In this document: positions 1 to 64,000 of the stretch, piece by piece
Position numbering within the stretch: position 1 is the first letter of the stretch
Layout: each line of letters begins with the position of its first letter
Assembly: GCA_913778085.1 (NCBI GenBank)
Contig: CAJYXJ010000020.1
Span: 62,001 to 126,000, forward strand
From: an uncultured Chryseobacterium sp.
GTDB taxonomy: Bacteria; Bacteroidota; Bacteroidia; Flavobacteriales; Weeksellaceae
Reading direction: 5' to 3'
DNA length: 64,000 nt
Translations under genes and position numbers: made by a program
The notes under the pieces: generated by a model
The model's input: the letters and a program-made list of their open reading frames with translations, nothing else
Told to the model about the DNA's origin: nothing
Database searches by the model: none

Positions 1-2031
1 ATCTCCGTTGGCTGCCAGCTGTGCGGCGGTAGGTGCGTTGTAATCATAACTTCCGAATCCGACCCCGTCGTTATAATATGCATATCCAAGCCATGCAAAA
101 GGAATTCTTCCTACGAATATCCCGGATCCTCCTCTCATAATTAATGATCGGTCTTCGGTAAGATCCAAATTAAATCCTAGCCTTGGGGAAATTGTGGGCT
201 TGTTAAGATAATTGTTCGTTAGTTGGCTCAGAGGGGTATAAGTATAAGTGCTTCCGTAATAAGGATCAGCAGGTGAGCTTGTTACTTTCGGGCTTAAAAC
301 CGGCTTGTCGGGTAGGTCCGTATAATCAACTCTCACACCTGGCGTCAGTCTCAGTCTTCCCCAAGTGATCTCGTCCTGAAAATAGGCGGACAAAAGATTT
401 ACTTTATAGTGTGCGTAAGGATTGTCGAATAAATCCTGCCGGCCTTCTCCTTCCAGAGAATACGTTCCCCTGATTCTCGCCGGGTTCGAATTATAAAAAT
501 CATTTAAGCTTTTATATGAAATTCTTCCGTTCAGTGCGTTTACGAAACCATAGTCGATATTATACAGCTCATTATGAGTTCCCAGCAAGAACGTATGGTG
601 TCCTGCTTTATAAGTCAGGTTATCTGTAATTTCAAATGTTTTCTGTCTCATATTGAAAACCGTTGCTTCCCGGTCGTTTCCAAGGAGAATGGTCCCGCCG
701 TTATAAGCAATTTCCACCTGTGGGAACATCGCATTCTGGGACGTTGGATCCCGGTAATCATGGATGGAGGAATACCCCAGCACCAAATTGTTGTTTAGTC
801 TGTCGTTAAAACGGCTTTTCAGCTCCAGGGTTGTCGTTGAGGATGTATTTTTCTGCACAAAGTCCATGCTCGAAAAACGGAAATTGGCCGCGTCTCTTTC
901 CAGATTGGAAGCATGTGAGAATACCGTATTGTTTTTAATGGATAAAGTATGCTTGTCATTAATTTTCCAGTCTAATTTATTGAAAAGTTTTGAGCTTTCG
1001 GAGAAGTTGGTATACTGATCATAACTTCCGGCATTGAAACCGTACTTATTCCGTACGAAATCCGAAATCTGCTGGGCTATGGTACCGTTTACCAATGAAC
1101 CCTGATCTCCGGCGTTATAGAAAACAGGATCTGTTCTTTTCGTATATTCCATATTGGTGAACAGGAAAAGTTTATCTTTAATAACAGGAAGCCCTACTCT
1201 TCCACCGTAAATATAATCTCCGAAAGAATTCGGCATCCTGGAATTGTCGCCAACTCTGTTTTTTCCGGTAATCCAGGCATTTCTGCCGTAGAAATACATC
1301 GATCCCTCTACATTATTGCTTCCGCTCCGGGTAACGGCGTTAATGCTCCCGCCCAGGAAATTTCCTAATTTTACGTCATAAGGCGCAATATAAACCTGCA
1401 CATCCTGAATGGCATCCAGGCTGATGGAATTGGAACGCGTGCTGCTACCGGGCATTCCTGAGGTTCCTGTCTGTCCGCCTAAGGACGGGCTGAAGCCAAT
1501 CGCATCATTGTTAATGGAACCGTCGATGGTAACATTGTTATAACGGAAGTTTGTTCCGTTAAAAGAATTATTGGCACTTTGGGGAACAAGCTTCGTGACA
1601 TCCTGAATTCCTCTGTTGATATTAGGTAATCCTGAAATCTGTGCCTGACTGATTCCAACACCGAATTTTGCGGCTGTAGTTCTTTTGGAGGTCAGTTTCA
1701 CTTCATCGATCATTTTCTCCTTGCTGCCAAGCTCTACTACCGGAAGATCATTGTTTCCCAGAGAAAGCTGTACATTGCTGTTGGAATATACCACTTTTGC
1801 GCCATCCGTTACCTCAATGGTATAAGGTCCGCCCGGCTGCAGGTTGTCTAAGCTGAACTGACCGTTTTTATTGGTCTTCGTCTCAAAGCTGCTGTTGGTG
1901 GGAACGTGGGTTATTTTGATGGTCATTTCGGAATTGGTTCCTTTTAACCTCCCGAAAATTTTAGAGCTGGTTTCCTGTGAAAAGGCTAGGCTGAAAGATA
2001 ATAATGCGACTGCACAAATTATTTTTTTCAT
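1..2031 (-). CDS. TonB-dependent receptor, Oar-like (3' end beyond window)
   Basis: Outer-membrane TonB-dependent receptor of the large Bacteroidota type; the substrate cannot be told from sequence. The 677 visible codons read from an ATG at 2029-2031 to the window edge without a stop. A signal peptide ending near SLAFSQ is followed by a carboxypeptidase-regulatory-like beta domain (about residues 25-95; FSLDNLQPGGPYTIEV), then a plug domain (about 115-240; SISLDAIQDVQVYIAPYDV and GGSINAVTRSGSN), then beta-barrel strands rich in aromatic and polar residues. Oar-type receptors are usually about 1000 residues, so roughly the last third is missing. A TAnnTTTG box lies about 25 bp upstream of the start. 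No SusD partner is visible on this side. The family call is firm; the ligand is unknown. Confidence 0.9.
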   Translation of the reverse strand, partial: MKKIICAVALLSFSLAFSQETSSKIFGRLKGTNSEMTIKITHVPTNSSFETKTNKNGQFSLDNLQPGGPYTIEVTDGAKVVYSNSNVQLSLGNNDLPVVELGSKEKMIDEVKLTSKRTTAAKFGVGISQAQISGLPNINRGIQDVTKLVPQSANNSFNGTNFRYNNVTIDGSINNDAIGFSPSLGGQTGTSGMPGSSTRSNSISLDAIQDVQVYIAPYDVKLGNFLGGSINAVTRSGSNNVEGSMYFYGRNAWITGKNRVGDNSRMPNSFGDYIYGGRVGLPVIKDKLFLFTNMEYTKRTDPVFYNAGDQGSLVNGTIAQQISDFVRNKYGFNAGSYDQYTNFSESSKLFNKLDWKINDKHTLSIKNNTVFSHASNLERDAANFRFSSMDFVQKNTSSTTTLELKSRFNDRLNNNLVLGYSSIHDYRDPTSQNAMFPQVEIAYNGGTILLGNDREATVFNMRQKTFEITDNLTYKAGHHTFLLGTHNELYNIDYGFVNALNGRISYKSLNDFYNSNPARIRGTYSLEGEGRQDLFDNPYAHYKVNLLSAYFQDEITWGRLRLTPGVRVDYTDLPDKPVLSPKVTSSPADPYYGSTYTYTPLSQLTNNYLNKPTISPRLGFNLDLTEDRSLIMRGGSGIFVGRIPFAWLGYAYYNDGVGFGSYDYNAPTAAQLAANGD

Positions 2032-2056
2032 TTTTTTATACTTCAAAATTGTATGG

Positions 2057-2064
2057 CAAAATTA
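2057..2064 (-). promoter_or_regulatory. -7 box of the TonB receptor promoter
   Basis: TAATTTTG on the minus strand matches the flavobacterial TAnnTTTG -7 consensus and sits 25 bp upstream of the receptor start. No clear TTG -33 element is seen at the usual spacing. Confidence 0.5.
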
Positions 2065-2278
2065 CCTTGAAGTATATTTTTGAGCCGTTAACATACAGAT
2101 AACATTCCGTAAAAAAATATTTAACAGTTCCTTAAAAAAAAATTAAAAAGTTTTACTTGGATATATGATTTATATTCTTTTGATATGTGAAATTTATCAA
2201 AAACCCACTGATGACGGGCATTTTCCGTTTTAAGTTTAATTTAATTTTTTTTTAACTCTAAATTCAAATCCCGCCAAT

Positions 2279-2305
2279 AAAAAAAGCCTCCCGGATGGAA
2301 GGCAA
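2279..2305 (-). terminator. Rho-independent terminator after the aldo/keto reductase
   Basis: A 7-bp stem (GCCTTCC / GGGAGGC, one G-T pair) with loop ATCC at 2286-2303 is followed on the minus strand by seven T residues. It lies just below the stop codon of the minus-strand reductase. Confidence 0.8.
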
Positions 2306-2324
2306 AAAATTCAGGCTCTTATGT

Positions 2325-3314
2325 TTAGTTAGGAACCTGTGCTTTTTCGTAAATCAATCCTTCGGATTTAAGTTCTTTCCAGAAGTCTGAAGGAATATTT
2401 TCTTTCCAGGCCTTTACATTATCTTCTACCTGCTCCGGCTTGCTGGCTCCCGGGATAATCGATACGAATTCATCCGCAGCCAATACAAACTGAAGGGCTG
2501 CGTGTGTAATAGTTGTCCCGTATCTTTTGGCAATTTCATCGATTTTTTCCCGCTTTTCCGTCATTCCTTTAGGGATTACATCTTTATAATTGTACCGCGG
2601 TCTGCCATTAATAAACCCGGAATTGTATCCTGCGCCGGAAACCAATTTCACACCGGCTTTTTTTACGGCAGGAAGCAGGCGGTCAACTGCTTCCTCATGT
2701 TCAAGGATGGAATATTGTGTTGCGGAAAGGCAGATATCAGGATCCGCAGAATCCAGGCAGTCCAGGATCGGCTCTATCTTATTAACACCCATTCCCCAAG
2801 CTTTGATCACTCCTTCATCACGGAGCTGGGATAACACTTTGAAAGCTCCTTCCCTGGCCTGCTTCAGGAAATAAGGATACCGGTCGCCCACCTGATCTTC
2901 CGAAAGGTCATGCACATAGACGATGTCGATATGGCTCAATCTTGTTCTTTCCAGGCTTTCTTCAATAGATCGTTTAATAGCATCTGAAGTATAATTGTGT
3001 TCAAAATCGAAGGGTAAAGGATCCTGCCACATGGTCGGCGGAACTTCATCTTCGGGAACTTCTGCAAAGAGGCGGCCTACTTTGGTAGACAGGACAAATT
3101 CCTCACGGTTCTGTCCGTGCAGGAAATTACCGAAACGTCTTTCGCTTTTCGTAAGGCCGTACCAGGGAGACGTATCATAATAGCGAATTCCGAGATCCCA
3201 TGCTTTCTGTAAAACTTCGTAAGACTGCCCGTCCGTAAGCGCTTCAAAGGCAGTACCGATCGCAACTCCGCCCAGGCCAAGCTGGTGTCTTTCCGTTAAA
3301 ATGTCTGATTTCAT
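2325..3314 (-). CDS. aldo/keto reductase
   Basis: NAD(P)H-dependent carbonyl reductase of the aldo/keto reductase (TIM-barrel) superfamily, 329 residues, the usual length. The catalytic tetrad is visible: Asp and Tyr in RYYDTSPWYG, Lys in LSTKVGR, His in VYVHDLSED. The C-terminal IIPGASKPEQVEDNV is the cofactor-phosphate-binding segment. SPWYG together with the long insert after KVGR resembles the L-fucose / D-threo-aldose dehydrogenase branch, so a sugar or pyridoxal substrate is possible but not shown. It appears to be a single-gene unit with its own terminator. It is one of three aldo/keto reductases in the window; they are not near-identical copies. Confidence 0.92.
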   Translation of the reverse strand: MKSDILTERHQLGLGGVAIGTAFEALTDGQSYEVLQKAWDLGIRYYDTSPWYGLTKSERRFGNFLHGQNREEFVLSTKVGRLFAEVPEDEVPPTMWQDPLPFDFEHNYTSDAIKRSIEESLERTRLSHIDIVYVHDLSEDQVGDRYPYFLKQAREGAFKVLSQLRDEGVIKAWGMGVNKIEPILDCLDSADPDICLSATQYSILEHEEAVDRLLPAVKKAGVKLVSGAGYNSGFINGRPRYNYKDVIPKGMTEKREKIDEIAKRYGTTITHAALQFVLAADEFVSIIPGASKPEQVEDNVKAWKENIPSDFWKELKSEGLIYEKAQVPN

Positions 3315-3476
3315 TATATTATTATTTAAAATTTGGATCCAGTATAAGATACAAACATCGTGCAGGGAATTTTTAAGGAATTTGAGTGATTTAATGATAC
3401 TGTAGAATAAATACCACAGTGCCGTCCTTTGGCGTTATTCTTGAAGCTTATTTCAGACCATTACAAATCATCATAT

Positions 3477-4742
3477 ATGAAAAAGCACGTCGTTATCGTA
3501 GGCGGAGGTTTTGCAGGCATCAATCTGATCAAATCTCTGGTGAATGACAAACGATTCAGAATTACACTGGTCGATAAGAACAATTACCATTTTTTTCCGC
3601 CGCTCATCTACCAGGTAGCCACTTCATTTATTGAGGCTTCCAACATCAGCTATCCTTTCCGGAAAATGATTTCAAAATATAAAAATGTGAATTTTCACAT
3701 GGGGAGTCTGGTGAATGTCGACCATGAACATAATGCCATCGAAACGGATAACGGTATTCTCCAGTACGACTATCTGGTTCTGGCACTGGGTACGGAAACG
3801 AATTATTTCGGAATGGAGAATGTGAAAAAATGTTCCCTGTCTATGAAAACCATCGACGAAGCATTGTATCTGAGAAATTATATGCTGCTGACACTGGAAG
3901 AGGCTGCCCGGAATAAAGACATTAAAAAAGCACAAAAATTACAGAATATTGTAATCGCCGGAGGTGGCCCCACCGGTGTTGAACTGGCCGGGATGATTGC
4001 TGAGATGGGCAGTTATATTGCTGAAAAGGAATATCCGGAAATCAAGCTCAGCCTTTCCAATATTTATCTAATCGATGCACTGCCGACTTTACTTTCCCCA
4101 ATGAGTAAAACAGCACAGGAAGCTGCCCATGAAAGATTGACGAAACTTGGTGTAAAAATCATACTGAATGTAGCCGTTAAAGATTATGTAGACCAAAAAG
4201 TAATTCTGGCCGACGGAAGAACCATTGAAACCGAAACCCTGATCTGGACATCCGGCGTTATCGGCCGCGAAGTTCCGGGAATCCCGGCAGAAAGTTTGGG
4301 AAGAGGCAGGAGAATACTGGTGGATGCATACAGTAAGGTACAGGGAATGAAAAATATTTATGCCTTGGGAGATATTTCTTTACAGCTTAGCGACGAAAAT
4401 TTCCCGAAAGGACATCCGCAGCTGGCCCAGGTGGCTATTCAGCACGCCCTGAATTTAGGAAAAAACTTAAAAAGAATTGATGAACATAAGGTTCAGCTTC
4501 CTTTTTCTTACAATAATAAAGGAAGCATGGCGATTATTTCAAAATTCAATGCGGTGGTGGATCTTCCTAAATTTTCCTATAAAGGATTTATTGCATGGCT
4601 TACATGGCTTTTTATTCATATCATCCCGCTGATTACGTTCAGGAGCAAAGTCCGTCTAGCATTTAACTGGCTCAGACTTTTCATTACCAATAATCCTTCC
4701 ATCAGGCTTATTTTAAGGCCGAAAAAAGACACAAGCCAGTAG
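3477..4742 (+). CDS. type II NADH dehydrogenase-like FAD/NAD oxidoreductase
   Basis: Flavoprotein of 421 residues resembling non-proton-pumping NADH:quinone oxidoreductase (NDH-2). An N-terminal FAD-binding Rossmann motif (VVIVGGGFAGINL) is followed by a second dinucleotide motif (IVIAGGGPTGVELAG) for NADH and a C-terminal FAD motif (NIYALGDISL). A hydrophobic C-terminal stretch (FIAWLTWLFIHIIPLITF) would attach it to the inner membrane, as in NDH-2. I chose the ATG at 3477; an upstream TTG at 3429 would add 16 residues ahead of the Rossmann strand, which is unlikely. A CLC channel gene follows 78 bp downstream on the same strand. Its likely role is respiratory NADH oxidation feeding menaquinone. 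Confidence 0.9.
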   Translation: MKKHVVIVGGGFAGINLIKSLVNDKRFRITLVDKNNYHFFPPLIYQVATSFIEASNISYPFRKMISKYKNVNFHMGSLVNVDHEHNAIETDNGILQYDYLVLALGTETNYFGMENVKKCSLSMKTIDEALYLRNYMLLTLEEAARNKDIKKAQKLQNIVIAGGGPTGVELAGMIAEMGSYIAEKEYPEIKLSLSNIYLIDALPTLLSPMSKTAQEAAHERLTKLGVKIILNVAVKDYVDQKVILADGRTIETETLIWTSGVIGREVPGIPAESLGRGRRILVDAYSKVQGMKNIYALGDISLQLSDENFPKGHPQLAQVAIQHALNLGKNLKRIDEHKVQLPFSYNNKGSMAIISKFNAVVDLPKFSYKGFIAWLTWLFIHIIPLITFRSKVRLAFNWLRLFITNNPSIRLILRPKKDTSQ

Positions 4743-4783
4743 GAAGAATTTTATAGTTCCTGATATATTTCATAAATTTACAG

Positions 4784-4805
4784 AACCGTAACAATTCGGT
4801 TACGG
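4784..4805 (+). other. small inverted repeat with two alternative pairings
   Basis: CCGTAAC (4786-4792) can pair with GTTACGG (4799-4805), or AACCG (4784-4788) with CGGTT (4797-4801); the two cannot form together. It lies just ahead of the channel start and has no T-run, so it is not a standard terminator. Function unknown. Confidence 0.3.
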
Positions 4806-4820
4806 CTAAATTCCCTGAGA

Positions 4821-6665
4821 GTGAATATTCATAATAGAAAAAAGTTTCTAAGCTTCCTGAAGTTTAAAAGAGACTTCCAGAAGTATGGGCTGGAGAAAGC
4901 ACGCAGCTATGAAATTATCCTGCACTGGCTGAACAATAGGCTCAGCCGGAACCAGTTTCTGGTACTTTCCGGAATCCTGGTAGGATGTTCTGCCGGGCTG
5001 GCCGGTGTTGTGCTGAAAACATTGGTTCATAATATTCATCACTTTATTACAACAGAGGTTCACTTTGAATATCAGATTCTCTTTTACGTTGTCTTCCCTT
5101 TTTTAGGAATTGTCCTTACTACCCTGGTTGTTTTAACAATATTCAAAGGTCAGGATCGGAAAGGAATCGGTGCCATCCTGTACGAAATAGCACAGAATTC
5201 CAGCATTGTTTCTTCTGTGAAAATGTATTCACAGATAGTCCAGAGTGCGGTGACTGTGGGATTGGGCGGTTCTGCCGGACTGGAAAGCCCGATCGCCGTA
5301 ACAGGTGCCGCAATCGGGTCCAATTTTGCACAAACCTACCGCTTAAGTTATAAAGAACGGACACTGCTTCTTGCGGCAGGAGCTACAGCAGGGATTGCCT
5401 CGGCTTTCAACGCACCCATTGCCGGGATCATGTTTGCGTTTGAGATTCTTCTCACAGGGGTAGTTTTTACAGATTTCATTCCTCTGGTTGTAGCGGCCGT
5501 ATGCGGCAGCCTTTTATCCCGGATCCTGCTTCAGGAAGATGTCCTGTTCAGGTTCTATACAAGAGAGGCATTCAATTACAAAAATGTTCCGTATTACCTG
5601 ATCCTGGGAGTTGTTACCGGACTTTATGCCCGTTATTTTGTCATCATATCCAAAAAAGTAGAGCATTTTATCAAAGGGCTTAAGATGTCGCGGATACGGA
5701 AGGCCATGTTCGGCGGTGCCGTGCTTTCTTTACTGTGTGTTCTGTTTCCGCCTCTGTTTGGGGAAGGTTATGATACGGTAAAAGCTTTTACCAACGGAAA
5801 TACGCATCATATTATTCAGAACAGTTTCTTCAGGTATTTTGAGATTAAAAATTTTACGATCATCATTTTCCTGATCCTTGTTCTGCTGTTAAAGGCTTTT
5901 GCAACTTCCTTCACGATTTTCAGTGGCGGAAACGGCGGTAATTTTGCACCATCCCTGTTTGCCGGCGGAACGGTAGGATATTTATTTGCCATTGTGTGCC
6001 AGCAGATCGGCTTTACGGATGTGCCGGTTACGAATCTGGTACTGGTTGGGATGGCGGGAGCGATGAGCGGTGTGATGTATGCTCCTCTAACCGCTATTTT
6101 CCTGATTGCCGAATCTAGCTTCGGATACGACCTTTTCATTCCGCTGATGATTGTTTCGATCATATCTTACCTGATTGCCAAATGGTTCTCCCCTATTTCC
6201 CCGGAACTGAAATCACTTGCAGACCAAGGTAAAATTTTTACAAACAAACACGACAAGAATTTATTGTTTTCTCTAAGGACGGAAGATTTTATCGACCGCT
6301 ATTCCCAATCCATCAGCGAAAATGCACCCATTACGGAACTGTTTGAGCTCGTGAAAAACGGAAATAAGAATATATTTGCCGTCATAAATAACGATAAGGT
6401 GCTGCGTGGAATTTTAACGCTAGACGACATACGGCCCTATCTCTTTACCAATGCAGAAGTTTCTGCGAATATCAGCCAGATCATGAAAGCGCCACCTGCT
6501 GTGATTCATCCTGAGAACCAGCCGTTGGAAATCCTGCAGTCTTTTGATGATACCGGTGTGTGGAACCTTCCGGTAGTAAATGCAGATAATGTATTTATTG
6601 GATTTATTTCTAAATCGACGATCTTGATGAGCTATAGGCAGTTGTTGAAAGAATATTCGGAATAG
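4821..6665 (+). CDS. CLC-family chloride channel/transporter with C-terminal CBS pair
   Basis: Inner-membrane anion channel or H+/Cl- exchanger, 614 residues. About 10-12 membrane helices span residues 35-465. The CLC selectivity motifs are present: GSAGLESP (equivalent of GREGP, keeping the gating glutamate) and GGNGGNFAPSL. A cytoplasmic pair of CBS domains (about 485-614; FAVINNDKVLRGILTLDD and LPVVNADNVFIGFISKS) probably senses adenine nucleotides. The only plausible start is a GTG at 4821; no in-frame ATG occurs before the first helices. It follows the NDH-2-like gene and ends at a good terminator, so the two may be co-transcribed. Channel versus exchanger cannot be decided here. Confidence 0.92.
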   Translation: MNIHNRKKFLSFLKFKRDFQKYGLEKARSYEIILHWLNNRLSRNQFLVLSGILVGCSAGLAGVVLKTLVHNIHHFITTEVHFEYQILFYVVFPFLGIVLTTLVVLTIFKGQDRKGIGAILYEIAQNSSIVSSVKMYSQIVQSAVTVGLGGSAGLESPIAVTGAAIGSNFAQTYRLSYKERTLLLAAGATAGIASAFNAPIAGIMFAFEILLTGVVFTDFIPLVVAAVCGSLLSRILLQEDVLFRFYTREAFNYKNVPYYLILGVVTGLYARYFVIISKKVEHFIKGLKMSRIRKAMFGGAVLSLLCVLFPPLFGEGYDTVKAFTNGNTHHIIQNSFFRYFEIKNFTIIIFLILVLLLKAFATSFTIFSGGNGGNFAPSLFAGGTVGYLFAIVCQQIGFTDVPVTNLVLVGMAGAMSGVMYAPLTAIFLIAESSFGYDLFIPLMIVSIISYLIAKWFSPISPELKSLADQGKIFTNKHDKNLLFSLRTEDFIDRYSQSISENAPITELFELVKNGNKNIFAVINNDKVLRGILTLDDIRPYLFTNAEVSANISQIMKAPPAVIHPENQPLEILQSFDDTGVWNLPVVNADNVFIGFISKSTILMSYRQLLKEYSE

Positions 6666-6686
6666 AATCATAAATTGTCACGTCCT

Positions 6687-6724
6687 AAAAATCCGCGCGG
6701 AAAGATTTCAGTGCGGATTTTTTA
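6687..6724 (+). terminator. Rho-independent terminator after the CLC gene
   Basis: AAAAATCCGC (6687-6696) pairs with GCGGATTTTT (6713-6722), giving a 10-bp stem running into a T-run 22 bp after the stop codon. Confidence 0.85.
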
Positions 6725-6961
6725 TTTATCAACATTACAGGTTTCTATATAAATCAAATAAGATTTAGATTAATGCCTGAAAATATATCAGAATATATAA
6801 TAAATAAAATCAAAGGTTTTCACTTTCTGAAATTAAGAGCTGTATTTAATATAAAATTTGAATTCGCCAAGATCACAAATAAAGCAGATAAATTACAGAC
6901 CTGAAAATTATAAAGGGGTCATCTCAGAAAAGCTACTCTTACCCATATTCTATTTTCCAGC

Positions 6962-7915
6962 CTATTGATTAAAATCGGAAACTTTATTCAGCAGTTCAAT
7001 ATCTTCATTATCCAGATAAAGTTCCGGAGCGGCAAATAAGGCTTGCAGCTGGGATTCGCTGGTAGCACTGACGATCGGAGCGGTGATCAGCGGATTTGCC
7101 AAAAGCCATGCGAGGGCTACGGTTGCCGGTTTCGACTGATGTTTATAACTGATTTCATCCAATACCTGTAAAACTTCCAGGCCTTTTGGATTCAGATATT
7201 TCCCCGCTCCTTCTCCTCGCTGGCTTTTGGAAAAGTCGGATTCATCGCGGTATTTGCCGGTAAGAAATCCTGAGGCCAGCGACCAATACGGAAACACGCT
7301 TAATCCGTATTTTTCAGCCAAAGGCGCATATTTTTTTTCAAAGCCCTCCCGCTCCATTAAATTATAATGCGGTTGCAAAGCAACGTATTTCGGAAGGTTA
7401 TGTTCTTCGGCTGTTTTAAAGGATTCTGTAAGTCTTTCCGGTGAAAGGTTGGAGGCACCGATATAGCGAACTTTTCCAGCTTTTATCACTTCATCGTATG
7501 CAGATAATGTTTCTTCGACCGGAGTCTGTTTGTCATCGAAATGTGTATAATACAGATCGATACGATCCGTCTGCAGCCTTTGAAGCGATTCATCTACAGA
7601 TTTCAGGATATGTTTTCTACTGATATCATATCCGTGTTCACTTGTCTCAGAACCTACCTTTGTCGCAATGACCAGCTCTTTTCTATTGTTGCGGCTTTTC
7701 ATCCATTTACCGATAATCTCTTCAGACTGTCCGCCTTTGCCATTTACCCACCAGGAATAAGTGTCGGCGGTATCGATGAAATTGAAGCCTTTTTCAAAGA
7801 AGATGTCGAGGATTTCAAAAGATTGTTTTTCATCCAGTGTCCATCCGAATACGTTTCCTCCGAAATTGATCGGCGCGACGGTTAATTCGGTATTTTTAAC
7901 GGTTCTTTTTTTCAT
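6962..7915 (-). CDS. aldo/keto reductase
   Basis: NADPH-dependent aldo/keto reductase of 317 residues. Catalytic residues are visible as Asp and Tyr in FIDTADTYSWW, Lys in IATKVGS and His in YYTHFDD. The C-terminal cofactor loop is IVSATSESQLQAL. The NGKGGQSEEIIGKW segment and overall shape fit the AKR11/AKR12-like group that includes YajO and general-stress reductases. It is not in an operon: about 500 bp of gene-free sequence lies upstream and the convergent CLC gene lies downstream. Substrate unknown. Confidence 0.9.
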   Translation of the reverse strand: MKKRTVKNTELTVAPINFGGNVFGWTLDEKQSFEILDIFFEKGFNFIDTADTYSWWVNGKGGQSEEIIGKWMKSRNNRKELVIATKVGSETSEHGYDISRKHILKSVDESLQRLQTDRIDLYYTHFDDKQTPVEETLSAYDEVIKAGKVRYIGASNLSPERLTESFKTAEEHNLPKYVALQPHYNLMEREGFEKKYAPLAEKYGLSVFPYWSLASGFLTGKYRDESDFSKSQRGEGAGKYLNPKGLEVLQVLDEISYKHQSKPATVALAWLLANPLITAPIVSATSESQLQALFAAPELYLDNEDIELLNKVSDFNQ

Positions 7916-8417
7916 AAATTTATTTTGTGATGATATAACGGTGATCTAAAGATACTGAATTTATTTTTTAATGTGGGCTGAGATCGCACGTATGATTCGG
8001 GTTCTCTGATGGAAAACACAATGGCTTAAAAGCACAGAGCTATTTAAACTATGACTTTATGAAACTTCTTAAAGTAACACAGAAAGAAGTCGTTTGTATG
8101 GCTTAGCGTTTAAAATATAAAGTATTTCGGATCTTTTTAAAAACAGGTTATCATACCTCGGTATCAATTTTTTTGTTGGAATACTCAAAGCCGCCGGCAA
8201 TTTAAAAGCATAAGTTTAAGGCGTATTGTTATTTAATATTTTTATTTATTGCAAATCGGGGTCATTAATTTTATCCGAGATAAAATCCTTGCGGTTTATA
8301 ACAGAAAGTATCTAAGAGCTTTGTGTCTTTGCGTGTTCCGGCATGATCTGAATTTTATACCAAAGTAATCTTTAAAAGAAAATACCGAATATTGTATTTA
8401 ATTCTTAAATTTGGATC
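7916..8417. other. gene-free 0.5-kb interval
   Basis: No credible coding frame on either strand. Near 8318-8340 it holds a TTTGTGTCTTTGCGTG stretch, a low-complexity type I associate with flavobacterial spacers. A TAAATTTG box at 8406-8413 sits only 4 bp before the next start codon, so if used the transcript would be nearly leaderless. No terminator or RNA gene is recognised. Confidence 0.4.
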
Positions 8418-8873
8418 ATGCGAAAAAAAATTTATCTCATCGTATTGTCTTGTTCTCTGGTAAGCTGTTATACATATCAGGTTAAAAAACCGGCAGACCC
8501 TGCTACAGCTGATAAGCAGGAATCTAAAAGTAATGCAGCGTCTTCCGGAAAAACGAAGAACCAGGCTGCTGAAACCCAGAGCATGGCTGCTCAGCCGCCT
8601 GTTCCTGTAAATATTAAGCAGAAGCTAGTGCCTACTAAAAATTTTAAGATCGATGTTGACGGTAAATCGTATAAGATTATTGTTGACCGTTGGGAAAGCG
8701 ATAGTCTTGTTGCCCACCCTGTTCATAATCCAGACAGAGTTCTGAAGTTTCATAAAAACCAGATCAATGCCGAAAGGATTGCTGAAAGGAGATTTTCACA
8801 GCCTATCGCAGACATTATTACGATTGCCGTTTATGCCGGTGCCGGTGTTGGAATCTGGTATCTTCTGCGTTGA
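8418..8873 (+). CDS. small lipoprotein of unknown function
   Basis: 151 residues with a lipoprotein signal peptide; the lipobox SLVSC puts the acylated cysteine at position 17. An Ala/Ser/Gln/Lys-rich, probably disordered linker (about 20-70) follows, then a small beta-rich domain (FKIDVDGKSYKIIVDRWESD) and a C-terminal hydrophobic helix (IITIAVYAGAGVGIWYLL) that could re-enter a membrane. It stands alone, with a bidirectional terminator directly after it. I do not recognise a named family. Confidence 0.75.
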   Translation: MRKKIYLIVLSCSLVSCYTYQVKKPADPATADKQESKSNAASSGKTKNQAAETQSMAAQPPVPVNIKQKLVPTKNFKIDVDGKSYKIIVDRWESDSLVAHPVHNPDRVLKFHKNQINAERIAERRFSQPIADIITIAVYAGAGVGIWYLLR

Positions 8874-8916
8874 TATTTAAAATACTCATATTTAAAACCT
8901 GCAAAATTTCAATAAA

Positions 8917-8944
8917 AAATACCGGCCTTAGCCGGTATTTATAT
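8917..8944. terminator. bidirectional terminator between converging genes
   Basis: AAATACCGGC and GCCGGTATTT form a perfect 10-bp stem with a CTTA loop, with A/T runs on both sides. It can serve the lipoprotein gene (+) and the anti-sigma gene (-). Confidence 0.85.
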
Positions 8945-8967
8945 TTGGTATTGTAAAATATTCCAGG

Positions 8968-9777
8968 TTAAATTTCTCCCATTACATACATGTTCTCCAT
9001 GGTTGGAACCGGGCTTCCGCCCTGTTTTTCCAGGGTAATGGCAAAAGCCTGTGCTTTCGGAATGTTGGCAAGCGCAATTTTACTGTCTTTTTCTTCGGTG
9101 TACATTCCGGCATCTACCGGTTTTCCGTCAGCTATGGCCCAAAGCTGATACTGCATGCCCTCCGGAGCTTTCGGCAGCTTTTCTGCGTCCAGATATACGG
9201 CTTTGGTCTTGGTATCCCAGAACACCATTGCCTTGGAGTCAGCATGTTTTTCCACGCCTTTCAGCATCACCATTTTCATATCGGGATTGGTTACCATATC
9301 CATTTTCCTGCTCATTTTCTGCATGGCAAAATCCTGGGATTTCTTTTCAGCCTGCATTCCTGCAATTTCTTTTTTTGTCTGAGCCTGCTCGTTCATCCAG
9401 AAAACATTTCCGGCAACGCTGACCAGGAACAGAACTGCCGCCGCTATGGCATAGGTCTTCCAGTTGCTGTTGCCCTGAATTCTGATTTCCTCCTGTGGCC
9501 TTGCGGCGGGAATGTCCACTGCAAATACAGTCTGTTGTTTCTCAGCAGTCTGTTCCTGCTGTATTTTATTCCAGATCTTTGATTTCAAATCCGTGGGAGG
9601 CGTCACAGCACCTGCTGTAGCCAGATCTTCCAAAGTTTGCTGTGCTTCCTCGAAAGCGGCTTTTACCTCAGCATTGTTCTTCATGACACACTCCAAAATT
9701 CCTGCTTCTTCTGGAGAAGCAAAGCCTAGAACGTAGGATTCTATAATTCCGGATGATATGTACTCTTTCGTATTCAA
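8968..9777 (-). CDS. anti-sigma factor, RskA-like
   Basis: Membrane-anchored anti-sigma factor, 269 residues. The N-terminal cytoplasmic zinc-less anti-sigma domain (about 1-75; SGIIESYVLGFASPEEAGIL) should bind the ECF sigma factor. A single membrane helix lies at about 107-127. A periplasmic RskA C-terminal domain follows (about 155-269; AVYLDAEKLPKAPEGMQYQL, ending in a FAITLEKQGGSPVP segment). Its start is one base after the stop of the sigma gene, the standard sigma/anti-sigma pair arrangement. The signal that releases the sigma factor is unknown. Confidence 0.92.
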   Translation of the reverse strand: MNTKEYISSGIIESYVLGFASPEEAGILECVMKNNAEVKAAFEEAQQTLEDLATAGAVTPPTDLKSKIWNKIQQEQTAEKQQTVFAVDIPAARPQEEIRIQGNSNWKTYAIAAAVLFLVSVAGNVFWMNEQAQTKKEIAGMQAEKKSQDFAMQKMSRKMDMVTNPDMKMVMLKGVEKHADSKAMVFWDTKTKAVYLDAEKLPKAPEGMQYQLWAIADGKPVDAGMYTEEKDSKIALANIPKAQAFAITLEKQGGSPVPTMENMYVMGEI

Positions 9778-9778
9778 T

Positions 9779-10390
9779 TTATTGATAATCTTTTAGCAAA
9801 TCTTTTAATTTCATTAGCGCATTCCGCATCTTGGTTTTTACCGTTCCCAGGGGTATTTTCAGCTTTTCAGATATCTCATGTTGAGTATATCCCTGATAAT
9901 ACGCGAGATTGATAAGTTCCTGCTTGTCAGTTTCCAGATTTTCCAACACTTTATTAAATCCGATAAAATCAGACGAATCATTCGTTGTTGAAAGTTCTGC
10001 AGAATCATATACGAAATCGGGAAGCGATTGGTTTTTCAATTCGTTTTGAAAACTTTTGGATTTTAAGTAATCGATCGCTGTATTCCTGGCAATATTGATC
10101 ATCCAGGTATAGAACCTGCCTTTAGTAGCGTCATATTGACTAATGGAATTCCAGATTTTGACGAAAACATCCTGAATAATTTCCTCAGTATATTCTCTGG
10201 ACTGTACGATTCGGAGAATAACTCCATACAACGCACCGGAATAGTTATCATACAGATGATGAAAACCGGTTTCGTTTTTATCTTTTAATAAAACGATAAG
10301 CTGCTCTTCCGAATAGTTTGTTTTAATAGTGGATATTTTTGTTTCCAAATGTAATAAAATAAAATAGATATTAAACAATTTTAGAGCCAT
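9779..10390 (-). CDS. ECF RNA polymerase sigma factor
   Basis: Sigma-70 family ECF factor, about 190-203 residues. Region 2 covers YDNYSGALYGVILRI to GRFYTWMINIARNTAIDYL; region 4 is the C-terminal helix-turn-helix (YYQGYTQHEISEKLKIPLGTVKTKM). The start is uncertain. ATG at 10390 gives a hydrophobic 14-residue N-terminus unlike the family. A TTG at 10348 would begin METKIST, the expected ECF length, but that TTG also ends a TTG-N22-TACATTTG promoter-like match. It should direct RNA polymerase to a small regulon, probably including the divergent fasciclin gene, under control of the anti-sigma factor encoded next to it. Confidence 0.92.
   Translation of the reverse strand: MALKLFNIYFILLHLETKISTIKTNYSEEQLIVLLKDKNETGFHHLYDNYSGALYGVILRIVQSREYTEEIIQDVFVKIWNSISQYDATKGRFYTWMINIARNTAIDYLKSKSFQNELKNQSLPDFVYDSAELSTTNDSSDFIGFNKVLENLETDKQELINLAYYQGYTQHEISEKLKIPLGTVKTKMRNALMKLKDLLKDYQ
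10346..10378 (-). promoter_or_regulatory. promoter-like TTG-N22-TACATTTG overlapping the sigma start
   Basis: A -7 box TACATTTG (10346-10353) with TTG at 10376-10378 fits the flavobacterial housekeeping consensus. If real, transcription would start near 10340, downstream of every conventional start codon for the sigma gene. Either the match is chance or the start codon is unusual. Confidence 0.3.
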
Positions 10391-10634
10391 ATTGTTCAAT
10401 ATTTCGAAAAATTCTCAAATCATTTGAAAAAATTTATATAAAACGCTCGTTTAGTAGGAAAATATTAATGCATTTTACAAAATTTAAATTTTAGTGTAAA
10501 AATAATTATCTGATAATCAGCTGTTTGAAGTTTTTTATTGTTTTTTTTAATTTTTTTTAAATCTGAATGAAAACCGCTCTCGTAAATGAGTTCAGAACAC
10601 ACTCAAATACAACTTGAACTTAAAAATCAAAAAA

Positions 10635-11204
10635 ATGAACACAAGATCAAAAATCACAGCTTTAGGAATGGTAGTTCTTTCTTTCGCATTCAGCGGAACG
10701 GCAACGGCTCAGCAAATGAAAGAAAAAACGGTAATGGTAGGCGGTGCTCCGATGTATCCTTCTAAAAACATTATTGAAAATGCGGTAAATTCCAAAGATC
10801 ATAAAACATTGGTTGCAGCAGTGAAAGCAGCAGGTTTGGTTGAAACACTGCAGGGAGCAGGACCATTCACGGTATTCGCTCCTACTGATGCAGCATTCGC
10901 TAAACTTCCTAAAGGTACCGTAAGCAACCTGGTGAAGCCGGAAAACAAAGAAATGCTTACTAAAATCCTAACCTATCACGTTCTTCCCGGAAGATACAGT
11001 GCTAAACAGATCTGGGCAGAAGTGAAAGCCGGAAACGGTAAAGCAATGATGAAAACAGTGGAAGGTGAAGAACTGACTTTCTGGGCAAAAGGAAAAAATC
11101 TCTATGTAAGAGATATGAAAGGTAATGACGCAAAAGTAACAATTGCTGATGTAAATCAGTCAAATGGTGTTATTCATGTAATAGACACGGTGTTGATGCC
11201 GTAA
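10635..11204 (+). CDS. secreted fasciclin (FAS1) domain protein
   Basis: 189 residues: a signal peptide ending at TATAQ, then one FAS1 adhesion fold (about 55-189) with the H1 box FTVFAPTDAAFAKLP and H2 box NGVIHVIDTVLMP. FAS1 proteins are extracellular or periplasmic and mediate adhesion or matrix contacts. The ATG at 10635 is preferred over an in-frame start at 10614, which would put seven extra residues before the signal peptide. It is divergent from the ECF sigma gene and followed by a terminator and two ferritin-like genes; control by that sigma factor is inferred from position only. Confidence 0.92.
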   Translation: MNTRSKITALGMVVLSFAFSGTATAQQMKEKTVMVGGAPMYPSKNIIENAVNSKDHKTLVAAVKAAGLVETLQGAGPFTVFAPTDAAFAKLPKGTVSNLVKPENKEMLTKILTYHVLPGRYSAKQIWAEVKAGNGKAMMKTVEGEELTFWAKGKNLYVRDMKGNDAKVTIADVNQSNGVIHVIDTVLMP

Positions 11205-11219
11205 TGGTTTCTTAGTTTT

Positions 11220-11250
11220 AAACAGCATAATTTTTTTTATGCTGTTTTTT
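11220..11250 (+). terminator. Rho-independent terminator after the fasciclin gene
   Basis: AAACAGCATAA pairs with TTATGCTGTTT around a T-rich loop and is followed by TTT. The ferritin-like genes may be reached by read-through, as no strong promoter is visible in the 40 bp before them. Confidence 0.8.
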
Positions 11251-11293
11251 CTTCTTTTTTGAGTTTATACTAACGCTTAAATAAAATAATATT

Positions 11294-12001
11294 ATGAAAA
11301 AAACTATTAATGTGTCTAACCAGGGAGCTACCCTGGATACAGGCAGAAGAAATTTTTTGAAGCTGAGCGGTGTAGGTCTTGCCATGGCCGGCCTTACCCT
11401 GATCGGTTGCGAAGATAAGGAGTTCGAATTCGTAGACGTAAATGTTTTCGATCTTGGAAAAGGGGATGTAGGTATCCTGAATTATGCCTACGCATTGGAG
11501 CAGCTGGAAGCTGATTTCTATACCAAAGTGGTTAATAATTTTTATTCCGGAATCTCAAATGCGGAGAAAGAGATCTTTACGGATCTTTATAATCACGAAG
11601 TAATCCACAGGGATTTCTTTAAGGCAGCCATTAGTGGGGCAACTTCCAACGTATTGCCGACATTAGAGTTCCAGTATCCTAATGTAAATTTCAATGACAG
11701 AAATTCTGTTCTTGCTACGGCAAAAGCACTTGAAGATACAGGTGTTGCCGCTTATAACGGTGCAGGAAAGTACATCAGCAATCCTGATTATCTTGTAATT
11801 GCAGGGAAAATCGTTTCCGTAGAAGCACGACATGCTTCTGCAATCAGAAACCTGATCAATCCGGGAACAGCAGCATTCTCAGGTGATGATGTGATCGATT
11901 CGAACGGACTGGATCTTGCGAAAGAACCGAAAGACATCGTATCGGTAGCAGGAGGATTTATCAAAACACCTTTCACTTGGAAAGAACAGGGAATCGGTTA
12001 A
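11294..12001 (+). CDS. exported ferritin-like di-iron domain protein (twin-arginine lipoprotein)
   Basis: 235 residues. The N-terminus has a twin-arginine motif (RRNFLK, Arg18-Arg19), a hydrophobic stretch and a lipobox LIGC with Cys39, so it is probably a Tat-exported lipoprotein carrying a pre-folded domain. A four-helix ferritin-like fold follows with a full di-iron ligand set: Glu in YALEQLEADFY, ExxH in NHEVIHRDF, Glu in ALEDTGVAAY and ExxH in VEARHASA. Families of this type are annotated only as ferritin-like. It lies 24 bp before a paralog with the same pattern. Iron storage, peroxide handling or oxidase activity are all possible. Confidence 0.88.
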   Translation: MKKTINVSNQGATLDTGRRNFLKLSGVGLAMAGLTLIGCEDKEFEFVDVNVFDLGKGDVGILNYAYALEQLEADFYTKVVNNFYSGISNAEKEIFTDLYNHEVIHRDFFKAAISGATSNVLPTLEFQYPNVNFNDRNSVLATAKALEDTGVAAYNGAGKYISNPDYLVIAGKIVSVEARHASAIRNLINPGTAAFSGDDVIDSNGLDLAKEPKDIVSVAGGFIKTPFTWKEQGIG

Positions 12002-12025
12002 TTATTCACTTCAAAAAATTACATT

Positions 12026-12841
12026 ATGAACATTCTTAAATTACTAGATAAGCTTTCTGACGATAAATTTTTCACAACAGAAACCTCAAGATTAGAAACT
12101 CTAACCAATATTTCATCATTCGGTAAGAAAGCAGCGGTTGCCGCTCTTCCGCTTGGTCTCGGAACTTTAATGAGTACACCGGCCAAAGCTGAAACGGTAG
12201 ACAATCAGAAAAATGCAACTTTCTTTAAAAGTGCACTTACCGATGCTTTACAATTAGCCCTGGTTCTGGAATACCTTGAAGATGAATATTACAGAATCGG
12301 ATTGAACACGACAGGTTTAATCCCAAGTTCAGACAGAACTGTTTTCCAACAGATCTCAAAACACGAAACAGCCCACGTTGCATTTCTTAAAAATACGCTG
12401 ACTTCTCTAGGAACAACTCCAGGAGCGAAGCCGACTTTCGATTTTACGGCGAAAGGAAATTTTACACCTTTCACGAATTACAGTCAGTTCCTGATTCTTG
12501 CCCAGGCATTTGAAGATACCGGTGTAAGAGCCTATAAAGGGCAGGCAGGCAATGTAATGTCCAATAAAACCGTATTGCAGGCTGCTTTACAGATTCATTC
12601 CGTAGAGGCGAGACATGCTTCACAGGTAAGAAGAATGAGAGCGAACAAAGGCTGGATCGAATTGGCTAACGGAGGAAATATGCCTTCAGCCACCAATCCT
12701 GTATATGCAGGAGAGGATAATGTAACCCAAGCCGGTTTCAATACAAGTACTAAGTTCGGTGCGGCAGCAGGTTCTGCAGCATACGATGAAATTTTAAGTG
12801 GTAGTGACGCTCAGGCAATTGCAGCATTGTTTATTGCCTAA
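12026..12841 (+). CDS. exported ferritin-like di-iron domain protein
   Basis: 271 residues, a paralog of the gene before it. The N-terminal 55 residues contain a charged stretch (FGKKAAVAALPLGLG) and an Ala-rich segment ending at TPAKAE, which looks like an export signal without a lipobox. The ferritin-like domain again has E / ExxH / E / ExxH ligands: LEYLEDEYY, KHETAHVAF, AFEDTGVRAY, VEARHASQV. A Gly/Ala-rich tail follows the fourth helix. It is co-directional with the Tat-type paralog and ends at a strong terminator. The two may form a hetero-oligomer in the envelope; that is inference. Confidence 0.88.
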   Translation: MNILKLLDKLSDDKFFTTETSRLETLTNISSFGKKAAVAALPLGLGTLMSTPAKAETVDNQKNATFFKSALTDALQLALVLEYLEDEYYRIGLNTTGLIPSSDRTVFQQISKHETAHVAFLKNTLTSLGTTPGAKPTFDFTAKGNFTPFTNYSQFLILAQAFEDTGVRAYKGQAGNVMSNKTVLQAALQIHSVEARHASQVRRMRANKGWIELANGGNMPSATNPVYAGEDNVTQAGFNTSTKFGAAAGSAAYDEILSGSDAQAIAALFIA

Positions 12842-12864
12842 TCAGTCCTTAATTTTAGCTGTTT

Positions 12865-12896
12865 ATCCCCTTTCTGATTTCAGAAGGGGATTTTTC
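12865..12896 (+). terminator. Rho-independent terminator after the ferritin-like pair
   Basis: ATCCCCTTTCTGA pairs with TCAGAAGGGGAT (one bulged T), followed by a T-run. Confidence 0.85.
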
Positions 12897-13186
12897 TATT
12901 TGAAACTGATAGAGGTTCGATCGAGTTAAATTATTTATATCAAAAAAATCTGGCCTCCTGCTTCTTTCGTAAAATGACAAAACCCCCACCGTAAGGAGAG
13001 GGTCAGTACATTTTAAAAATTTGAAATATGGTAGTGTTGGTAATCAAAGTTAACGATCTGTATCTTTCGATTTTATGACCGCAATCAGGTTGAGGTTATA
13101 ATACCTGATGTATATCTCTTTCTTTTTACCAATAATTTCATTCAAAAAAGGAAAAATATGGTTTGAAATTTGATGTAAAAGTTATT

Positions 13187-13348
13187 ATGGAAACGAAGAA
13201 ATTCTGGTCTGATTTTATTGAAAAATGGCCAGCCGAAAGAAAGACCTCCGCAAAAATAAAAGAAGGTGCAAAAGTATTAGCAGTAGGCATTTTAGCCTTA
13301 CTGGCCTTAGGATTTTTTACGACTTCCCAACGGCTTAATGCTGGATAG
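13187..13348 (+). CDS. small membrane protein, 53 aa
   Basis: ATG at 13187 opens a 53-residue frame: a charged amphipathic N-terminus (FWSDFIEKWPAERKT) followed by one membrane helix (VLAVGILALLALGFF) and a short polar tail. Earlier in-frame starts add eight unlikely residues. The combination of basic residues before the helix and good hydrophobicity argues for a real small inner-membrane protein. No family recognised; neighbours give no clue. Confidence 0.5.
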   Translation: METKKFWSDFIEKWPAERKTSAKIKEGAKVLAVGILALLALGFFTTSQRLNAG

Positions 13349-13391
13349 TAAAAATAGATGAAATATTTTAAAAATATATATCAATCTATTC

Positions 13392-13420
13392 TTGGGATGT
13401 TAATATTTTTATTATATTTG
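13392..13420 (+). promoter_or_regulatory. strong flavobacterial promoter
   Basis: TTG at 13392-13394, an 18-bp spacer and TATATTTG at 13413-13420 match the TTG-N17-23-TAnnTTTG consensus closely. It is the best full promoter match I found in the window. It is followed within about 40 bp by a terminator rather than by a gene. Confidence 0.6.
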
Positions 13421-13425
13421 TATAT

Positions 13426-13487
13426 CGAAATAATTTTTTTTCATCATTTGTGTTTTTTTAGGCTCCTATTCGTAGGGGCCTTTTTTA
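13426..13487 (+). ncRNA. candidate small RNA (promoter plus terminator, no ORF)
   Basis: A consensus promoter ends at 13420 and a hairpin terminator ends near 13486, defining a transcript of about 60 nt with a U-rich 5' part and no credible coding frame of its own. It lies at the 3' end of the minus-strand DUF421 gene, which ends at 13490, so it is nearly antisense to that mRNA's tail. No Rfam family could be tested. Confidence 0.4.
13461..13487 (+). terminator. Rho-independent terminator with TTCG tetraloop
   Basis: GGCTCCTA (13461-13468) pairs with TAGGGGCC (13473-13480), one G-T pair, closed by a stable TTCG loop and followed by six T. A run of T on the other side also lets it work on the minus strand for the DUF421 gene in a weaker form. 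Confidence 0.8.
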
Positions 13488-13489
13488 TT

Positions 13490-14197
13490 TCAGGTCACTC
13501 TCCGCTTATTGCTGGAAGGTACCCAATTCTTTTTTCCGCACTTTTTACAGGACCCTGCATTTCCGGGATGTTTTTGTTCGGTATGCCCGCAGAAGGTACA
13601 AGAATAGTATCCCTTCTCTTTAATTTCTTGTAAAGGATAATCCAGGGAACCCGGCATTGTCGGAAGTCCGTATCTCACTTTCTCATCTTCATAAAAAAAT
13701 ACGCTGATCTCTCCGGAACTTTCTTCAATAGCTTTTTCAACCTGTCCCAGATGAGAAACACCATTCAGTCTCAGTTCAGCAAAAAACTCATCGCTCCCCA
13801 GGTTTTCTTTTTTGAAATTCTCAATGGAAAACTCGCCTTCATCGATCAGGCAGATGCATTTACCCTCAATCATTTCTTCAATCTTTTTATTTTTTGCAAT
13901 GAGGTAAGTAACTACTGTATAAAGGAAGATAATAACTGCGAACACGATAATGGAAGAAATAATACCTACCTCTTTGTAAAACATCGGATCTCCGGCTGCG
14001 GAACCCAAGCCGATAATGACTACCAGCTCAAAAATGGAAAGCTGCTTCACTCCCCTTTTTCCCAATATCCGGAGACCGATAATAATGGTAATAAACATGA
14101 TAACGGTGCGGAGGACAATTTCAAGAATGAAAGGCCATTCTTCCTGGCCCATCAGAAATTCTTTCCAGCTGAATTCTTGGAGAAATACGGATAGCAT
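13490..14197 (-). CDS. DUF421 (YetF-like) membrane protein with C-terminal zinc ribbon
   Basis: 235 residues. Three membrane helices (about 22-100) are followed by the DUF421 cytoplasmic alpha/beta domain (about 105-195; EGKCICLIDEGEFSIENF, ELRLNGVSHLGQVEKAIEE). The family is widespread, is linked to stress survival and spore germination in Bacillus, and its biochemistry is unclear. What is unusual is the C-terminal extension of about 45 residues with two CxxC pairs (CTFCGHTEQ and CKKCGKK), a probable zinc ribbon, ending in a basic tail. It is a single gene, with no operon partner visible. Confidence 0.88.
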   Translation of the reverse strand: MLSVFLQEFSWKEFLMGQEEWPFILEIVLRTVIMFITIIIGLRILGKRGVKQLSIFELVVIIGLGSAAGDPMFYKEVGIISSIIVFAVIIFLYTVVTYLIAKNKKIEEMIEGKCICLIDEGEFSIENFKKENLGSDEFFAELRLNGVSHLGQVEKAIEESSGEISVFFYEDEKVRYGLPTMPGSLDYPLQEIKEKGYYSCTFCGHTEQKHPGNAGSCKKCGKKNWVPSSNKRRVT

Positions 14198-14531
14198 AAT
14201 GGTTTGTTTAAGTTGCGGACGTCAAAAAATACGCCAATAGGTAAAATTTGTTTAATTCTATTTATTCGATGTTAAATATAAAATGGATCATATTTCATTT
14301 AAAAAAGATTATTCAAGATTTTAAATAAGCTACTCGTTAATAGAATGATAACAGATTGTTAAAAATTGATACTGACAGAAAGCATCAGCTTCTTCCTCTG
14401 CCAGTCTAAAAAGTCCGTCTCACAACAAGTGAAAACGGACTTTTTTTATGATTTTATCGGCTTCCTGTCGGAGAATGATTTTCGTACAGTCGATTCTCAG
14501 CCTCATCATTGAATTGTGAGACGGATTCGCT
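14198..14531. other. gene-free interval with one terminator
   Basis: AT-rich spacer between two minus-strand genes. Apart from the hairpin at 14408-14447 I see no coding frame or recognised RNA. Confidence 0.4.
14408..14447. terminator. terminator at the end of the biotin operon
   Basis: AAAAAGTCCGT (14408-14418) pairs with ACGGACTTTTT (14435-14445). T-runs on both strands make it usable in either direction; on the minus strand it closes the biotin/GNAT unit. Confidence 0.75.
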
Positions 14532-15071
14532 TTATTTTTCCACCCATTCTTCTCGAAGAACGGCAAAAATAATATCATCTACCCAGCGATCTTTCCAGAA
14601 CAGGCTTTTCACAAAATGGCCCTCTCTGCGGAGTCCTACCCGTTCCATCAGACGGATGGAATCAAGATTACCAGGGTCAACGGATGCCATAATCCGATGC
14701 TTTTTGAAATCGGTAAACAACAAACTGATTATTCCTTTCAGTGCTTCGGCCGCGAAACCTTTTCCCTGGAAGTTTTTATTTAAGGTAATTCCAAGCTCAG
14801 TCTGCAGGTTTTCGTTTCCGAAGAAGTGAATTCCGATATCGCCGATGACTTCCCTCGTTTCTTTATCGGTGATCAGAATCTGGTACCAGCTTTCAGGCTG
14901 GTTGAATTCTTTATGATTCCTCAGTATAAAGTTTTCCACTTCCTTAAGGCTTGTCGGAATCCAGCTCTGGAATGTATTGGCTTCCGCATCAGAACGGTAA
15001 TCAAAAATAGCAGGTGCATCATCAATGGTCATATCCCGCAGCAATAATCTTTCCGTATAAACTTGCATCAT
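14532..15071 (-). CDS. GNAT N-acetyltransferase, RimJ/RimL-like
   Basis: 179 residues, acetyl-CoA-dependent N-acyltransferase. N-terminal TERLLLRDMTIDDAPAIF is typical of the RimJ/RimL/spermidine-like subgroup; the acetyl-CoA pyrophosphate loop is in NFQGKGFAAEALKGI; the C-terminal strand holds IRLMERVGLRREGHF. I take the ATG at 15069-15071 (a second ATG is adjacent at 15066-15068); the longer frame would overlap bioA. It starts 31 bp after bioA and is probably the last gene of the biotin transcript, but nothing ties its substrate to biotin. Confidence 0.9.
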   Translation of the reverse strand: MMQVYTERLLLRDMTIDDAPAIFDYRSDAEANTFQSWIPTSLKEVENFILRNHKEFNQPESWYQILITDKETREVIGDIGIHFFGNENLQTELGITLNKNFQGKGFAAEALKGIISLLFTDFKKHRIMASVDPGNLDSIRLMERVGLRREGHFVKSLFWKDRWVDDIIFAVLREEWVEK

Positions 15072-15102
15072 CGTCGTATATTTTCCTGCAAAAATAGGAT
15101 TA

Positions 15103-16380
15103 TTATGGTGAGACTTCCAATTCATCAAGAACTTCCATGATATTGCGGTAAACAACATCGAGTTCTTCGGAAGTGATGCAATAGGGCGGAACCAAGTATA
15201 GGACGTTCCCCAAAGGACGCATGATGATTCCCCTTTCTAAAAACTTCCGGTAAGCGGCTTTTCCGGTTTCGTTAAAATAAGAAGTGCGGGTGTTATTTTT
15301 TATTTCCCACGCCAGAATGGTTCCGGTTTGTCTTACGTGTTCAACCTTCGGATGCTGCATCAGCTTTTCTGAAAAACTTTGATGTTTCTTACAAATAAGA
15401 TCAATAGCACACAACGTTTCTTCTTTCAGCAGAAGTTCCATACTGGCAAGTGCCGCGGTACAGGCTAGAGGATTTGCTGTAAAAGAATGCCCGTGGAAGA
15501 GGGTTTTATAACGGTCCTCTGAGAAAAAGGCTTCAAAAATGCAGTTGATGGCGGTAGTGATTCCCATCGGCATCGTTCCGCCGGTCAGACCTTTGGAGAA
15601 ACACATGATATCGGGTTCTTCCTCCAGGTAATCAGCAGCAAACAATTTTCCCGTTCTGCCGAAACCGGTAAATACCTCATCCTGGATCATCAGAATGCCA
15701 TTTTCCCTGCAGAACCTCATGAGTTCCGATAAATCTTCCGGCGCATGCATCAGCATTCCCGCTGCTCCCTGAACCAAAGGCTCGTAAATAAAACAAGCCA
15801 GTTCTTCCGAATGTTCTTGAATGATTGATTTCAATTTGTGGATATTCCCAGAAGTCGGCGGATCGATAAAAATAACTTCAAAGAGCATTTCTCCGAAAGG
15901 TTGTGTCCAGGCACTCCGGCCGCTTACCGACATCGCTCCGAAAGTATCGCCGTGATAAGCATTTTTAAAAGCTAAAATCTTTGTTTTCTGTTTACCTGTA
16001 TTATAAGCAAACTGGATACACATTTTCAGCGCCACTTCCACTGCGGTCGAACCGTTGTCGGAATAAAAAACCTTCTCCTGGTTCTCCGGCAACAGTTTCA
16101 GCAGATTTTCGGAAAGCCGTACTGCCGGCTCATGCGTGAAGCCGGCAAAAATAACCTGTTCCAGGGTATAGAGCTGCTCGGAAACCTTTTGGGCAATATA
16201 AGGATGCGCATGGCCGTGGAGCGTCACCCACCAGGAAGAAACGGCATCGATGTATTGTTTTCCCGCATCATCAAAAAGGTAGATTCCTCTTCCTTTTATA
16301 ATAGCAATGGCATCTTCTGCGGTTTTCATCTGAGTATACGGGTGCCAGTTAACGGCGCGGTCGCGTTGGGAGAGGTTCAT
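15103..16380 (-). CDS. bioA: adenosylmethionine-8-amino-7-oxononanoate aminotransferase
   Basis: PLP-dependent class III aminotransferase of 425 residues that converts KAPA to DAPA with S-adenosylmethionine as amino donor. Recognised by NWHPYTQMKTAED at the N-terminus, SSWWVTLHGHAHP (DAPA/SAM pocket), the PLP-binding Lys in MCFSKGLTGGTMP, QDEVFTGFGRTGK, and LFHGHSFTANPLAC. Full length for the family. It lies in the biotin cluster but is separated from bioB by about 490 bp of repeat-bearing spacer, so it may have its own promoter or depend on read-through. Confidence 0.96.
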   Translation of the reverse strand: MNLSQRDRAVNWHPYTQMKTAEDAIAIIKGRGIYLFDDAGKQYIDAVSSWWVTLHGHAHPYIAQKVSEQLYTLEQVIFAGFTHEPAVRLSENLLKLLPENQEKVFYSDNGSTAVEVALKMCIQFAYNTGKQKTKILAFKNAYHGDTFGAMSVSGRSAWTQPFGEMLFEVIFIDPPTSGNIHKLKSIIQEHSEELACFIYEPLVQGAAGMLMHAPEDLSELMRFCRENGILMIQDEVFTGFGRTGKLFAADYLEEEPDIMCFSKGLTGGTMPMGITTAINCIFEAFFSEDRYKTLFHGHSFTANPLACTAALASMELLLKEETLCAIDLICKKHQSFSEKLMQHPKVEHVRQTGTILAWEIKNNTRTSYFNETGKAAYRKFLERGIIMRPLGNVLYLVPPYCITSEELDVVYRNIMEVLDELEVSP

Positions 16381-16872
16381 GTATTGGGTATTTTTAGATT
16401 TGTTAGTGGTTTGAACATTAGTCTATTGATTTGATTGTGGTGAATGGATGGATCAATTGTGAATTTAGTTGCTGGCAGAAACAATGTTTTTGATATAAGA
16501 TTTAGCATGAATAAGTAAATGGTCAATAATCACTGGTGAATGATAGATTCAGAGAGCAGTTTAATCTGTAATTTTTAATTAAAATTCAAATGGTAAATAG
16601 CTGGTTTTGAATTAAATAATAAATAAAAATTCTGGCCGTTTCAAAAATATTTGTCGAATTTAAGTCAGCATTGATAATTAAGTATTCACCTCTTTGCAAA
16701 GTCGCCGACAACAAAATTCATGGCAATGGCAACTGGTGAACGATCTTTTAAAATTGACCATTCACCATTGACTATTGACCATTAACCATTAACCATTAAC
16801 ATTGTAGCTAAGGCCTAAGCAACCAAAGTTCATCACAAAACGACCGTTGAACTACACCTCAAAATTAACCAT
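16381..16872. other. repeat-rich spacer between bioA and bioB
   Basis: No coding frame. The right half carries runs of short near-repeats of the type ACCATTAAC / ATTCACAATTCACC, and AATGGTGAA-like units occur scattered across the rest. It splits the biotin genes into two blocks. Confidence 0.6.
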
Positions 16873-16890
16873 TCACAATTCACAATTCAC
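16735..16890. repeat. short tandem/dispersed repeats (CCATTNAC / ATTCACC type)
   Basis: From 16749 a unit of about 7-8 bp (gaCCATT, taaCCATT, ttcaCCATT) recurs many times, then ATTCACAATTCACAATTCACC at 16864-16890. The end of the array runs into bioB and encodes its last residues. Related sequence occurs at 27964-28135 and 35757-35945. Confidence 0.65.
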
Positions 16891-17862
16891 CTTCGTTTGT
16901 CCCATTGGCTTCAGCCCTAACGTCTGCAACAGCTGAAGATCTTCCGAAACACCGGGATTCGGGGTTACGAGAAGAGTCTCCCTTTCACCGGTAAAAATAG
17001 AATTGGCACCGGCCATAAAACACCAGCCCTGCTCAAACTCCGTCATTTCAATCCTTCCTGCGCTGAGACGGACCATGGAAGAAGGCATGATGATTCTCGC
17101 AGCGGCGATCATCCGAACCATTTCCCAGGTATTGGTTTTTTCATTATCCTGAAGCGGTGTTCCGGCTACTCTCGCCAATGCATTGATCGGAACTGATTCC
17201 GGATGCTTCGGCATGGTGGACAGCGTCAGCAGCATGGAAATACGGTCGTTGTGGCTCTCTCCCAATCCGATAATGCCTCCCGAACAGACGGTAATCCCCG
17301 CTTTCCGTACGTTATTGATGGTATTGATCCGGTTATCAAAAGTCCGGGTTGAAATGATTTCTTCATAATACTGCTCCGAGGTATCAAGATTATGATTGTA
17401 AGCATATAATCCCGCTTCCTGAAGCCGGATTGCCTGTTCTTCCGTAAGCATTCCCAAGGTACAGCAGACCTCCATGCCAAGTTCGTTTACCCCTTTCACC
17501 ATATCGATTACCCGGTCGAAATCCCTGTTGTTGCGGACTTCCCTCCAGGCGGCGGCCATGCAGAAACGGGACGATCCGCCTTGTTTCGCCTTTTTTGCAT
17601 GTTCGATTACCTGTTCGGTAGGAAGCAGGGCTTGGACTTTAATATTTGTATGATAACGCGCGGCCTGTCCGCAATAGAAGCAGTCTTCTGGGCAGCCTCC
17701 GGTTTTAATGGAAAGCAGTGTGGACATCTGGATTTCTTGCGGATTGTGCCACTTGCGGTGAACGGTAGCGGCCTTATAAATAAGTTCAAGAAGAGGAAGG
17801 CTGTAGATGTCTTCAATTTCTTCTTTGGTCCAGTCGGTTCGTAATGCAGTTTTATCGGTCAT
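16873..17862 (-). CDS. bioB: biotin synthase
   Basis: Radical SAM enzyme, 329 residues, which inserts sulfur into dethiobiotin. The radical-SAM cluster motif is [12 protein letters not shown] (Cys57, Cys61, Cys64, C-x3-C-x2-C). Ligands of the auxiliary [2Fe-2S] cluster lie in [10 protein letters not shown] and [11 protein letters not shown], and the conserved YNHNLDTS and [12 protein letters not shown] segments are present. The start overlaps the end of bioD by 11 bp, so they are translationally coupled. The last residues (VNCEL) are encoded by the spacer repeat, which suggests the natural 3' end was replaced by repeat sequence without harm. Confidence 0.97.
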
Positions 17863-18499
17863 AAATTTTTAATGTTTTTGTTATAAGTTCTATATTTTCT
17901 TCGGTCACTTCTTCCAGATCGGGAATTCTTATGATTTCGGTTTCGGGTGGAATATTTTTGCAGATTATATTTTCCGTATCTGCAGGGAAACTTCCGTTGA
18001 GGATGATGTACCGAAGCCTGATATTTTTCGATTGTAAAGCCATCATCGACAGTAAAGTATGATTGATGCAGCCCAGATAATTCCTTACGACCAGAACGGC
18101 CGGAACATTCAGTTTGGCGATCAGATCCATGATATATTCGTTATTATTTAAGGGAACCATTAGTCCTCCGGCACCTTCTACAATGAGATGATTCTGGGTT
18201 TCAGGTAGTTTGATTTTATTTAAATCAATTGTAATCCCTTCTTCCTTTGCCGATTGATGTGGCGAGGCAGCCAGCTTAAAGCGGTAAGCTTCAGGATAGC
18301 AGACGGTATTTTCACCTGTCCAGCATTTGATTTTCATCGAGTCGGAAAAATTCAGGTCTCCCGACTGGACGGGCTTCCAGTAATCCGCCTGGAAATATTT
18401 TGCCAATACCGCAGAACACACGGTTTTCCCGATTTCCGTGCTTATTCCGGTGATAAAAAGTATTTTTTGCTCAGGGTTTTCCTGCTGATCTGAATTCAT
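17852..18499 (-). CDS. bioD: dethiobiotin synthetase
   Basis: ATP-dependent carboxylase of 215 residues that closes the ureido ring of DAPA. The P-loop is GISTEIGKT (residues 18-26; the usual form is GTDTEVGKT), followed by WKPVQSG and the [11 protein letters not shown] motif. Slightly short of the E. coli length but complete. It begins 35 bp after the bioF stop codon and overlaps bioB. It acts between bioA and bioB in the cytoplasm. Confidence 0.95.
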
Positions 18500-18534
18500 T
18501 TGATTTTAATTGATTAAAGATTACTTAACTGTTT

Positions 18535-19641
18535 CTATAAAAATTCTTTAATTATTCGTGCCAGCGCTTTAATTTCACTTTCGGTGTTAAAACTGTGCAG
18601 ACAGATCCGCAGGCGTTCGGTACCTTCTTTTACGGCAGGACTCAAAATGGCATAGGTTAAAAAACCATTTGTCAGCAGAGAATCATTCAGTGCTCTTACC
18701 CGTTTATTGTCGGGAATTATAATTGCCTGAACAGGACTGTTTGCAGCAGAAGGGCTTTCGATCTGCTGATCACCGAATATCTGGATATTGCGCTGAAGAA
18801 GGCTTAAAAGTTCCTGATTGTTTTTCAGGAAATGATAGCCTTCCCTAATGCTCATCCAAAGGAAATCCTGCGCGGAAGTGGTATAGATAAAGGGCGATGC
18901 AAAATTGATAAGATAAGATCTGATGGTTGTGTTCGTCAGCACTGCTGCCCCATGCATTCCCAAAGCTTTTCCATAGGTAATGACCGTTGCTAAAACATGA
19001 TCCTGTAATTTAAATTTATCTACCAAACCATAGTTGAAAACGCCGAAAGCATGGGCTTCGTCCACAATTAATCCGGCATTGTATTTTCCGGCAGTTCTGG
19101 CGATTTCTTTAATCGGTGCGACATCGCCGTCCATTGAATACAGGCTTTCGATAGCGATATAGCAGGTTCCGGTTTGTTTTTTTAAAATCTGCTCCAAATG
19201 ACGGCAGTCATTATGTTTGAATTTCAATTTTTTGGCGTTGGACAGTTTGCAGGCGTCATGAACCGACCGGTGAATCTGTTCATCCACAATAATCGTGTCG
19301 TGACGAGTTGGTAATGTAGAAAACAAGGCGAGATTGGCGTTATAGCCAGAGGAAAAAAGCAGTGCTGATCCGTACCCGTGTTCATCCGCAATAAATTCTT
19401 CGGTTTCCACAACGGAATTGCTGTTTCCGCTGATGAGTCTCGATCCCGTGCTTCCCATTAGCAGTTCCGGATTTTCTGTTATGGATTTTAGAAGAATATT
19501 CTGAAAATCCTTGTTTCCGGATAAGCCTAAATAGTCGTTGGAATAAAAATCTGTTCCCTGTCGTCTGCCTTTTAGGATTCTCAACGTTCCGTTGTCTTCC
19601 CTTTTTGCTAAGGCTTCCTGAAAGTATGAATGGCTAAACAT
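18535..19641 (-). CDS. bioF: 8-amino-7-oxononanoate synthase
   Basis: PLP-dependent alpha-oxoamine synthase, 368 residues, condensing pimeloyl thioester with alanine to KAPA. Features: YSNDYLGLSG, GSTGSRLISGNS, DEAHAFGVFNYG, the PLP lysine in ITYGKALGMHGA, and SPFIYTTSA. I place the start at the ATG at 19641; the longer open frame to 19725 lies inside the preceding gene and does not resemble the family. The start overlaps the preceding di-iron gene by 8 bp, so translation is probably coupled. KbI/HemA-like synthases are related, but the bioDBA neighbours fix the function. Confidence 0.94.
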   Translation of the reverse strand: MFSHSYFQEALAKREDNGTLRILKGRRQGTDFYSNDYLGLSGNKDFQNILLKSITENPELLMGSTGSRLISGNSNSVVETEEFIADEHGYGSALLFSSGYNANLALFSTLPTRHDTIIVDEQIHRSVHDACKLSNAKKLKFKHNDCRHLEQILKKQTGTCYIAIESLYSMDGDVAPIKEIARTAGKYNAGLIVDEAHAFGVFNYGLVDKFKLQDHVLATVITYGKALGMHGAAVLTNTTIRSYLINFASPFIYTTSAQDFLWMSIREGYHFLKNNQELLSLLQRNIQIFGDQQIESPSAANSPVQAIIIPDNKRVRALNDSLLTNGFLTYAILSPAVKEGTERLRICLHSFNTESEIKALARIIKEFL

Positions 19642-20257
19642 AGTCCGGCTGCATAACTTCTCCTGCAACAGCAATGATCCATTGTTGATGAAGCACCTGT
19701 TCCATCTTAAGAATAACCTCAGCATGGATCTTCCAGTCTGCTGAAAATTGACCCAGCTGATGAATCATTTCTTCCAAGTGCCCTTCCTCTTCCAAAATAA
19801 TCGATTTTACCAGGATTTTTGAGGAATGCTTTGTCAGCACCTCCTGATAGACCGGATATAATGCATCGGCACGGACTTCGATGGCATATGTTACAAAAAG
19901 ATAAGCTGCATATTTCAGTTCTTCTCTGGATAAGCGGAAATGCTCCTGAAGATACCGGCAGGCTTTCATATCCAGCGCATGAAGATAATGCCTTGTTGCC
20001 ATTGAGGCCAGCAATTCATCACTTTTATACGTTTTACAGATTTCGGGACTTATCTTTAAAATCTGCTTTTTCAGGTAATACGAGTGGCGGTGTTCTTCTG
20101 CGGCATGCTTCAGCTGGATCAGGCTGACTTCCGAAGGATGCTCACAGGCAGAGATTTTCCGTGCGCCTGCATTTTCCATAAAAGATAAAGTATTGAGCCA
20201 TTTTGCGTGAACCGTGTCGTATGCTACAATCTTTTCAAGAAGAGGTTGTAATTCCAT
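19634..20257 (-). CDS. predicted ferritin-like di-iron protein heading the biotin operon
   Basis: 207 residues, all-helical, not a named biotin enzyme. Ligand spacing fits a four-helix di-iron site: Glu28 (helix 1, SFMENAG), Glu55-x-x-His58 (EEHRHSYYL), Glu127 (YAIEVRAD) and Glu157-x-x-His160 (LEEEGHLEE). The intervals 28 to 55 and 127 to 157 are those of ferritin-like oxidases and oxygenases. No signal peptide, so cytoplasmic. It is the first gene of the operon and overlaps bioF by 8 bp. None of bioC, bioH, bioG, bioI, bioW or bioZ is in the window. I infer, without proof, a redox step tied to biotin, for example making or trimming the pimeloyl precursor. A scaffold or iron-sensing role is an alternative. 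Confidence 0.8.
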   Translation of the reverse strand: MELQPLLEKIVAYDTVHAKWLNTLSFMENAGARKISACEHPSEVSLIQLKHAAEEHRHSYYLKKQILKISPEICKTYKSDELLASMATRHYLHALDMKACRYLQEHFRLSREELKYAAYLFVTYAIEVRADALYPVYQEVLTKHSSKILVKSIILEEEGHLEEMIHQLGQFSADWKIHAEVILKMEQVLHQQWIIAVAGEVMQPDYV

Positions 20258-20322
20258 TATGATTTTGTTTGGTTCAAAAGTAGTATATTGCCGGATGGTG
20301 ACAGGGTGCCAGTTTTAAGATT
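20258..20322. promoter_or_regulatory. divergent promoter region, biotin operon / MocR regulator
   Basis: The 65-bp gap must hold both start regions. On the minus strand TACTTTTG (20275-20282) matches the -7 consensus 18 bp before the biotin operon start, giving a leader of about 10 nt. No equally good box is seen for the regulator. Such a compact shared region is where a MocR-type protein would bind. Confidence 0.55.
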
Positions 20323-21804
20323 ATGGATAGTCCGGTTGAGATTCCTTACAAGAGTTTTATTAAAATCGATAGAAATTCAAGGGTTTCTATGTATTTGCAG
20401 ATTTCAAATCAATTGATCAATGCTATTCAGCGTGGCGCTTTACCCTTCGGCACCAAGCTGCCGGGAACACGTACTTTAAGCCGGATTCTGAATGTCCATC
20501 GTAATACGGCCGTTTCCGTATACGACGAATTGTTTGTTCAGGGGTGGGTGGAAAGCTTTCCCAATAAAGGTACTTTTGTAATCGGCAAAGCTCAGAATCA
20601 TTCTTCGGAAATAAGAGCTTTTGAGAAAAAGCATCTGGAAAATTACCCGAAACAGACCGGTTTTCCTTTTAAAACAACCAATATTTTAGACAATCCTTTT
20701 GAACAGTCGCCGTGTGAATATATTTTTAACGATGGCATTCCCGATATCCGCTTGACGCAGGTCGATCAGTATTCCCGGATTTACACTTCCCTGCTCAAAA
20801 GAAAAGCCCATAAGATCGGGCAGTACAATCAGGACGGAAGCGAATTTTTCAAACAGCACCTTTCAAAATATTTAAATCTTTCCAGAGGACTTCCGATTTC
20901 AAAAAACAACCTGCTGATTACCCGAAGCACGGAAATGAGCATCTATATTGTTTCAGAAATCCTTTTATCAAAAGGAGATACGGTTTTGGTAGGCGAACTG
21001 AGCTACTTTTCCGTTAATATGATCTTTCAGAAAGCAGGGGTTACAATAGAGTCTGTACCAATTGATCATGAAGGCATCGATGTAGAAGAAGTAAGAAAGA
21101 TCTGCAGGACCAGAAAAATAAGAATGCTTTACCTTACCCCGCACCATCACTATCCTACGACGGTTACTTTGAGTGCACAGCGGCGGCTCGAACTTTTACA
21201 GCTCGCCGAAGAATTCGGCTTTATTATTCTTGAAGATGATTACGATTATGAATTCTATTACGATAAAAGCCCGATCCTTCCCCTTGCCAGCGCAGATACG
21301 AACGGTATGGTGGTTTATATCGGTTCCTTTGGAAAATCACTGGCTCCCGGATTCCGTACCGGCTTTATTGTGGCTCCCGAAAACCTGATGGCGGAAATGA
21401 GGAAATACCTAGGCATCATAGACCGGCAGGGAGATATCCTGATGGAGCACGTATTGGGCGAAATGATTGCCGAAGGGGAAATCAACCGTTATCTCAAGAA
21501 ATCATTAAAGGTATATCAGGAAAGAAGGGATTATTTTTCACTGCTGCTTCAGGAACATCTGGGGAATTTTTTACATTTTGAAAAACCTTCCGGTGGCTTG
21601 GCTCTGTGGCTGGAATGGCAGATTCCGGTGAATCTTATGCAGCTGGCTAAAAACTGTGCCCAGAACGACCTGTTTATACCCAAAACGCTCTTGTATCAGA
21701 ATAAGAATCTTTCCGCAATGCGTCTTGGCTTCGGCAACCTGAATACGGAAGAAATGGAAAAGTCCGTACAGATTTTTTCTGAAACGCTAAAAGTAATGAT
21801 CTGA
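20323..21804 (+). CDS. MocR/PdxR-like GntR regulator with aminotransferase domain
   Basis: 493 residues. An N-terminal GntR winged helix (about 15-85; LPFGTKLPGTRTLSRILNVH, NTAVSVYDELFVQGWVE) is fused to a fold-type I aminotransferase domain (about 120-490). The PLP lysine is Lys338 in GSFGKSLAPGFRTG. MocR proteins bind PLP and often an amino compound and control adjacent genes from divergent promoters. It is divergent from the biotin operon, two products of which (BioF, BioA) are PLP enzymes acting on amino substrates. Control of the biotin genes, with KAPA, DAPA or PLP as effector, is a reasonable inference. Control of vitamin B6 genes elsewhere is the alternative. Confidence 0.93.
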   Translation: MDSPVEIPYKSFIKIDRNSRVSMYLQISNQLINAIQRGALPFGTKLPGTRTLSRILNVHRNTAVSVYDELFVQGWVESFPNKGTFVIGKAQNHSSEIRAFEKKHLENYPKQTGFPFKTTNILDNPFEQSPCEYIFNDGIPDIRLTQVDQYSRIYTSLLKRKAHKIGQYNQDGSEFFKQHLSKYLNLSRGLPISKNNLLITRSTEMSIYIVSEILLSKGDTVLVGELSYFSVNMIFQKAGVTIESVPIDHEGIDVEEVRKICRTRKIRMLYLTPHHHYPTTVTLSAQRRLELLQLAEEFGFIILEDDYDYEFYYDKSPILPLASADTNGMVVYIGSFGKSLAPGFRTGFIVAPENLMAEMRKYLGIIDRQGDILMEHVLGEMIAEGEINRYLKKSLKVYQERRDYFSLLLQEHLGNFLHFEKPSGGLALWLEWQIPVNLMQLAKNCAQNDLFIPKTLLYQNKNLSAMRLGFGNLNTEEMEKSVQIFSETLKVMI

Positions 21805-22013
21805 CGGTCATCTGAAAATTTTTAATTATATAGGCGGGACAAAAGCTATTATACCTCATCAAATTAAAAGAAGGCAGACCCGATAAGATGCTTTTAAATA
21901 AAGAAGCCGGAGCTGGAGTTTGTTTCTCAGTATGAGATCTAATTGTGTTTTGTATTAAATTATACTGTTATTGGTTAGATTTTTGAATACTAAAATCCAA
22001 ATCACACACACCA

Positions 22014-23039
22014 TTGAAGCTTATCAAATTTACAAACAAAGGTATCTACTGCCCACAGGGAAAATTTTACATCGATCCCTGGCGGCCGGTTGATCTTGCG
22101 GTTATCACCCACGGACATGCCGACCATGCACGCTGGGGAATGAAAAAGTACCTCTGCCATCATTTTACCAAACCTATTTTATACAAAAGAATCAGCGAGG
22201 ATATCGAATGCCAGAGTGTAGAATATGGTGAAGTCATCAATATGAACGGCGTTAAGGTTTCGTTTCATCCTGCCGGGCATATCATTGGTTCGGCACAGAT
22301 CCGTCTGGAATATAAAGGCTATGTAAGTGTCATATCCGGCGATTATAAAGTTCAGGACGACGGTTTGAGCACGCCTTTCGAGCTGGTACGGTGCAACGAA
22401 TTTGTAACGGAAAGTACATTCGGACTGCCAATTTACAACTGGCTTGAAGTGGACGACCTGAACAAGAGACTCCAGAACTGGGTGCTCCGGAATAAGGAAA
22501 ATCAGAAAACCTCCGTGTTTATCGGGTATTCCCTTGGCAAAGCCCAGAGGATCATGAAAGCGGTGGAAGGAATGGGAAAAATCCATGTCCACTATTCGAT
22601 CGGAAAGCTGAATGAGGCTTTTGAAACGGTCGGGATTAAGCTACCTGAATATGAAATTCCGGATTTCAGGGAAAGTATTAAACATGTGCAGGACGAAATC
22701 GTGATTGTCCCGCCTGCTTTAATGGATTCCAATGTGATTAAAAAAATACCCAATGCAGCGATCGCCATCTGTTCCGGCTGGATGCAGGTCCGGGGTGCAA
22801 GACGCTGGCGGAGTGCCGATGCCGGATTTGCCATGAGCGACCATGCCGACTGGAAAGGCCTCCTTCAGGCCATCAAAGCTACGGAAGCGGAGATCGTACA
22901 CGTTACTCACGGACAGACCGAGGTTTTCTCCAAATATTTAAATGAGATCGGAATTCAGTCTGATGTCGTAGAAACCCTGTACGGTGACGATGATGAAGAG
23001 GAAGTTGAAAAAGAAACCGTTAAAAAGCAGGAGCCATGA
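22014..23039 (+). CDS. ligase-associated MBL-fold DNA exonuclease
   Basis: 341 residues, metallo-beta-lactamase/beta-CASP-type nuclease. The metal motif is THGHADH (His33, His35, Asp37, His38), with further ligands in PAGHIIGSAQ, SGDYK, SDHADW and VTHGQTE. It has a TTG start at 22014. Its stop overlaps the start of the DNA ligase gene in an ATGA, so they are translationally coupled. In the known four-gene cassette (exonuclease, ligase, DEXH helicase, PdeM), such proteins are thought to trim ends in a DNA damage response. Confidence 0.93.
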   Translation: MKLIKFTNKGIYCPQGKFYIDPWRPVDLAVITHGHADHARWGMKKYLCHHFTKPILYKRISEDIECQSVEYGEVINMNGVKVSFHPAGHIIGSAQIRLEYKGYVSVISGDYKVQDDGLSTPFELVRCNEFVTESTFGLPIYNWLEVDDLNKRLQNWVLRNKENQKTSVFIGYSLGKAQRIMKAVEGMGKIHVHYSIGKLNEAFETVGIKLPEYEIPDFRESIKHVQDEIVIVPPALMDSNVIKKIPNAAIAICSGWMQVRGARRWRSADAGFAMSDHADWKGLLQAIKATEAEIVHVTHGQTEVFSKYLNEIGIQSDVVETLYGDDDEEEVEKETVKKQEP

Positions 23040-24616
23040 AAAATTTCGCCGAACTGATCAATGCCTTGGAAAGCACCAATAAAACCAATGCTAAAATTGA
23101 TGCCATCATCGATTATCTGGAGCGGGCCCCCGATAATGATAAAGTGTGGTTCATTGCTCTCTTTACCGGTAAAAGGCCGAAACGAAATGTGAACAGCAAT
23201 TACATGAAAGAATGGGCACTGGACATAACGCAGCTGCCTTTCTGGCTGTTCCAGGAAAGCTATTCTTCCGTAGGAGATCTTGGAGAAACGATATCGCTGA
23301 TCCTTCCGCCACCAACGGAAAAGATTGAACGTTCCCTGTCCGAATGGATGGACGATATCGTAAACCTTAAGAATAAGACAGATGCTGAAAAAAAAGAATT
23401 TATCCTCACTTCATGGAACGGGCTGGATTATACGGAACGGCTGATTTTCAACAAACTGCTCGGCGGCAGTTTCCGGATCGGAGTTTCCGATAAAACGCTG
23501 ATCAATGCACTGACGAAATTTTCCGAACAGGAATCAAGTGCGCTGATGCACAGTCTCATGGGAAAATGGCTGCCGAATGAAGTCTCTTTCCAGGAGTTGA
23601 TTGATGCAGAAAATGTGAATCCGGACAACTCAAAGCCATACCCGTTCTGTCTGGCCTATCCGCTTGAAAAAGATCTGGATGAACTCGGAACGCCGGATGA
23701 ATGGCAGATTGAATATAAATGGGACGGCATCCGAGGACAGATCATCAAAAGAAACGGCGAAGTTTTTATTTGGTCAAGAGGTGAAGAATTAATCACGGAA
23801 CAGTTTCCGGAAGTAAAAGAAGCCGTTGAAAAAATGAACGGCAATTTCGTGATCGACGGGGAAATCCTGGCGGTAAAAGATGATAAAGTTTTAAATTTTA
23901 ACGAACTGCAGAAACGCCTGAACCGGAAAACATTAACCAAAAAGATGTTATCCGAAATCCCGGTAGAGGTTTTTGCTTATGATCTCCTTGAACTGGAAGG
24001 TAATGATTTGAGGGAAAAACCGATTTCCGGAAGACGGGCGATGCTGGAAGAATTGTTATTAAATGAAACTCCGGAAAACATCAAACTCTCTGAAGTTATT
24101 GAATTTAATGAATGGAACGAACTGGATAAGATCAGGGAAGCTTCCAGGGAAATCAACAGTGAAGGCCTGATGTTGAAGCAGAAGAATTCGCTCTATCATT
24201 CAGGAAGAAAAAAAGGCGACTGGTGGAAGTGGAAGATCAATCCGCTGACGATTGACGCCGTATTAATCTATGCCCAAAAAGGAAGTGGACGAAGAAGTGC
24301 TTATTACACCGATTATACCTTTGCCGTAAAAAACGGAGATAAACTGGTGACGATTGCCAAAGCCTATTCCGGATTAACGGATAAGGAAATCATGGAAGTC
24401 AGCAAGTTCGTAAACAAAAATGCCATCGAAAAATTCGGCCCCGTAAGAACAGTTAAAGCAGAGTTGGTTTTTGAAATTGCCTTTGAAGGCATCGGATTCA
24501 GCAGCCGCCATAAAAGCGGTGTTGCACTGCGTTTCCCGAGGATCCTGAGATGGCGGAAAGATAAGACGGTAGATGAAATTGACGAACTGGAAGAGGTGAA
24601 GAAACTGATACAGTAA
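23036..24616 (+). CDS. ATP-dependent DNA ligase (LigB/LigC-like, repair cassette)
   Basis: 526 residues. An N-terminal helical DNA-binding domain (about 1-195) leads to the nucleotidyltransferase core with the adenylation motif EYKWDGIRG (Lys228), then FVIDGEILA, FAYDLLELEG, EGLMLKQKNS and KGDWWKWK, and a C-terminal OB fold ending in GVALRFPRILRWRKDK. It seals nicks using ATP, unlike the NAD-dependent replicative LigA. Overlap with the exonuclease gene by 4 bp indicates joint expression. The length fits the ligases of this cassette. Confidence 0.95.
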   Translation: MKNFAELINALESTNKTNAKIDAIIDYLERAPDNDKVWFIALFTGKRPKRNVNSNYMKEWALDITQLPFWLFQESYSSVGDLGETISLILPPPTEKIERSLSEWMDDIVNLKNKTDAEKKEFILTSWNGLDYTERLIFNKLLGGSFRIGVSDKTLINALTKFSEQESSALMHSLMGKWLPNEVSFQELIDAENVNPDNSKPYPFCLAYPLEKDLDELGTPDEWQIEYKWDGIRGQIIKRNGEVFIWSRGEELITEQFPEVKEAVEKMNGNFVIDGEILAVKDDKVLNFNELQKRLNRKTLTKKMLSEIPVEVFAYDLLELEGNDLREKPISGRRAMLEELLLNETPENIKLSEVIEFNEWNELDKIREASREINSEGLMLKQKNSLYHSGRKKGDWWKWKINPLTIDAVLIYAQKGSGRRSAYYTDYTFAVKNGDKLVTIAKAYSGLTDKEIMEVSKFVNKNAIEKFGPVRTVKAELVFEIAFEGIGFSSRHKSGVALRFPRILRWRKDKTVDEIDELEEVKKLIQ

Positions 24617-24885
24617 ATTTAAATTATGACGGAATATAACTGCACCAACCATTGATCTACTCAGACATAAAAGATTTTAGGCTGAGTTTCGTCTGAAATG
24701 AATCAAACCTTCAATTTTATTTTGACCATAATTAATATTTTAATAGACACTCAACAGTATCGGACAATTATAGACCTATGTTTTTATAGGTATTGTTAAA
24801 TTATCACGGTGTTTAAGTTAAATATTTACAGGCTCTGCAGGTTTTTTATAAAATCTTCTTAACTTCTTCGATTTGAAATACGAAA

Positions 24886-25323
24886 ATGAAAATTATAAAA
24901 ATGGTTGGAGCCGGTCTGATCATATCCGGTCTGTTATTGGCAGCTATTTTAATAGGTAACAAAACGGAAGTAACAATAGGAAATGCTGCTTACCATAAGA
25001 ACTACGAAAATATATATCCGCCGGACTGCTTCATTATTTTCGAAAATAAAAAATATCTTATTAAGGATCTCTATAAATATAAAAGTAAGATACTGAAAGA
25101 ATACAGCTTTGCCGCAAGTGAAGGTTTCGCGACACAAAAATTCACTTTTCCTTTTGAAATGAATTACAGTAATGAGCAGAAAAAAAGGGTCATCTTAAGA
25201 TATTCCGGGAAAGCGGCGTTTGTAAATTTCGATTCCCATCAGTATAAAATCAGCGAAAAAAGAAAGGATACGCTTATTTCAAAAATAAACAGCAATGAGC
25301 TTATTCTGTTCATAGAAAAATAG
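24886..25323 (+). CDS. small membrane-anchored protein of unknown function
   Basis: 145 residues: one N-terminal membrane helix (VGAGLIISGLLLAAILIG) and a soluble, Lys/Tyr-rich domain (IFENKKYLIKDLYKYKSK, KFTFPFEMNYSNEQ). No lipobox and no motif I can name. It sits between the ligase and helicase of the repair cassette, with 269 bp before it and 194 bp after, so it is probably an independent insertion rather than a cassette member. Confidence 0.65.
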   Translation: MKIIKMVGAGLIISGLLLAAILIGNKTEVTIGNAAYHKNYENIYPPDCFIIFENKKYLIKDLYKYKSKILKEYSFAASEGFATQKFTFPFEMNYSNEQKKRVILRYSGKAAFVNFDSHQYKISEKRKDTLISKINSNELILFIEK

Positions 25324-25517
25324 CATCTAAATAAACACCGGTCATTTACAGAATTTATATTCTGAAATGCCTGATTAAAGATTATAAATGCTGAATTTAC
25401 CATATGTTCTTTATTATAAAAATATTTTGGTTAAAAAATTGATACTATAGATTGCGGCACGAAGCCTGCAAAGAATAGGCTTTTAGACATCGTGTAAACA
25501 ATAAACAGATTTACAAT

Positions 25518-27965
25518 TTGACAGCATTTGAAAATACCGGCGGCTACCAAATCATTCAGGACTGGATGAGCGGAAAGGGCATTGCTCCTTTTAAGTTTCA
25601 GACGGAAACCTGGTGGAAATTCGGGAACGGCTACAGCGGAATGGTGGTGGCTCCAACGGGTTTTGGAAAGACCTATTCTGTTTTTTTAGCCCTGATTTCC
25701 GATTTTCTTAACCATCCCGACAAATACGGGAAAGGATTGAAGATGATCTGGATCACACCGCTCCGCTCGCTTTCCAAAGATATTGCCAAGGCCATGCAGG
25801 AGGCCATTGATGAGATCGGCCTTGACTGGGTCGTTGGTGTAAGGAACGGCGATACCGATCCGAAAATCCGCCAGCAGCAGGTGAAAAATATGCCGGATAT
25901 CCTGGTAGCAACGCCGGAAAGCTTACATCTGTTGCTCGGACAAAAAAACCACCAGAGGTTTTTCACTAATTTAAAGACCATCGTGATAGACGAATGGCAT
26001 GAACTGCTGGGCTCAAAACGGGGCGTAATGATCGAACTCGGAATTTCCCGGCTTAGAACGTATGTTCAGAAAATGAAAATCTGGGGTATTACCGCTACCA
26101 TCGGCAATCTTGATGAGGCAATGGAAGTCCTGATTCCTTATGACATCAAAAAAACAAAAATAACGGCCAAGGAGAAAAAGAAAATCGATATTCTTTCTGT
26201 TTTTCCGGATGAAGTTGAAATCCTGCCCTGGGCAGGACATCTGGGCCATAAATTAGCTGATAAAGTCGTTCCGATCATTCTGAATTCCAATTCCACAATT
26301 GTTTTTACAAATACGCGTAGCCAGAGTGAAATGTGGTACCAGCTTTTGCTGAATGCCTACCCTGACTTTGCCGGACAGATCGCCATCCACCACAGTTCGA
26401 TTGACGCCCATCTCAGAATCTGGATTGAAGAAAACCTGAGCAATGGAAAATTAAAAGCTGTGGTTTCCACCTCATCACTGGATCTGGGAATCGATTTCAA
26501 GCCGGTGGATACAGTGATCCAGATAGGATCTGCTAAAGGAGTAGCCCGATTCCTGCAACGGGCGGGACGAAGCGGGCACTCCCCTTTTGAAACCTCAAAA
26601 ATTTACTGTGTTCCGACCCACTCTCTCGAGCTGATCGAGGTTTCAGCCTTAAAGGAAGCGGTAAAAAATAACGTTATCGAACCCCGTGATCCGCAGGTTT
26701 TGTGTTTCGATGTTCTCGTACAGTTTCTGATGACCCTGGCAGTCGGCGATGGGTTTATTCCTGACGAATTGTATCCAAGGATCAAAGAAACTTTTGCCTT
26801 CCGGGAAATGACTGAAGAAGAATGGAAAGGCATGCTGGATTTCCTGACTATCGGCGGAAAAGCCCTTAAAAGTTATGAAGAATTCCATAAAATCGTTGTG
26901 GATGATAACGGCGTTTATAAGGTGACTTCCCGGAGGATTGCGATGCTGCACCGGATGAATATGGGCGTGATCGTCAGTGATGCCATGTTGAAAGTAAAAT
27001 TTATTTCCGGCGGTTATATCGGGATGGTGGAAGAATATTTTATTTCAAGGTTAAAAAAAGAAGATAAATTTATCCTCGCCGGACGCGTGCTGGAGGTTGC
27101 GATGATTAAAGACATGACTGTTTTTGTACGCGCTTCCAAAGGTAAAGCTTTTGCTCCCAGTTACCTCGGCGGGAGGCTTCCGTTAAGTACCAATCTCGGC
27201 CAGTTCTTAAGGGAAAAATTATCCGGCGCACTCAATCCCAAAGCTTCCGAAAAAGAACTGAAATTTCTTCATCCGCTATTGGCCAATCAGGAAGAACGTT
27301 CCCACATTCCTGAGGAAAACGAGTTCCTCGTGGAACTTATCAAAAACCGCGAAGGTTATCACTTGTTTATGTATCCTTTTGAAGGACGGCTGGTACACGA
27401 GGTAATGGCGGCTCTGGTTGCCTACCGGATTTCCAAGCTGGCTCCGATTTCTTTTTCGATGGCGATGAACGACTACGGTTTTGAATTGTTCAGTGATAAG
27501 GAAATTCCGCTGAATGAAGATAATCTGGACCGCATTCTGACGAGGGACAATTTGATGAATGATGTGATTTCCAGTATCAATGCCGCAGAAATGGCACGGA
27601 GAAAATTCAGGGATATTGCGGTAATTTCGGGAATGGTGGTCCAGAACTTTCCGGGACAGCAAAGGTCCAACAAATCGCTTCAGAGTTCGGCAGGACTGAT
27701 TTTTAAAGTGTTGGAAGATTACGATCCGAATCATTTCCTGGTGCGGCAGGCCTATACGGAGGTCTTTAATGCCCAGCTTCAGGAGCAGCGACTTGTCGAA
27801 GCCTTCAAACGTATTGAAAAGTCAAAAATAATCCTGAAATTCGCCAATACATTTACCCCGCTGAGTTTCCCAATAAAAGTCGACAGCTTAAGGCAGACCC
27901 TTTCCAGCGAAGACCTGGATTCGAGGATACAAAAGCTGATCCAACAGACGAGAAAAGTGAAATAG
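25518..27965 (+). CDS. ligase-associated DEXH-box helicase (Lhr-like)
   Basis: 815 residues, SF2 helicase. Walker A in APTGFGKTYS (Lys51), ITPLRSLSKD (Ia), LVATPESLHLLL, the DExH box DEWHELLGSKRG (Asp158-His161), GITATIGN (III), IVFTNTRSQSE (IV), STSSLDLGIDF (V) and FLQRAGRSGHS (VI). The C-terminal region resembles the Lhr core. The start is a TTG at 25518. It belongs with the exonuclease, ligase and PdeM as a DNA damage response set. Repeat-type sequence starts right at its stop codon. Confidence 0.94.
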   Translation: MTAFENTGGYQIIQDWMSGKGIAPFKFQTETWWKFGNGYSGMVVAPTGFGKTYSVFLALISDFLNHPDKYGKGLKMIWITPLRSLSKDIAKAMQEAIDEIGLDWVVGVRNGDTDPKIRQQQVKNMPDILVATPESLHLLLGQKNHQRFFTNLKTIVIDEWHELLGSKRGVMIELGISRLRTYVQKMKIWGITATIGNLDEAMEVLIPYDIKKTKITAKEKKKIDILSVFPDEVEILPWAGHLGHKLADKVVPIILNSNSTIVFTNTRSQSEMWYQLLLNAYPDFAGQIAIHHSSIDAHLRIWIEENLSNGKLKAVVSTSSLDLGIDFKPVDTVIQIGSAKGVARFLQRAGRSGHSPFETSKIYCVPTHSLELIEVSALKEAVKNNVIEPRDPQVLCFDVLVQFLMTLAVGDGFIPDELYPRIKETFAFREMTEEEWKGMLDFLTIGGKALKSYEEFHKIVVDDNGVYKVTSRRIAMLHRMNMGVIVSDAMLKVKFISGGYIGMVEEYFISRLKKEDKFILAGRVLEVAMIKDMTVFVRASKGKAFAPSYLGGRLPLSTNLGQFLREKLSGALNPKASEKELKFLHPLLANQEERSHIPEENEFLVELIKNREGYHLFMYPFEGRLVHEVMAALVAYRISKLAPISFSMAMNDYGFELFSDKEIPLNEDNLDRILTRDNLMNDVISSINAAEMARRKFRDIAVISGMVVQNFPGQQRSNKSLQSSAGLIFKVLEDYDPNHFLVRQAYTEVFNAQLQEQRLVEAFKRIEKSKIILKFANTFTPLSFPIKVDSLRQTLSSEDLDSRIQKLIQQTRKVK

Positions 27966-28135
27966 TGAATGGTGAATTCTGCTTTGCAGGCCAATTTTGC
28001 TTTGCAAGTGAATATTGTGATCGTAAAATTAACAAACGTCCAAATTTCACTATTCAGCAATTACTCATCGTAAAAGTCAATGATGAATGGTGAATTTTGC
28101 TTTGCAAATGAATTTTTGGAGCCATTCAACAATTG
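27966..28135. repeat. GTGAATGGTGAATT / TTTGCTTTGCA repeats
   Basis: GTGAATGGTGAATTCTGCTT at 27965-27984 is echoed by GATGAATGGTGAATTTTGCT at 28082-28101, and TTTTGCTTTGCAA occurs twice (about 27994-28006 and 28096-28108). The same family appears at 16735-16890 and 35757-35945. The rest of the interval to the PdeM start has no gene. Confidence 0.6.
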
Positions 28136-28272
28136 ACAAGCGTAATATACTAACTATTAAGTATTCAATTTGTATGTTGTACTGAAAGTGAATATTTAAA
28201 CTAAAAAAAAAAATGACAAGCAAAGCGGAATGGCCATTGACTATTCGCCTTTGACCTTTGCATAATTAAAAA

Positions 28273-28917
28273 ATGAAAATCGTAATAAAAAATATAACCC
28301 TTCAGAACGAACAGTTTACCATCACCAATCAAAGGGCTTTATTCTGGAAGAAAGAAAAAGCACTGGTGCTCTCCGATCTGCACATCGGTAAAGCGGCGCA
28401 TTTCCGGAAAAACGGGATTGCCCTGACCAGCCATCTGATGAAAAACGACCTGGAAAGGCTTTCGATTCTGATTGAATATTTTCAGCCTGAAAAGTTTATC
28501 GTGGTCGGCGATCTGCTGCATGCAGGAGACAATTCGGATGTTGATGAGTTCTGTGAATGGCGAAATCAATATCCCGATCTGCAGTTTTATCTGGTCGAAG
28601 GCAATCATGACCGTCTTTCAAAAAAACTGGAAGCGAAATTATGCCTGAACCATAGATCAAAATCCTTTGAGAACGGAGACTTTCTTTTTATCCATGACTT
28701 TGAGAAAAAGCAGGAGAAATTTCAGGTGACGGGCCATATCCATCCCGGATTTGTCATCCATTCTTCCGTAAAGAAAATAAAGCTGCCCTGTTTCGTAGTC
28801 ACCGATAACCAACTGCTGCTTCCGGCCTTCAGTGAATTTACCGGGCTGGATACAAAAAATCTCCCAAAAAAAGGAAGATTCTATGTTTTCACCGATGCTG
28901 AGATTTATGAGATTTAA
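28273..28917 (+). CDS. pdeM: ligase-associated metallophosphoesterase PdeM
   Basis: 214 residues, calcineurin-like phosphoesterase with all metal motifs: LSDLHIGKAAHFR, GDLLHAGDN, EGNHDRL, and GHIHPGF. Fourth member of the ligase-associated DNA damage response cassette, in which it is thought to act as a 3' phosphoesterase or endonuclease cleaning DNA ends. Separated from the helicase by 307 bp of repeat-bearing spacer, so it may have its own promoter. The symbol follows current naming for this family. Confidence 0.92.
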   Translation: MKIVIKNITLQNEQFTITNQRALFWKKEKALVLSDLHIGKAAHFRKNGIALTSHLMKNDLERLSILIEYFQPEKFIVVGDLLHAGDNSDVDEFCEWRNQYPDLQFYLVEGNHDRLSKKLEAKLCLNHRSKSFENGDFLFIHDFEKKQEKFQVTGHIHPGFVIHSSVKKIKLPCFVVTDNQLLLPAFSEFTGLDTKNLPKKGRFYVFTDAEIYEI

Positions 28918-29172
28918 AGTAGAAACCGGATTAGGCTGCAAGAGGTAAGCTGGGTGCCGGAAGTTTGTCTTATCGCGATTATTTTCCGAATGGATTACTT
29001 ATCGGGTGAGATCTTTTGTAATAATGTGTGATATATAAGCAGGAAATCCATCTGAAATTCTGATTCACCAGACTGAATTCCAATCCTTATTTACATAATC
29101 AACTGTAATAATTAATTATGGTCGAATTTACGTTAAATGTAGAAAACTACCTGCTTCCAGCCAATTACCACA

Positions 29173-29694
29173 TTAATCCAACATTTTTTTCATCATCAAA
29201 TCGGTCTGCTCTTCGTTGGCCAGTCTGAAAATATGTTTACCGAATTCTTCGAATCCGTTTTTCTTATAAAAGCTGACGGCCCGGTGATTTTTTTCCCAAA
29301 CGCCTAACCAAAGGTATTTTTTCTCTAATTCAACAGCGGTTTCCAGGGCTTTTTTATAGAGGAGCTGTCCGACTTTCTTACCGTGATGCGAACTTTTAAC
29401 ATAAATCCTTTCGATTTCCAGCGAGTTCTCATCCTGCAGTTCGGTCTGTGCTTTTCCTGAATTTACTTTCAGGTAACCCACCGCATTTTCTCCTTCCCAG
29501 GCAATAAAAAACAGTGAATCCGGATGATTCAGCTCCCGGTTCAGCTTCTCTTCAGCAAAGCTTTCGGTCAGGTATTGCTGTATTTGTTCTTCGGTATTAT
29601 GCGGGGCGAAAGTTTCGTAAAAGGTCTGCCTTCCCAGATCCTGTAAAACGGGAAGATCTTTCAGGGAAGCTTGTACAATATGAGCGGATGTCAT
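29173..29694 (-). CDS. GNAT N-acetyltransferase
   Basis: 173 residues. Acetyl-CoA fold with RQTFYETFAPHNTEE at the N-terminus, IERIYVKSSHHGKKVGQLLY (acetyl-CoA loop, HHGKKVG) and WEKNHRAVSFYKKNGFEEFG at the C-terminus. The pattern resembles PaiA-like spermidine/spermine acetyltransferases; the substrate is not proven. It starts 9 bp after the nucleosidase gene and is probably its operon partner. Confidence 0.9.
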   Translation of the reverse strand: MTSAHIVQASLKDLPVLQDLGRQTFYETFAPHNTEEQIQQYLTESFAEEKLNRELNHPDSLFFIAWEGENAVGYLKVNSGKAQTELQDENSLEIERIYVKSSHHGKKVGQLLYKKALETAVELEKKYLWLGVWEKNHRAVSFYKKNGFEEFGKHIFRLANEEQTDLMMKKMLD

Positions 29695-29703
29695 TTTTAA
29701 AAA

Positions 29704-30285
29704 TTATGAAAACAGGATGGTTTTAAAGGCTTCGGATGCAAGATGTACCTGAACTGCCCAGTCATCCGCCGCATTGCTTCCGGCGTCGTCAGAAATATAT
29801 TTCAGGCACAAAAACGGAATTTTTTCTTTCATGGCAATGAGGGCCAGCGGATAGGCTTCCATATCCACAATATTGTAAACCGTTTCGGAATGGTTCATCT
29901 CAAAGCTGTCGCCGCTTCCGCAGATCCCCTCCGGAAGACCGTCATGTTTGAGTCCGTATTCCAGAACCGGCGGTATGCCTGAAAGTGGAGTTTCATACAG
30001 ACTGAATCCCAAACCTCTTACATCCATATCACGCTGGATAAATTTCGTACAGCAAACCACATCGCCTTTATGGAAACCCCGGCTTCCTGCCGATCCCAGA
30101 TTAACGATCAGCTTCGGCCGTCTGCGGTGAATTTCTTTTGTCAGTTCCATGGCAGCGTTTACCTTTCCGATGCCGGTTACCAGTTTGTTTTTATCATTAA
30201 ACACTTTTCCTGCCTCCGAATCGAGGGCAAAAACGAAAAGCGTGTCTTCAAGAGGAAACTTCAGTCCTTCGTTTATTCTGATCAT
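29704..30285 (-). CDS. nucleosidase / nucleoside phosphorylase superfamily protein
   Basis: 193 residues by the ATG at 30285; the longer open frame adds 32 hydrophobic residues outside the fold. Core motifs of the PNP/MTAN superfamily: VTGIGKVNAAM, IVNLGSAGS, VDMEAYPLALIA (purine and ribose pocket with the catalytic-type Glu) and KYISDDAGSNAADDW. Shorter than MTA/SAH nucleosidases (about 230), like the 5'-nucleosidases seen in flavobacteria. Likely a purine salvage or SAM-recycling hydrolase. Probable two-gene operon with the GNAT gene. Confidence 0.87.
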   Translation of the reverse strand: MIRINEGLKFPLEDTLFVFALDSEAGKVFNDKNKLVTGIGKVNAAMELTKEIHRRRPKLIVNLGSAGSRGFHKGDVVCCTKFIQRDMDVRGLGFSLYETPLSGIPPVLEYGLKHDGLPEGICGSGDSFEMNHSETVYNIVDMEAYPLALIAMKEKIPFLCLKYISDDAGSNAADDWAVQVHLASEAFKTILFS

Positions 30286-30384
30286 TTGATTTTTTAATAT
30301 GATGTATTCTGAAATATAAGCAAAGTTTACTATTAAAATCCGATGCTTCTTATGTGTTGCTATCAGTTGTATATTTAACAATAT

Positions 30385-31086
30385 CTATTCAGTTTCACAA
30401 CCGTTGATATCACATGAAGCACTGTTGTCCGTCCGAATTTTCAAAGGGGCAACCGTTTCCTCATAAGTTTGCCGAAGCGCACTAACAAACAGTTCGGCCG
30501 GCTGTGCTCCGGAAACCGCATATTTACCGTTCAGGATAAAAAACGGAACGCCCGAAACACCATTGGTCCTTGCGTCCTCAATATCCTTGCTGATTTCAGC
30601 ATCAAAAGTATCGGAATTCAAGACCTGCCAAGCTTCCTCTCTGTCGATTCCCTGAGATGCTGCCAGAGTAACTAAGGTTTCATAATCCCCGACATTTTTC
30701 CCATCGATGAAATGTGCAATGAAAAGGGCTTCTTCCATTTCATTGGATCTGTCGTATTTTTTAGCCAAATGAAGAATCTTATGTGCTGAAAACGTATTGG
30801 TGATTAAAGCTTTTTCAAAATGAAAATCGATTCCTGCTCCTAAACCCATCTGTTTTACCTGACTGATCATCTGCTGGGCCTGGACTTCAGCAAAACCTTT
30901 TTTCTCCCTGAAATAATCGAAGGTAGATTGGGTTTCTTCTGGATGTAACGAAGGGTCAAGCTGGAAACTTTTCCATTCTACCTCCACTTCATCTCTAAAC
31001 GGAAGCTTCGCGAGGGCTTCTTCAAAATTGTTCTTTCCGATATAACAAAACGGACACATCACATCCGACCAGATTTCTATTTTCAT
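30385..31086 (-). CDS. DsbA-family oxidoreductase, FrnE-like
   Basis: 233 residues: thioredoxin fold with helical insertion. The redox motif CPFC lies directly after the first strand (IEIWSDVMCPFCYIGK) and the cis-Pro segment is GVSGVPFFILNGKY. No signal peptide, so cytoplasmic, as for FrnE. The ATG at 31086 is chosen; the upstream open frame runs back into the transporter gene. A C-terminal Cys pair (CDINGC) may modulate redox state. In Deinococcus, FrnE protects against oxidative stress. Confidence 0.92.
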   Translation of the reverse strand: MKIEIWSDVMCPFCYIGKNNFEEALAKLPFRDEVEVEWKSFQLDPSLHPEETQSTFDYFREKKGFAEVQAQQMISQVKQMGLGAGIDFHFEKALITNTFSAHKILHLAKKYDRSNEMEEALFIAHFIDGKNVGDYETLVTLAASQGIDREEAWQVLNSDTFDAEISKDIEDARTNGVSGVPFFILNGKYAVSGAQPAELFVSALRQTYEETVAPLKIRTDNSASCDINGCETE

Positions 31087-31133
31087 TGTTTTTATTTTGA
31101 TTGATTTTTTTAAATTGATGTGTAAAATAAGGA

Positions 31134-32321
31134 TTATGTACTCGATGGTTTTCTTATGCTGAACACCAGGTGTGCTATCAGCGCCAATAAAGCCATGACT
31201 GTCCCGACGAAACAGACTCCGCTCCACTGTGCATATTGCCACGCCAGAGAAGCTATCCATGTTCCTAAAGACCCGCCGATAAAATAGGAAACCATGTACA
31301 CTGTATTCAGTCTGTTAACGGCATTGGATTTAATCATAAAATAATTGGTCTGATTCATAATGTGAGCAGACTGCACGCCCAGATCTACTAAAATAACCCC
31401 AACAATCAGCCCCCAATAGGTTTCTCCTGCAAAATAAGTAAACAGCCAGCTTCCCAAAACAACGAGCAGCGCATAGACAATAATCCTGTTGAGATCAAAA
31501 TACTGCTGAAGCTTTCCTACTTTTGCTGCCGCGAGTGCTCCGACGGCTCCTGCCAATCCGAAGCTGCCGACTACGGAAGAACCTGCATAAAAAGGAGGTT
31601 TTTCCATGTGGAATACCAGTGTGGTAAACAAAGCACACATCGATCCGAAAGCCATTGCCCCGCGGAAAGAAGCCAGTCGCAGTACTGGCTGTGTTTTGGC
31701 CAGATCTAAAACCGATTTCATCAGCTCTCCGTAAGTACCTTTGAAATTGGGCTGCAGCTCGGGAAGCATTTTATAGACCGCAAACCATATCACAACCATA
31801 AGTCCTGCTGCAATACCGAACATTGCTCTCCAGCCCCATAATTCGCCTACAATACCACCGATGAATCTTGACAGAAGAATTCCCAAAAGTAATCCGGACA
31901 TCACCGTTCCTATATTCGAAGATTTTTCTTTGTCGGAAGACAATTCTGCGGCAATAGGAATAAACAGCTGCGGAATCACGGAAGTAACGCCAATCAGTAA
32001 ACTTGCAATGTACAGCATCCACAGTTCGGTACCGAAAGTCATCCACAACAAAGAACCGAAAACAAGCAGGAGATCGGTAAGGATTAATTTCTTACGGAAA
32101 AGCTTATCGCCCAAAGGTACGATCAGCAGTAAGCCCGCGGCATATCCCAACTGGGAAAGTACAGAAATCCGGCTTGCAGCGCTCTCCGGAACTTTAAGCT
32201 CTTCAGCAATAAGGCCCAGCAGTGGCTGGTTATAATAAATATTAGCCACAACAAGTCCGGAAATAACGGACATCAACCAGATAACGGTACGGGAGATACT
32301 GCCGGGAGAATTCAACTGCAT
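31134..32321 (-). CDS. MFS transporter, drug/sugar efflux type
   Basis: 395 residues with about 12 membrane helices. The N-terminal half has YYNQPLLGLIAEEL and the motif A-like loop PLGDKLFRKKLILTD. It resembles the DHA1 efflux branch with LIGVTSVIPQLFIPIAAEL in helix 4. A -7 box TATTTTTG (32360-32367) is 38 bp before the start. It is followed 47 bp downstream by the DsbA-like gene. Substrate unknown. Confidence 0.92.
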   Translation of the reverse strand: MQLNSPGSISRTVIWLMSVISGLVVANIYYNQPLLGLIAEELKVPESAASRISVLSQLGYAAGLLLIVPLGDKLFRKKLILTDLLLVFGSLLWMTFGTELWMLYIASLLIGVTSVIPQLFIPIAAELSSDKEKSSNIGTVMSGLLLGILLSRFIGGIVGELWGWRAMFGIAAGLMVVIWFAVYKMLPELQPNFKGTYGELMKSVLDLAKTQPVLRLASFRGAMAFGSMCALFTTLVFHMEKPPFYAGSSVVGSFGLAGAVGALAAAKVGKLQQYFDLNRIIVYALLVVLGSWLFTYFAGETYWGLIVGVILVDLGVQSAHIMNQTNYFMIKSNAVNRLNTVYMVSYFIGGSLGTWIASLAWQYAQWSGVCFVGTVMALLALIAHLVFSIRKPSST

Positions 32322-32469
32322 ATGTTTTGATTAGAGATTTCTGAAGAAAAACCTTACTGCAAAAATACTTATTTATGTTGAGAATCCGATTTCATTTTAT
32401 GGTTTTCAGTGATAAAGGAAAGTGACGGAAAGACTTTTAAGATCTGTAAATTGTCAGGAACTTTTTCCC

Positions 32470-32799
32470 ATGAAAATTATACCACTGAAAGAAGGAAATT
32501 TTTCTGTCAGCAAAACCAAAGATTTTACACTTCTCACTGAAGAAAAGGTTGCAGGCGGCCACACGCCATTTATGCAGGTGTTCCGGATCAGGGAAGATCA
32601 TGAAACCGTTTTCTACAGCGCCGACGATCTGCCGCAGGAGTCTTACCTGAAATATTATCTGTCCTATAAAAGCGACTACGACAGCAGGAGAGCGATGGAT
32701 CTCCGAACACGCTGGATAAAGGAGAACGCAGAAAATCACTGGAAGATTCTGCTGTATCATGATCTTGAAAACGGTTCTGGAATTTTAAAGGCTGTTTAA
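32470..32799 (+). CDS. conserved-looking hypothetical protein
   Basis: 109 residues from the ATG at 32470 (an upstream in-frame start at 32422 would add 16). It begins MKIIPLKEGNFSVSKTKDF, a strand-rich opening that I have seen at the start of some MBL-fold hydrolases, but no HxHxDH motif or other metal site is present. A central segment (SYLKYYLSYKSDYDSRR) is aromatic and charged. Divergent from the MFS gene. Function unknown. Confidence 0.65.
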   Translation: MKIIPLKEGNFSVSKTKDFTLLTEEKVAGGHTPFMQVFRIREDHETVFYSADDLPQESYLKYYLSYKSDYDSRRAMDLRTRWIKENAENHWKILLYHDLENGSGILKAV

Positions 32800-32939
32800 A
32801 ATGGATATTAAAAAGCGATGAAGTCTTATTTAATTAATGTGATAATTTTCTATTTTTCCAACTTATTAAACTGAACCTGATCACGTCGGATGACGTTGAC
32901 AGTTAAGAACAACTTTGTTTTATAAAATAAAAAAATGGT

Positions 32940-33281
32940 TTAAAGTTCATTAAACCATTTATAAATATCTAAATCCGAAGCAATGCTCAGCTTTTTGCGG
33001 AGCCTGTTTTTACGGTTCTGAATCGCCTTTGGAGTTACGTATGTATACGTTGCAATCTCTTTGGTTGTCAGATTAAGCTTCAGATAAATACAAAATATCA
33101 ATTCAGAATTCTTCAGATTAGGCTGAATAGCTGATAATTTATTAAAAAAGTCCGGATCTACCAGCCTGAATTTATTCAGCAGACGTGGTGAGTTCTCTTT
33201 TGCTAATGTTAAAATTTCTTCCTGCACAAAAATCTTTTGGTTAATATCTTCTAAATTAAATTCAGTCTTTTCGTTTTTCAT
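32940..33281 (-). CDS. stand-alone helix-turn-helix regulator (LuxR-C-like)
   Basis: 113 residues. The C-terminal half (about 55-110) reads as the helix-turn-helix of flavobacterial regulators: NLKNSELIFCIYLKLNL, TTKEIATYTYVTPKAIQ, NRKNRLRKKL. In related proteins this domain is usually attached to tetratricopeptide repeats and a membrane helix; here only about 50 helical residues precede it. It has no receiver domain. A promoter with an FNR-type palindrome lies about 320 bp upstream, implying a very long leader. Confidence 0.8.
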   Translation of the reverse strand: MKNEKTEFNLEDINQKIFVQEEILTLAKENSPRLLNKFRLVDPDFFNKLSAIQPNLKNSELIFCIYLKLNLTTKEIATYTYVTPKAIQNRKNRLRKKLSIASDLDIYKWFNEL

Positions 33282-33857
33282 ATTTTTCTCATCTCTACTT
33301 TGCTGTTGCTTATCTCTGTGATAAGCTTCAGTATTAATCGCTCTTCGTTCTGCTCCGTTCCGTTTTCTCTTTCCGGAGTTTTTATTTTTAGTTCTAGTAT
33401 TTATTTTAAAGCATACAGACCGTTATTTTTCCTTATTTCGCCTTAAAAGTAAAATAATCTTACAGAATCCGTAATTTTACATTTAGGCAAGGACAAAGAA
33501 AGAAAAAATGATTAAAAATCCGTGTACTTGAAATACCACATACATACCACGTCATTATTTTTAATTCCTTATATACGTTCTGTATCAGGCCTTATTTATT
33601 TACAAAACTAGCTGATTTTACAGTCTATTTTTTATGATTATAATCAATGACTTGCAAAAAATATGAACATTTCGTAATATAATACTCAAAATCATTCAGG
33701 TATGTAATAGGTAGCATCTATTTCATGGTATTCAAATGGTAGTATATTTCCCGGATGCTGTAATGAAAGGAGATCGAAAAGCTTTCCTCCAGAATGAGGA
33801 GACCGGTAATCCGGGTTTGTAGTGTCGGGAATAATCTGTTATAGTTATTTCTGTAGA
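33282..33857. other. gene-free interval holding a regulated promoter and long leader
   Basis: No gene-length frame. The minus-strand promoter at 33603-33647 would produce a leader of about 320 nt ending at the HTH gene. It includes a 31-codon minus-strand frame from 33555 and a short direct repeat (ATACCAC twice, 33534-33549). The rest (33648-33857) shows nothing recognisable. Confidence 0.4.
33603..33647 (-). promoter_or_regulatory. FNR-type operator plus -7 box (minus-strand promoter)
   Basis: Palindrome ATGATTATAATCAA (33634-33647; core TGATTATAATCA is perfect) is centred 37.5 bp from the last base of TAGTTTTG (33603-33610 read on the minus strand). No -33 TTG at normal spacing. The same layout is seen at 48226-48269 and 50101-50145. 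Confidence 0.6.
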
Positions 33858-34493
33858 TCAGAGATTCAGCAGCCGCTGGAATTCCTCAAAATATTTCGCA
33901 AGATGTAAGCCATCCGCCAGACCGTGATGCGCTTCTACGGATACCGGCAAAAATTTCCTGCTCTCCCTGATGCTGAATTTTCCGAAAGTAATTTTAGGAA
34001 TCGATTCTTTAGGGTCGAAATTGGTAGGATGCAGCAAGGCGCTGAAAGAATTCCATGGAATGGTTGTGTGGCGGATGTGGTTGAGCGGTAAAACTTCGTT
34101 TCGGATACCCAGCCCGGTAGAATGATGTACCTTTTTGATCTGATCCTGCAGGCCTGCATTGAAGACCTCAAAATCTTCCGAATAATGAAAAAATGAGAAT
34201 CCGAAAGTGCCATCCGGCCTTCCGATGGTGCTTCCTACATGCACCTGGTCATATAAGATCACCTGTTCATCGGCAATTCTCAGCCTGAGTTCATCTACCG
34301 AATTAACGGCAATCATGGATTTATGAAGATAAGTTGCAAAAAAAGACTGCCCGCTTTCCTTAGCATTATCATACGCTTTGGTACAGTCGACTTCCGAAGT
34401 AAACCCGAAATACGGGCTGGCCATGCCGGAGAAAAATTCATAATGTTCTTTCCTGTTCCAACGTTCAATATCAATTACCTTCATTGTTTCCAT
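33858..34493 (-). CDS. chloramphenicol acetyltransferase-like acyltransferase
   Basis: 211 residues, type A CAT fold. The catalytic histidine motif is AHHGLADGLH (the classical form is HHAVCDG) and WNSFSALLHPTN corresponds to the conserved WxSF segment. YLHKSMIAVNSVDELRLR marks the N-terminal half. Many bacteria carry such a chromosomal homologue; the sequence alone does not show that it confers drug resistance. Start could be either of two ATGs nine bases apart (34493 or 34484). Single gene. Confidence 0.9.
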   Translation of the reverse strand: METMKVIDIERWNRKEHYEFFSGMASPYFGFTSEVDCTKAYDNAKESGQSFFATYLHKSMIAVNSVDELRLRIADEQVILYDQVHVGSTIGRPDGTFGFSFFHYSEDFEVFNAGLQDQIKKVHHSTGLGIRNEVLPLNHIRHTTIPWNSFSALLHPTNFDPKESIPKITFGKFSIRESRKFLPVSVEAHHGLADGLHLAKYFEEFQRLLNL

Positions 34494-34764
34494 TCCGGCA
34501 AATTTCGGTAAGTTTTACCGTTAAAAAAAATTACAGCTGGTGAATTTTACCTGATTTTATAATAAAATGGTAATTCTTCAAAAAATTGCAGATATTTTAA
34601 TTCATAAAGGTAATTTGGTGGCTTTTTTGATGTGAAATGAGTGTTTTTTATTAAAAATAAGGTTGTTTCAGGATATAGATAGATCCAGCATAACAGCAAC
34701 CAATAAAATCAACTGCCATCTGTGCAAAAGCTATAAACATAAAATTTAAATAAATATATACCAT

Positions 34765-35748
34765 ATGCAATACAGAAAATTAGGAAACAGCGATCTTAAG
34801 GTTTCAGCCATTACTTTCGGTGCATGGGCTGCCGGAGGATGGATGTGGGGTAGCACCGACCGGAACGATGCCATTGAAGCGATCAAAGCATCTTATGATG
34901 TGGGGGTAACGTCTATCGATACGGCTCCCATTTACGGACAGGGGACCAGTGAAGAGATTGTTGGGGAAGCTATTAAAGGCATTTCCCGCGAAAAGGTTCA
35001 GATCCTGACCAAATTCGGGATGCGTTGGGATCTGGAGAAAGGAGATTTTGCAATGCACAGCAAGAACAATAACGGACAGGATATCAATGTTTACAAATTT
35101 GCGGGAAAAGACAGCATTATCTATGAGTGCGAGCAGAGCCTCAAAAGGCTGGGCACCGATTATATCGATCTGTACCAAATCCATTGGCCGGATTCTACCA
35201 CTCCGATTGATGAAACTTTTGAAGCCGTTTCCCGCCTGATCGAACAGGGAAAAGTGCGTTTTGCAGGGGTCTGCAATTACAGCGCGCAACAAATGGAAGA
35301 AGCGGAGAAGACTCTCGAACTTGTGTCCAATCAGATTCCTTTTAGCATGGTCAATCGAGGCATTGAAGAGGAAACAGTACCGTACTGCATCCGAAACAAC
35401 AAATCGATTCTGGCCTACAGCCCGCTTGAAAGAGGTTTGCTGACAGGTAAAATTATACCCGGATACCAATTCCAGGAAGGCGACCACCGCGCCAGCCACA
35501 AGCATTTCCAGCCGGAATTTATCAGGAAAACAAATGAACTGCTGGATAAAATAAAGCCGATTGCCGAAGAGCATAATGCAACCCTGGGGCAGCTGGTTCT
35601 GCGTTGGACAATCGAAAGACCGGGAATTACCGTAGCCCTGGCAGGAGCCAGAAATGCAGAACAGGCCGTTCAGAACGCCGGATCTGCAGAAATTAATCTA
35701 AGCAGAGAGGAAATCGATAGCATTAGTCAATTTGTTGACGGGTTTTAG
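34765..35748 (+). CDS. aldo/keto reductase
   Basis: 327 residues; tetrad in TSIDTAPIYGQG (Asp, Tyr), ILTKFGMRW (Lys) and YQIHWPD (His); cofactor loop VALAGARNAEQAV. It resembles the general-stress aldo/keto reductase group (IolS / YqkF / AKR11-like) with QIHWPDSTTPIDETF. It is followed after a repeat-bearing spacer by a 3-hydroxyisobutyrate dehydrogenase-family gene on the same strand. Substrate unknown. Confidence 0.92.
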   Translation: MQYRKLGNSDLKVSAITFGAWAAGGWMWGSTDRNDAIEAIKASYDVGVTSIDTAPIYGQGTSEEIVGEAIKGISREKVQILTKFGMRWDLEKGDFAMHSKNNNGQDINVYKFAGKDSIIYECEQSLKRLGTDYIDLYQIHWPDSTTPIDETFEAVSRLIEQGKVRFAGVCNYSAQQMEEAEKTLELVSNQIPFSMVNRGIEEETVPYCIRNNKSILAYSPLERGLLTGKIIPGYQFQEGDHRASHKHFQPEFIRKTNELLDKIKPIAEEHNATLGQLVLRWTIERPGITVALAGARNAEQAVQNAGSAEINLSREEIDSISQFVDGF

Positions 35749-35756
35749 GGTTTTAG

Positions 35757-35945
35757 AGTGAATGGTGAATGGGATGAATAGTTAATGGCCAATCTGCTGT
35801 GCCCGTCAATTAAAATTATTATCATTTATAATGAGCATCAACTTATTGATCGGATTATAAATGACGAACGCTGAATCTTATTTGGCTGTATTTTTTTTAG
35901 GCTTAACATTTACCATTAACTTTCATAGCAAAATTCACCATCAGG
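35757..35945. repeat. members of the GTGAATGGTGAAT repeat family
   Basis: GTGAATGGTGAATGGGATGA occurs right after the AKR stop codon, and AGCAAAATTCACCATC at 35928-35943 is the reverse complement of the core at 28086-28101. ACCATTAAC-type units appear between them. No coding frame. Confidence 0.55.
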
Positions 35946-35993
35946 CATTTATATTTTAATATTAATTTTTAAATAAACAAATCTGAGAAAAAA

Positions 35994-36851
35994 ATGAGCA
36001 AAGAGAGATTAGGCTTTATCGGCCTGGGAAATATGGGGCATCCGATGGCAAAAAATCTGGAAAAAGGAGGATTCCAGCTGTCCGTTTATAATAGGACTAC
36101 CGAAAAAACAGAAGATTTCCGGGAAAATTCTATTGTCTGCAGGTCGATACCGGAATTGGTGTTGAACAGCGATATCATCTTCACCATGCTGACCAACGAC
36201 GAAGCCTTACGGGAAGTTTTTGAGGAGATTTTAAGCCAGGATATTTCAGGAAAGCTGTTCGTGGATATGAGTACGGTTTCTCCTGAAGCCAGCAGTAAAA
36301 TTGCCGGCGCAGTGATTATTAAAGAAGCAGCCTTTATTGACGCGCCGGTAGCCGGAAGTACCAAGCCGGCAGCAGAAGGAACCTTGATCATTATGGCAGG
36401 AGGCAGTGACAGCGATATCAGCAGAGCCCTTCCCTATCTTGAAAAGTTAGGAAAGGAAATCCGGCATCTCGGTGAAAACGGAAAAGGTATTGCCGCAAAA
36501 CTTTCCGTCAATTATTTTATTTCCTGCTTGTATCAAGGCCTGGCAGAGACCATCCTGTTTTCCGATAAGCTGGGAATTGACCGCAGGGATATGCTGGACA
36601 TCATCAATGAAAGCGCAAGCGGAAGCGGTGCTACAAAAGTAAAGACTCCCCTTCTGATCAACGAAAATTATGATCCCGCTTTTGCCCTGGACCTTATGCT
36701 CAAAGACCTGCGCCTCGCCAAGAATGCCGGCGCTGAATTTCCTCTATCAGAAACATTAATCCGGACTTATCAGGCAGCACATGATGCCGGGTTTGGAAAA
36801 GATGATGTGATCGGGATCGTTCAGTATCTACAGGAGCCCGATAAGAAGTAG
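35994..36851 (+). CDS. NAD(P)-dependent dehydrogenase, 3-hydroxyisobutyrate dehydrogenase family
   Basis: 285 residues. N-terminal Rossmann motif GFIGLGNMGHPMAKNL; substrate signature DAPVAGSTKPAAEGTL; catalytic Lys in NGKGIAAKLSVNYF; C-terminal helical domain with LMLKDLRLAKNAG. Members act on 3-hydroxyisobutyrate, tartronate semialdehyde, glyoxylate/succinic semialdehyde or imines, so the exact substrate is open. No valine-degradation genes lie nearby. A small DoxX gene follows. Confidence 0.92.
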   Translation: MSKERLGFIGLGNMGHPMAKNLEKGGFQLSVYNRTTEKTEDFRENSIVCRSIPELVLNSDIIFTMLTNDEALREVFEEILSQDISGKLFVDMSTVSPEASSKIAGAVIIKEAAFIDAPVAGSTKPAAEGTLIIMAGGSDSDISRALPYLEKLGKEIRHLGENGKGIAAKLSVNYFISCLYQGLAETILFSDKLGIDRRDMLDIINESASGSGATKVKTPLLINENYDPAFALDLMLKDLRLAKNAGAEFPLSETLIRTYQAAHDAGFGKDDVIGIVQYLQEPDKK

Positions 36852-36996
36852 AAACAGCCAAATGGAAACCTTGTTTAAAACATTGTTATTAGGGTAAAAT
36901 TAAAGTATTATTTAAAAGCAATCTCAGCTTAATTTGCTAAACACCTTAGAATTCCTAATGGTTCTGATAAGGATATTTTAATTAAAACAACAGAGT

Positions 36997-37401
36997 ATGA
37001 AAGATTTTAAAACCGCTTTCTTTTTTCTGAGGCTGCCTGTCGCAGTTTCTTTGTTGGGTCATGGAGTGGTCCGGTTGCCGAAGCTTGCCGAATTCAGCGG
37101 CTGGATGGTGAAAACGATGGAAAAATCATTTATTCCGGAAGGTATACTGATTCCTTTCAGCTATTTACTGCCAATAGCAGAAGCCATCATAGGTCTTTTT
37201 CTACTGATTAATTTCAGGACAAAATATACCTTGTATTCAGCATTGGCATTGATGAGCGTCCTTATTGCCGGCAGCTGCTCCATTGAAAACTGGACAGCCA
37301 TCGAAGCACAGCTGCTGCACTCTGTCTATCTTTTCGGACTGTTCTGGTTGTATGAAAAATTCGATGATAAAGTAAATGAAGATCTTTCGAATGCTAAATA
37401 A
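36997..37401 (+). CDS. DoxX-family membrane protein
   Basis: 134 residues with four predicted membrane helices (LPVAVSLLGHGVVRLP; IPFSYLLPIAEAIIGLFLL; YTLYSALALMSVLIAGS; LLHSVYLFGLFWLYEKF). The early helix with Gly-His-Gly and a conserved Arg fits DoxX/TQO-like small proteins, often linked to thiosulfate or quinone redox, though most bacterial members are uncharacterised. No operon evidence beyond shared direction. Confidence 0.82.
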   Translation: MKDFKTAFFFLRLPVAVSLLGHGVVRLPKLAEFSGWMVKTMEKSFIPEGILIPFSYLLPIAEAIIGLFLLINFRTKYTLYSALALMSVLIAGSCSIENWTAIEAQLLHSVYLFGLFWLYEKFDDKVNEDLSNAK

Positions 37402-37664
37402 TAGTCAATTCGTTGCGATTGTCATTTTTAGGGTCAATATTCCGTATTTTGTTTAATTTAAAATAAATCGTTAATCAGACCTTGTATGTGAGAGATGAAT
37501 TAATTAATATAAATAAATTACTCATACAGGGAATTGACTAATGACATCTGCTTTTACATAATTGATCTTTCCGCCGTCATATTTTAATTATGGTCGGATT
37601 TTTGAATAGTAATTGTAGTTAAATTCCGGTTTGATTAAAACCAATCACTTAAAATATATTTATT

Positions 37665-38174
37665 ATGTCAACAGAAAATCTTACGAACACAGAAGCGATT
37701 AAAAAAATTAAAGAACTATCGGAAAGTGCAAGAACCTGTATGTTCTGTACGGAACTGGAAACGCTTCCGATCAATTCCCGCCCGATGAGTCTACAGGAAA
37801 CCGATGATGAAGGAAATTTATGGTTCATCAGCGGCGATACAAGCAATAAAAACTTTGAAATAAAGGATGATAAGAGGGTACAATTGTTCTTTATGAACAA
37901 TGGTGATTACGAATACCTTTCCATTTTCGGGGATGCCACCATTTACAAAGACCGGTCAACCATTGAAGATAAATGGTCACCAATGGCCAAAGCATGGTTT
38001 GAAGATGGAAAAGATGATCCGAATGTTTCCATCATCAGAGTACAGCCAAAAGATTCTTATTATTGGGATACCAAAGCCGGAAAACTGGTAAGTATGCTGA
38101 ATTTTGTAGCGGCAGCCGTAACCGGTAACACCACTGACAATTCAGACGGAGTTGAAGGAAACGCCAGAATTTAA
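37665..38174 (+). CDS. pyridoxamine 5'-phosphate oxidase-like flavin-binding stress protein
   Basis: 169 residues, split-barrel fold. CMFCTELETLPINSRPMSL, GNLWFISGDTSNK and VQLFFMNNGDYEYLSIFGDA match the general stress protein 26 subgroup of FMN/F420-binding proteins. It ends with VRVQPKDSYYWDTKAGK-like sequence (IIRVQPKDSYYWD). Such proteins are usually induced by general stress. It has its own leader and a terminator about 35 bp after the stop. Confidence 0.9.
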   Translation: MSTENLTNTEAIKKIKELSESARTCMFCTELETLPINSRPMSLQETDDEGNLWFISGDTSNKNFEIKDDKRVQLFFMNNGDYEYLSIFGDATIYKDRSTIEDKWSPMAKAWFEDGKDDPNVSIIRVQPKDSYYWDTKAGKLVSMLNFVAAAVTGNTTDNSDGVEGNARI

Positions 38175-38210
38175 AAACGGTTATCAAGCAAATACATCAA
38201 CTATTAATAA

Positions 38211-38241
38211 AGTAAGGCCGCAGATTTCTTTGCGGTCTTAT
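38211..38241 (+). terminator. terminator after the PNPOx-like gene
   Basis: AAGGCCGCA and TGCGGTCTT form a stem with one G-T pair around a short loop; followed by ATTTCTTT. Moderate T-run. Confidence 0.65.
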
Positions 38242-38467
38242 TTCTTTATAATGTTGCAGGATTACCTTATAAAAATAATATCATTCTGAAAGATAGGATT
38301 GGAGCAAAAAAGCTTTAAAAAATATTAATAGCCATACCGTCATCTGCTGAATAAAATGTAAATACAGAAGTAAATCAGCAATTTTTGTTTAGATGAAATG
38401 ACTACAGAAGCATAAATAGGATCTAGATTTTCTATTTATAATAAAATCAGGCCTCCTGAAACAAAAG

Positions 38468-38494
38468 AAACCATACAAACAGTATGGTTTTTTT
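38468..38494. terminator. terminator, probably for the minus-strand stress operon
   Basis: AAACCATAC (38468-38476) pairs with GTATGGTTT (38482-38490); T-rich runs on both strands. It lies 26 bp beyond the last gene of the long minus-strand cluster. Confidence 0.75.
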
Positions 38495-38519
38495 CTTAGT
38501 GTTTTTAATAACGAGGGAA

Positions 38520-39176
38520 CTAAGGTGTTTCAGTGTGCGGCATATCTACGGGCTTTGATTCCGGGGAACCTTTTTCGCGCAGCCAAATCGATAGGATTAC
38601 CAGCGATGCGACGGCGAGAAATTCGCTCTGCCAGTTCTGGAAGGATTCAAACCAGAATCTGGACTCCATAATATATTCCGAAGCTGTTATCACCTGCTGC
38701 TTCTTGGAAATTTTCTCTTCATTATAGTTCTTCAAACTTCCGTAAAAGTGCAGCGAAAAACTTAAAGCAAACAAGATACCAAACGCCAAAGAAAGTGAGT
38801 GTTTATAAAATTTTAGCCAGATCCCTCCTTTCCGGACAGCCCAGGGCGCATCAGGATGGGGCTCGGTATCTTTGTCCACATCTTCTTTTTTGTCCAGCGA
38901 TTTGGATTCGCTGGAACCTCTCTGACGCAGCCAAACCGTAAGCACAACATAAATCATCATCTGGAGGAACTCACTCTCCCAGTTTTCGAAGGTGGCCTGG
39001 ATAAAATGCCCGCTGTGAATATATTGGCCGAGGCTTAGCACTGTATTTCCGTTTTCAGCCAGCTCCTTATTTTCGGTTTTCCAGCCGGTTAGGAGCTGAC
39101 CCAACAGAAAGATAAGCATAAGGATGATCAAAACGATGCTCAGGCCATTGCGGTATAAAGAACTTTGCTTTGTCAT
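38520..39176 (-). CDS. DUF6766-type membrane protein with internal duplication
   Basis: About 218 residues by the ATG at 39176 (another ATG at 39191 directly after the upstream stop would add five). Two copies of a unit consist of a membrane helix, a short loop and a conserved tail: FENWESEFLQMMIYVVLTVW with LRQRGSSESK, and FQNWQSEFLAVASLVILSIW with LREKGSPESK. Four helices in total, with an Asp/Glu/Lys-rich linker. Families of this kind are found with stress genes and are of unknown function. It is the last gene of the stress cluster, 15 bp after the FAD/Rieske gene. Confidence 0.82.
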   Translation of the reverse strand: MTKQSSLYRNGLSIVLIILMLIFLLGQLLTGWKTENKELAENGNTVLSLGQYIHSGHFIQATFENWESEFLQMMIYVVLTVWLRQRGSSESKSLDKKEDVDKDTEPHPDAPWAVRKGGIWLKFYKHSLSLAFGILFALSFSLHFYGSLKNYNEEKISKKQQVITASEYIMESRFWFESFQNWQSEFLAVASLVILSIWLREKGSPESKPVDMPHTETP

Positions 39177-39191
39177 GTATACCCACAGCAT

Positions 39192-40718
39192 TTAAGATTC
39201 GGAATCATCGGGATCCACTCTCTGGAGAGCCGTTACCGAAGGACCGGTGAGGATTTTTCCGTTGACATTGAACCTTGAACCGTGGCAAGGACAGTCCCAG
39301 CTAAGTTCCGCACTGTTCCAGCGGACTTCGCATTTGGCATGCGGGCAGGTGCTTTTTACTAGATGTACTTTTCCGGTGGGTTCTTTGTACAGAGCATAAG
39401 AATCATTTTCATATTTAACCACTTTAGCTTCTCCGTCACCTATTTCATGCAAGGATGTGATTTTTTCCCTGAAAAGTTTATCCTTAATAAAATCATAGGC
39501 AACAACGGCATTTTTTTCGACAAAACTGGTAAATCCTGCAATCGGTTTTATTCGTGAAGGATTAAATATATTTTCATATTTGCTGCTTCCGTTTATTATT
39601 AAATCTGAAATAATCTGAGACGAAATGGTTCCGAAGATCATCCCGTTTCCTCTGAATCCTGTAGCAGTATATACTTTCCCTTGGCTGCCGGGAAGTTTTC
39701 CGATGTATGGAAATCCGTCCGTTGGCTCATAGTACTGACTGGACCAGCTGTAATAGGCTGTTTCCACATCAAAATATCTCCGTACATAATTTTCCAGCCT
39801 TGAGAAACATTCGCCGGTATCTTCTTCATGACCCGTTTTATGATCTTCGCCGCCTGCAATCAGTAGGGTTTCTCCGTTTATTTCCTGAACCCGATAGTAA
39901 TGATAGGGATCAATAAGATCGTATCCAAGGTCCTTTGGATAATTTTCATCTTTAAGACTAAAAGCCATGGCATAACTTCGATAAGGTGCATTGGTGGTGT
40001 GTAGAATACTCAGTCCCGGAGGAATGTGTGTTGCATAAACAACATTCGCTGCCTTTATTTCGCCTTTGGAAGTTTTTAAAACAACAGCATCGTCCTGCTC
40101 ATCATAATCTTCACAAAGACAGTCTTCAAGGACAATTCCCCCTGCATTGATGAATGCTTCACATAAAGCTTTAATGTATCTGATAGGATGAAACTGCGCC
40201 TGGTCCGGAATGGAGACCGCCTTTTTGAAAGGAATGGGAAATGGAATTTCGTCGACATATCTCATGTCGTGCCCGACTTCCGTGGCTCCATCTACAATAT
40301 CCTTCAGCTGCTTTTCTTGTTTTTCGTCCAAGGCAAAGAGGAAGGCGGTTTTCCGCTCAAAATCACAGTGTATACTGTAATTTTTAATATTTGTTTCTAT
40401 TATCCCAATGGCTTCCTGCCCTACGTCGGCCAACAGTCTTGCATTTTCCTTACCGAAATCATTAATGGCCTCCGTGAAGGTGGTATCAAAAAAATCATTT
40501 AAGTGGGCAGTGGTGCCGCCGGTGGTGCCGAAACCGATGTTTGCGGCTTCCAGAAGGATACATTTCTTACCAGACTGCTGCAGTTTTAAGGCCGTGGAAA
40601 CACCGGTGATTCCTCCTCCTACAATGGCTGCGTCAAACAGCTGGTGAAGACCGGCTTCCGAAGAAAATCTTTTGATTTCTTCCTGCCATATACTTTTTCT
40701 CGCTCCGTCTCTGTACAT
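39192..40718 (-). CDS. FAD-dependent oxidoreductase with C-terminal Rieske domain
   Basis: 508 residues. A DAO-type FAD domain (about 28-400; AAIVGGGITGVSTALKL, TATGFRGNGMIFG) is fused to a Rieske [2Fe-2S] domain (about 420-508) with the cluster ligands in CPHAKC and CPCHGSRF. The paired CxH / CxxH spacing is intact. Such fusions are common next to catalase and SDR genes in flavobacteria and proteobacteria; they are predicted to oxidise an amine or similar compound and pass electrons through the Rieske centre. The actual substrate is unknown. Confidence 0.92.
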   Translation of the reverse strand: MYRDGARKSIWQEEIKRFSSEAGLHQLFDAAIVGGGITGVSTALKLQQSGKKCILLEAANIGFGTTGGTTAHLNDFFDTTFTEAINDFGKENARLLADVGQEAIGIIETNIKNYSIHCDFERKTAFLFALDEKQEKQLKDIVDGATEVGHDMRYVDEIPFPIPFKKAVSIPDQAQFHPIRYIKALCEAFINAGGIVLEDCLCEDYDEQDDAVVLKTSKGEIKAANVVYATHIPPGLSILHTTNAPYRSYAMAFSLKDENYPKDLGYDLIDPYHYYRVQEINGETLLIAGGEDHKTGHEEDTGECFSRLENYVRRYFDVETAYYSWSSQYYEPTDGFPYIGKLPGSQGKVYTATGFRGNGMIFGTISSQIISDLIINGSSKYENIFNPSRIKPIAGFTSFVEKNAVVAYDFIKDKLFREKITSLHEIGDGEAKVVKYENDSYALYKEPTGKVHLVKSTCPHAKCEVRWNSAELSWDCPCHGSRFNVNGKILTGPSVTALQRVDPDDSES

Positions 40719-40762
40719 AGCGTTAATTTTTTGTGTTTAGTGATTGGTTAGAATATTCAGAA

Positions 40763-40930
40763 TTATTTACCTATTGATAAAGAATCATTTTTTAAATCAG
40801 GGTATCTGAGCTCTTGGGTTTCTTTATTCTTATCTTTGTTTTCGGGCTCATCTGATGGCAGATCGCATCTGCATGCTGTAAAAGCCCATAAAGAAATTAT
40901 CCCCAGAATCATAATGGTTTTGGTTTTCAT
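40763..40930 (-). CDS. 55-residue lipoprotein
   Basis: ATG at 40930 opens a complete small frame: a hydrophobic signal (TIMILGIISLWAFTAC) with lipobox FTAC and Cys20, then a charged tail rich in Asp, Glu and Lys (DEPENKDKNKETQE). It fills the space between the SDR gene (48 bp away) and the FAD/Rieske gene (44 bp away), so it is a likely member of the stress operon. It is too short for many gene callers. No family known. Confidence 0.7.
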   Translation of the reverse strand: MKTKTIMILGIISLWAFTACRCDLPSDEPENKDKNKETQELRYPDLKNDSLSIGK

Positions 40931-40978
40931 AAATTTTCGTTTAAACAGGTATCTGGATTTGCCCTTCGGTTATACAGA

Positions 40979-41731
40979 TTATCCACCGACGATCATTCCT
41001 CCATTGGGATGGAGAACCTGTCCTGTGATCTGCATAGAATCCTTACTTGCCAGGAACAGGAAGCTGCCGGCTATTTCTTCAGGAGATGCATTTCTCTCGA
41101 AAGGCGGTTTGCTCAGGTCTTCTTTTTCTTCCCCGAAAGTTTCTTCGGTAAGCGGAGTAGCTACAGGACCGGGTGCTACTGCGTTTACACGGATTCCTTT
41201 ACGTTTTGCCTGCAAAGCCAGCGAACGTGTAAAGGAAACAATGGCTCCTTTTGTAGCTGAGTAATCCAACAGATCCGGATGTCCCTGATAGGCGGTGGCC
41301 GAAGTCGTATTGATGATGGCATCACCTTCTCTCAAATTAGGGAAAACCACTTTTGTAAGAAGGATCATCCCGATGATATTGGAATCGAATGTTTTCCGGA
41401 TATTTTCTTCATCCAGATCTTCAATAGAATCGGCAGGAAACTGTACGCCGGCATTATTCACAAGAATGTCTATTCCACCGAATTCTGAAATTGTTTTTTC
41501 AGCTGCTTCTCTGCAGAAGTCAGAATCACTGACATCTCCCTGCATAATAACCGATTTTCTTCCCAGTCCTTCGATTTCAGCTTTTACGAGCTCTGCATCT
41601 TTTTTGTTGGAATGGTAAACAATAGCTACATCAGCTCCTTCTTCTGCAAAAAGCACGGCTACTGCCTTCCCAATTCCGCTGTCTGCTCCCGTAATAAGAA
41701 CTGACTTATTTTCTAGTTTCAATTTCCCCAT
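40979..41731 (-). CDS. short-chain dehydrogenase/reductase (general stress type)
   Basis: 250 residues. Rossmann motif TGADSGIGKAVA, NNAG motif in LVNNAGVQFP, catalytic Tyr-x3-Lys in LDYSATKGAIVSF, and the conserved VNAVAPGPVATPL. The C-terminus SMQITGQVLHPNGGMIVGG matches YhdG/YghA-like SDRs often called glucose 1-dehydrogenase or general stress protein 39. Five bases separate it from the next SDR gene upstream. NADP-linked carbonyl reduction is likely. Confidence 0.93.
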   Translation of the reverse strand: MGKLKLENKSVLITGADSGIGKAVAVLFAEEGADVAIVYHSNKKDAELVKAEIEGLGRKSVIMQGDVSDSDFCREAAEKTISEFGGIDILVNNAGVQFPADSIEDLDEENIRKTFDSNIIGMILLTKVVFPNLREGDAIINTTSATAYQGHPDLLDYSATKGAIVSFTRSLALQAKRKGIRVNAVAPGPVATPLTEETFGEEKEDLSKPPFERNASPEEIAGSFLFLASKDSMQITGQVLHPNGGMIVGG

Positions 41732-41736
41732 TCAGT

Positions 41737-42534
41737 TTACTTTTCGCTTAACGGCTTCTGCATTTCTCCCATCCGGTGTGCCGCCATGCTGTCGGTCGCA
41801 AGATTGGTCATAGCCACGGAAAGTTTGTTCTTCAGTCCGGAAATTACTTTATCATCCCCATTCATCAGGGCTTTGTAACCGTCCATTGCCACTTCTTCAG
41901 GCGACATCAGGTTATCCTTATCTTCAAGAATTTTGCTTTCGTTCATGTCGGCTTTGTTGAAAAAATCCGTATCGGTAGGCCCGGGCAGAAGTGCCGTAAC
42001 CGTGATTCCTGAATCTTTGAGTTCTTCGCGGATGGCTTCGGACCATGAAAGGATAAAGGCTTTTGTTCCGTGATATACCGAGTGCCATGGGCCGGGTGCT
42101 TTACTGGCAATGGATGCCAGATTGAGAATTCTTCCGGATCCTTTGGATAGACGGTCTTTTAAGAACAATTTGGTTAAAATGATAACGGAGACAATATTCA
42201 GGTTGACAATATCCACCTCACGATGGATATCGGTATCCTGAAATTTCCCGTAAACGCCCTGCCCTGCATCATTTACCAGAATTTCCGGGCTTATCCCGTT
42301 TAATTTCAGTTCGGAATACAAGGAATAGGCATCATCCTGCGTAAAAAGGTTTTTGGCCATGGTAATTACATTAATCCCATAGCTTTTAAATTCCTTGGCT
42401 CTTGCCTGTAGATCATCATGGTTCCGGGCTACCATAACCAGATCGTAGCCGTCTTTGGCAAAGAGCTTTGCCAGTTCATAGCCGATCCCGCTGGTAGCGC
42501 CGGTAATCAAAGCATACTGATTCTTCCGATTCAT
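41737..42534 (-). CDS. short-chain dehydrogenase/reductase
   Basis: 265 residues, classical SDR of the DltE/YqjQ-like group: ITGATSGIGYELAKLF, LVNDAGQGVYG (Asp in place of the usual second Asn of NNAG), SIASKAPGPWHSVYHGTKAF with catalytic Tyr-x3-Lys, and LLPGPTDTDFF. It is not a close copy of the adjacent SDR. It starts 5 bp after the CinA stop, within the katE-led gene string. Confidence 0.92.
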   Translation of the reverse strand: MNRKNQYALITGATSGIGYELAKLFAKDGYDLVMVARNHDDLQARAKEFKSYGINVITMAKNLFTQDDAYSLYSELKLNGISPEILVNDAGQGVYGKFQDTDIHREVDIVNLNIVSVIILTKLFLKDRLSKGSGRILNLASIASKAPGPWHSVYHGTKAFILSWSEAIREELKDSGITVTALLPGPTDTDFFNKADMNESKILEDKDNLMSPEEVAMDGYKALMNGDDKVISGLKNKLSVAMTNLATDSMAAHRMGEMQKPLSEK

Positions 42535-42539
42535 TTCTT

Positions 42540-43040
42540 TTATTTTAAAATTAAAAGTTGATTGATCTCGCTTTTAAAACAGCCTAAAATGAATTCAGTG
42601 TAATACAGCTGGGCATTGAGCGCCTGGGTTTTAGGATGCAGCTCCAGTTTTTTCGTCAGTACGATTTCACCTTTATATGAAAAAGAGAAGTAGGCAAAAA
42701 TTTTATAAGAAGAATTCCTGATGGGTGTGCAGTAACCCGTTGTAGCAATAGACCAGTCGGATTCAAACAGCCTGGCAGCATTCAAAGCCATGGTTTCGGC
42801 AATATTCTCGGAAACGCAGTCGCACTCCTCGGCTTCGTCCCGGTCTACATTCAGCAGTCTTACCTTTTCTGCTAAGGTATATGTTGTCATTCCGCCCTTA
42901 TAAAAGAGAGAGGCATTGGGCATCTGCGAAAAGGCTAACTGTAAGCAGCCTGACGTAACACTTTCCACCACCGAAATCGTTTCATCTGTGGTCATCAGCG
43001 ACTGGCTGATGTATTCCAGGAGGTTTTTTTGAAATTCCAT
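42540..43040 (-). CDS. CinA-family nicotinamide-nucleotide amidohydrolase domain protein
   Basis: 166 residues, only the C-terminal (PncC) domain of CinA. ISVVESVTSGCLQLAFSQ, FYKGGMTTYTLAEKVRLL and WSIATTGYCTP match the family's SxTGG-, YxxxxK- and TGxAGP-type motifs, but the last two are altered (SVTSG, TGYCTP), so deamidase activity on NMN is uncertain. Stand-alone CinA proteins occur repeatedly in stress islands. Between the ADH and SDR genes, short gaps on each side. Confidence 0.85.
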   Translation of the reverse strand: MEFQKNLLEYISQSLMTTDETISVVESVTSGCLQLAFSQMPNASLFYKGGMTTYTLAEKVRLLNVDRDEAEECDCVSENIAETMALNAARLFESDWSIATTGYCTPIRNSSYKIFAYFSFSYKGEIVLTKKLELHPKTQALNAQLYYTEFILGCFKSEINQLLILK

Positions 43041-43072
43041 ATATTCTAATATTTTAAGTGTGTGTATTATAT

Positions 43073-44251
43073 CTAGAGAGTAGAAGATTTCCAGGGATCG
43101 AGGACTACTTTTACGCAGTTGTCCATCTTTTTATCGAAAATTTCATAGCCTTTAGAAACATCTTCCAATGACAGACGATGGGTGATAATATCGTCTAAAG
43201 TAACTCTGCCGCTCTGTACATGATCCATCAGTTCATCAATGATGGTATGGACGTTGCACTGCCCGGCCTTTATCGTTATACCTTTATCAAAAATCTGTCC
43301 AAGTCTGAAATTATCGTAATTTACCGGATAAACTCCTAAAATCGGAATGATTCCGCCCCTTCTTACGGCACTCATACATGCCTCAAGAACTTTAATGGAG
43401 CCTTTCTCAAAATTCAGGACTGCTTTGGCCCGATCGATTAAATTACGGTCGGGTTCAAAACCTACGGCTTCGATGCAGACATCGGCTCCGCGGCCATCGG
43501 TCATATCCCTGATCTGTTCAACCACGCTTTCCGCTTCTTCCCATAAAATGGTGTCACAGCCCGTCAGTCTTTTAATCTGGTCCAAACGATACTGCTGGGT
43601 ATCGACGACAATTACTTTTTTTGCATTTCTAAGGATGGCACTTTTAGCTGCCATAGACCCTACCGGTCCGGCTCCAAAAATGGCGACGGTTTCCCCGCCC
43701 TTAAGTTCGCCCCATAAAATTCCGGTATAACCTGTCGGGAAAATATCGGTAAGGAACAACACCTGTTCATCTGTAAGGTTATCGGGAACTTTTCTCGGTC
43801 CTACATGTGCGTAAGGTACCCTTACATACTGGGCCTGTCCGCCGTCGTAGCCGCCGTAAAGGTCGCTGTAGCCGAATAAGGCGCCGCCTTTTTCGGTTAA
43901 AATCCCACCTTCAGGTCCATACTTTTCGGGATTGCTGTGCTCGCAGGCAGTGGGCAGATCATGTTGGCAAAAGAAACAGCTTCCACAGGAAATCGGAAAG
44001 GGTACTACAACCCTGTCCCCGACTTTTAAATTGGTAATCCGCTGTCCCACTTCTTCCACAACACCCATAAACTCATGGCCCAAGACCATAGGTCTGGCCT
44101 GTGGGATTCCGCCTGAAAAAAGATGGAGATCGCTTCCGCAAATGGCTGTTGAGGTTACTTTTAGAATGATGTCATGGGAATCTTTAATCATAGGATCGTC
44201 TACGGTATCGCATGTAATGACTCCAGGTGAATGAATGACTGCAGCTTTCAT
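43073..44251 (-). CDS. zinc-dependent alcohol dehydrogenase, formaldehyde-dehydrogenase-like
   Basis: 392 residues from the ATG at 44251. Catalytic zinc ligands in STAICGSDLHLF and GHEFMGVVEEVG; structural zinc Cys set in CGSCFFCQHDLPTAC; NAD motif IFGAGPVGSMAAKSA. The length and the FDH-like C-terminal region match glutathione-independent formaldehyde dehydrogenase-type medium-chain enzymes. It lies 31 bp after katE, in the same direction. Aldehyde detoxification in the stress response is likely. Confidence 0.93.
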   Translation of the reverse strand: MKAAVIHSPGVITCDTVDDPMIKDSHDIILKVTSTAICGSDLHLFSGGIPQARPMVLGHEFMGVVEEVGQRITNLKVGDRVVVPFPISCGSCFFCQHDLPTACEHSNPEKYGPEGGILTEKGGALFGYSDLYGGYDGGQAQYVRVPYAHVGPRKVPDNLTDEQVLFLTDIFPTGYTGILWGELKGGETVAIFGAGPVGSMAAKSAILRNAKKVIVVDTQQYRLDQIKRLTGCDTILWEEAESVVEQIRDMTDGRGADVCIEAVGFEPDRNLIDRAKAVLNFEKGSIKVLEACMSAVRRGGIIPILGVYPVNYDNFRLGQIFDKGITIKAGQCNVHTIIDELMDHVQSGRVTLDDIITHRLSLEDVSKGYEIFDKKMDNCVKVVLDPWKSSTL

Positions 44252-44282
44252 AATGTAATTTTTATAGTGGGGTGAGGTGTTT

Positions 44283-46424
44283 TTAGTCCTGTGTATTTCT
44301 TTCGAGTTCGAGGTACCATACCCTATGCTGTGCAATGGCATCTATGAATTTATTGTCCGGCGCTTCATCTTCCCAGGATACAACAGCAGGATCGATATGC
44401 TTTTTCAGGCTCACATTGCTGTTCATGTAAAGCGGTTCCGACCCTTCTCCGAAATAAATCGCTTTACAGTGTTTATAGGCTTCATTGATGAAGTTCAGCA
44501 CATGCGGCTTATTGTCGGCCATCAGAAGCTCTTTAGCGGAATCTTCGCCGGCGCCAATATAAAGCGCATCAAAAGCTACGCTGGCAATACTGGTAAGAGA
44601 ATGCTTAGGTGTGAGCATCGATCCGTCATTGGTGGTTACCGGAGCCATGCTTGGTCCTATGATTTCTACTACCGCGTCTTCACCTTCCAGTTTGGTTTTC
44701 AGATCGTGAACATTTAATGCATCTACGCCGTTTGCCAAAATAAAACCGATTTTTCTGCCTTTGATGGTATCTTTAACGGTATTTTCCATGCTGAGGGCTG
44801 CTGAAATTTTGGTGTGAGCTTCTCTTTCTTCGCTCTGAAGGTCCTGATGATTACTATCCGGAGGAAGGCTTTGATTCGGAAATTCAAGTTCGGTTACCTG
44901 TACCCCTACTTTAGCGGCTACCTTTTGGGCCAACTCCTTATCGATGAAGTTCAGCTGTCCTACCATTCTTTCTCTGATCGAAGGAATCGTTACCTTGGAG
45001 AGTTCAAAGATCAATGCATTCTGAAGGTGCATCTTTTCATAAGCCGACTGGCTGTTGTAAAAAAGTTTGGCCTGGGAATAATGATCGACAAAACTCTCGC
45101 TCCGCTGTCTGACTTTAGGTCCGGAAACCCTTTCCTGGTGGGAAACAAATCCTCCTTCTGACATCATGGACTGGAACGGGCATCCTCCGCCTATAGAATT
45201 CGGCTCATAGCTTACTTTTCCTTTGGCAATCTGCTGTCTCATATATCCGTCTCTCTGGTTATTATGGACCGTTTTAATAGACCGGTTGATCGGAATCTCA
45301 TGGAAATTCGGTCCGCCTAATCTTATCAGCTGGGTATCGGTGTAGGAAAACAATCTTCCCTGAAGCAGCGGATCGTTACTAAAATCGATTCCCGGAACAA
45401 CATGCCCCGGATGAAAAGCAATCTGCTCGGTTTCTGCGAAGAAATTATCAGGGTTTCTGTTTAAAGTTAAGGTTCCGACCAATTCTACCGGAACTTCTTC
45501 TTCGGGTACAATTTTCGTAGGATCCAGAAGATCGAAATCAAATCTGTCCTCATCTTCTTCAGGAATCAGTTGTACGCCGAAATCCCATTCTGGGAACATT
45601 CCATTTTCAATGGATTCCCAAAGGTCTCTTTTGTGGAAATCAGGATCTACCCCGGAAATTCTTTGGGCTTCGTCCCAGGCTACGGAGTGAACGCCCAGCT
45701 TCGGCTTAAAGTGGAATTTCACAAAGTGCATTTTTCCTTCATCATTGATGAATTTAAAGGAATGAACCCCGAATCCTTCCATCCTGCTGTAGCTTCTTGG
45801 GATCGAACGGTCGCTCATCAGCCACATGATCATGTGCATACTTTCCGGCATCAGGGAAATAAAATCCCAAAAGGTATCATGTGCCGACTGGGCCTGCGGA
45901 ATCTCATTATGCGGTTCAGGCTTTACAGCATGTACCAGATCCGGGAATTTAATGGCATCCTGGATAAAAAATACCGGAATATTATTGGCCACTAAATCAT
46001 AGTTTCCTTCATCGGTATAAAATTTTACCGCAAAACCTCTTACGTCTCTTGCCAGGTCGGTACTTCCGCGATTTCCGGCCACTGTAGAAAAACGTACAAA
46101 AACGGGGGTCTCCTTCCCTACTTCCGTTAAAAATTTAGCTTTTGTATACTTTTCAAGGCTTTTATTCAGTTTAAAAATACCATGGGCCCCGGATCCCCGG
46201 GCATGTACTACCCTTTCCGGAATTCTTTCGTGATCGAAATGTGTCATTTTTTCCCTGAAGAAAAAATCTTCCATCAGTGTAGGGCCGCGGTCTCCTGCTG
46301 TAAGAGAATCCTGGTTATTGTTTATTCTAAGCCCCTGGTTTGTGGTAAGCTTTGAATTATCGTTTGACGTCGCATGCGATTCCAATTGGTCTAACTTTTC
46401 ATTGTGTGGCCTGTTGTCATTCAT
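44283..46424 (-). CDS. katE: large-subunit catalase HPII
   Basis: 713 residues, clade II heme catalase. Distal His in PERVVHARGSGAHG, distal Asn in LVANNIPVFFIQD, and the heme-ligand Tyr in RLFSYTDTQLIRLG. After the catalase core, a C-terminal class I glutamine amidotransferase-like domain (about 560-690; KGRKIGFILANGVDAL, FDALYIGAGEDSAKELL) is as in E. coli KatE. It disproportionates hydrogen peroxide in the cytoplasm. It is the first gene of the long minus-strand stress string; a 24-bp palindrome sits about 85 bp upstream. Confidence 0.97.
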   Translation of the reverse strand: MNDNRPHNEKLDQLESHATSNDNSKLTTNQGLRINNNQDSLTAGDRGPTLMEDFFFREKMTHFDHERIPERVVHARGSGAHGIFKLNKSLEKYTKAKFLTEVGKETPVFVRFSTVAGNRGSTDLARDVRGFAVKFYTDEGNYDLVANNIPVFFIQDAIKFPDLVHAVKPEPHNEIPQAQSAHDTFWDFISLMPESMHMIMWLMSDRSIPRSYSRMEGFGVHSFKFINDEGKMHFVKFHFKPKLGVHSVAWDEAQRISGVDPDFHKRDLWESIENGMFPEWDFGVQLIPEEDEDRFDFDLLDPTKIVPEEEVPVELVGTLTLNRNPDNFFAETEQIAFHPGHVVPGIDFSNDPLLQGRLFSYTDTQLIRLGGPNFHEIPINRSIKTVHNNQRDGYMRQQIAKGKVSYEPNSIGGGCPFQSMMSEGGFVSHQERVSGPKVRQRSESFVDHYSQAKLFYNSQSAYEKMHLQNALIFELSKVTIPSIRERMVGQLNFIDKELAQKVAAKVGVQVTELEFPNQSLPPDSNHQDLQSEEREAHTKISAALSMENTVKDTIKGRKIGFILANGVDALNVHDLKTKLEGEDAVVEIIGPSMAPVTTNDGSMLTPKHSLTSIASVAFDALYIGAGEDSAKELLMADNKPHVLNFINEAYKHCKAIYFGEGSEPLYMNSNVSLKKHIDPAVVSWEDEAPDNKFIDAIAQHRVWYLELERNTQD

Positions 46425-46507
46425 AATTCTTATATTTTGTGATTTGGTGTATTTTATTTATTAATGAGTAAAGAATAATGATTTGCTATACTGTAGTGTT
46501 TTTAAAG

Positions 46508-46531
46508 ATTAATCGATATATATTGATTAAT
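46508..46531. promoter_or_regulatory. 24-bp palindrome upstream of katE
   Basis: Arms ATTAATC (46508-46514) and GATTAAT (46525-46531) flank an alternating AT centre; the full 24 bp is a palindrome with one mismatched pair. It lies 84-107 bp before the katE start. A dimeric regulator could bind it, but no -7 box is seen between it and the gene. Confidence 0.4.
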
Positions 46532-46540
46532 GCTTTCAGA

Positions 46541-46577
46541 AAAAAGCCACATAGAAAGCTCTATATGGCTTTTTTTA
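46541..46577 (-). terminator. terminator after the YciE-type gene
   Basis: AAAAAGCCACATAG pairs with CTATATGGCTTTTT (one mismatch) immediately below the stop codon of the minus-strand gene; T-run on each strand. Confidence 0.8.
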
Positions 46578-46578
46578 A

Positions 46579-47211
46579 TTAACCTTCCTGTTCAGCGTCG
46601 AAATTAATGTAAGTTTCGGCAATCTCGGTAAGATCATAATCGGTATCTTCTTCTTCCTGCAGGGTTTTCTCCAAAAGATCCGCAGCTTTATCGTGTCCCA
46701 TGGTGATGGCCAGCTGTGCCAGGCCGCCATAAGTAGCAATTTCATAATGCTCGACTTTCTGAGCAGCAATAATAAGGGCCGCATCACGTGTCATGGATCC
46801 TTCTTCGGTAGATTTGATGATTTCTTCCCCTTCTTCGATGATGCCTTTAATAGCTTTGCACTCTTTCTGTTCAGGGGTTTCATCGATCAGCCTGAAAACT
46901 TTTTCAAGACGGCTTACGTGCTTTTTGGTTTGCAGCTGATGGTCCTCAAAAGCATCTTTCAGTTCTTCGGTAGTAGCCGCTTCCTGCATTTTTTCCAATG
47001 CATCAATGATGGCATTTTCTGCAAAATAGATGTCTTTAAGAGCGGATACGAAAAATTTATGAAGCGGAGCGTTTTTCATCTCGTTTCCGTCTACATTTGC
47101 GTTATCTACGGCCGTTGTTTTCTTTTCTGCCGATGCAGAGTTGGCAGCCGTACCGCTGCCTGTCGCTGCTGTATTTGTACGGTCTTTATTTTCTGTTGTT
47201 TTGGTTGCCAT
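46579..47211 (-). CDS. YciE/DUF892 ferritin-like protein
   Basis: 210 residues. A low-complexity Ala/Thr/Lys N-terminus (about 1-48) is followed by the DUF892 four-helix domain: LHKFFVSALKDIYFAENAII, FEDHQLQTKKHVSRLEKVF, AALIIAAQKVEHYEIATYGG, LEKTLQEEEDTDYDLTEIAE. The Glu/His pattern fits a di-iron ferritin-like fold as in E. coli YciE, which is stress-induced. It lies between katE and the KGG-motif gene, a partner seen with YciE-like proteins in other bacteria (yciG-yciF-yciE). Confidence 0.93.
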   Translation of the reverse strand: MATKTTENKDRTNTAATGSGTAANSASAEKKTTAVDNANVDGNEMKNAPLHKFFVSALKDIYFAENAIIDALEKMQEAATTEELKDAFEDHQLQTKKHVSRLEKVFRLIDETPEQKECKAIKGIIEEGEEIIKSTEEGSMTRDAALIIAAQKVEHYEIATYGGLAQLAITMGHDKAADLLEKTLQEEEDTDYDLTEIAETYINFDAEQEG

Positions 47212-47238
47212 AAGGTGATTGTGGTGTTTGATTTAAAA

Positions 47239-47274
47239 GATTACCTCTTTACGATCATCGATCAAGAGGTAATC
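47239..47274 (-). terminator. hairpin between the KGG gene and the YciE gene
   Basis: GATTACCTCTT (47239-47249) and AAGAGGTAATC (47264-47274) form a perfect 11-bp stem, followed on the minus strand by TTTTAAATC. The genes run minus, so it lies after the KGG gene and just before the YciE start. The weak T-run suggests partial termination. Confidence 0.6.
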
Positions 47275-47285
47275 GTGAAAAAGAA

Positions 47286-48077
47286 TTATGAATTGTTACG
47301 TCTGCCTCCGAATCCGGATCTTCCCGAACCGGAAGATCTTCCGCCGCCATGGGAAGCCTGGCCTCCCATACGGGCTATTCTTGTACGTTCTGCCTTGCTC
47401 ATAGAAGCGAAACCTCTTCCTGAGTTTCCTGAATTGGAACCGCGACCTGAACCGCCGCTGTTACCTGATCTTGATCCCGAACCGGAATTTCCTCTTCCGC
47501 CGGATCTTCCCGAATTTGAGTCGGAGCCCGATCCCGAAGATCTTCTTCCTCCTCCATGGGAAGCTTCACCGCCCATGCGGGCAATTCTGGTGCGTTCTTC
47601 ACGGCTCATGGAAGCAAAACCTCTTCTTGAAGTTCCGTTTCCTGATGATGAAGATCTGCCTCTTCCTCCGCCGGAGCCTGAACCGGATCTGCCGGAGTTT
47701 GATCCTCTTCCCGATTCCCCGCGTGAGCCGCCTCTTCCGCCTCCTGAAGTAAACCTTCCATGGCTGTCCCTCTGCTGATTTCTATTGTTGCTTCTGCCTC
47801 TGCCACGGCCTCCGTTATCCTCTCCGTCATCATAATCGTCGTCTTCATCATCATAGTCCTCGTCGTCGTAATCATCATCATAGTCTTCATAATCCTCATC
47901 ATCATAATCTTCGTCCTCAAAATAGTCTTCATATTCTGAGAAGTCATCATCATAATCTTCATCATTCTGGGCGTCATTATACCCATGATCATATCCCAGC
48001 TGATAGATTTCCTCCAGGTTGCTTGATGAGTTGGAGTTTCCTCTTGAATTACGATTTCCTGAATTTCTGGTGTTCAT
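47286..48077 (-). CDS. KGG-motif polyampholyte (stress protein with acidic and RG/SG-rich blocks)
   Basis: 263 residues from the ATG at 48077, almost wholly low complexity. Block 1 (37-87) is nearly pure Asp/Glu/Tyr. Block 2 (88-150) and the spacers are Gly/Ser/Arg-rich. Two copies of a KGG-type motif (152-174 and 221-243) read RGFASMS(R/K)xERTRIARMGG and end in ASHGGGR. KGG motifs occur in small stress-induced proteins such as YciG and Bacillus GsiB, but the long acid block is not part of that family. It has an FNR-type promoter about 145 bp upstream. The protein is probably disordered; the role is unknown. The GC-rich repeats create long false frames on the opposite strand. Confidence 0.8.
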   Translation of the reverse strand: MNTRNSGNRNSRGNSNSSSNLEEIYQLGYDHGYNDAQNDEDYDDDFSEYEDYFEDEDYDDEDYEDYDDDYDDEDYDDEDDDYDDGEDNGGRGRGRSNNRNQQRDSHGRFTSGGGRGGSRGESGRGSNSGRSGSGSGGGRGRSSSSGNGTSRRGFASMSREERTRIARMGGEASHGGGRRSSGSGSDSNSGRSGGRGNSGSGSRSGNSGGSGRGSNSGNSGRGFASMSKAERTRIARMGGQASHGGGRSSGSGRSGFGGRRNNS

Positions 48078-48225
48078 AACTGTTTTTTTTATGTTAATAT
48101 TAAGTGATAAGTATTGCCGGCCGTGACTAGTATTAGACAGCAATAGGTTTTGGTTTTGGTTAGAGATTAAAATATCGTTTCCCCAAAATCCGGGGACTTA
48201 AAGAAATATGGATGAATTATTTACT

Positions 48226-48269
48226 CAAATTTACAATAGAATAATTCACTTTTTTATGACTATAGTCAT
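48226..48269 (-). promoter_or_regulatory. FNR-type operator plus -7 box upstream of the KGG gene
   Basis: A perfect 14-bp palindrome ATGACTATAGTCAT (48256-48269) is centred 36.5 bp from the last base of TAAATTTG (48226-48233, minus strand). No TTG is found at -33. This fits a class II activator position. The leader to the KGG start would be about 145 nt. Confidence 0.65.
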
Positions 48270-48291
48270 GTTAATCTGAAATTATCCGGAA

Positions 48292-48906
48292 TTAATATAA
48301 AATTTTACGGTTTTCCATTTTAATAATTCCTTCCTTCTCCATTTTTTTAAGGGTTCTGATTACGGTTTCTACCCGTAAACCGGTAAGATTTGCAATCTGC
48401 TGTCTTGTGAGTTCTACATGAAAACAGTGGTCACAATCTCCATCATGGTAACTTTTAAGATAGTTAAGCAGCCCATGCAGTCTTAAAAGAGGATTTGGAG
48501 AAGACAGATTCTGCAGCATAATGGCTTTAAAATAAAGTCTCTGCGAAAGGCAGGCATTCATTTCCAGGGAAAGCTTCGGATTTTTTTTCAGAAGTTCGAT
48601 AAACTTCTTTTTGGGAACCCTGATCAGATCCACTGCGGTAAGTGCAACCGCATTCATCACGTAAAATTTTTCAAGGAACAGCATCGGATCCCCAAAACTC
48701 TGCTGGTCTCCCAGTATATTCTGAATGAATTCTTTTCCTTCTTCATTGTAGTTGTTCTGCTTTATTTTCCCTTTTACGATCTGATAATAATAAAGCGCAT
48801 GGTCTCCTTCCTTGTAGATAATATCTCCCTTTTTGTAATGTTTATCTTCTCCTCCATATGAGTATAAAAGATCAGGATCGATATTCATGCAGCTTACCGT
48901 TTTCAT
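48292..48906 (-). CDS. Crp/Fnr-family regulator
   Basis: 204 residues: cyclic-nucleotide-binding fold (about 15-125; YKKGDIIYKEGDHALYYYQI, GDQQSFGDPMLF) and a C-terminal winged helix with recognition helix TGLRVETVIRTLKKM. The VETxxR pattern is FNR-like. It lacks an FNR Cys set for a [4Fe-4S] cluster (a Cys-rich DGDCDHCFH loop lies at about 160). Tandem paralog of the next gene upstream, 57 bp apart. It is a good candidate to bind the ATGACT palindromes at this locus. Confidence 0.92.
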   Translation of the reverse strand: MKTVSCMNIDPDLLYSYGGEDKHYKKGDIIYKEGDHALYYYQIVKGKIKQNNYNEEGKEFIQNILGDQQSFGDPMLFLEKFYVMNAVALTAVDLIRVPKKKFIELLKKNPKLSLEMNACLSQRLYFKAIMLQNLSSPNPLLRLHGLLNYLKSYHDGDCDHCFHVELTRQQIANLTGLRVETVIRTLKKMEKEGIIKMENRKILY

Positions 48907-48963
48907 AGCTTTTTTTCCAGATTTGCAGCAAAAAAAAGACCATGCGTCCCTACCTGAAAAAAT

Positions 48964-49560
48964 TTAATATAAAATCTTACGGTCTTTTATTTTTACGATC
49001 TTATTCCTTTCCATATTTTTTATGGTACGGATGGCTGTTTCCACACATAATCCCGTTAAACTGGCCATTTGCTGTCTCGTCAGCGGAATCATGAAAGAAT
49101 AGGGTGCCTGTTCTTCCTGAGAGCTTTTGAGGTAATCCATCAGGATCCTTAGCTTTGCCGTAGGACTTTGTGAACATAGGTTCTGCGCCATGATGATTTT
49201 AAAGTAAAGTCTCTGGGAAAGCAGCCTGTTCATATCAAAACAAATTTCCGGATATTCCTTAAGCAATTCGAAGAAGTTATTTTTCGGAAGTTTGAGAACT
49301 TTACAGTGAGTCAATGCAATGGCATTGATGGGATAAAGTTTATCCATAAAAAGAAAGGATTCCCCGATGCTCTGCCCATCCTCCAGTAGAGTCTGTATAA
49401 TCTCTTTTCCTTCGTCGTTGTAATTATTGAGCTTGACCTCTCCCGTGGTTATCTGATAATAATAATTGGGCGGATCTCCTTCACTGAAAATAATTTCAGC
49501 CGGTTTGTACTGTTTTATAGTGGATCCTGCAGAATACAGGATTTCTTCCTTGATGATCAT
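48964..49560 (-). CDS. Crp/Fnr-family regulator (paralog)
   Basis: 198 residues from the ATG at 49560; the longer frame upstream is AT-rich leader. Effector domain with YKPAEIIFSEGDPPNYYYQI and DGQSIGESFLFMDK; recognition helix TGLCVETAIRTIKNM. It is clearly a duplicate of the downstream gene (for example LSQRLYFKIIMAQNL versus LSQRLYFKAIMLQNL). It lacks the phosphate-binding Arg-Ser of true cAMP sites. Likely co-transcribed with its paralog; a 303-bp leader region without a clear promoter precedes it. Confidence 0.92.
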   Translation of the reverse strand: MIIKEEILYSAGSTIKQYKPAEIIFSEGDPPNYYYQITTGEVKLNNYNDEGKEIIQTLLEDGQSIGESFLFMDKLYPINAIALTHCKVLKLPKNNFFELLKEYPEICFDMNRLLSQRLYFKIIMAQNLCSQSPTAKLRILMDYLKSSQEEQAPYSFMIPLTRQQMASLTGLCVETAIRTIKNMERNKIVKIKDRKILY

Positions 49561-49863
49561 ATGTAGCTGTTTTAGTGTTTCTAGTAATTTCAAGCATCCA
49601 TAGTAAAAGTAAAATTGGAAAGTAAGTAAATGATGAATGTAAATAGTAAACACTGCTATATACCGTCGGATAATGTAATTCAATTGCATCATCGAACATC
49701 TAGCATCTAATATTTAACCTTTAAGATAAATTTACCGGAAATTTTAATCGTATTAATTTTGCAATTATTTTATGGCAGGATCCGTTTCTTTTTCAGAAAT
49801 AAAATCCCGTCATAAACATTACCCGGATTATATAAAGCGGGTCTTTAAATTTTCGCTGTGAAT
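49561..49863. other. spacer between the Crp paralogs and a lipoprotein gene
   Basis: No gene-length frame. It includes the putative leader of the second Crp gene and a weak 29-codon plus-strand frame at 49772. TAATTTTG at 49754-49761 is a -7 match on the plus strand. Confidence 0.4.
49772..49861 (+). CDS. possible 29-residue peptide
   Basis: ATG at 49772, stop TGA at 49859-49861, with TAATTTTG 10 bp before the start codon. The peptide is polar and basic (EIKSRHKHYPDYIKRVFKF). It is convergent with the lipoprotein gene and could be chance. Offered only because a promoter-like box precedes it. Confidence 0.2.
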   Translation: MAGSVSFSEIKSRHKHYPDYIKRVFKFSL

Positions 49864-50073
49864 TTATCGTGATGTTCTGGTGGTATCGCTTTTTATATTG
49901 CCCGGAGCGGACGTTGTGTCTGTTGCAGGAAGACTGTCTGATGACATCGGTGCTGCCGAAGTTTTATCGCTAATCTCCATCGGATCCGGTGTGTCAGGCG
50001 GAGGAGAAATTTCTTTTTTTTCACAGCTCAGGACAGCAATTCCCAAGACTGCAAATGCTAATACAGATTTCAT
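49864..50073 (-). CDS. small lipoprotein under an FNR-type promoter
   Basis: 69 residues from the ATG at 50073: signal peptide SVLAFAVLGIAVLSC with Cys17, then a Pro/Ser/Thr/Asp-rich disordered tail (SPPPDTPDPMEISDK). No domain. Its promoter carries the ATGACT palindrome at the class II spacing with only about 22 nt leader, so it is probably a direct target of one of the Crp/Fnr proteins encoded nearby. Confidence 0.75.
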   Translation of the reverse strand: MKSVLAFAVLGIAVLSCEKKEISPPPDTPDPMEISDKTSAAPMSSDSLPATDTTSAPGNIKSDTTRTSR

Positions 50074-50100
50074 AATATTATATTTTAAGTGGTGTGACTT

Positions 50101-50145
50101 CAAAGTTATACAATTATTCTGTTAAGTTTTTATGACTATAATCAT
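50101..50145 (-). promoter_or_regulatory. FNR-type operator plus -7 box of the small lipoprotein gene
   Basis: ATGACTATAATCAT (50132-50145) differs by one base from a perfect palindrome and is centred 37.5 bp from the last base of TAACTTTG (50101-50108, minus strand). Expected start of transcription is about 50096, giving an operator position near -42. No -33 TTG. Confidence 0.65.
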
Positions 50146-50232
50146 AGATTTGCACCGGTACGCTGATTTAAGCAATTTGATTGTAAATAAGTTAAAGAAA
50201 AAATTAGAATACTAGAGAAGATCAGGAAAGAC

Positions 50233-50258
50233 AAAAGTCTGTAAAAACAGACTTTTTT
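50233..50258. terminator. terminator after the third Crp/Fnr gene
   Basis: AAAAGTCTGT pairs with ACAGACTTTT around four A; T-runs on both strands. On the minus strand it lies about 40 bp beyond the regulator's stop codon. Confidence 0.75.
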
Positions 50259-50295
50259 AAATTAATGACAGTAGCAGATGCTCTTGTAGCAATGG

Positions 50296-50892
50296 CTACT
50301 TGCTATCGGGAACAAAATTTTTTCTTGCCAGCTCTTTTCTTACCCGGCTCAGACTTTCAGGGGTTATTCCTAAATAGGATGCAATCATCCACTGCGGAAC
50401 CCTCAGCAGCAGGTCCGGATACATTTTGATAAATTTCATATATCTTTCTTCCGCGGTTTCGGCCAGCAAAGAATTGATCCTGTCCTGAAGACTTTTAATA
50501 TGTTTCTGCAGAAGGATGTCGCTTTGTTCAAGACTGTTCGGAAACCCTTCGATCAGCTTATTGATAAAATCCGGGGGCAACATGAGAATTTCCGAATCTT
50601 CAACCGCTTCAATATAATACACTGATTTTTCATTGAAATAAAGACTGCTGCGGTCAGAAATCAGCCAGCTTTCGGGAGCAAACTGGATGATGTGTTCTTT
50701 TCCGTTCTTATCGATGGAATACATTTTAAGCAGGCCTTTTTCTACAAAGTAAATATATCGGCAGATTTCACCATACTGTAAAAGAAACTGGTTTTTATGT
50801 ACTTTTTTGGCTTCGTAGTGCAGGCTGCACATGTTGACTCTTTCCAGAGGAACATTAAGCACCTTAGCCAGGTAATTGTTTATATTTTTCAT
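50296..50892 (-). CDS. Crp/Fnr-family regulator (bacillithiol gene cluster)
   Basis: 198 residues. Effector fold with KKVHKNQFLLQYGEICRYIY and DKNGKEHIIQFAPESWL; C-terminal HTH YLGITPESLSRVRKELARK, the common Bacteroidota Crp subtype. Less similar to the two other regulators than they are to each other. Its first codon abuts the last base of the YtxJ gene, so it is translated from the same transcript as the YtxJ/DUF1569/BstA genes and may control them. Confidence 0.92.
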   Translation of the reverse strand: MKNINNYLAKVLNVPLERVNMCSLHYEAKKVHKNQFLLQYGEICRYIYFVEKGLLKMYSIDKNGKEHIIQFAPESWLISDRSSLYFNEKSVYYIEAVEDSEILMLPPDFINKLIEGFPNSLEQSDILLQKHIKSLQDRINSLLAETAEERYMKFIKMYPDLLLRVPQWMIASYLGITPESLSRVRKELARKNFVPDSK

Positions 50893-51269
50893 TACAAAAG
50901 TTGATCTACCGAAATATTCTGGTGGGAAGCGTTGTTAACCGCTTTTCCGTTTTCAATCACGATGAGCTGCGGACTCTGGTGGGTAACTCCCAGATCATCT
51001 GCAATCCTGTTGGAAAGCGGCCGGTAAGCCAAGAGATCCAGATAGTATAAATCTGTTTTGCCGGTAAAATTTTCCATTTCCTTTTCAAAATTCCGAAGCA
51101 CTGTTTTACTGATAAAGCAGCTGGTAGAATGCTTAAAAATGGCTATCGGATGATCGAAAGAGCGATCAATGGCTTTTTGCAGATCCTCCTCGGATTCTAT
51201 TTTTTTCCAGAAAGATTTATGCTCCGGAGCATTTTCCTTTCCGCCAAATATTTTATCAAAAAAACTCAT
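50892..51269 (-). CDS. ytxJ: bacillithiol-system redox protein YtxJ
   Basis: 125 residues, thioredoxin-like monothiol protein. FKHSTSCFISKTVLRNFE holds the active Cys (family form HSTxCxIS) and THQSPQLIVIENG is the cis-Pro segment. YtxJ is thought to act as a bacilliredoxin-type protein reducing bacillithiol-mixed disulfides, which suits flavobacteria, many of which make bacillithiol. It overlaps the DUF1569 gene by 4 bp and abuts the Crp/Fnr gene, so it is part of a tight operon. Confidence 0.92.
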   Translation of the reverse strand: MSFFDKIFGGKENAPEHKSFWKKIESEEDLQKAIDRSFDHPIAIFKHSTSCFISKTVLRNFEKEMENFTGKTDLYYLDLLAYRPLSNRIADDLGVTHQSPQLIVIENGKAVNNASHQNISVDQLL

Positions 51270-51727
51270 ACGTCAAACTGTTTTAAATGATGATCAAGAT
51301 GTTTATATTCCAAAAAGCCCCAGTCCTTTTCTTGCATCTTTCCGAAGAGCACGTGATGATCCGGCAGGCTGCCGTTTTTGAAATGCATCAGGTAATCATC
51401 AAGTGTTTTCAGGAGATTTTGTTTTTCTTCATCGAAATCACATTCAAAATTAATAATAAGTTTTTGAAAAGTGGGCATATTTCGCGGAATTCCGTTGTTG
51501 AAAAGCTGCATTTCTATTTTGGTGGCAGTTCCGATCATTCGGAACACCTTGTTGATCGGCGGCAGCGTAAGTTTATTCTGAGGTACCTGCAGAACACAGC
51601 TGCAATGCCTCATCATCTGGCATACATCCATTTTTCCCCATTTTGCCGGGGAATTTTTATAAAGACGGGAAATCCTGATTTTGATTTCCTTAAAATCTGT
51701 TGGATGATGTAAACTTTTTTTTACCAA
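51266..51727 (-). CDS. DUF1569 protein (DinB-like)
   Basis: 153 residues. Motifs for the four-helix DinB/DUF1569 fold: WGKMDVCQMMRHCSCVL (His in helix), MPTFQKLIINFECDFDEE, HHVLFGKMQEKDWGFLEYKH with LDHHLKQF. The three His positions can form the DinB metal site. Related families transfer thiols. It overlaps its neighbours by 4 and 7 bp in the YtxJ/BstA operon, so a bacillithiol-dependent role is plausible but unproven. Confidence 0.88.
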   Translation of the reverse strand: MVKKSLHHPTDFKEIKIRISRLYKNSPAKWGKMDVCQMMRHCSCVLQVPQNKLTLPPINKVFRMIGTATKIEMQLFNNGIPRNMPTFQKLIINFECDFDEEKQNLLKTLDDYLMHFKNGSLPDHHVLFGKMQEKDWGFLEYKHLDHHLKQFDV

Positions 51728-52257
51728 CCTTTTTCTTTCTTCAGGTTTTCGATATGCGCGAAGTGATGGTTGCAGTGCCAGGCATACAGGGCCAAATAGC
51801 TTCGCAGATTATAATTTCTATTGTGTTCGGGGTGATGAAAGGTTCTTTCAAAATGCCTGTTGGTCATGCTTTTCAGCAGCACGGTCCACCGCTGATGAGT
51901 TCCTTTCAGCATTCTCATAGCGGGTTTTACGGGCATACTCAGGCTATCCTGAAGCTCTGCCCATTTTGCCTCATCATAAGGCTTAATAATAGGATTTTCT
52001 TCAGTAAGAGCAAGTTTCAGACGCATAAAGCTGTTGATATGGCTGTCTGCCAGATGATTTACGACCTGGCGTACTGTCCAGCCGCCTTCCCGGTACTGCG
52101 TGTCCAGCTGATCGTCGGTAAAATCTTCGATCAGGTTTTTCAGCTTTCCAGGAAAATCCCTGATGACTTTGATGTATTCGTCAAGTTTGATATCGCAGAT
52201 ATTTCCGGGTTCTTCAAACCGTCCTATCGGAAATTTCTTTTGCTCTAAGTCGCTCAT
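51721..52257 (-). CDS. bstA: YfiT/BstA-type bacillithiol transferase
   Basis: 178 residues, DinB-superfamily four-helix bundle. The metal ligands lie in VVNHLADSHINSFMRL and YAWHCNHHFAHIENL (His-x3-His). GGWTVRQVVNHLADSH is the usual signature of the YfiT group, which includes the metal-dependent bacillithiol S-transferase BstA that conjugates electrophiles. It overlaps the upstream hypothetical gene by 44 bp and the DUF1569 gene by 7 bp, the start of a four- or five-gene operon. The symbol is by family and rests on the context with ytxJ. Confidence 0.9.
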   Translation of the reverse strand: MSDLEQKKFPIGRFEEPGNICDIKLDEYIKVIRDFPGKLKNLIEDFTDDQLDTQYREGGWTVRQVVNHLADSHINSFMRLKLALTEENPIIKPYDEAKWAELQDSLSMPVKPAMRMLKGTHQRWTVLLKSMTNRHFERTFHHPEHNRNYNLRSYLALYAWHCNHHFAHIENLKKEKGW

Positions 52258-52837
52258 TTTTAATAATATTGTTTAGTATATTGAGTAAGATCACGGCATC
52301 CTGGTCTTTCAGATAATACAGCATTTTATTAAGATGTGGATTCTTTTTGGAAAACACCATAAAATAATGGTAGTATCGTTTGAGCTCAAGATCTTTAAAC
52401 AGGATTTCGCTTCTGTTAAATTTAATTCTATCCCCAGCAATTTCAATGCCTGCGATCGTCAATACTTCACTATTTTCAAGCTTTCTGTCATATTGATCCA
52501 GAATATCATTGAAAAAATTGTCCCATAACGCATCAACAATCTCCACATAGAGCTGATGCTTTTCTTTGAGTTTTCTTCCGTAAAAAAGCTTGAAAGATAT
52601 TCCGAGTTCATTGCCTGAGCTTAGGCGGATAAAAATAAGATATTCTCTTCCTACGGTAAAATGGTAACCGTTAATAAAATGAATGCCATAGCGGATACCC
52701 GTAATGTCTTTTTTGTCGATCACGGTAAAGAGATCATTTTTAAGGTCTTTATTTTCAAACCTTATCCGTTCCTCATCAATAATCAATGCCCGTTTTCTAG
52801 TATCGAATAATCCGCGGACGATGGTAAATTCTTTCAT
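52214..52837 (-). CDS. hypothetical protein preceding the bacillithiol genes
   Basis: 207 residues from the ATG at 52837. Alpha/beta, strand-rich first half (FTIVRGLFDTRKRALIIDEE; GIRYGIHFINGYHFTVGREY), helical basic C-terminus (KDQDAVILLNILNNIIKNE). No membrane segment or signal, and no motif I can name. Its 3' end overlaps the BstA start by 44 bp, more than usual, so translation of the two is linked. It probably belongs to the same transcript. Confidence 0.8.
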   Translation of the reverse strand: MKEFTIVRGLFDTRKRALIIDEERIRFENKDLKNDLFTVIDKKDITGIRYGIHFINGYHFTVGREYLIFIRLSSGNELGISFKLFYGRKLKEKHQLYVEIVDALWDNFFNDILDQYDRKLENSEVLTIAGIEIAGDRIKFNRSEILFKDLELKRYYHYFMVFSKKNPHLNKMLYYLKDQDAVILLNILNNIIKNERLRAKEISDRTV

Positions 52838-53041
52838 AAAATCCGTTTGCACGCCGTACAAGCAGACAGCGCTTACTATTAGTTTTTGGGTAAAAATACC
52901 GAAAATTTCAGAAATCTCTGCTGCTTATGAAGTGCTTGGGGATTTTATTTTTAAATATTCTTTCAGATTCGATTCTCAAGAATATTGGTCGACATTTACA
53001 CGGACAAAACATCCAGCCTTAGGTTTCTTCTTTCAGCCTGC

Positions 53042-54184
53042 TTAATATCCATGCAAGTCCAATCCTTCGGTTCTCTGCAAAGGTACTTTTCTTCCCATTT
53101 TCTTTTGAATAACCCTGAAATGCTGCAATTCATCATCCGTTAAAATACTGATGGCCGTTCCTTTTTCATGGGCACGCCCTGTCCTGCCGATACGATGGAT
53201 ATAATCCAGAGGGGAACGTGGCAGCTCATAATTGATCACGCAGGGCAAAGATTCGATGTGGATGCCCCGGCCGATCAGATCGGTTGCTACCAGTATCTGT
53301 GCACCGTTTACTTTAAATTCCTCCAGATTATTCCGCCGGGCCCCCTGTGATTTCTGACTGTGAATGGCCACAGCCTTAATTTTATTTTTCTTCAGCTTTT
53401 CTACCAGGTTATCAGCTGATCTTGTGGAAGAAACAAAGACCAGCGCCTTTTCCACCTTCTTTTCTTTAATCAGATAACGAAGGAAAGGCCCTTTGTTTTC
53501 CGGAGCCACATGATAAGCCAACTGTTCGATGTTCTCAATTTCTACTTCTTCTTTTTTAATTTCGATAATCACAGGATCAATAGAAAGTCGTTCTTTCAGT
53601 TCTGCTACCTTATCATTTAAAGTGGCGGAAAATAAAATGGTTTGTTTAGCCACGGGCATCATGGCAAAGAGACGTTTCATCTCCTCTTCAAAGCCCAACT
53701 GGAACATTTTGTCCGCTTCGTCAACAACAAGATGCCTGATCTCCGAAATGCTCAATGCATTATGCTCAATAAGATCCAGAAGACGGCCCGGTGTAGCAAT
53801 AAGCACCTCAACGCCGAACATTCCTTTCATCTGCGGATTAATGGAAACCCCGCCATATACCGCCATTGTACGGATTTCACGTTTGAGACCATCGGTAAAA
53901 GCCCTGAAAACCTCATCTATCTGAATTGCTAATTCCCGGGTCGGAACCAATATTAAAGCCTGAACATTACGGTTCTTTTTAACATCTGCATCCTGCAGTT
54001 TTTCCAGGATCGGCATAACAAAACAGGCTGTCTTTCCGGAACCCGTCTCGGCGATTCCCATAAGATCTTTGCCTTGAAGGATAACCGGCACTGCCTGTTC
54101 CTGAACAGGAAACGGTTTCAGGTAACCCAGTTTTTTTACGGAACGGATGATATTGGATGATAATCCCAGCGATTCAAATGACAT
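53042..54184 (-). CDS. DEAD-box RNA helicase
   Basis: 380 residues with every DEAD-box motif: Q motif FPVQEQAVP, AETGSGKTA, PTRELAIQ, ATPGRLLD, VVDEADKMF, FSAT, ALVFVSSTR, VATDLIGRGIHI, HRIGRTGRA. No long C-terminal basic tail, unlike RhlE or DeaD. Typical functions are ribosome assembly and mRNA decay in the cold. A -7 box TATCTTTG (54202-54209) lies 17 bp before the start. It is the first of the run of housekeeping genes. Confidence 0.95.
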   Translation of the reverse strand: MSFESLGLSSNIIRSVKKLGYLKPFPVQEQAVPVILQGKDLMGIAETGSGKTACFVMPILEKLQDADVKKNRNVQALILVPTRELAIQIDEVFRAFTDGLKREIRTMAVYGGVSINPQMKGMFGVEVLIATPGRLLDLIEHNALSISEIRHLVVDEADKMFQLGFEEEMKRLFAMMPVAKQTILFSATLNDKVAELKERLSIDPVIIEIKKEEVEIENIEQLAYHVAPENKGPFLRYLIKEKKVEKALVFVSSTRSADNLVEKLKKNKIKAVAIHSQKSQGARRNNLEEFKVNGAQILVATDLIGRGIHIESLPCVINYELPRSPLDYIHRIGRTGRAHEKGTAISILTDDELQHFRVIQKKMGRKVPLQRTEGLDLHGY

Positions 54185-54529
54185 AAGTACTTTATTTATT
54201 GCAAAGATAAGCTATTGGAATTTGTTTGTCAGAACGTCTTTCAATAGTTTTAAACAGGTTCTGAAAAAAGAATTTAACCTTTAGAGTTTAAATCCTTGTC
54301 TACTTATTAATAGGAACTGGCAACGAATAAGATCCCTATCTTTAATAATATTAATCTTATCTTGAGATCCTGCTGAATTAAGTACATTAAAAAATCCCTT
54401 CCCTCATCTAGAAAGGCTTCAGAACGAAAAAGTTTAATCTGAATGCCGATTTGTCCGATAATCATTCTTTGGACAATTTTTTGAGGATTAGTTTGTACAT
54501 TTATCAAAAATTCGAGAATTTATTTTAAT
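54185..54529. other. spacer between the helicase and pncA
   Basis: Divergent spacer of 345 bp. It holds the helicase -7 box at 54202-54209. A 66-codon AT-rich minus-strand frame at 54307-54507 has no family features and is not called. No RNA gene or terminator seen. Confidence 0.4.
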
Positions 54530-55135
54530 ATGAAAAAAGCATTAATAATCGTAGACGTTCAGAATGATTTTTGCGAAGGCGGGGCTTTGGCAGTACCTGA
54601 AGCCAACGAAGTAATCCCCTACATCAATGCGCTGATGGAAGAAAACGACTACGACCAGATTGTACTCACTCAGGACTGGCATCCTGCCAATCATAAAAGC
54701 TTTGCCAGCAACAATGGCCGAAAAGTCGGGGAAAGCATTATCCTGAACGGCGTTCCGCAGTTCATGTGGCCGGACCACTGCATTCAGGGGACTTTCGGTG
54801 CGGAATTTCATAAGGATCTGAACAGGGATAAGGTAACCCATATTGTACAGAAAGGCAAAAATGTGGAAATCGACAGCTACAGCGGTTTCCAGGACAACAA
54901 CCATTTTATGAAAACAGGGCTTGATGATTTCCTGAAATTCCACGATGTCCAATTGGTAGAAATCGTAGGCCTGGCGATGGATTACTGTGTAAAATTCACC
55001 TGTATCGATGCCGTAAACAGCGGGTATGTTACCTGCCTCCATTTCAACGGAACACGTGCTGTAAATGTAAAGCCCGATAACGGAAGGGACGCGATCTATG
55101 AAATGATCCAGAAAGGAGTTACGGTATTGGGTTGA
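54530..55135 (+). CDS. pncA: bifunctional nicotinamidase/pyrazinamidase
   Basis: 201 residues, cysteine hydrolase of the isochorismatase fold. Catalytic Asp9 in IVDVQNDFCEGG, metal ligands in TQDWHPANH and MWPDHCIQGT, catalytic Cys in GLAMDYCVKFT. It converts nicotinamide to nicotinate for NAD salvage. Start ATG at 54530. Followed by a hairpin at 55208-55241. Confidence 0.95.
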   Translation: MKKALIIVDVQNDFCEGGALAVPEANEVIPYINALMEENDYDQIVLTQDWHPANHKSFASNNGRKVGESIILNGVPQFMWPDHCIQGTFGAEFHKDLNRDKVTHIVQKGKNVEIDSYSGFQDNNHFMKTGLDDFLKFHDVQLVEIVGLAMDYCVKFTCIDAVNSGYVTCLHFNGTRAVNVKPDNGRDAIYEMIQKGVTVLG

Positions 55136-55207
55136 TCTGATCCAGAACGTTTACAGTCCCTAAGTTCATGCCGGTTTTAAAAACAGGCTAGAAATAAATT
55201 AACATGC

Positions 55208-55241
55208 AAGGTATCAAATCATCATCCTGATTTAATACCTT
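55208..55241 (+). terminator. hairpin after pncA
   Basis: AAGGTATCAAATC (55208-55220) pairs with GATTTAATACCTT (55229-55241) with one C/T difference. T-run is weak (TGTACCTTTAAAG), so termination is only probable. Confidence 0.5.
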
Positions 55242-55356
55242 GTACCTTTAAAGATATGAAATGGTAAAAATGTTTTCCTGAGACTTAACCGTTTTTCTGG
55301 CTGACGTTACCACATATATTTAAATCTGTCGTATGTAGAATATAAAAAACAGTACC

Positions 55357-56502
55357 TTGAAAAAATTCTTATTATCCGTTGCCTGCTTGTTTAATGCTGT
55401 TTGCTTCAGTCAGAACAGTAATATTGCAGGAAAAAGTTTCAGACCCTTTAAATACAAAATTATTATTTCCAATGCATTTAATGAAAAGTATTACAACGGA
55501 AACCACATAACGGATTCAGCAGGCGTAAAAAACGGAACATTCAGGTTTACCGTTCCTGCCAAAGCATCCGATATTCCTTATGCCTACCGTTTTAATGATA
55601 AGATCAGTGCCAGCTCGTTTTTTCAGAGCAATGTATTTTTTATCGATTCAGACACAAAAAACATTACGGTAGGCAAAGAAGGTGATCCGCAAAATTTTGA
55701 AGTGGTTTCCAACAGTGCCTTTATAAGCACAGAAACAGCAAAAATGCAGGCTTACTTTGCTCAATTTACCAAACAAAAACAAGCCTTCTATGATAAGTCA
55801 CGGGCAGAATATGAGAGTTTTCAGGACAAATCAAAAATTCCCCAGGAATTCTGGGATTCTTATCAGGCGGAAGAAAAAAAGTTTAGCGCTATAGAAGACT
55901 CACTTTTGTCAGGCTATGTAAAAGAAAACAAAAATTCATTCGCCGCACTTTGGAAATTGATTGAAAAATTTGAAGGAAACGGTTATGAGCAGATTTATGA
56001 AACAATCTTCAATAATTTTTCCCCTGAAATAAAAAGGAAAAAAACGGCAGAAACGTTGCGCCTGGCCATTAAGAATGCCGGTAATTTCAGAATAAACAAT
56101 AGTTTTCCTGCTTCCAAGATAAAAAACATAAAAGAACCGGGCTCGGAATTCTTTATCCCTGCAGCTAAATATACGTTGGTTGACTTTTGGTTCAGCAGCT
56201 GTAAGCCGTGTCTTGAGCAAATGCCATTTTTTGTTGACCTTTATTCGCGATATCATGCCAAAGGTTTTCAGATCATCGGTATTGCCACAGATCAGGGTAA
56301 ATACAAAAGCAGCCTGTTGAAAATTATCGGTAAATTCAATATTCCCTGGACCAACTATTGGGATATGGATGGCAAACAGGCTTCCGAATGGACGATTACC
56401 TCTTTTCCTACCAATTATCTTCTGGATGAAAACGGTAAGATCATTGCTAAAAATATTCCGGAAAAAGAACTGTCGGCACTCCTGGAGAAAAAATTGAAAT
56501 AA
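55357..56502 (+). CDS. TlpA-like thiol-disulfide oxidoreductase
   Basis: 381 residues. Signal peptide (FLLSVACLFNAVCFSQ). An N-terminal region of about 250 residues with strand-rich opening and helical middle precedes a C-terminal thioredoxin fold with active site CKPC (Cys282, Cys285 in FWFSSCKPCLEQMP) and cis-Pro in ITSFPTNYLLD. The build (extra N-terminal domain, then TlpA) is common in flavobacteria, where such proteins reduce disulfides or mature cytochromes in the periplasm. TTG start at 55357, directly before the signal sequence. Confidence 0.9.
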   Translation: MKKFLLSVACLFNAVCFSQNSNIAGKSFRPFKYKIIISNAFNEKYYNGNHITDSAGVKNGTFRFTVPAKASDIPYAYRFNDKISASSFFQSNVFFIDSDTKNITVGKEGDPQNFEVVSNSAFISTETAKMQAYFAQFTKQKQAFYDKSRAEYESFQDKSKIPQEFWDSYQAEEKKFSAIEDSLLSGYVKENKNSFAALWKLIEKFEGNGYEQIYETIFNNFSPEIKRKKTAETLRLAIKNAGNFRINNSFPASKIKNIKEPGSEFFIPAAKYTLVDFWFSSCKPCLEQMPFFVDLYSRYHAKGFQIIGIATDQGKYKSSLLKIIGKFNIPWTNYWDMDGKQASEWTITSFPTNYLLDENGKIIAKNIPEKELSALLEKKLK

Positions 56503-56515
56503 TTTGGTTTACCTA

Positions 56516-56550
56516 TAAAAACGGCATTGAGAAACCCAATGCCGTTTTTA
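56516..56550. terminator. terminator between converging tlpA-like and pseudouridine synthase genes
   Basis: AAAACGGCATTG (56517-56528) pairs with CAATGCCGTTTT (56537-56548); A/T runs on both sides allow both directions. Confidence 0.85.
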
Positions 56551-56573
56551 TATTTTCAATTAAAATACTTCAC

Positions 56574-57773
56574 TTAAAGCATTTTAAGATTGTTCACTTC
56601 CAGTTCCGTAAGGATTCTCCAGTGTCCTCTTTTAATATTCTTTTTCGTCAGTCCTGCAAACATGACGCGGTCAAGCGCTTCCACTTCATATCCCAATCTC
56701 TGGAAAATTCTTCTGATCACCCGGTTCCAGCCGATATGGATCTCAATGCCTACTTCATTTTTCGGCTTGCCTTCGATAAAGGAAATCTGATCTACAACCG
56801 CTACTCCTTCATCCAGACGGATTCCTTCAGCAATAAGCTTCATATCTTCATGGGTTAATTTCTTATCCAGTGTTACATGATAGATTTTCTTGGCATCAAA
56901 AGAAGGGTGTGTCAGCTTCTTTGTCATGTGTCCGTCATTCGTCAACAGGATAACTCCTGTTGTGGAACGGTCCAGTCTTCCTACCGGAAACAGTCGGTAT
57001 GGTGAAGCATTGGCTACCAGATCCATAACCGTTTTCCGTGCTTTGTCATCTTTTGTAGTAGAAATATAGCCTTTCGGTTTGTTCAAAAGGACGTACACCG
57101 GTTTCTCAGGGGTAATATTCTGCCCGTCGAAAACTACTTTATCGGTTTTTTCTACCTGATAGCCCATTTCGGTTACCACTTTACCATTCACTTCTACCAG
57201 GCCTTGAGTGATCAGCTCATCAGCTTCTCTCCTACTGCAGATTCCTGAGTTGGCAATGTATTTATTCAGCCGTACGGTATCCTTATGAACATCCTTATCG
57301 ATTTTGTTCAGTCTTCTTTTCTGTACAAAAGATTTTGCCTTATCCTGTCGATCATCACCTTCTGAAGATGGTCTTCTTCCGTATTTCAGGCTGCCCCTTT
57401 CGTATTTGTCGCGGGTATCGAAACTTTTCCCGCCTCTTTTAGGAGCTGATTTTCCGAAAGTCTTTTTACCTTCCCCTTCAGTAGTGATATACGGTTCTCT
57501 TTCAGTTTTCGAATATTTCTTATCCATCCGGGCCTGATAACTGGTATCTTTTTTACCGGAATCAAATCCTTCAGAATTTCTTTCAAATGGTTTCTTTCCG
57601 AATCCTGCATTGGATCCTTTATGATCGGAGTTTCTTTCTCCCGCTTTCGGAAAAGATTTTTTAAAAGGTTTAGAACCGGAATTTCCGGATCTGGAAGCGC
57701 GAGAATCATCAGAATTATTTCTTGTTGAAGTTCTTGGTCTTTTGGGTTTTCCTGAATTATTGTCTCTGCTCAT
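56574..57773 (-). CDS. rRNA pseudouridine synthase, RsuA/RluB family, with basic N-terminal extension
   Basis: 399 residues. An N-terminal tail (1-165) is Lys/Arg/Ser/Gly-rich and disordered; then an S4 RNA-binding domain (RLNKYIANSGICSRREADEL) and the pseudouridine synthase catalytic domain with the active-site Asp in GRLDRSTTGVILLTNDG. Ends in ILTELEVNNLKML. Flavobacterial members often carry such a basic extension, probably for rRNA contact. Acts on 23S or 16S rRNA. A -7 box TATCTTTG (57789-57796) lies 15 bp before the ATG at 57773. Confidence 0.94.
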   Translation of the reverse strand: MSRDNNSGKPKRPRTSTRNNSDDSRASRSGNSGSKPFKKSFPKAGERNSDHKGSNAGFGKKPFERNSEGFDSGKKDTSYQARMDKKYSKTEREPYITTEGEGKKTFGKSAPKRGGKSFDTRDKYERGSLKYGRRPSSEGDDRQDKAKSFVQKRRLNKIDKDVHKDTVRLNKYIANSGICSRREADELITQGLVEVNGKVVTEMGYQVEKTDKVVFDGQNITPEKPVYVLLNKPKGYISTTKDDKARKTVMDLVANASPYRLFPVGRLDRSTTGVILLTNDGHMTKKLTHPSFDAKKIYHVTLDKKLTHEDMKLIAEGIRLDEGVAVVDQISFIEGKPKNEVGIEIHIGWNRVIRRIFQRLGYEVEALDRVMFAGLTKKNIKRGHWRILTELEVNNLKML

Positions 57774-57788
57774 TCTAAAATATTTTTG

Positions 57789-57838
57789 CAAAGATAGTAC
57801 ATTTAACAACGAGTTAAAAATTAAGAATCATAACTTTG
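57789..57838. promoter_or_regulatory. divergent -7 boxes, rsuA-type gene and aroB
   Basis: TATCTTTG (57789-57796, minus strand) serves the pseudouridine synthase and TAACTTTG (57831-57838, plus strand) serves aroB, whose ATG is 38 bp further on. No clear -33 TTG for either. Confidence 0.5.
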
Positions 57839-57876
57839 TATATACTTTCATATCAAACCTTACAGAAAATCTGAAA

Positions 57877-58923
57877 ATGATAACACTATTAAACGATAAT
57901 TTTTCCCAGCTGAACGACTTTCTCCACGAAAAATCATTCAGCAAAATCTTTATTCTGGTTGATGAGAACACGCATGAATACTGTCTTCCGGTCCTTCTGG
58001 GAAACATGGAAACGGATCTTGGTTTTGAAATCCTGGAGATTGAGGCCGGCGAAGAAATGAAAAATATCCAGACAGCCAACCAGCTTTGGGAGATTTTAAC
58101 GGAAATGCAGGCAGACCGTAAGGCCCTGGTGATTAATCTGGGAGGCGGTGTAATTACAGATATGGGCGGTTTTGTAGCTTCCACCTATAAAAGAGGGATC
58201 CCATTCATCAATATTCCGACGACCCTGCTTTCGATGTGTGATGCCTCCATCGGCGGAAAAACGGGCATCGACCTGATGCATTATAAGAATATGGTGGGAA
58301 CTTTTACTTTTCCGGAGCGGATTTTTGTTTATCCTAAATTCCTCGAGACTCTTCCTTTCAAAGAGCTGAGAAGCGGTTTTGCAGAAATGCTAAAGCACGG
58401 GCTCATTGCCGATAAGATGCACTGGGAAAACCTGATCCGGATCAATAAGCCGGATATGGTGGGGATTATTCCTCATATCGAAACCTCAATGAACATCAAA
58501 CAGGAAGTCGTAGATAAGGATTTTCAGGAAAAAAACATCCGCAAAACCCTTAATTTCGGGCACACCATTGGCCATGCGGTTGAAAGCTTATGTTTACGGC
58601 AAGGAAATCCCGTTCTGCATGGTGAAGCGGTCGCTATGGGAATGATTACCGAAACTTATCTTGCTTATTTAGATCAACTGATCCCGGAAGAGGACTGTAC
58701 ATTGATTATAGAAAGTATTCAGAAATATTATCCTTATCTGGATATCAGTGATTTTAAAGATGAAGAAATTTTCAGCCTTTTATTGAATGACAAGAAAAAT
58801 ACGGACAGCCGCATTAATTTCTCTCTTTTATCCGGTATCGGAACCTGTTTATTTGATCACAGCTGCAGCCAAGAAAATATCACAAAAGCCCTGGAATTTT
58901 ACCGTAAATTGAATAATGCGTAA
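57877..58923 (+). CDS. aroB: 3-dehydroquinate synthase
   Basis: 348 residues from the ATG at 57877; a longer open frame overlaps the divergent gene and its promoter. Second step of the shikimate pathway. NAD and metal motifs: VINLGGGVITDMGGFVAS, TTLLSMCDASIGGKTGID, GFAEMLKHGLI, FGHTIGHAVES and LHGEAVAMGM. Full length for the family and ends with the usual helical domain. Not in an operon with other aro genes here. Confidence 0.96.
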   Translation: MITLLNDNFSQLNDFLHEKSFSKIFILVDENTHEYCLPVLLGNMETDLGFEILEIEAGEEMKNIQTANQLWEILTEMQADRKALVINLGGGVITDMGGFVASTYKRGIPFINIPTTLLSMCDASIGGKTGIDLMHYKNMVGTFTFPERIFVYPKFLETLPFKELRSGFAEMLKHGLIADKMHWENLIRINKPDMVGIIPHIETSMNIKQEVVDKDFQEKNIRKTLNFGHTIGHAVESLCLRQGNPVLHGEAVAMGMITETYLAYLDQLIPEEDCTLIIESIQKYYPYLDISDFKDEEIFSLLLNDKKNTDSRINFSLLSGIGTCLFDHSCSQENITKALEFYRKLNNA

Positions 58924-59049
58924 AAATTTCCATGCTTATTTCACTTTAAACAATGAGCTTTTTAAGCATACTTTTTAATTTAGATTATTTCTAAACAATT
59001 TAAAAAAAATAGAAAAATAAGATACTGAAAATCAAATTTTTAAAATCCT

Positions 59050-59078
59050 ATCCGCTTAATCAAGACAGCGGATTTTTT
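59050..59078 (+). terminator. terminator after aroB
   Basis: ATCCGCT (59050-59056) pairs with AGCGGAT (59067-59073) and is followed by six T. It ends where an FNR-type palindrome begins. Confidence 0.75.
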
Positions 59079-59092
59079 ATGACTTTAATCAT
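59079..59092 (+). promoter_or_regulatory. FNR-type palindrome before the first barrel gene
   Basis: ATGACTTTAATCAT differs from the site at 50132 by one central base. The nearest downstream box, GCAATTTG (59111-59118), is a poor -7 and about 4-5 bp closer than at the three other sites, so function here is less sure. Confidence 0.4.
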
Positions 59093-59206
59093 GGTATTTC
59101 TTTTTGGCAAGCAATTTGAAATATTCCTTCCGTCAAATCAAAATCACGATTGACAGTAGTAAAATTTAAAATTAGAAAAATAGTAAAAAATTAAAAAATT
59201 AAAGTT

Positions 59207-59908
59207 ATGAAAAAGTTAATCTTAGGAATGGCACTTGCAGCAGGATCAATGGCATTTGCACAGACTACAACAGGCATGTCATCATCAAGCCCTGTAAAGT
59301 TCGGGGTAAAAGCTGGGATCAACATATCATCAATTTCAAAGGACGGATATGACGATGCTAAATCAAAAGTAGGATTTGCCGGGGGTGTTTTTGCCAATAT
59401 TCCTGTTTCAGAAATGTTCAGCGTTCAGCCGGAAGTAATGTATTCTCAAATGGGATCAAAAGTTAGCAGCAGTTCAAGCGGTACAGTTTTAGGAAATAAT
59501 GTCACTTCAACAAGTTCTGCAACCTTGAATTTAGATTATGTTACAATCCCTGTAATGCTTCAGTTCAGAGCCACTCCGGCATTTTATATTGAAGCAGGTC
59601 CTGAATTCGGATTTTTAACCAGTGCAAAAACTAAAGATGCACGTACAACTGTAGTAAATGGATCTACAAGTACAACAACATCAGAATCCGGTGATGTTAA
59701 AGACTATTTCTCAGGATTTAACATGGGTGTAGGTCTTGGTTTAGGGTATGACATTACGCCGAATTTTGGTATCAGTGCCAGATATGTAGCTGGATTTACG
59801 GATATCAATAAGAAAGATAATAATACAAATGGAAATACTTCTCTGCAAAACGACGGAAATAAAAACAGAAACAATACTTTCCAAGGAGGTTTATACTTCA
59901 AATTCTAA
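59207..59908 (+). CDS. outer-membrane beta-barrel protein (copy 1)
   Basis: 233 residues: signal peptide ending SMAFAQ, then an eight-stranded OprF/OmpA-N-like barrel (PF13568 type): VKFGVKAGINISSIS, AGGVFANIPVSEMF, QPEVMYSQMGS, DYVTIPVMLQF, YIEAGPEFGFL, LGLGYDITPNFGIS, and the C-terminal strand QGGLYFKF ending in Phe. First of four tandem paralogs. Function of this family is not established; a porin or adhesin-like role is plausible. Own terminator. Confidence 0.9.
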   Translation: MKKLILGMALAAGSMAFAQTTTGMSSSSPVKFGVKAGINISSISKDGYDDAKSKVGFAGGVFANIPVSEMFSVQPEVMYSQMGSKVSSSSSGTVLGNNVTSTSSATLNLDYVTIPVMLQFRATPAFYIEAGPEFGFLTSAKTKDARTTVVNGSTSTTTSESGDVKDYFSGFNMGVGLGLGYDITPNFGISARYVAGFTDINKKDNNTNGNTSLQNDGNKNRNNTFQGGLYFKF

Positions 59909-59944
59909 GAAGCAGAAAATTCAGAAACAATTTTGATTTCAATA

Positions 59945-59980
59945 AAAGGTCAGCTTCATTTTTTAAAGCTGACCTTTACT
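59945..59980 (+). terminator. terminator after barrel copy 1
   Basis: AAAGGTCAGCTT (59945-59956) pairs with AAGCTGACCTTT (59966-59977) around a T-rich loop. Confidence 0.8.
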
Positions 59981-60149
59981 TTTATTCTAAAGATATATCC
60001 CATGCTTGGCATATAAGTAATTGTGGATATCATGGATTCTATTCCATTATATTTTCTCTGCCGGCTTTTCTGGCAAGCATTTTGTAAAATAATTCATGCC
60101 TAATTGAATTATCAGGCGCTCAACAATAGTAAAATTTAAATGTAAAATT

Positions 60150-60872
60150 ATGAAGAAGTTATTTTTAGGAATGGCAGTAGCTGTTACGTCCATGGCATTT
60201 GCACAGGAAGTTGAACCGTCACCTGCTCCCGTTCCTCCAATGAACGTGAAAGAACCTGTAAGATTCGGTATCAAAGGGGCTGCAACGGCGGCACAGTTCA
60301 GCGAACAGGATCTTACTGCCAAAAACCAGAAGATCGGATTTAATGCAGGGGTGTTCGTCAATATCCCGTTATCGGAGAAGTTCGCTTTACAGCCGGAAGT
60401 TTTATATAACCAGATGGGAGCCAAAAGCGTCATATCGGATAATGAAGTAACCAGTGGAACGACCACGGTAAGAACGAAACAGGATTACAGCACAACGCTG
60501 AATTATATATCTGTTCCCGTAATGCTACAGATGAAGCCTTCCGATAATTTTTATGTAGAAGCCGGACCGGAAGTCAGCTACTTCGTGGATGGAAAAAACA
60601 AGGGGGAGAGAACCATTTCCACTACGACATCCGGTACAACGACCACACAGACGGTTTCTGCTTCAGAAAGCATTGACAAAGATGATATCAAGAAATTCAA
60701 TTTAGGTTTCGGGGTAGGTCTCGGGTACTATTTTACCCCTAATTTGGGCATCAATGCAAGATATGTGAACAGTTTAACGCATATCTATGATAACTCAAAT
60801 GCTGCTACTGATGCGCAAAAGAACGTGAATACCAACAGAGTATTCCAACTGGGCCTGAATTACAAATTCTAA
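60150..60872 (+). CDS. outer-membrane beta-barrel protein (copy 2)
   Basis: 240 residues. Signal peptide ending SMAFAQ, a Pro-rich stretch (PSPAPVPPMN), then the same barrel pattern as copy 1: VRFGIKGAATAAQF, GVFVNIPLSEKFALQPEVL, NYISVPVMLQM, YVEAGPEVSYFV, LGYYFTPNLGINARYV, and C-terminal QLGLNYKF. It shares AGTAAAATTTAAA with copy 1 just upstream of its start. Extracellular loops differ most. Own terminator. Confidence 0.9.
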   Translation: MKKLFLGMAVAVTSMAFAQEVEPSPAPVPPMNVKEPVRFGIKGAATAAQFSEQDLTAKNQKIGFNAGVFVNIPLSEKFALQPEVLYNQMGAKSVISDNEVTSGTTTVRTKQDYSTTLNYISVPVMLQMKPSDNFYVEAGPEVSYFVDGKNKGERTISTTTSGTTTTQTVSASESIDKDDIKKFNLGFGVGLGYYFTPNLGINARYVNSLTHIYDNSNAATDAQKNVNTNRVFQLGLNYKF

Positions 60873-60896
60873 ATAAATCTTAGTTTCAAACAGAAT

Positions 60897-60928
60897 GGTC
60901 GGATTTCACGATGAAATCTGACCTTTTT
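60897..60928 (+). terminator. terminator after barrel copy 2
   Basis: GGTCGGATTTCA (60897-60908) pairs with TGAAATCTGACC (60912-60923), one G-T pair, followed by TTTTT. Confidence 0.85.
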
Positions 60929-60991
60929 GCTTTAACTGCTTAATAAATTTTCTTAAATTGCAGGACTTTAAATAACATTAAAATAGTAACT

Positions 60992-61576
60992 ATGAAAAAG
61001 TTTTTTCTAGGACTTGCCATTACAGCAGGTACATTATCTTTTGCTCAGGAAAAAGCAGCTTCTTCTGCTTCACCGGTACGCTTCGGGATCAAAGCCGGGC
61101 TTAATGTTGCGTCAATCAATTCCGATGATGCAAAAGCCAAAGCCGGAATATATGGAGGCGTATTTGCAAATATTCCGGTAGCAAGCGACTTTAGTGTACA
61201 ACCGGAAGTTTTGTACAACGGAATGGGTGCTAAAAACAAAGATTATCCGAGCGTGAGATTGAATCTTGATTATATTTCAGTCCCTGTAATGGTGCAATAC
61301 AATGTCCTTCCTGCATTATATCTGGAAGCAGGCCCGCAATTCAGTTTCGCAATCAATAAAAAAATTAAAGGCGACGGTGGATCTGTAGATGTAGATACCT
61401 ATTACAAAGGATTCGATTTTGGCCTCGGTTTAGGTGCAGGTTATTATTTTGCACAGGGATTTGGTGTTACAGCAAGATTTGTTGCCGGACTTACAGATAT
61501 TATAAAGGATAATAACAGCAACGATAATGCCATCAGAAACAGCGTTTTCCAGGTGGGAGTTGCTTATAAATTTTAA
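60992..61576 (+). CDS. outer-membrane beta-barrel protein (copy 3)
   Basis: 194 residues. Signal peptide ending LSFAQ, then a shorter version of the barrel: VRFGIKAGLNVASI, GVFANIPVASDFSVQPEVLY, DYISVPVMVQY, YLEAGPQFSFAI, GLGAGYYFAQGFGVTARFV, and C-terminal QVGVAYKF. It is the left member of a recent duplicate pair; the start codons lie 903 bp apart and the leaders (from about 60948) are nearly the same. A small hairpin follows. Confidence 0.92.
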   Translation: MKKFFLGLAITAGTLSFAQEKAASSASPVRFGIKAGLNVASINSDDAKAKAGIYGGVFANIPVASDFSVQPEVLYNGMGAKNKDYPSVRLNLDYISVPVMVQYNVLPALYLEAGPQFSFAINKKIKGDGGSVDVDTYYKGFDFGLGLGAGYYFAQGFGVTARFVAGLTDIIKDNNSNDNAIRNSVFQVGVAYKF

Positions 61577-61596
61577 GTTCGTCCAATTTCAGATAA

Positions 61597-61627
61597 ACAC
61601 CCTGGATTTCAATAAAATCCGGGGTGT
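61597..61627 (+). terminator. hairpin after barrel copy 3
   Basis: ACACCCTGGATTT (61597-61609) pairs with AAATCCGGGGTGT (61615-61627). No strong T-run. Confidence 0.5.
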
Positions 61628-61656
61628 CTGCTTTATATCAAAATTAAATTAAAGTA

Positions 61657-61739
61657 AAATAATTCCACCTCTATTCCTTTTTTATAGGATCATGCACGGT
61701 GAAGTATCCTGAGTGGCAATCGGCAAAACCTGAACCATA
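61657..61739 (-). pseudogene. decayed copy of the 3' end of purF
   Basis: This 80-bp stretch aligns with the 3' end of the intact purF gene (62557-62632) at a constant offset of 900 bp; AATTCCACCTCT is shared exactly, and AGGAT, CGGT, AAG, ATCC, GGCA and AACCT match around small changes. No reading frame remains. It is the leftover of a tandem duplication that copied the barrel gene together with the purF tail. Confidence 0.75.
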
Positions 61740-61894
61740 CCTAATTTTAAGAGTAGGCAAGATATCTAAAGATCCAAACAAACTCACTTTTCAGTAAAAG
61801 GTTAGGTTTTATCATAAATCATGACTGTTTGCTTATTGTGTATTTAATATTTTTCTTAAATTGCAGGACTTTAAATAACATTAAAACAATAACT

Positions 61895-62479
61895 ATGAAA
61901 AAGTTTTTTCTAGGACTTGCGATCACAGCAGGTACATTGTCCTTTGCTCAGGAAAAAGCAGCTTCTTCTGCTTCACCGGTACGTTTCGGGATCAAGGCCG
62001 GACTTAATATCGCCACAATTTCCGGGGGCGACTCTAATGCAAAAGCCGGATTTTACGGGGGTGCATTTGCAAATATACCATTGGCATCAAACTTTAGTGT
62101 TCAGCCGGAAGTCTTATATAACGGCGTGGGAGCAAAAGCTGACGGAATGGATGATTTAAGAGTTAATTTAAGTTATATATCAGTTCCTGTACTATTTCAG
62201 TATAAAGCCCTTCCGAACTTGTATCTTGAGGCAGGACCCCAATTCAGTTTTCTGATCGATTCCAAATTTAAATATCAATCCGTATCTGTAAAAGCTAATG
62301 ATTATATTAAGGGATTTGATTTTGGATTAGGTCTTGGTGCAGGATATTATTTCAATGATAATATCGGTATTACGGCAAGATATGTTGCGGGTCTTACAGA
62401 TATTGCCAAAGAAACTCAAGGCGCTGATTCTGAAGGAAAGAACAATGTGTTTCAAATTGGTTTAGCTTATAAATTCTAA
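61895..62479 (+). CDS. outer-membrane beta-barrel protein (copy 4)
   Basis: 194 residues from the ATG at 61895; the upstream extension is leader. Near-identical to copy 3 in the signal peptide and first strand (FFLGLAITAGTLSFAQ, AASSASPVRFGIKAGLN), diverging in loops. Barrel motifs: GAFANIPLASNFSVQPEVLY, SYISVPVLFQY, YLEAGPQFSFLI, GLGAGYYFNDNIG, C-terminal QIGLAYKF. The leader TCTTAAATTGCAGGACTTT is shared with copy 3. Converges on purF across a strong terminator. Confidence 0.92.
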   Translation: MKKFFLGLAITAGTLSFAQEKAASSASPVRFGIKAGLNIATISGGDSNAKAGFYGGAFANIPLASNFSVQPEVLYNGVGAKADGMDDLRVNLSYISVPVLFQYKALPNLYLEAGPQFSFLIDSKFKYQSVSVKANDYIKGFDFGLGLGAGYYFNDNIGITARYVAGLTDIAKETQGADSEGKNNVFQIGLAYKF

Positions 62480-62495
62480 GCCTCTTGGACAAAAT

Positions 62496-62533
62496 AAAAA
62501 CGTCAGACTTACATGTAAGTCTGACGTTTTTTT
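62496..62533. terminator. bidirectional terminator between barrel copy 4 and purF
   Basis: ACGTCAGACTTACA and TGTAAGTCTGACGT form a perfect 28-bp palindrome with A- and T-runs at each side, serving both converging genes. Confidence 0.9.
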
Positions 62534-62550
62534 ATTTAAGTTAAAAATTT

Positions 62551-64000
62551 TTAATTAAATAATTCCACCTCTTCTCCTTTTCCTACAGGATATTGCTCGG
62601 TAAAGCATCCGAAGCAGTGGTTGGCAGAACCTAAAATATCTTTCAGGTTTTCCACACTTAAAAATTCAAGAGAATCTACGCCCAAATAATCGCGAAGCTG
62701 TTCAGTAGACATGTTTGCTGAAATCAGGTCATCTTTGGAAGGCGTATCGATTCCTAAGTAGCATGGTGCAATAATCGGCGGGGAAACGCTTCTGAAATGA
62801 ATTTCTTTTACGCCTGCATCTTTTAAAATCTTCACCAGCCTTTTGGAAGTCGTTCCACGTACAATCGAATCGTCGATTATCACTACCCTTTTATCTTTGA
62901 TCTCTGAGATAATCGGATTCAGTTTCAGGTTCACTACCCTTTCTCTCATTTCCTGGGTCGGAACGATGAAGCTTCTTCCGATGTACCGGTTCTTGATGAG
63001 AACAGGTCGGAAAGGAATTCCCGAAGCCTTGGAGAAGCCGATAGCAGCCGGAACTCCCGAATCCGGAACACCGATTACCACATCTGCATCCACCGGAGCC
63101 TGATGCCAGATTTTTTCTCCCGACTTTTCCCTGATTTCGTAAACGTTAATATTCTCTAAAGAGGAATCGGGTCTAGCAAAATAGATGTATTCGAAAGAAC
63201 AGATTCTCTGCTTTCCTTTCTCTTCATCCACCATGTAAGAATGAAGTTTTCCCGGCTCGTTTTCATTGGTATAAATGATCTCTCCCGGTAAAATATCTCG
63301 CACATATTGCGCCCCTACCGCATCTAAAGCTACCGATTCGGAGGCAACAACATATGAATTCTCATTGATGGCTCCCAATACCAAAGGACGGATCCCGTTG
63401 AAATCCCTGAAGGCGAAAAATTTATTTCTCGTCATTCCCACAACGGAATAAGCCCCTTCGATTTTTTCCATTGTCGCTTTGATCGCTCCGCGAAGACCTA
63501 AGTCCAGGTTTTTCTGGATCAGTCTTAAAATTACCTCGGAATCTGATGTTGCCCTGAAAACCACACCTTCGGCTTCAAGTTCCGCTTTCAGTTCTTTGGC
63601 GTTGGTCAGGTTGCCGTTGTGTGCGATGGAAAGGATAATCTGGTCATATTCGTTTTTGGCAAAGAACGGCTGGAAATTATATTTCTTTTTGTCTCCTGCC
63701 GTCGTATAGCGCGTGTGCCCGATAGCAGAATTTCCCATAAAAGTTTCCGGATCGGCGATCTCTTTATAAACATCCAAAACCAGCCCTTCGTCTTTCATAT
63801 TGGTGATCCTTCCGTTCTTTAAAACAGAAATACCGCAAGCCTCCTGGCCTCTGTGCTGCAAAGCAAAAAGCCCGAACTGTGAAAGCGAGAACGTGTCCAG
63901 ATCATCATCAGAATACATTCCGAAGATCCCGCACTCCTCATTGGGCGCATCCAGTCTCTCCTCTTCCTGCGTTCTGAAAAGATTCCGGCCGTAGGTCTGG
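62551..64000 (-). CDS. purF: amidophosphoribosyltransferase (5' end beyond window)
   Basis: First step of purine synthesis: glutamine plus PRPP to phosphoribosylamine. The frame runs off the window edge; the 483 visible codons include the catalytic Cys in EECGIFGMYS, so only the short propeptide part is missing. Glutaminase: LQHRGQEACG, GHTRYTT, HNGNLTN. PRPP site: VIIDDSIVRGTTSKR. Cys residues in RICSFEYIYF, PCYLGID and NHCFGCFTEQ match the four ligands of the [4Fe-4S] cluster in the Bacillus-type enzyme. It is convergent with the barrel genes, and its 3' end took part in their duplication. Confidence 0.97.
   Translation of the reverse strand, partial: QTYGRNLFRTQEEERLDAPNEECGIFGMYSDDDLDTFSLSQFGLFALQHRGQEACGISVLKNGRITNMKDEGLVLDVYKEIADPETFMGNSAIGHTRYTTAGDKKKYNFQPFFAKNEYDQIILSIAHNGNLTNAKELKAELEAEGVVFRATSDSEVILRLIQKNLDLGLRGAIKATMEKIEGAYSVVGMTRNKFFAFRDFNGIRPLVLGAINENSYVVASESVALDAVGAQYVRDILPGEIIYTNENEPGKLHSYMVDEEKGKQRICSFEYIYFARPDSSLENINVYEIREKSGEKIWHQAPVDADVVIGVPDSGVPAAIGFSKASGIPFRPVLIKNRYIGRSFIVPTQEMRERVVNLKLNPIISEIKDKRVVIIDDSIVRGTTSKRLVKILKDAGVKEIHFRSVSPPIIAPCYLGIDTPSKDDLISANMSTEQLRDYLGVDSLEFLSVENLKDILGSANHCFGCFTEQYPVGKGEEVELFN

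Follow-up and report, generated by a model that had tools for sequence, protein, structure and literature searches.

A gene at the head of a Chryseobacterium biotin operon very probably encodes BioE, a di-iron oxygenase supplying the pimeloyl precursor

The closest described relatives of the protein analyzed here are the BioE proteins, which were described in PMC12915131 (December 2025) as di-iron oxygenases of Elizabethkingia and Chryseobacterium and, as cited there, were first reported in a PNAS paper of 2025 (e2501226122, PMC12704756). BioE cuts a long-chain acyl-ACP or acyl-CoA at C7-C8, which yields a pimeloyl thioester. Its orthologs convert C14-C18 acyl-ACP to pimeloyl-ACP in a reaction that needs O2, and EmBioE of Elizabethkingia meningoseptica converts C18-CoA to pimeloyl-CoA. 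CpBioE of Chlamydia psittaci contains about two Fe per monomer, loses its function when any ligand is replaced by alanine, and yields undecanoic acid as the second product (PMC12915131). In E. coli, BioE orthologs take the place of BioC-BioH, and deletion of bioE in E. meningoseptica results in biotin auxotrophy. In vivo, EmBioF reportedly works with pimeloyl-CoA exclusively, and for this reason the acyl-CoA activity may be the relevant one in the BioE family. BioL is a MocR-type repressor. The same product is formed from long-chain acyl-ACP by BioI of Bacillus subtilis; BioI, however, is a heme P450 (PMC12915131), whereas the protein considered here gave no match to a P450 in Pfam.

The window, which is the complete stretch of 64,000 nucleotides that was analyzed, contains the following genes around the putative bioE:

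15103 to 16380, minus strand: bioA, adenosylmethionine-8-amino-7-oxononanoate transaminase; TIGR00508 over the cut-off
16873 to 17862, minus strand: bioB, biotin synthase; TIGR00433 over the cut-off
17852 to 18499, minus strand: bioD, dethiobiotin synthase; TIGR00347 over the cut-off
18535 to 19641, minus strand: bioF, 8-amino-7-oxononanoate synthase; best NCBIfam model TIGR00858, below the cut-off, and position
19634 to 20257, minus strand: bioE, predicted ferritin-like di-iron oxygenase, 207 aa; ligands E28, E55, H58, E127, E157, H160
20323 to 21804, plus strand: bioL, MocR-type regulator with GntR HTH and aminotransferase domain; R50, PLP lysine K338

The open reading frame from 20257 to 19634 comprises 207 codons in the ORF list of the window, and its translation carries E, E, H, E, E, and H at positions 28, 55, 58, 127, 157, and 160, which confirms all six residues of the pattern Glu28, Glu55xxHis58, Glu127, and Glu157xxHis160 that had been noted in the initial annotation. 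The 8-bp overlap with bioF given there also holds, on the minus strand, when the ATG at 19641 (MFSHSYF...) is taken as the likely start of bioF; the start of the bioF reading frame at 19725 is a mechanical extension of the frame. The bioF product scored 282.9 bits with TIGR00858, compared to a cut-off of 426.45 (NCBIfam). As had been proposed, bioE is the first gene of the biotin operon, with the order bioE-bioF-bioD-bioB followed by a gap of 492 bp and bioA. The genes bioB and bioD overlap by 11 bp in the window, which differs from the bioEFD and bioBA units of E. meningoseptica described in PMC12915131. Within the 492-bp gap, a tandem array of the 7-bp unit ATTGACC with 6.4 copies is located at 16753-16797. 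A GNAT open reading frame at 14532-15158 is present near bioA in only part of the related loci and was not counted as a member of the operon.

Comparison of the residues assigned this protein to BioE. When mapped by the residue numbers given in PMC12915131 and not by sequence alignment, the ligands E26, E53, H56, E125, E155, and H158 of EmBioE corresponded to those of the window protein at a constant offset of +2 (6/6), and E41, E68, H71, E140, E170, and H173 of CpBioE did so at an offset of -13 (6/6). All four inhibitor-pocket residues of EmBioE were matched, as were 9 of the 11 acyl-pocket residues of CpBioE, with two differing. Five of the seven named CoA-region residues of EmBioE agreed, while the other two differed (K46 to Q48 and Q88 to H90). 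The six ligands were kept in 72 of 72 relatives on named contigs, which indicates that the ligand pattern is not a chance product. The BioE of E. meningoseptica and Chryseobacterium described there shares with the window the six ligands at one offset, the pocket residues, the adjoining bioF and bioL, and the prediction of a ferritin-like di-iron protein. CpBioE, on the other hand, is reported to be a monomer that acts only on acyl-ACP and belongs to a genus without bioL (PMC12915131), whereas the window contains bioL. The search for BioE proteins in the published work used a threshold of >40% identity, with 85% of EmBioE covered.

No credible family for the bioE product was found in Pfam, NCBIfam, or PHROGs (best E-values of 0.088, 0.15, and 0.085, respectively), and sequence searches of the PDB gave only noise, with ribosomal protein L9 at 0.049 and bacterioferritin at 0.44. 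Prediction of the structure, which had been suggested as a check, resulted in a model with a pLDDT of 91.7 and a helical bundle that matches solved di-iron oxygenases. Its nearest folds were proteins with aldehyde-deformylating oxygenase activity and MiaE, in a fold comparison and not a search, which calls for caution in the case of helical bundles; these proteins showed only 13-16% identity to the window protein in the fold alignments and use other substrates. A Foldseek search with the predicted model returned nothing at an E-value of 0.001 or below, with F-BAR helices on top. The earlier assignment to ferritin-like di-iron enzymes agrees with this predicted fold near the di-iron oxygenases and with a ligand spacing that fits that of published BioE at all six positions.

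Relatives of bioE were collected by a scan of genome contigs that needs exact short peptides, so that distant relatives are missed. The resulting 72 loci on named contigs were mostly from Chryseobacterium and also from Pedobacter, Sphingobacterium, Chitinophaga, Flavobacterium, Empedobacter, and Hufsiella; no locus of Elizabethkingia or Chlamydia was returned by this exact-short-peptide scan. The closest relatives of the window were Chryseobacterium and Weeksellaceae MAGs, with 81% identity, which points to Chryseobacterium as the probable genus of the host. A locus of C. indologenes (L076), a species in which bioL was deleted in PMC12915131, shows the same arrangement as the window, with 73% identity for bioE and 77% for bioL. 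The initial annotation had asked whether homologs are linked to bioF, bioD, and bioB; a biotin gene was located within 300 bp of bioE in 72/72 loci, being bioF in 67, bioA in 4, and bioB in 1 of them, and bioF, bioD, bioB, and bioA were all present in the fetched stretch of 66/72 loci. Some arrangements deviate. In six loci (L095, L096, L097, L099, L114, and L116), bioE adjoins bioA and no match to bioL was present in the fetched stretch. In Chitinophaga varians (L090:4268-7636), bioL, bioE, and bioB stand together, with no match to the bioF, bioD, or bioA of the window in the fetched stretch. In another locus (L117), a BioF-like open reading frame with 43% identity is convergent with bioE, the ends of the two being only a few bases apart.

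The gene also co-occurs with bioB at the level of genomes. Including the host, the genus was represented by 37 genomes, 33 of them with bioE and 34 with bioB over the cut-off; the three that lack bioB (G011, G019, and G031) lack bioE as well. In the fourth bioE-negative genome (G021), the contig with the biotin genes begins inside bioF, which means that bioE would lie past the edge of the contig. Among 23 genomes from other families of the order, bioE was found in none and bioB in 9, so that the pimeloyl moiety of these 9 comes from a different route or from an imported precursor. In a sample of 296 Bacteroidota genomes, bioE was present in 11 and bioB over the cut-off in 149, with both in 11/11 of the bioE genomes (hypergeometric p of 0.0004, with relatedness ignored); 138 of the 149 bioB-positive genomes gave no match to bioE. 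Gene, ligands, predicted fold, neighbors, and the co-occurrence with bioB were shown here for the window locus itself.

Evaluation of the proposed function needs to consider other routes to the pimeloyl moiety in the host. That no bioC, bioH, bioG, bioI, bioW, or bioZ is visible in the window could be extended to the genome for BioC, BioH, and BioW, which had no match over the cut-off there, and in the case of BioI to the observation that the sole P450 lies on another contig. For BioC, 13 matches were obtained in the host genome, with a best score of 75.6 compared to the cut-off of 184.95 bits, and for BioH, 11 matches with a best score of 70.3 compared to 206.95. BioW had no match in the host genome, with two controls being positive, and BioG had none in the host genome and likewise none in the controls, which makes the BioG result uninformative. 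Absence of the other routes from the host genome is supported by these data but not proven. BioE could nevertheless act on another biotin intermediate or help in another step, while an unrecognized BioC-BioH-like pair makes the pimeloyl moiety. Such a pair might be hidden among the 13 methyltransferase and 11 hydrolase matches below the thresholds, two of the hydrolases covering almost the full BioH model, and divergent versions could be missed because the strict cut-offs for BioC and BioH were each passed by only 1 of the 14 control genomes; the best scores, however, remained far below these cut-offs, and the replacement of BioC-BioH by published orthologs and the auxotrophy of the E. meningoseptica mutant (PMC12915131) speak against this possibility, which we regard as highly improbable. 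Even less probable is the supply of the pimeloyl moiety by a P450 elsewhere in the genome that resembles BioI, itself a P450 cleaving acyl-ACP (PMC12915131), since the only P450 of the host (445 aa) is encoded on contig C13, away from the contig of the window, and the solved proteins that rank best against it are other P450s, such as 7wzl ("putative cytochrome P450"), plant LUT5, and CYP3A4, with no biotin P450 named among the best 60 of 170.

Supply of the pimeloyl moiety by BioE is the reading that agrees with the sequence, the gene context, and the predicted fold, all of which match published BioE. The window protein is, judged from these features, almost certainly BioE, a di-iron oxygenase that would cleave a long-chain acyl thioester to a pimeloyl thioester and would be repressed by the divergently encoded BioL.

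Regulation of the operon leads to this BioL. The gene is divergent from bioE across a spacer of 65 bp, and in 66/72 loci a bioL is located within 400 bp of bioE, the exceptions being L087, L093, L095, L096, L097, and L099. Its product contains a GntR-type HTH and an aminotransferase-like domain, both over the cut-off (Pfam), and R50 and K340 of EmBioL correspond to R50 and K338 in the window protein. Both features are general to MocR proteins, and the best NCBIfam model was PdxR with 315.4 bits, just below the cut-off of 320, so that the name BioL rests mainly on the position; by position and type, the gene at 20323-21804 is most likely that of the published repressor. Beside bioL, at 22014-28917 on the plus strand, are open reading frames that resemble, as read by eye, a metallo-beta-lactamase-type exonuclease, an ATP-dependent DNA ligase, an Lhr-type helicase, and a metallophosphoesterase. 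This set is similar to the known Exo-Lig-Lhr-MPE repair cluster.

Two elements were assigned in the spacer between bioE and bioL:

20288 to 20312, minus strand: candidate BioL operator CTGGCAC-N11-CCGGCAA; pattern match, from bioE-bioL spacers
20275 to 20282, minus strand: bioE -7 box TACTTTTG, matching TAnnTTTG

The motif TAnnTTTG, which we take to be the Bacteroidota -7 promoter box, was present in 66/66 bioE-bioL spacers of the named loci, and the pattern CTGGYAC-N11-CCGGYAA in 64/66; the two others (L090 and L091) contain degenerate forms, with L090 having a longer spacer and two degenerate operator-like sites. In the window, the candidate operator adjoins the -7 box without overlap. With gaps of 8 to 14 permitted, the site at 20288-20312 was the single match in the host genome and none was found ahead of bioA; this single match alone means little because the backwards control gave two. 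In 25 genomes of the genus, the pattern yielded 40 matches compared to 9 for the backwards control. Just before bioE were 22 of the 40, one in each of the 22 genomes that have bioE, and 18 were located elsewhere. The two of the latter that were inspected, in G007 and G021, fall within a GTPase-like reading frame and were regarded as chance matches. The conserved spacer site is proposed from its sequence as a candidate BioL operator. It may already be in print, as the EMSA probes for BioL, which are about 50 bp long and called "palindromic", are contained in Table S2 of PMC12915131.

With some reservation, it may be suggested that in the genus BioL works via one dedicated site in the spacer beside the -7 box of bioE, which would control bioE and perhaps bioL itself, with no second match in the genome, bioA included. 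Some loci of the Sphingobacteriales have bioE paired with bioA and no bioL beside it; this would mean, as the other part of this suggestion, that BioE is restrained in another way there.

Together, BioE would draw on O2 and electrons to break a long-chain acyl-ACP or acyl-CoA at C7-C8, releasing a shorter fatty acid and leaving a pimeloyl thioester. BioF, from the overlapping next gene, would accept the pimeloyl group, BioA, BioD, and BioB would complete biotin, and BioL, divergent from bioE, would repress from the common spacer. Iron content, cleavage, oxygen need, and repression by BioL would be properties transferred by homology from what was published for the orthologs of E. meningoseptica and C. 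psittaci. The suggestion in the initial annotation that the gene supplies the pimeloyl moiety, functionally like BioI, was right in this respect but already in print, most likely for the very same genus, the window gene being a typical BioE. PMC12915131 presents BioE as the fourth of the routes that supply the pimeloyl precursor for biotin, and also as a potential target for drugs.
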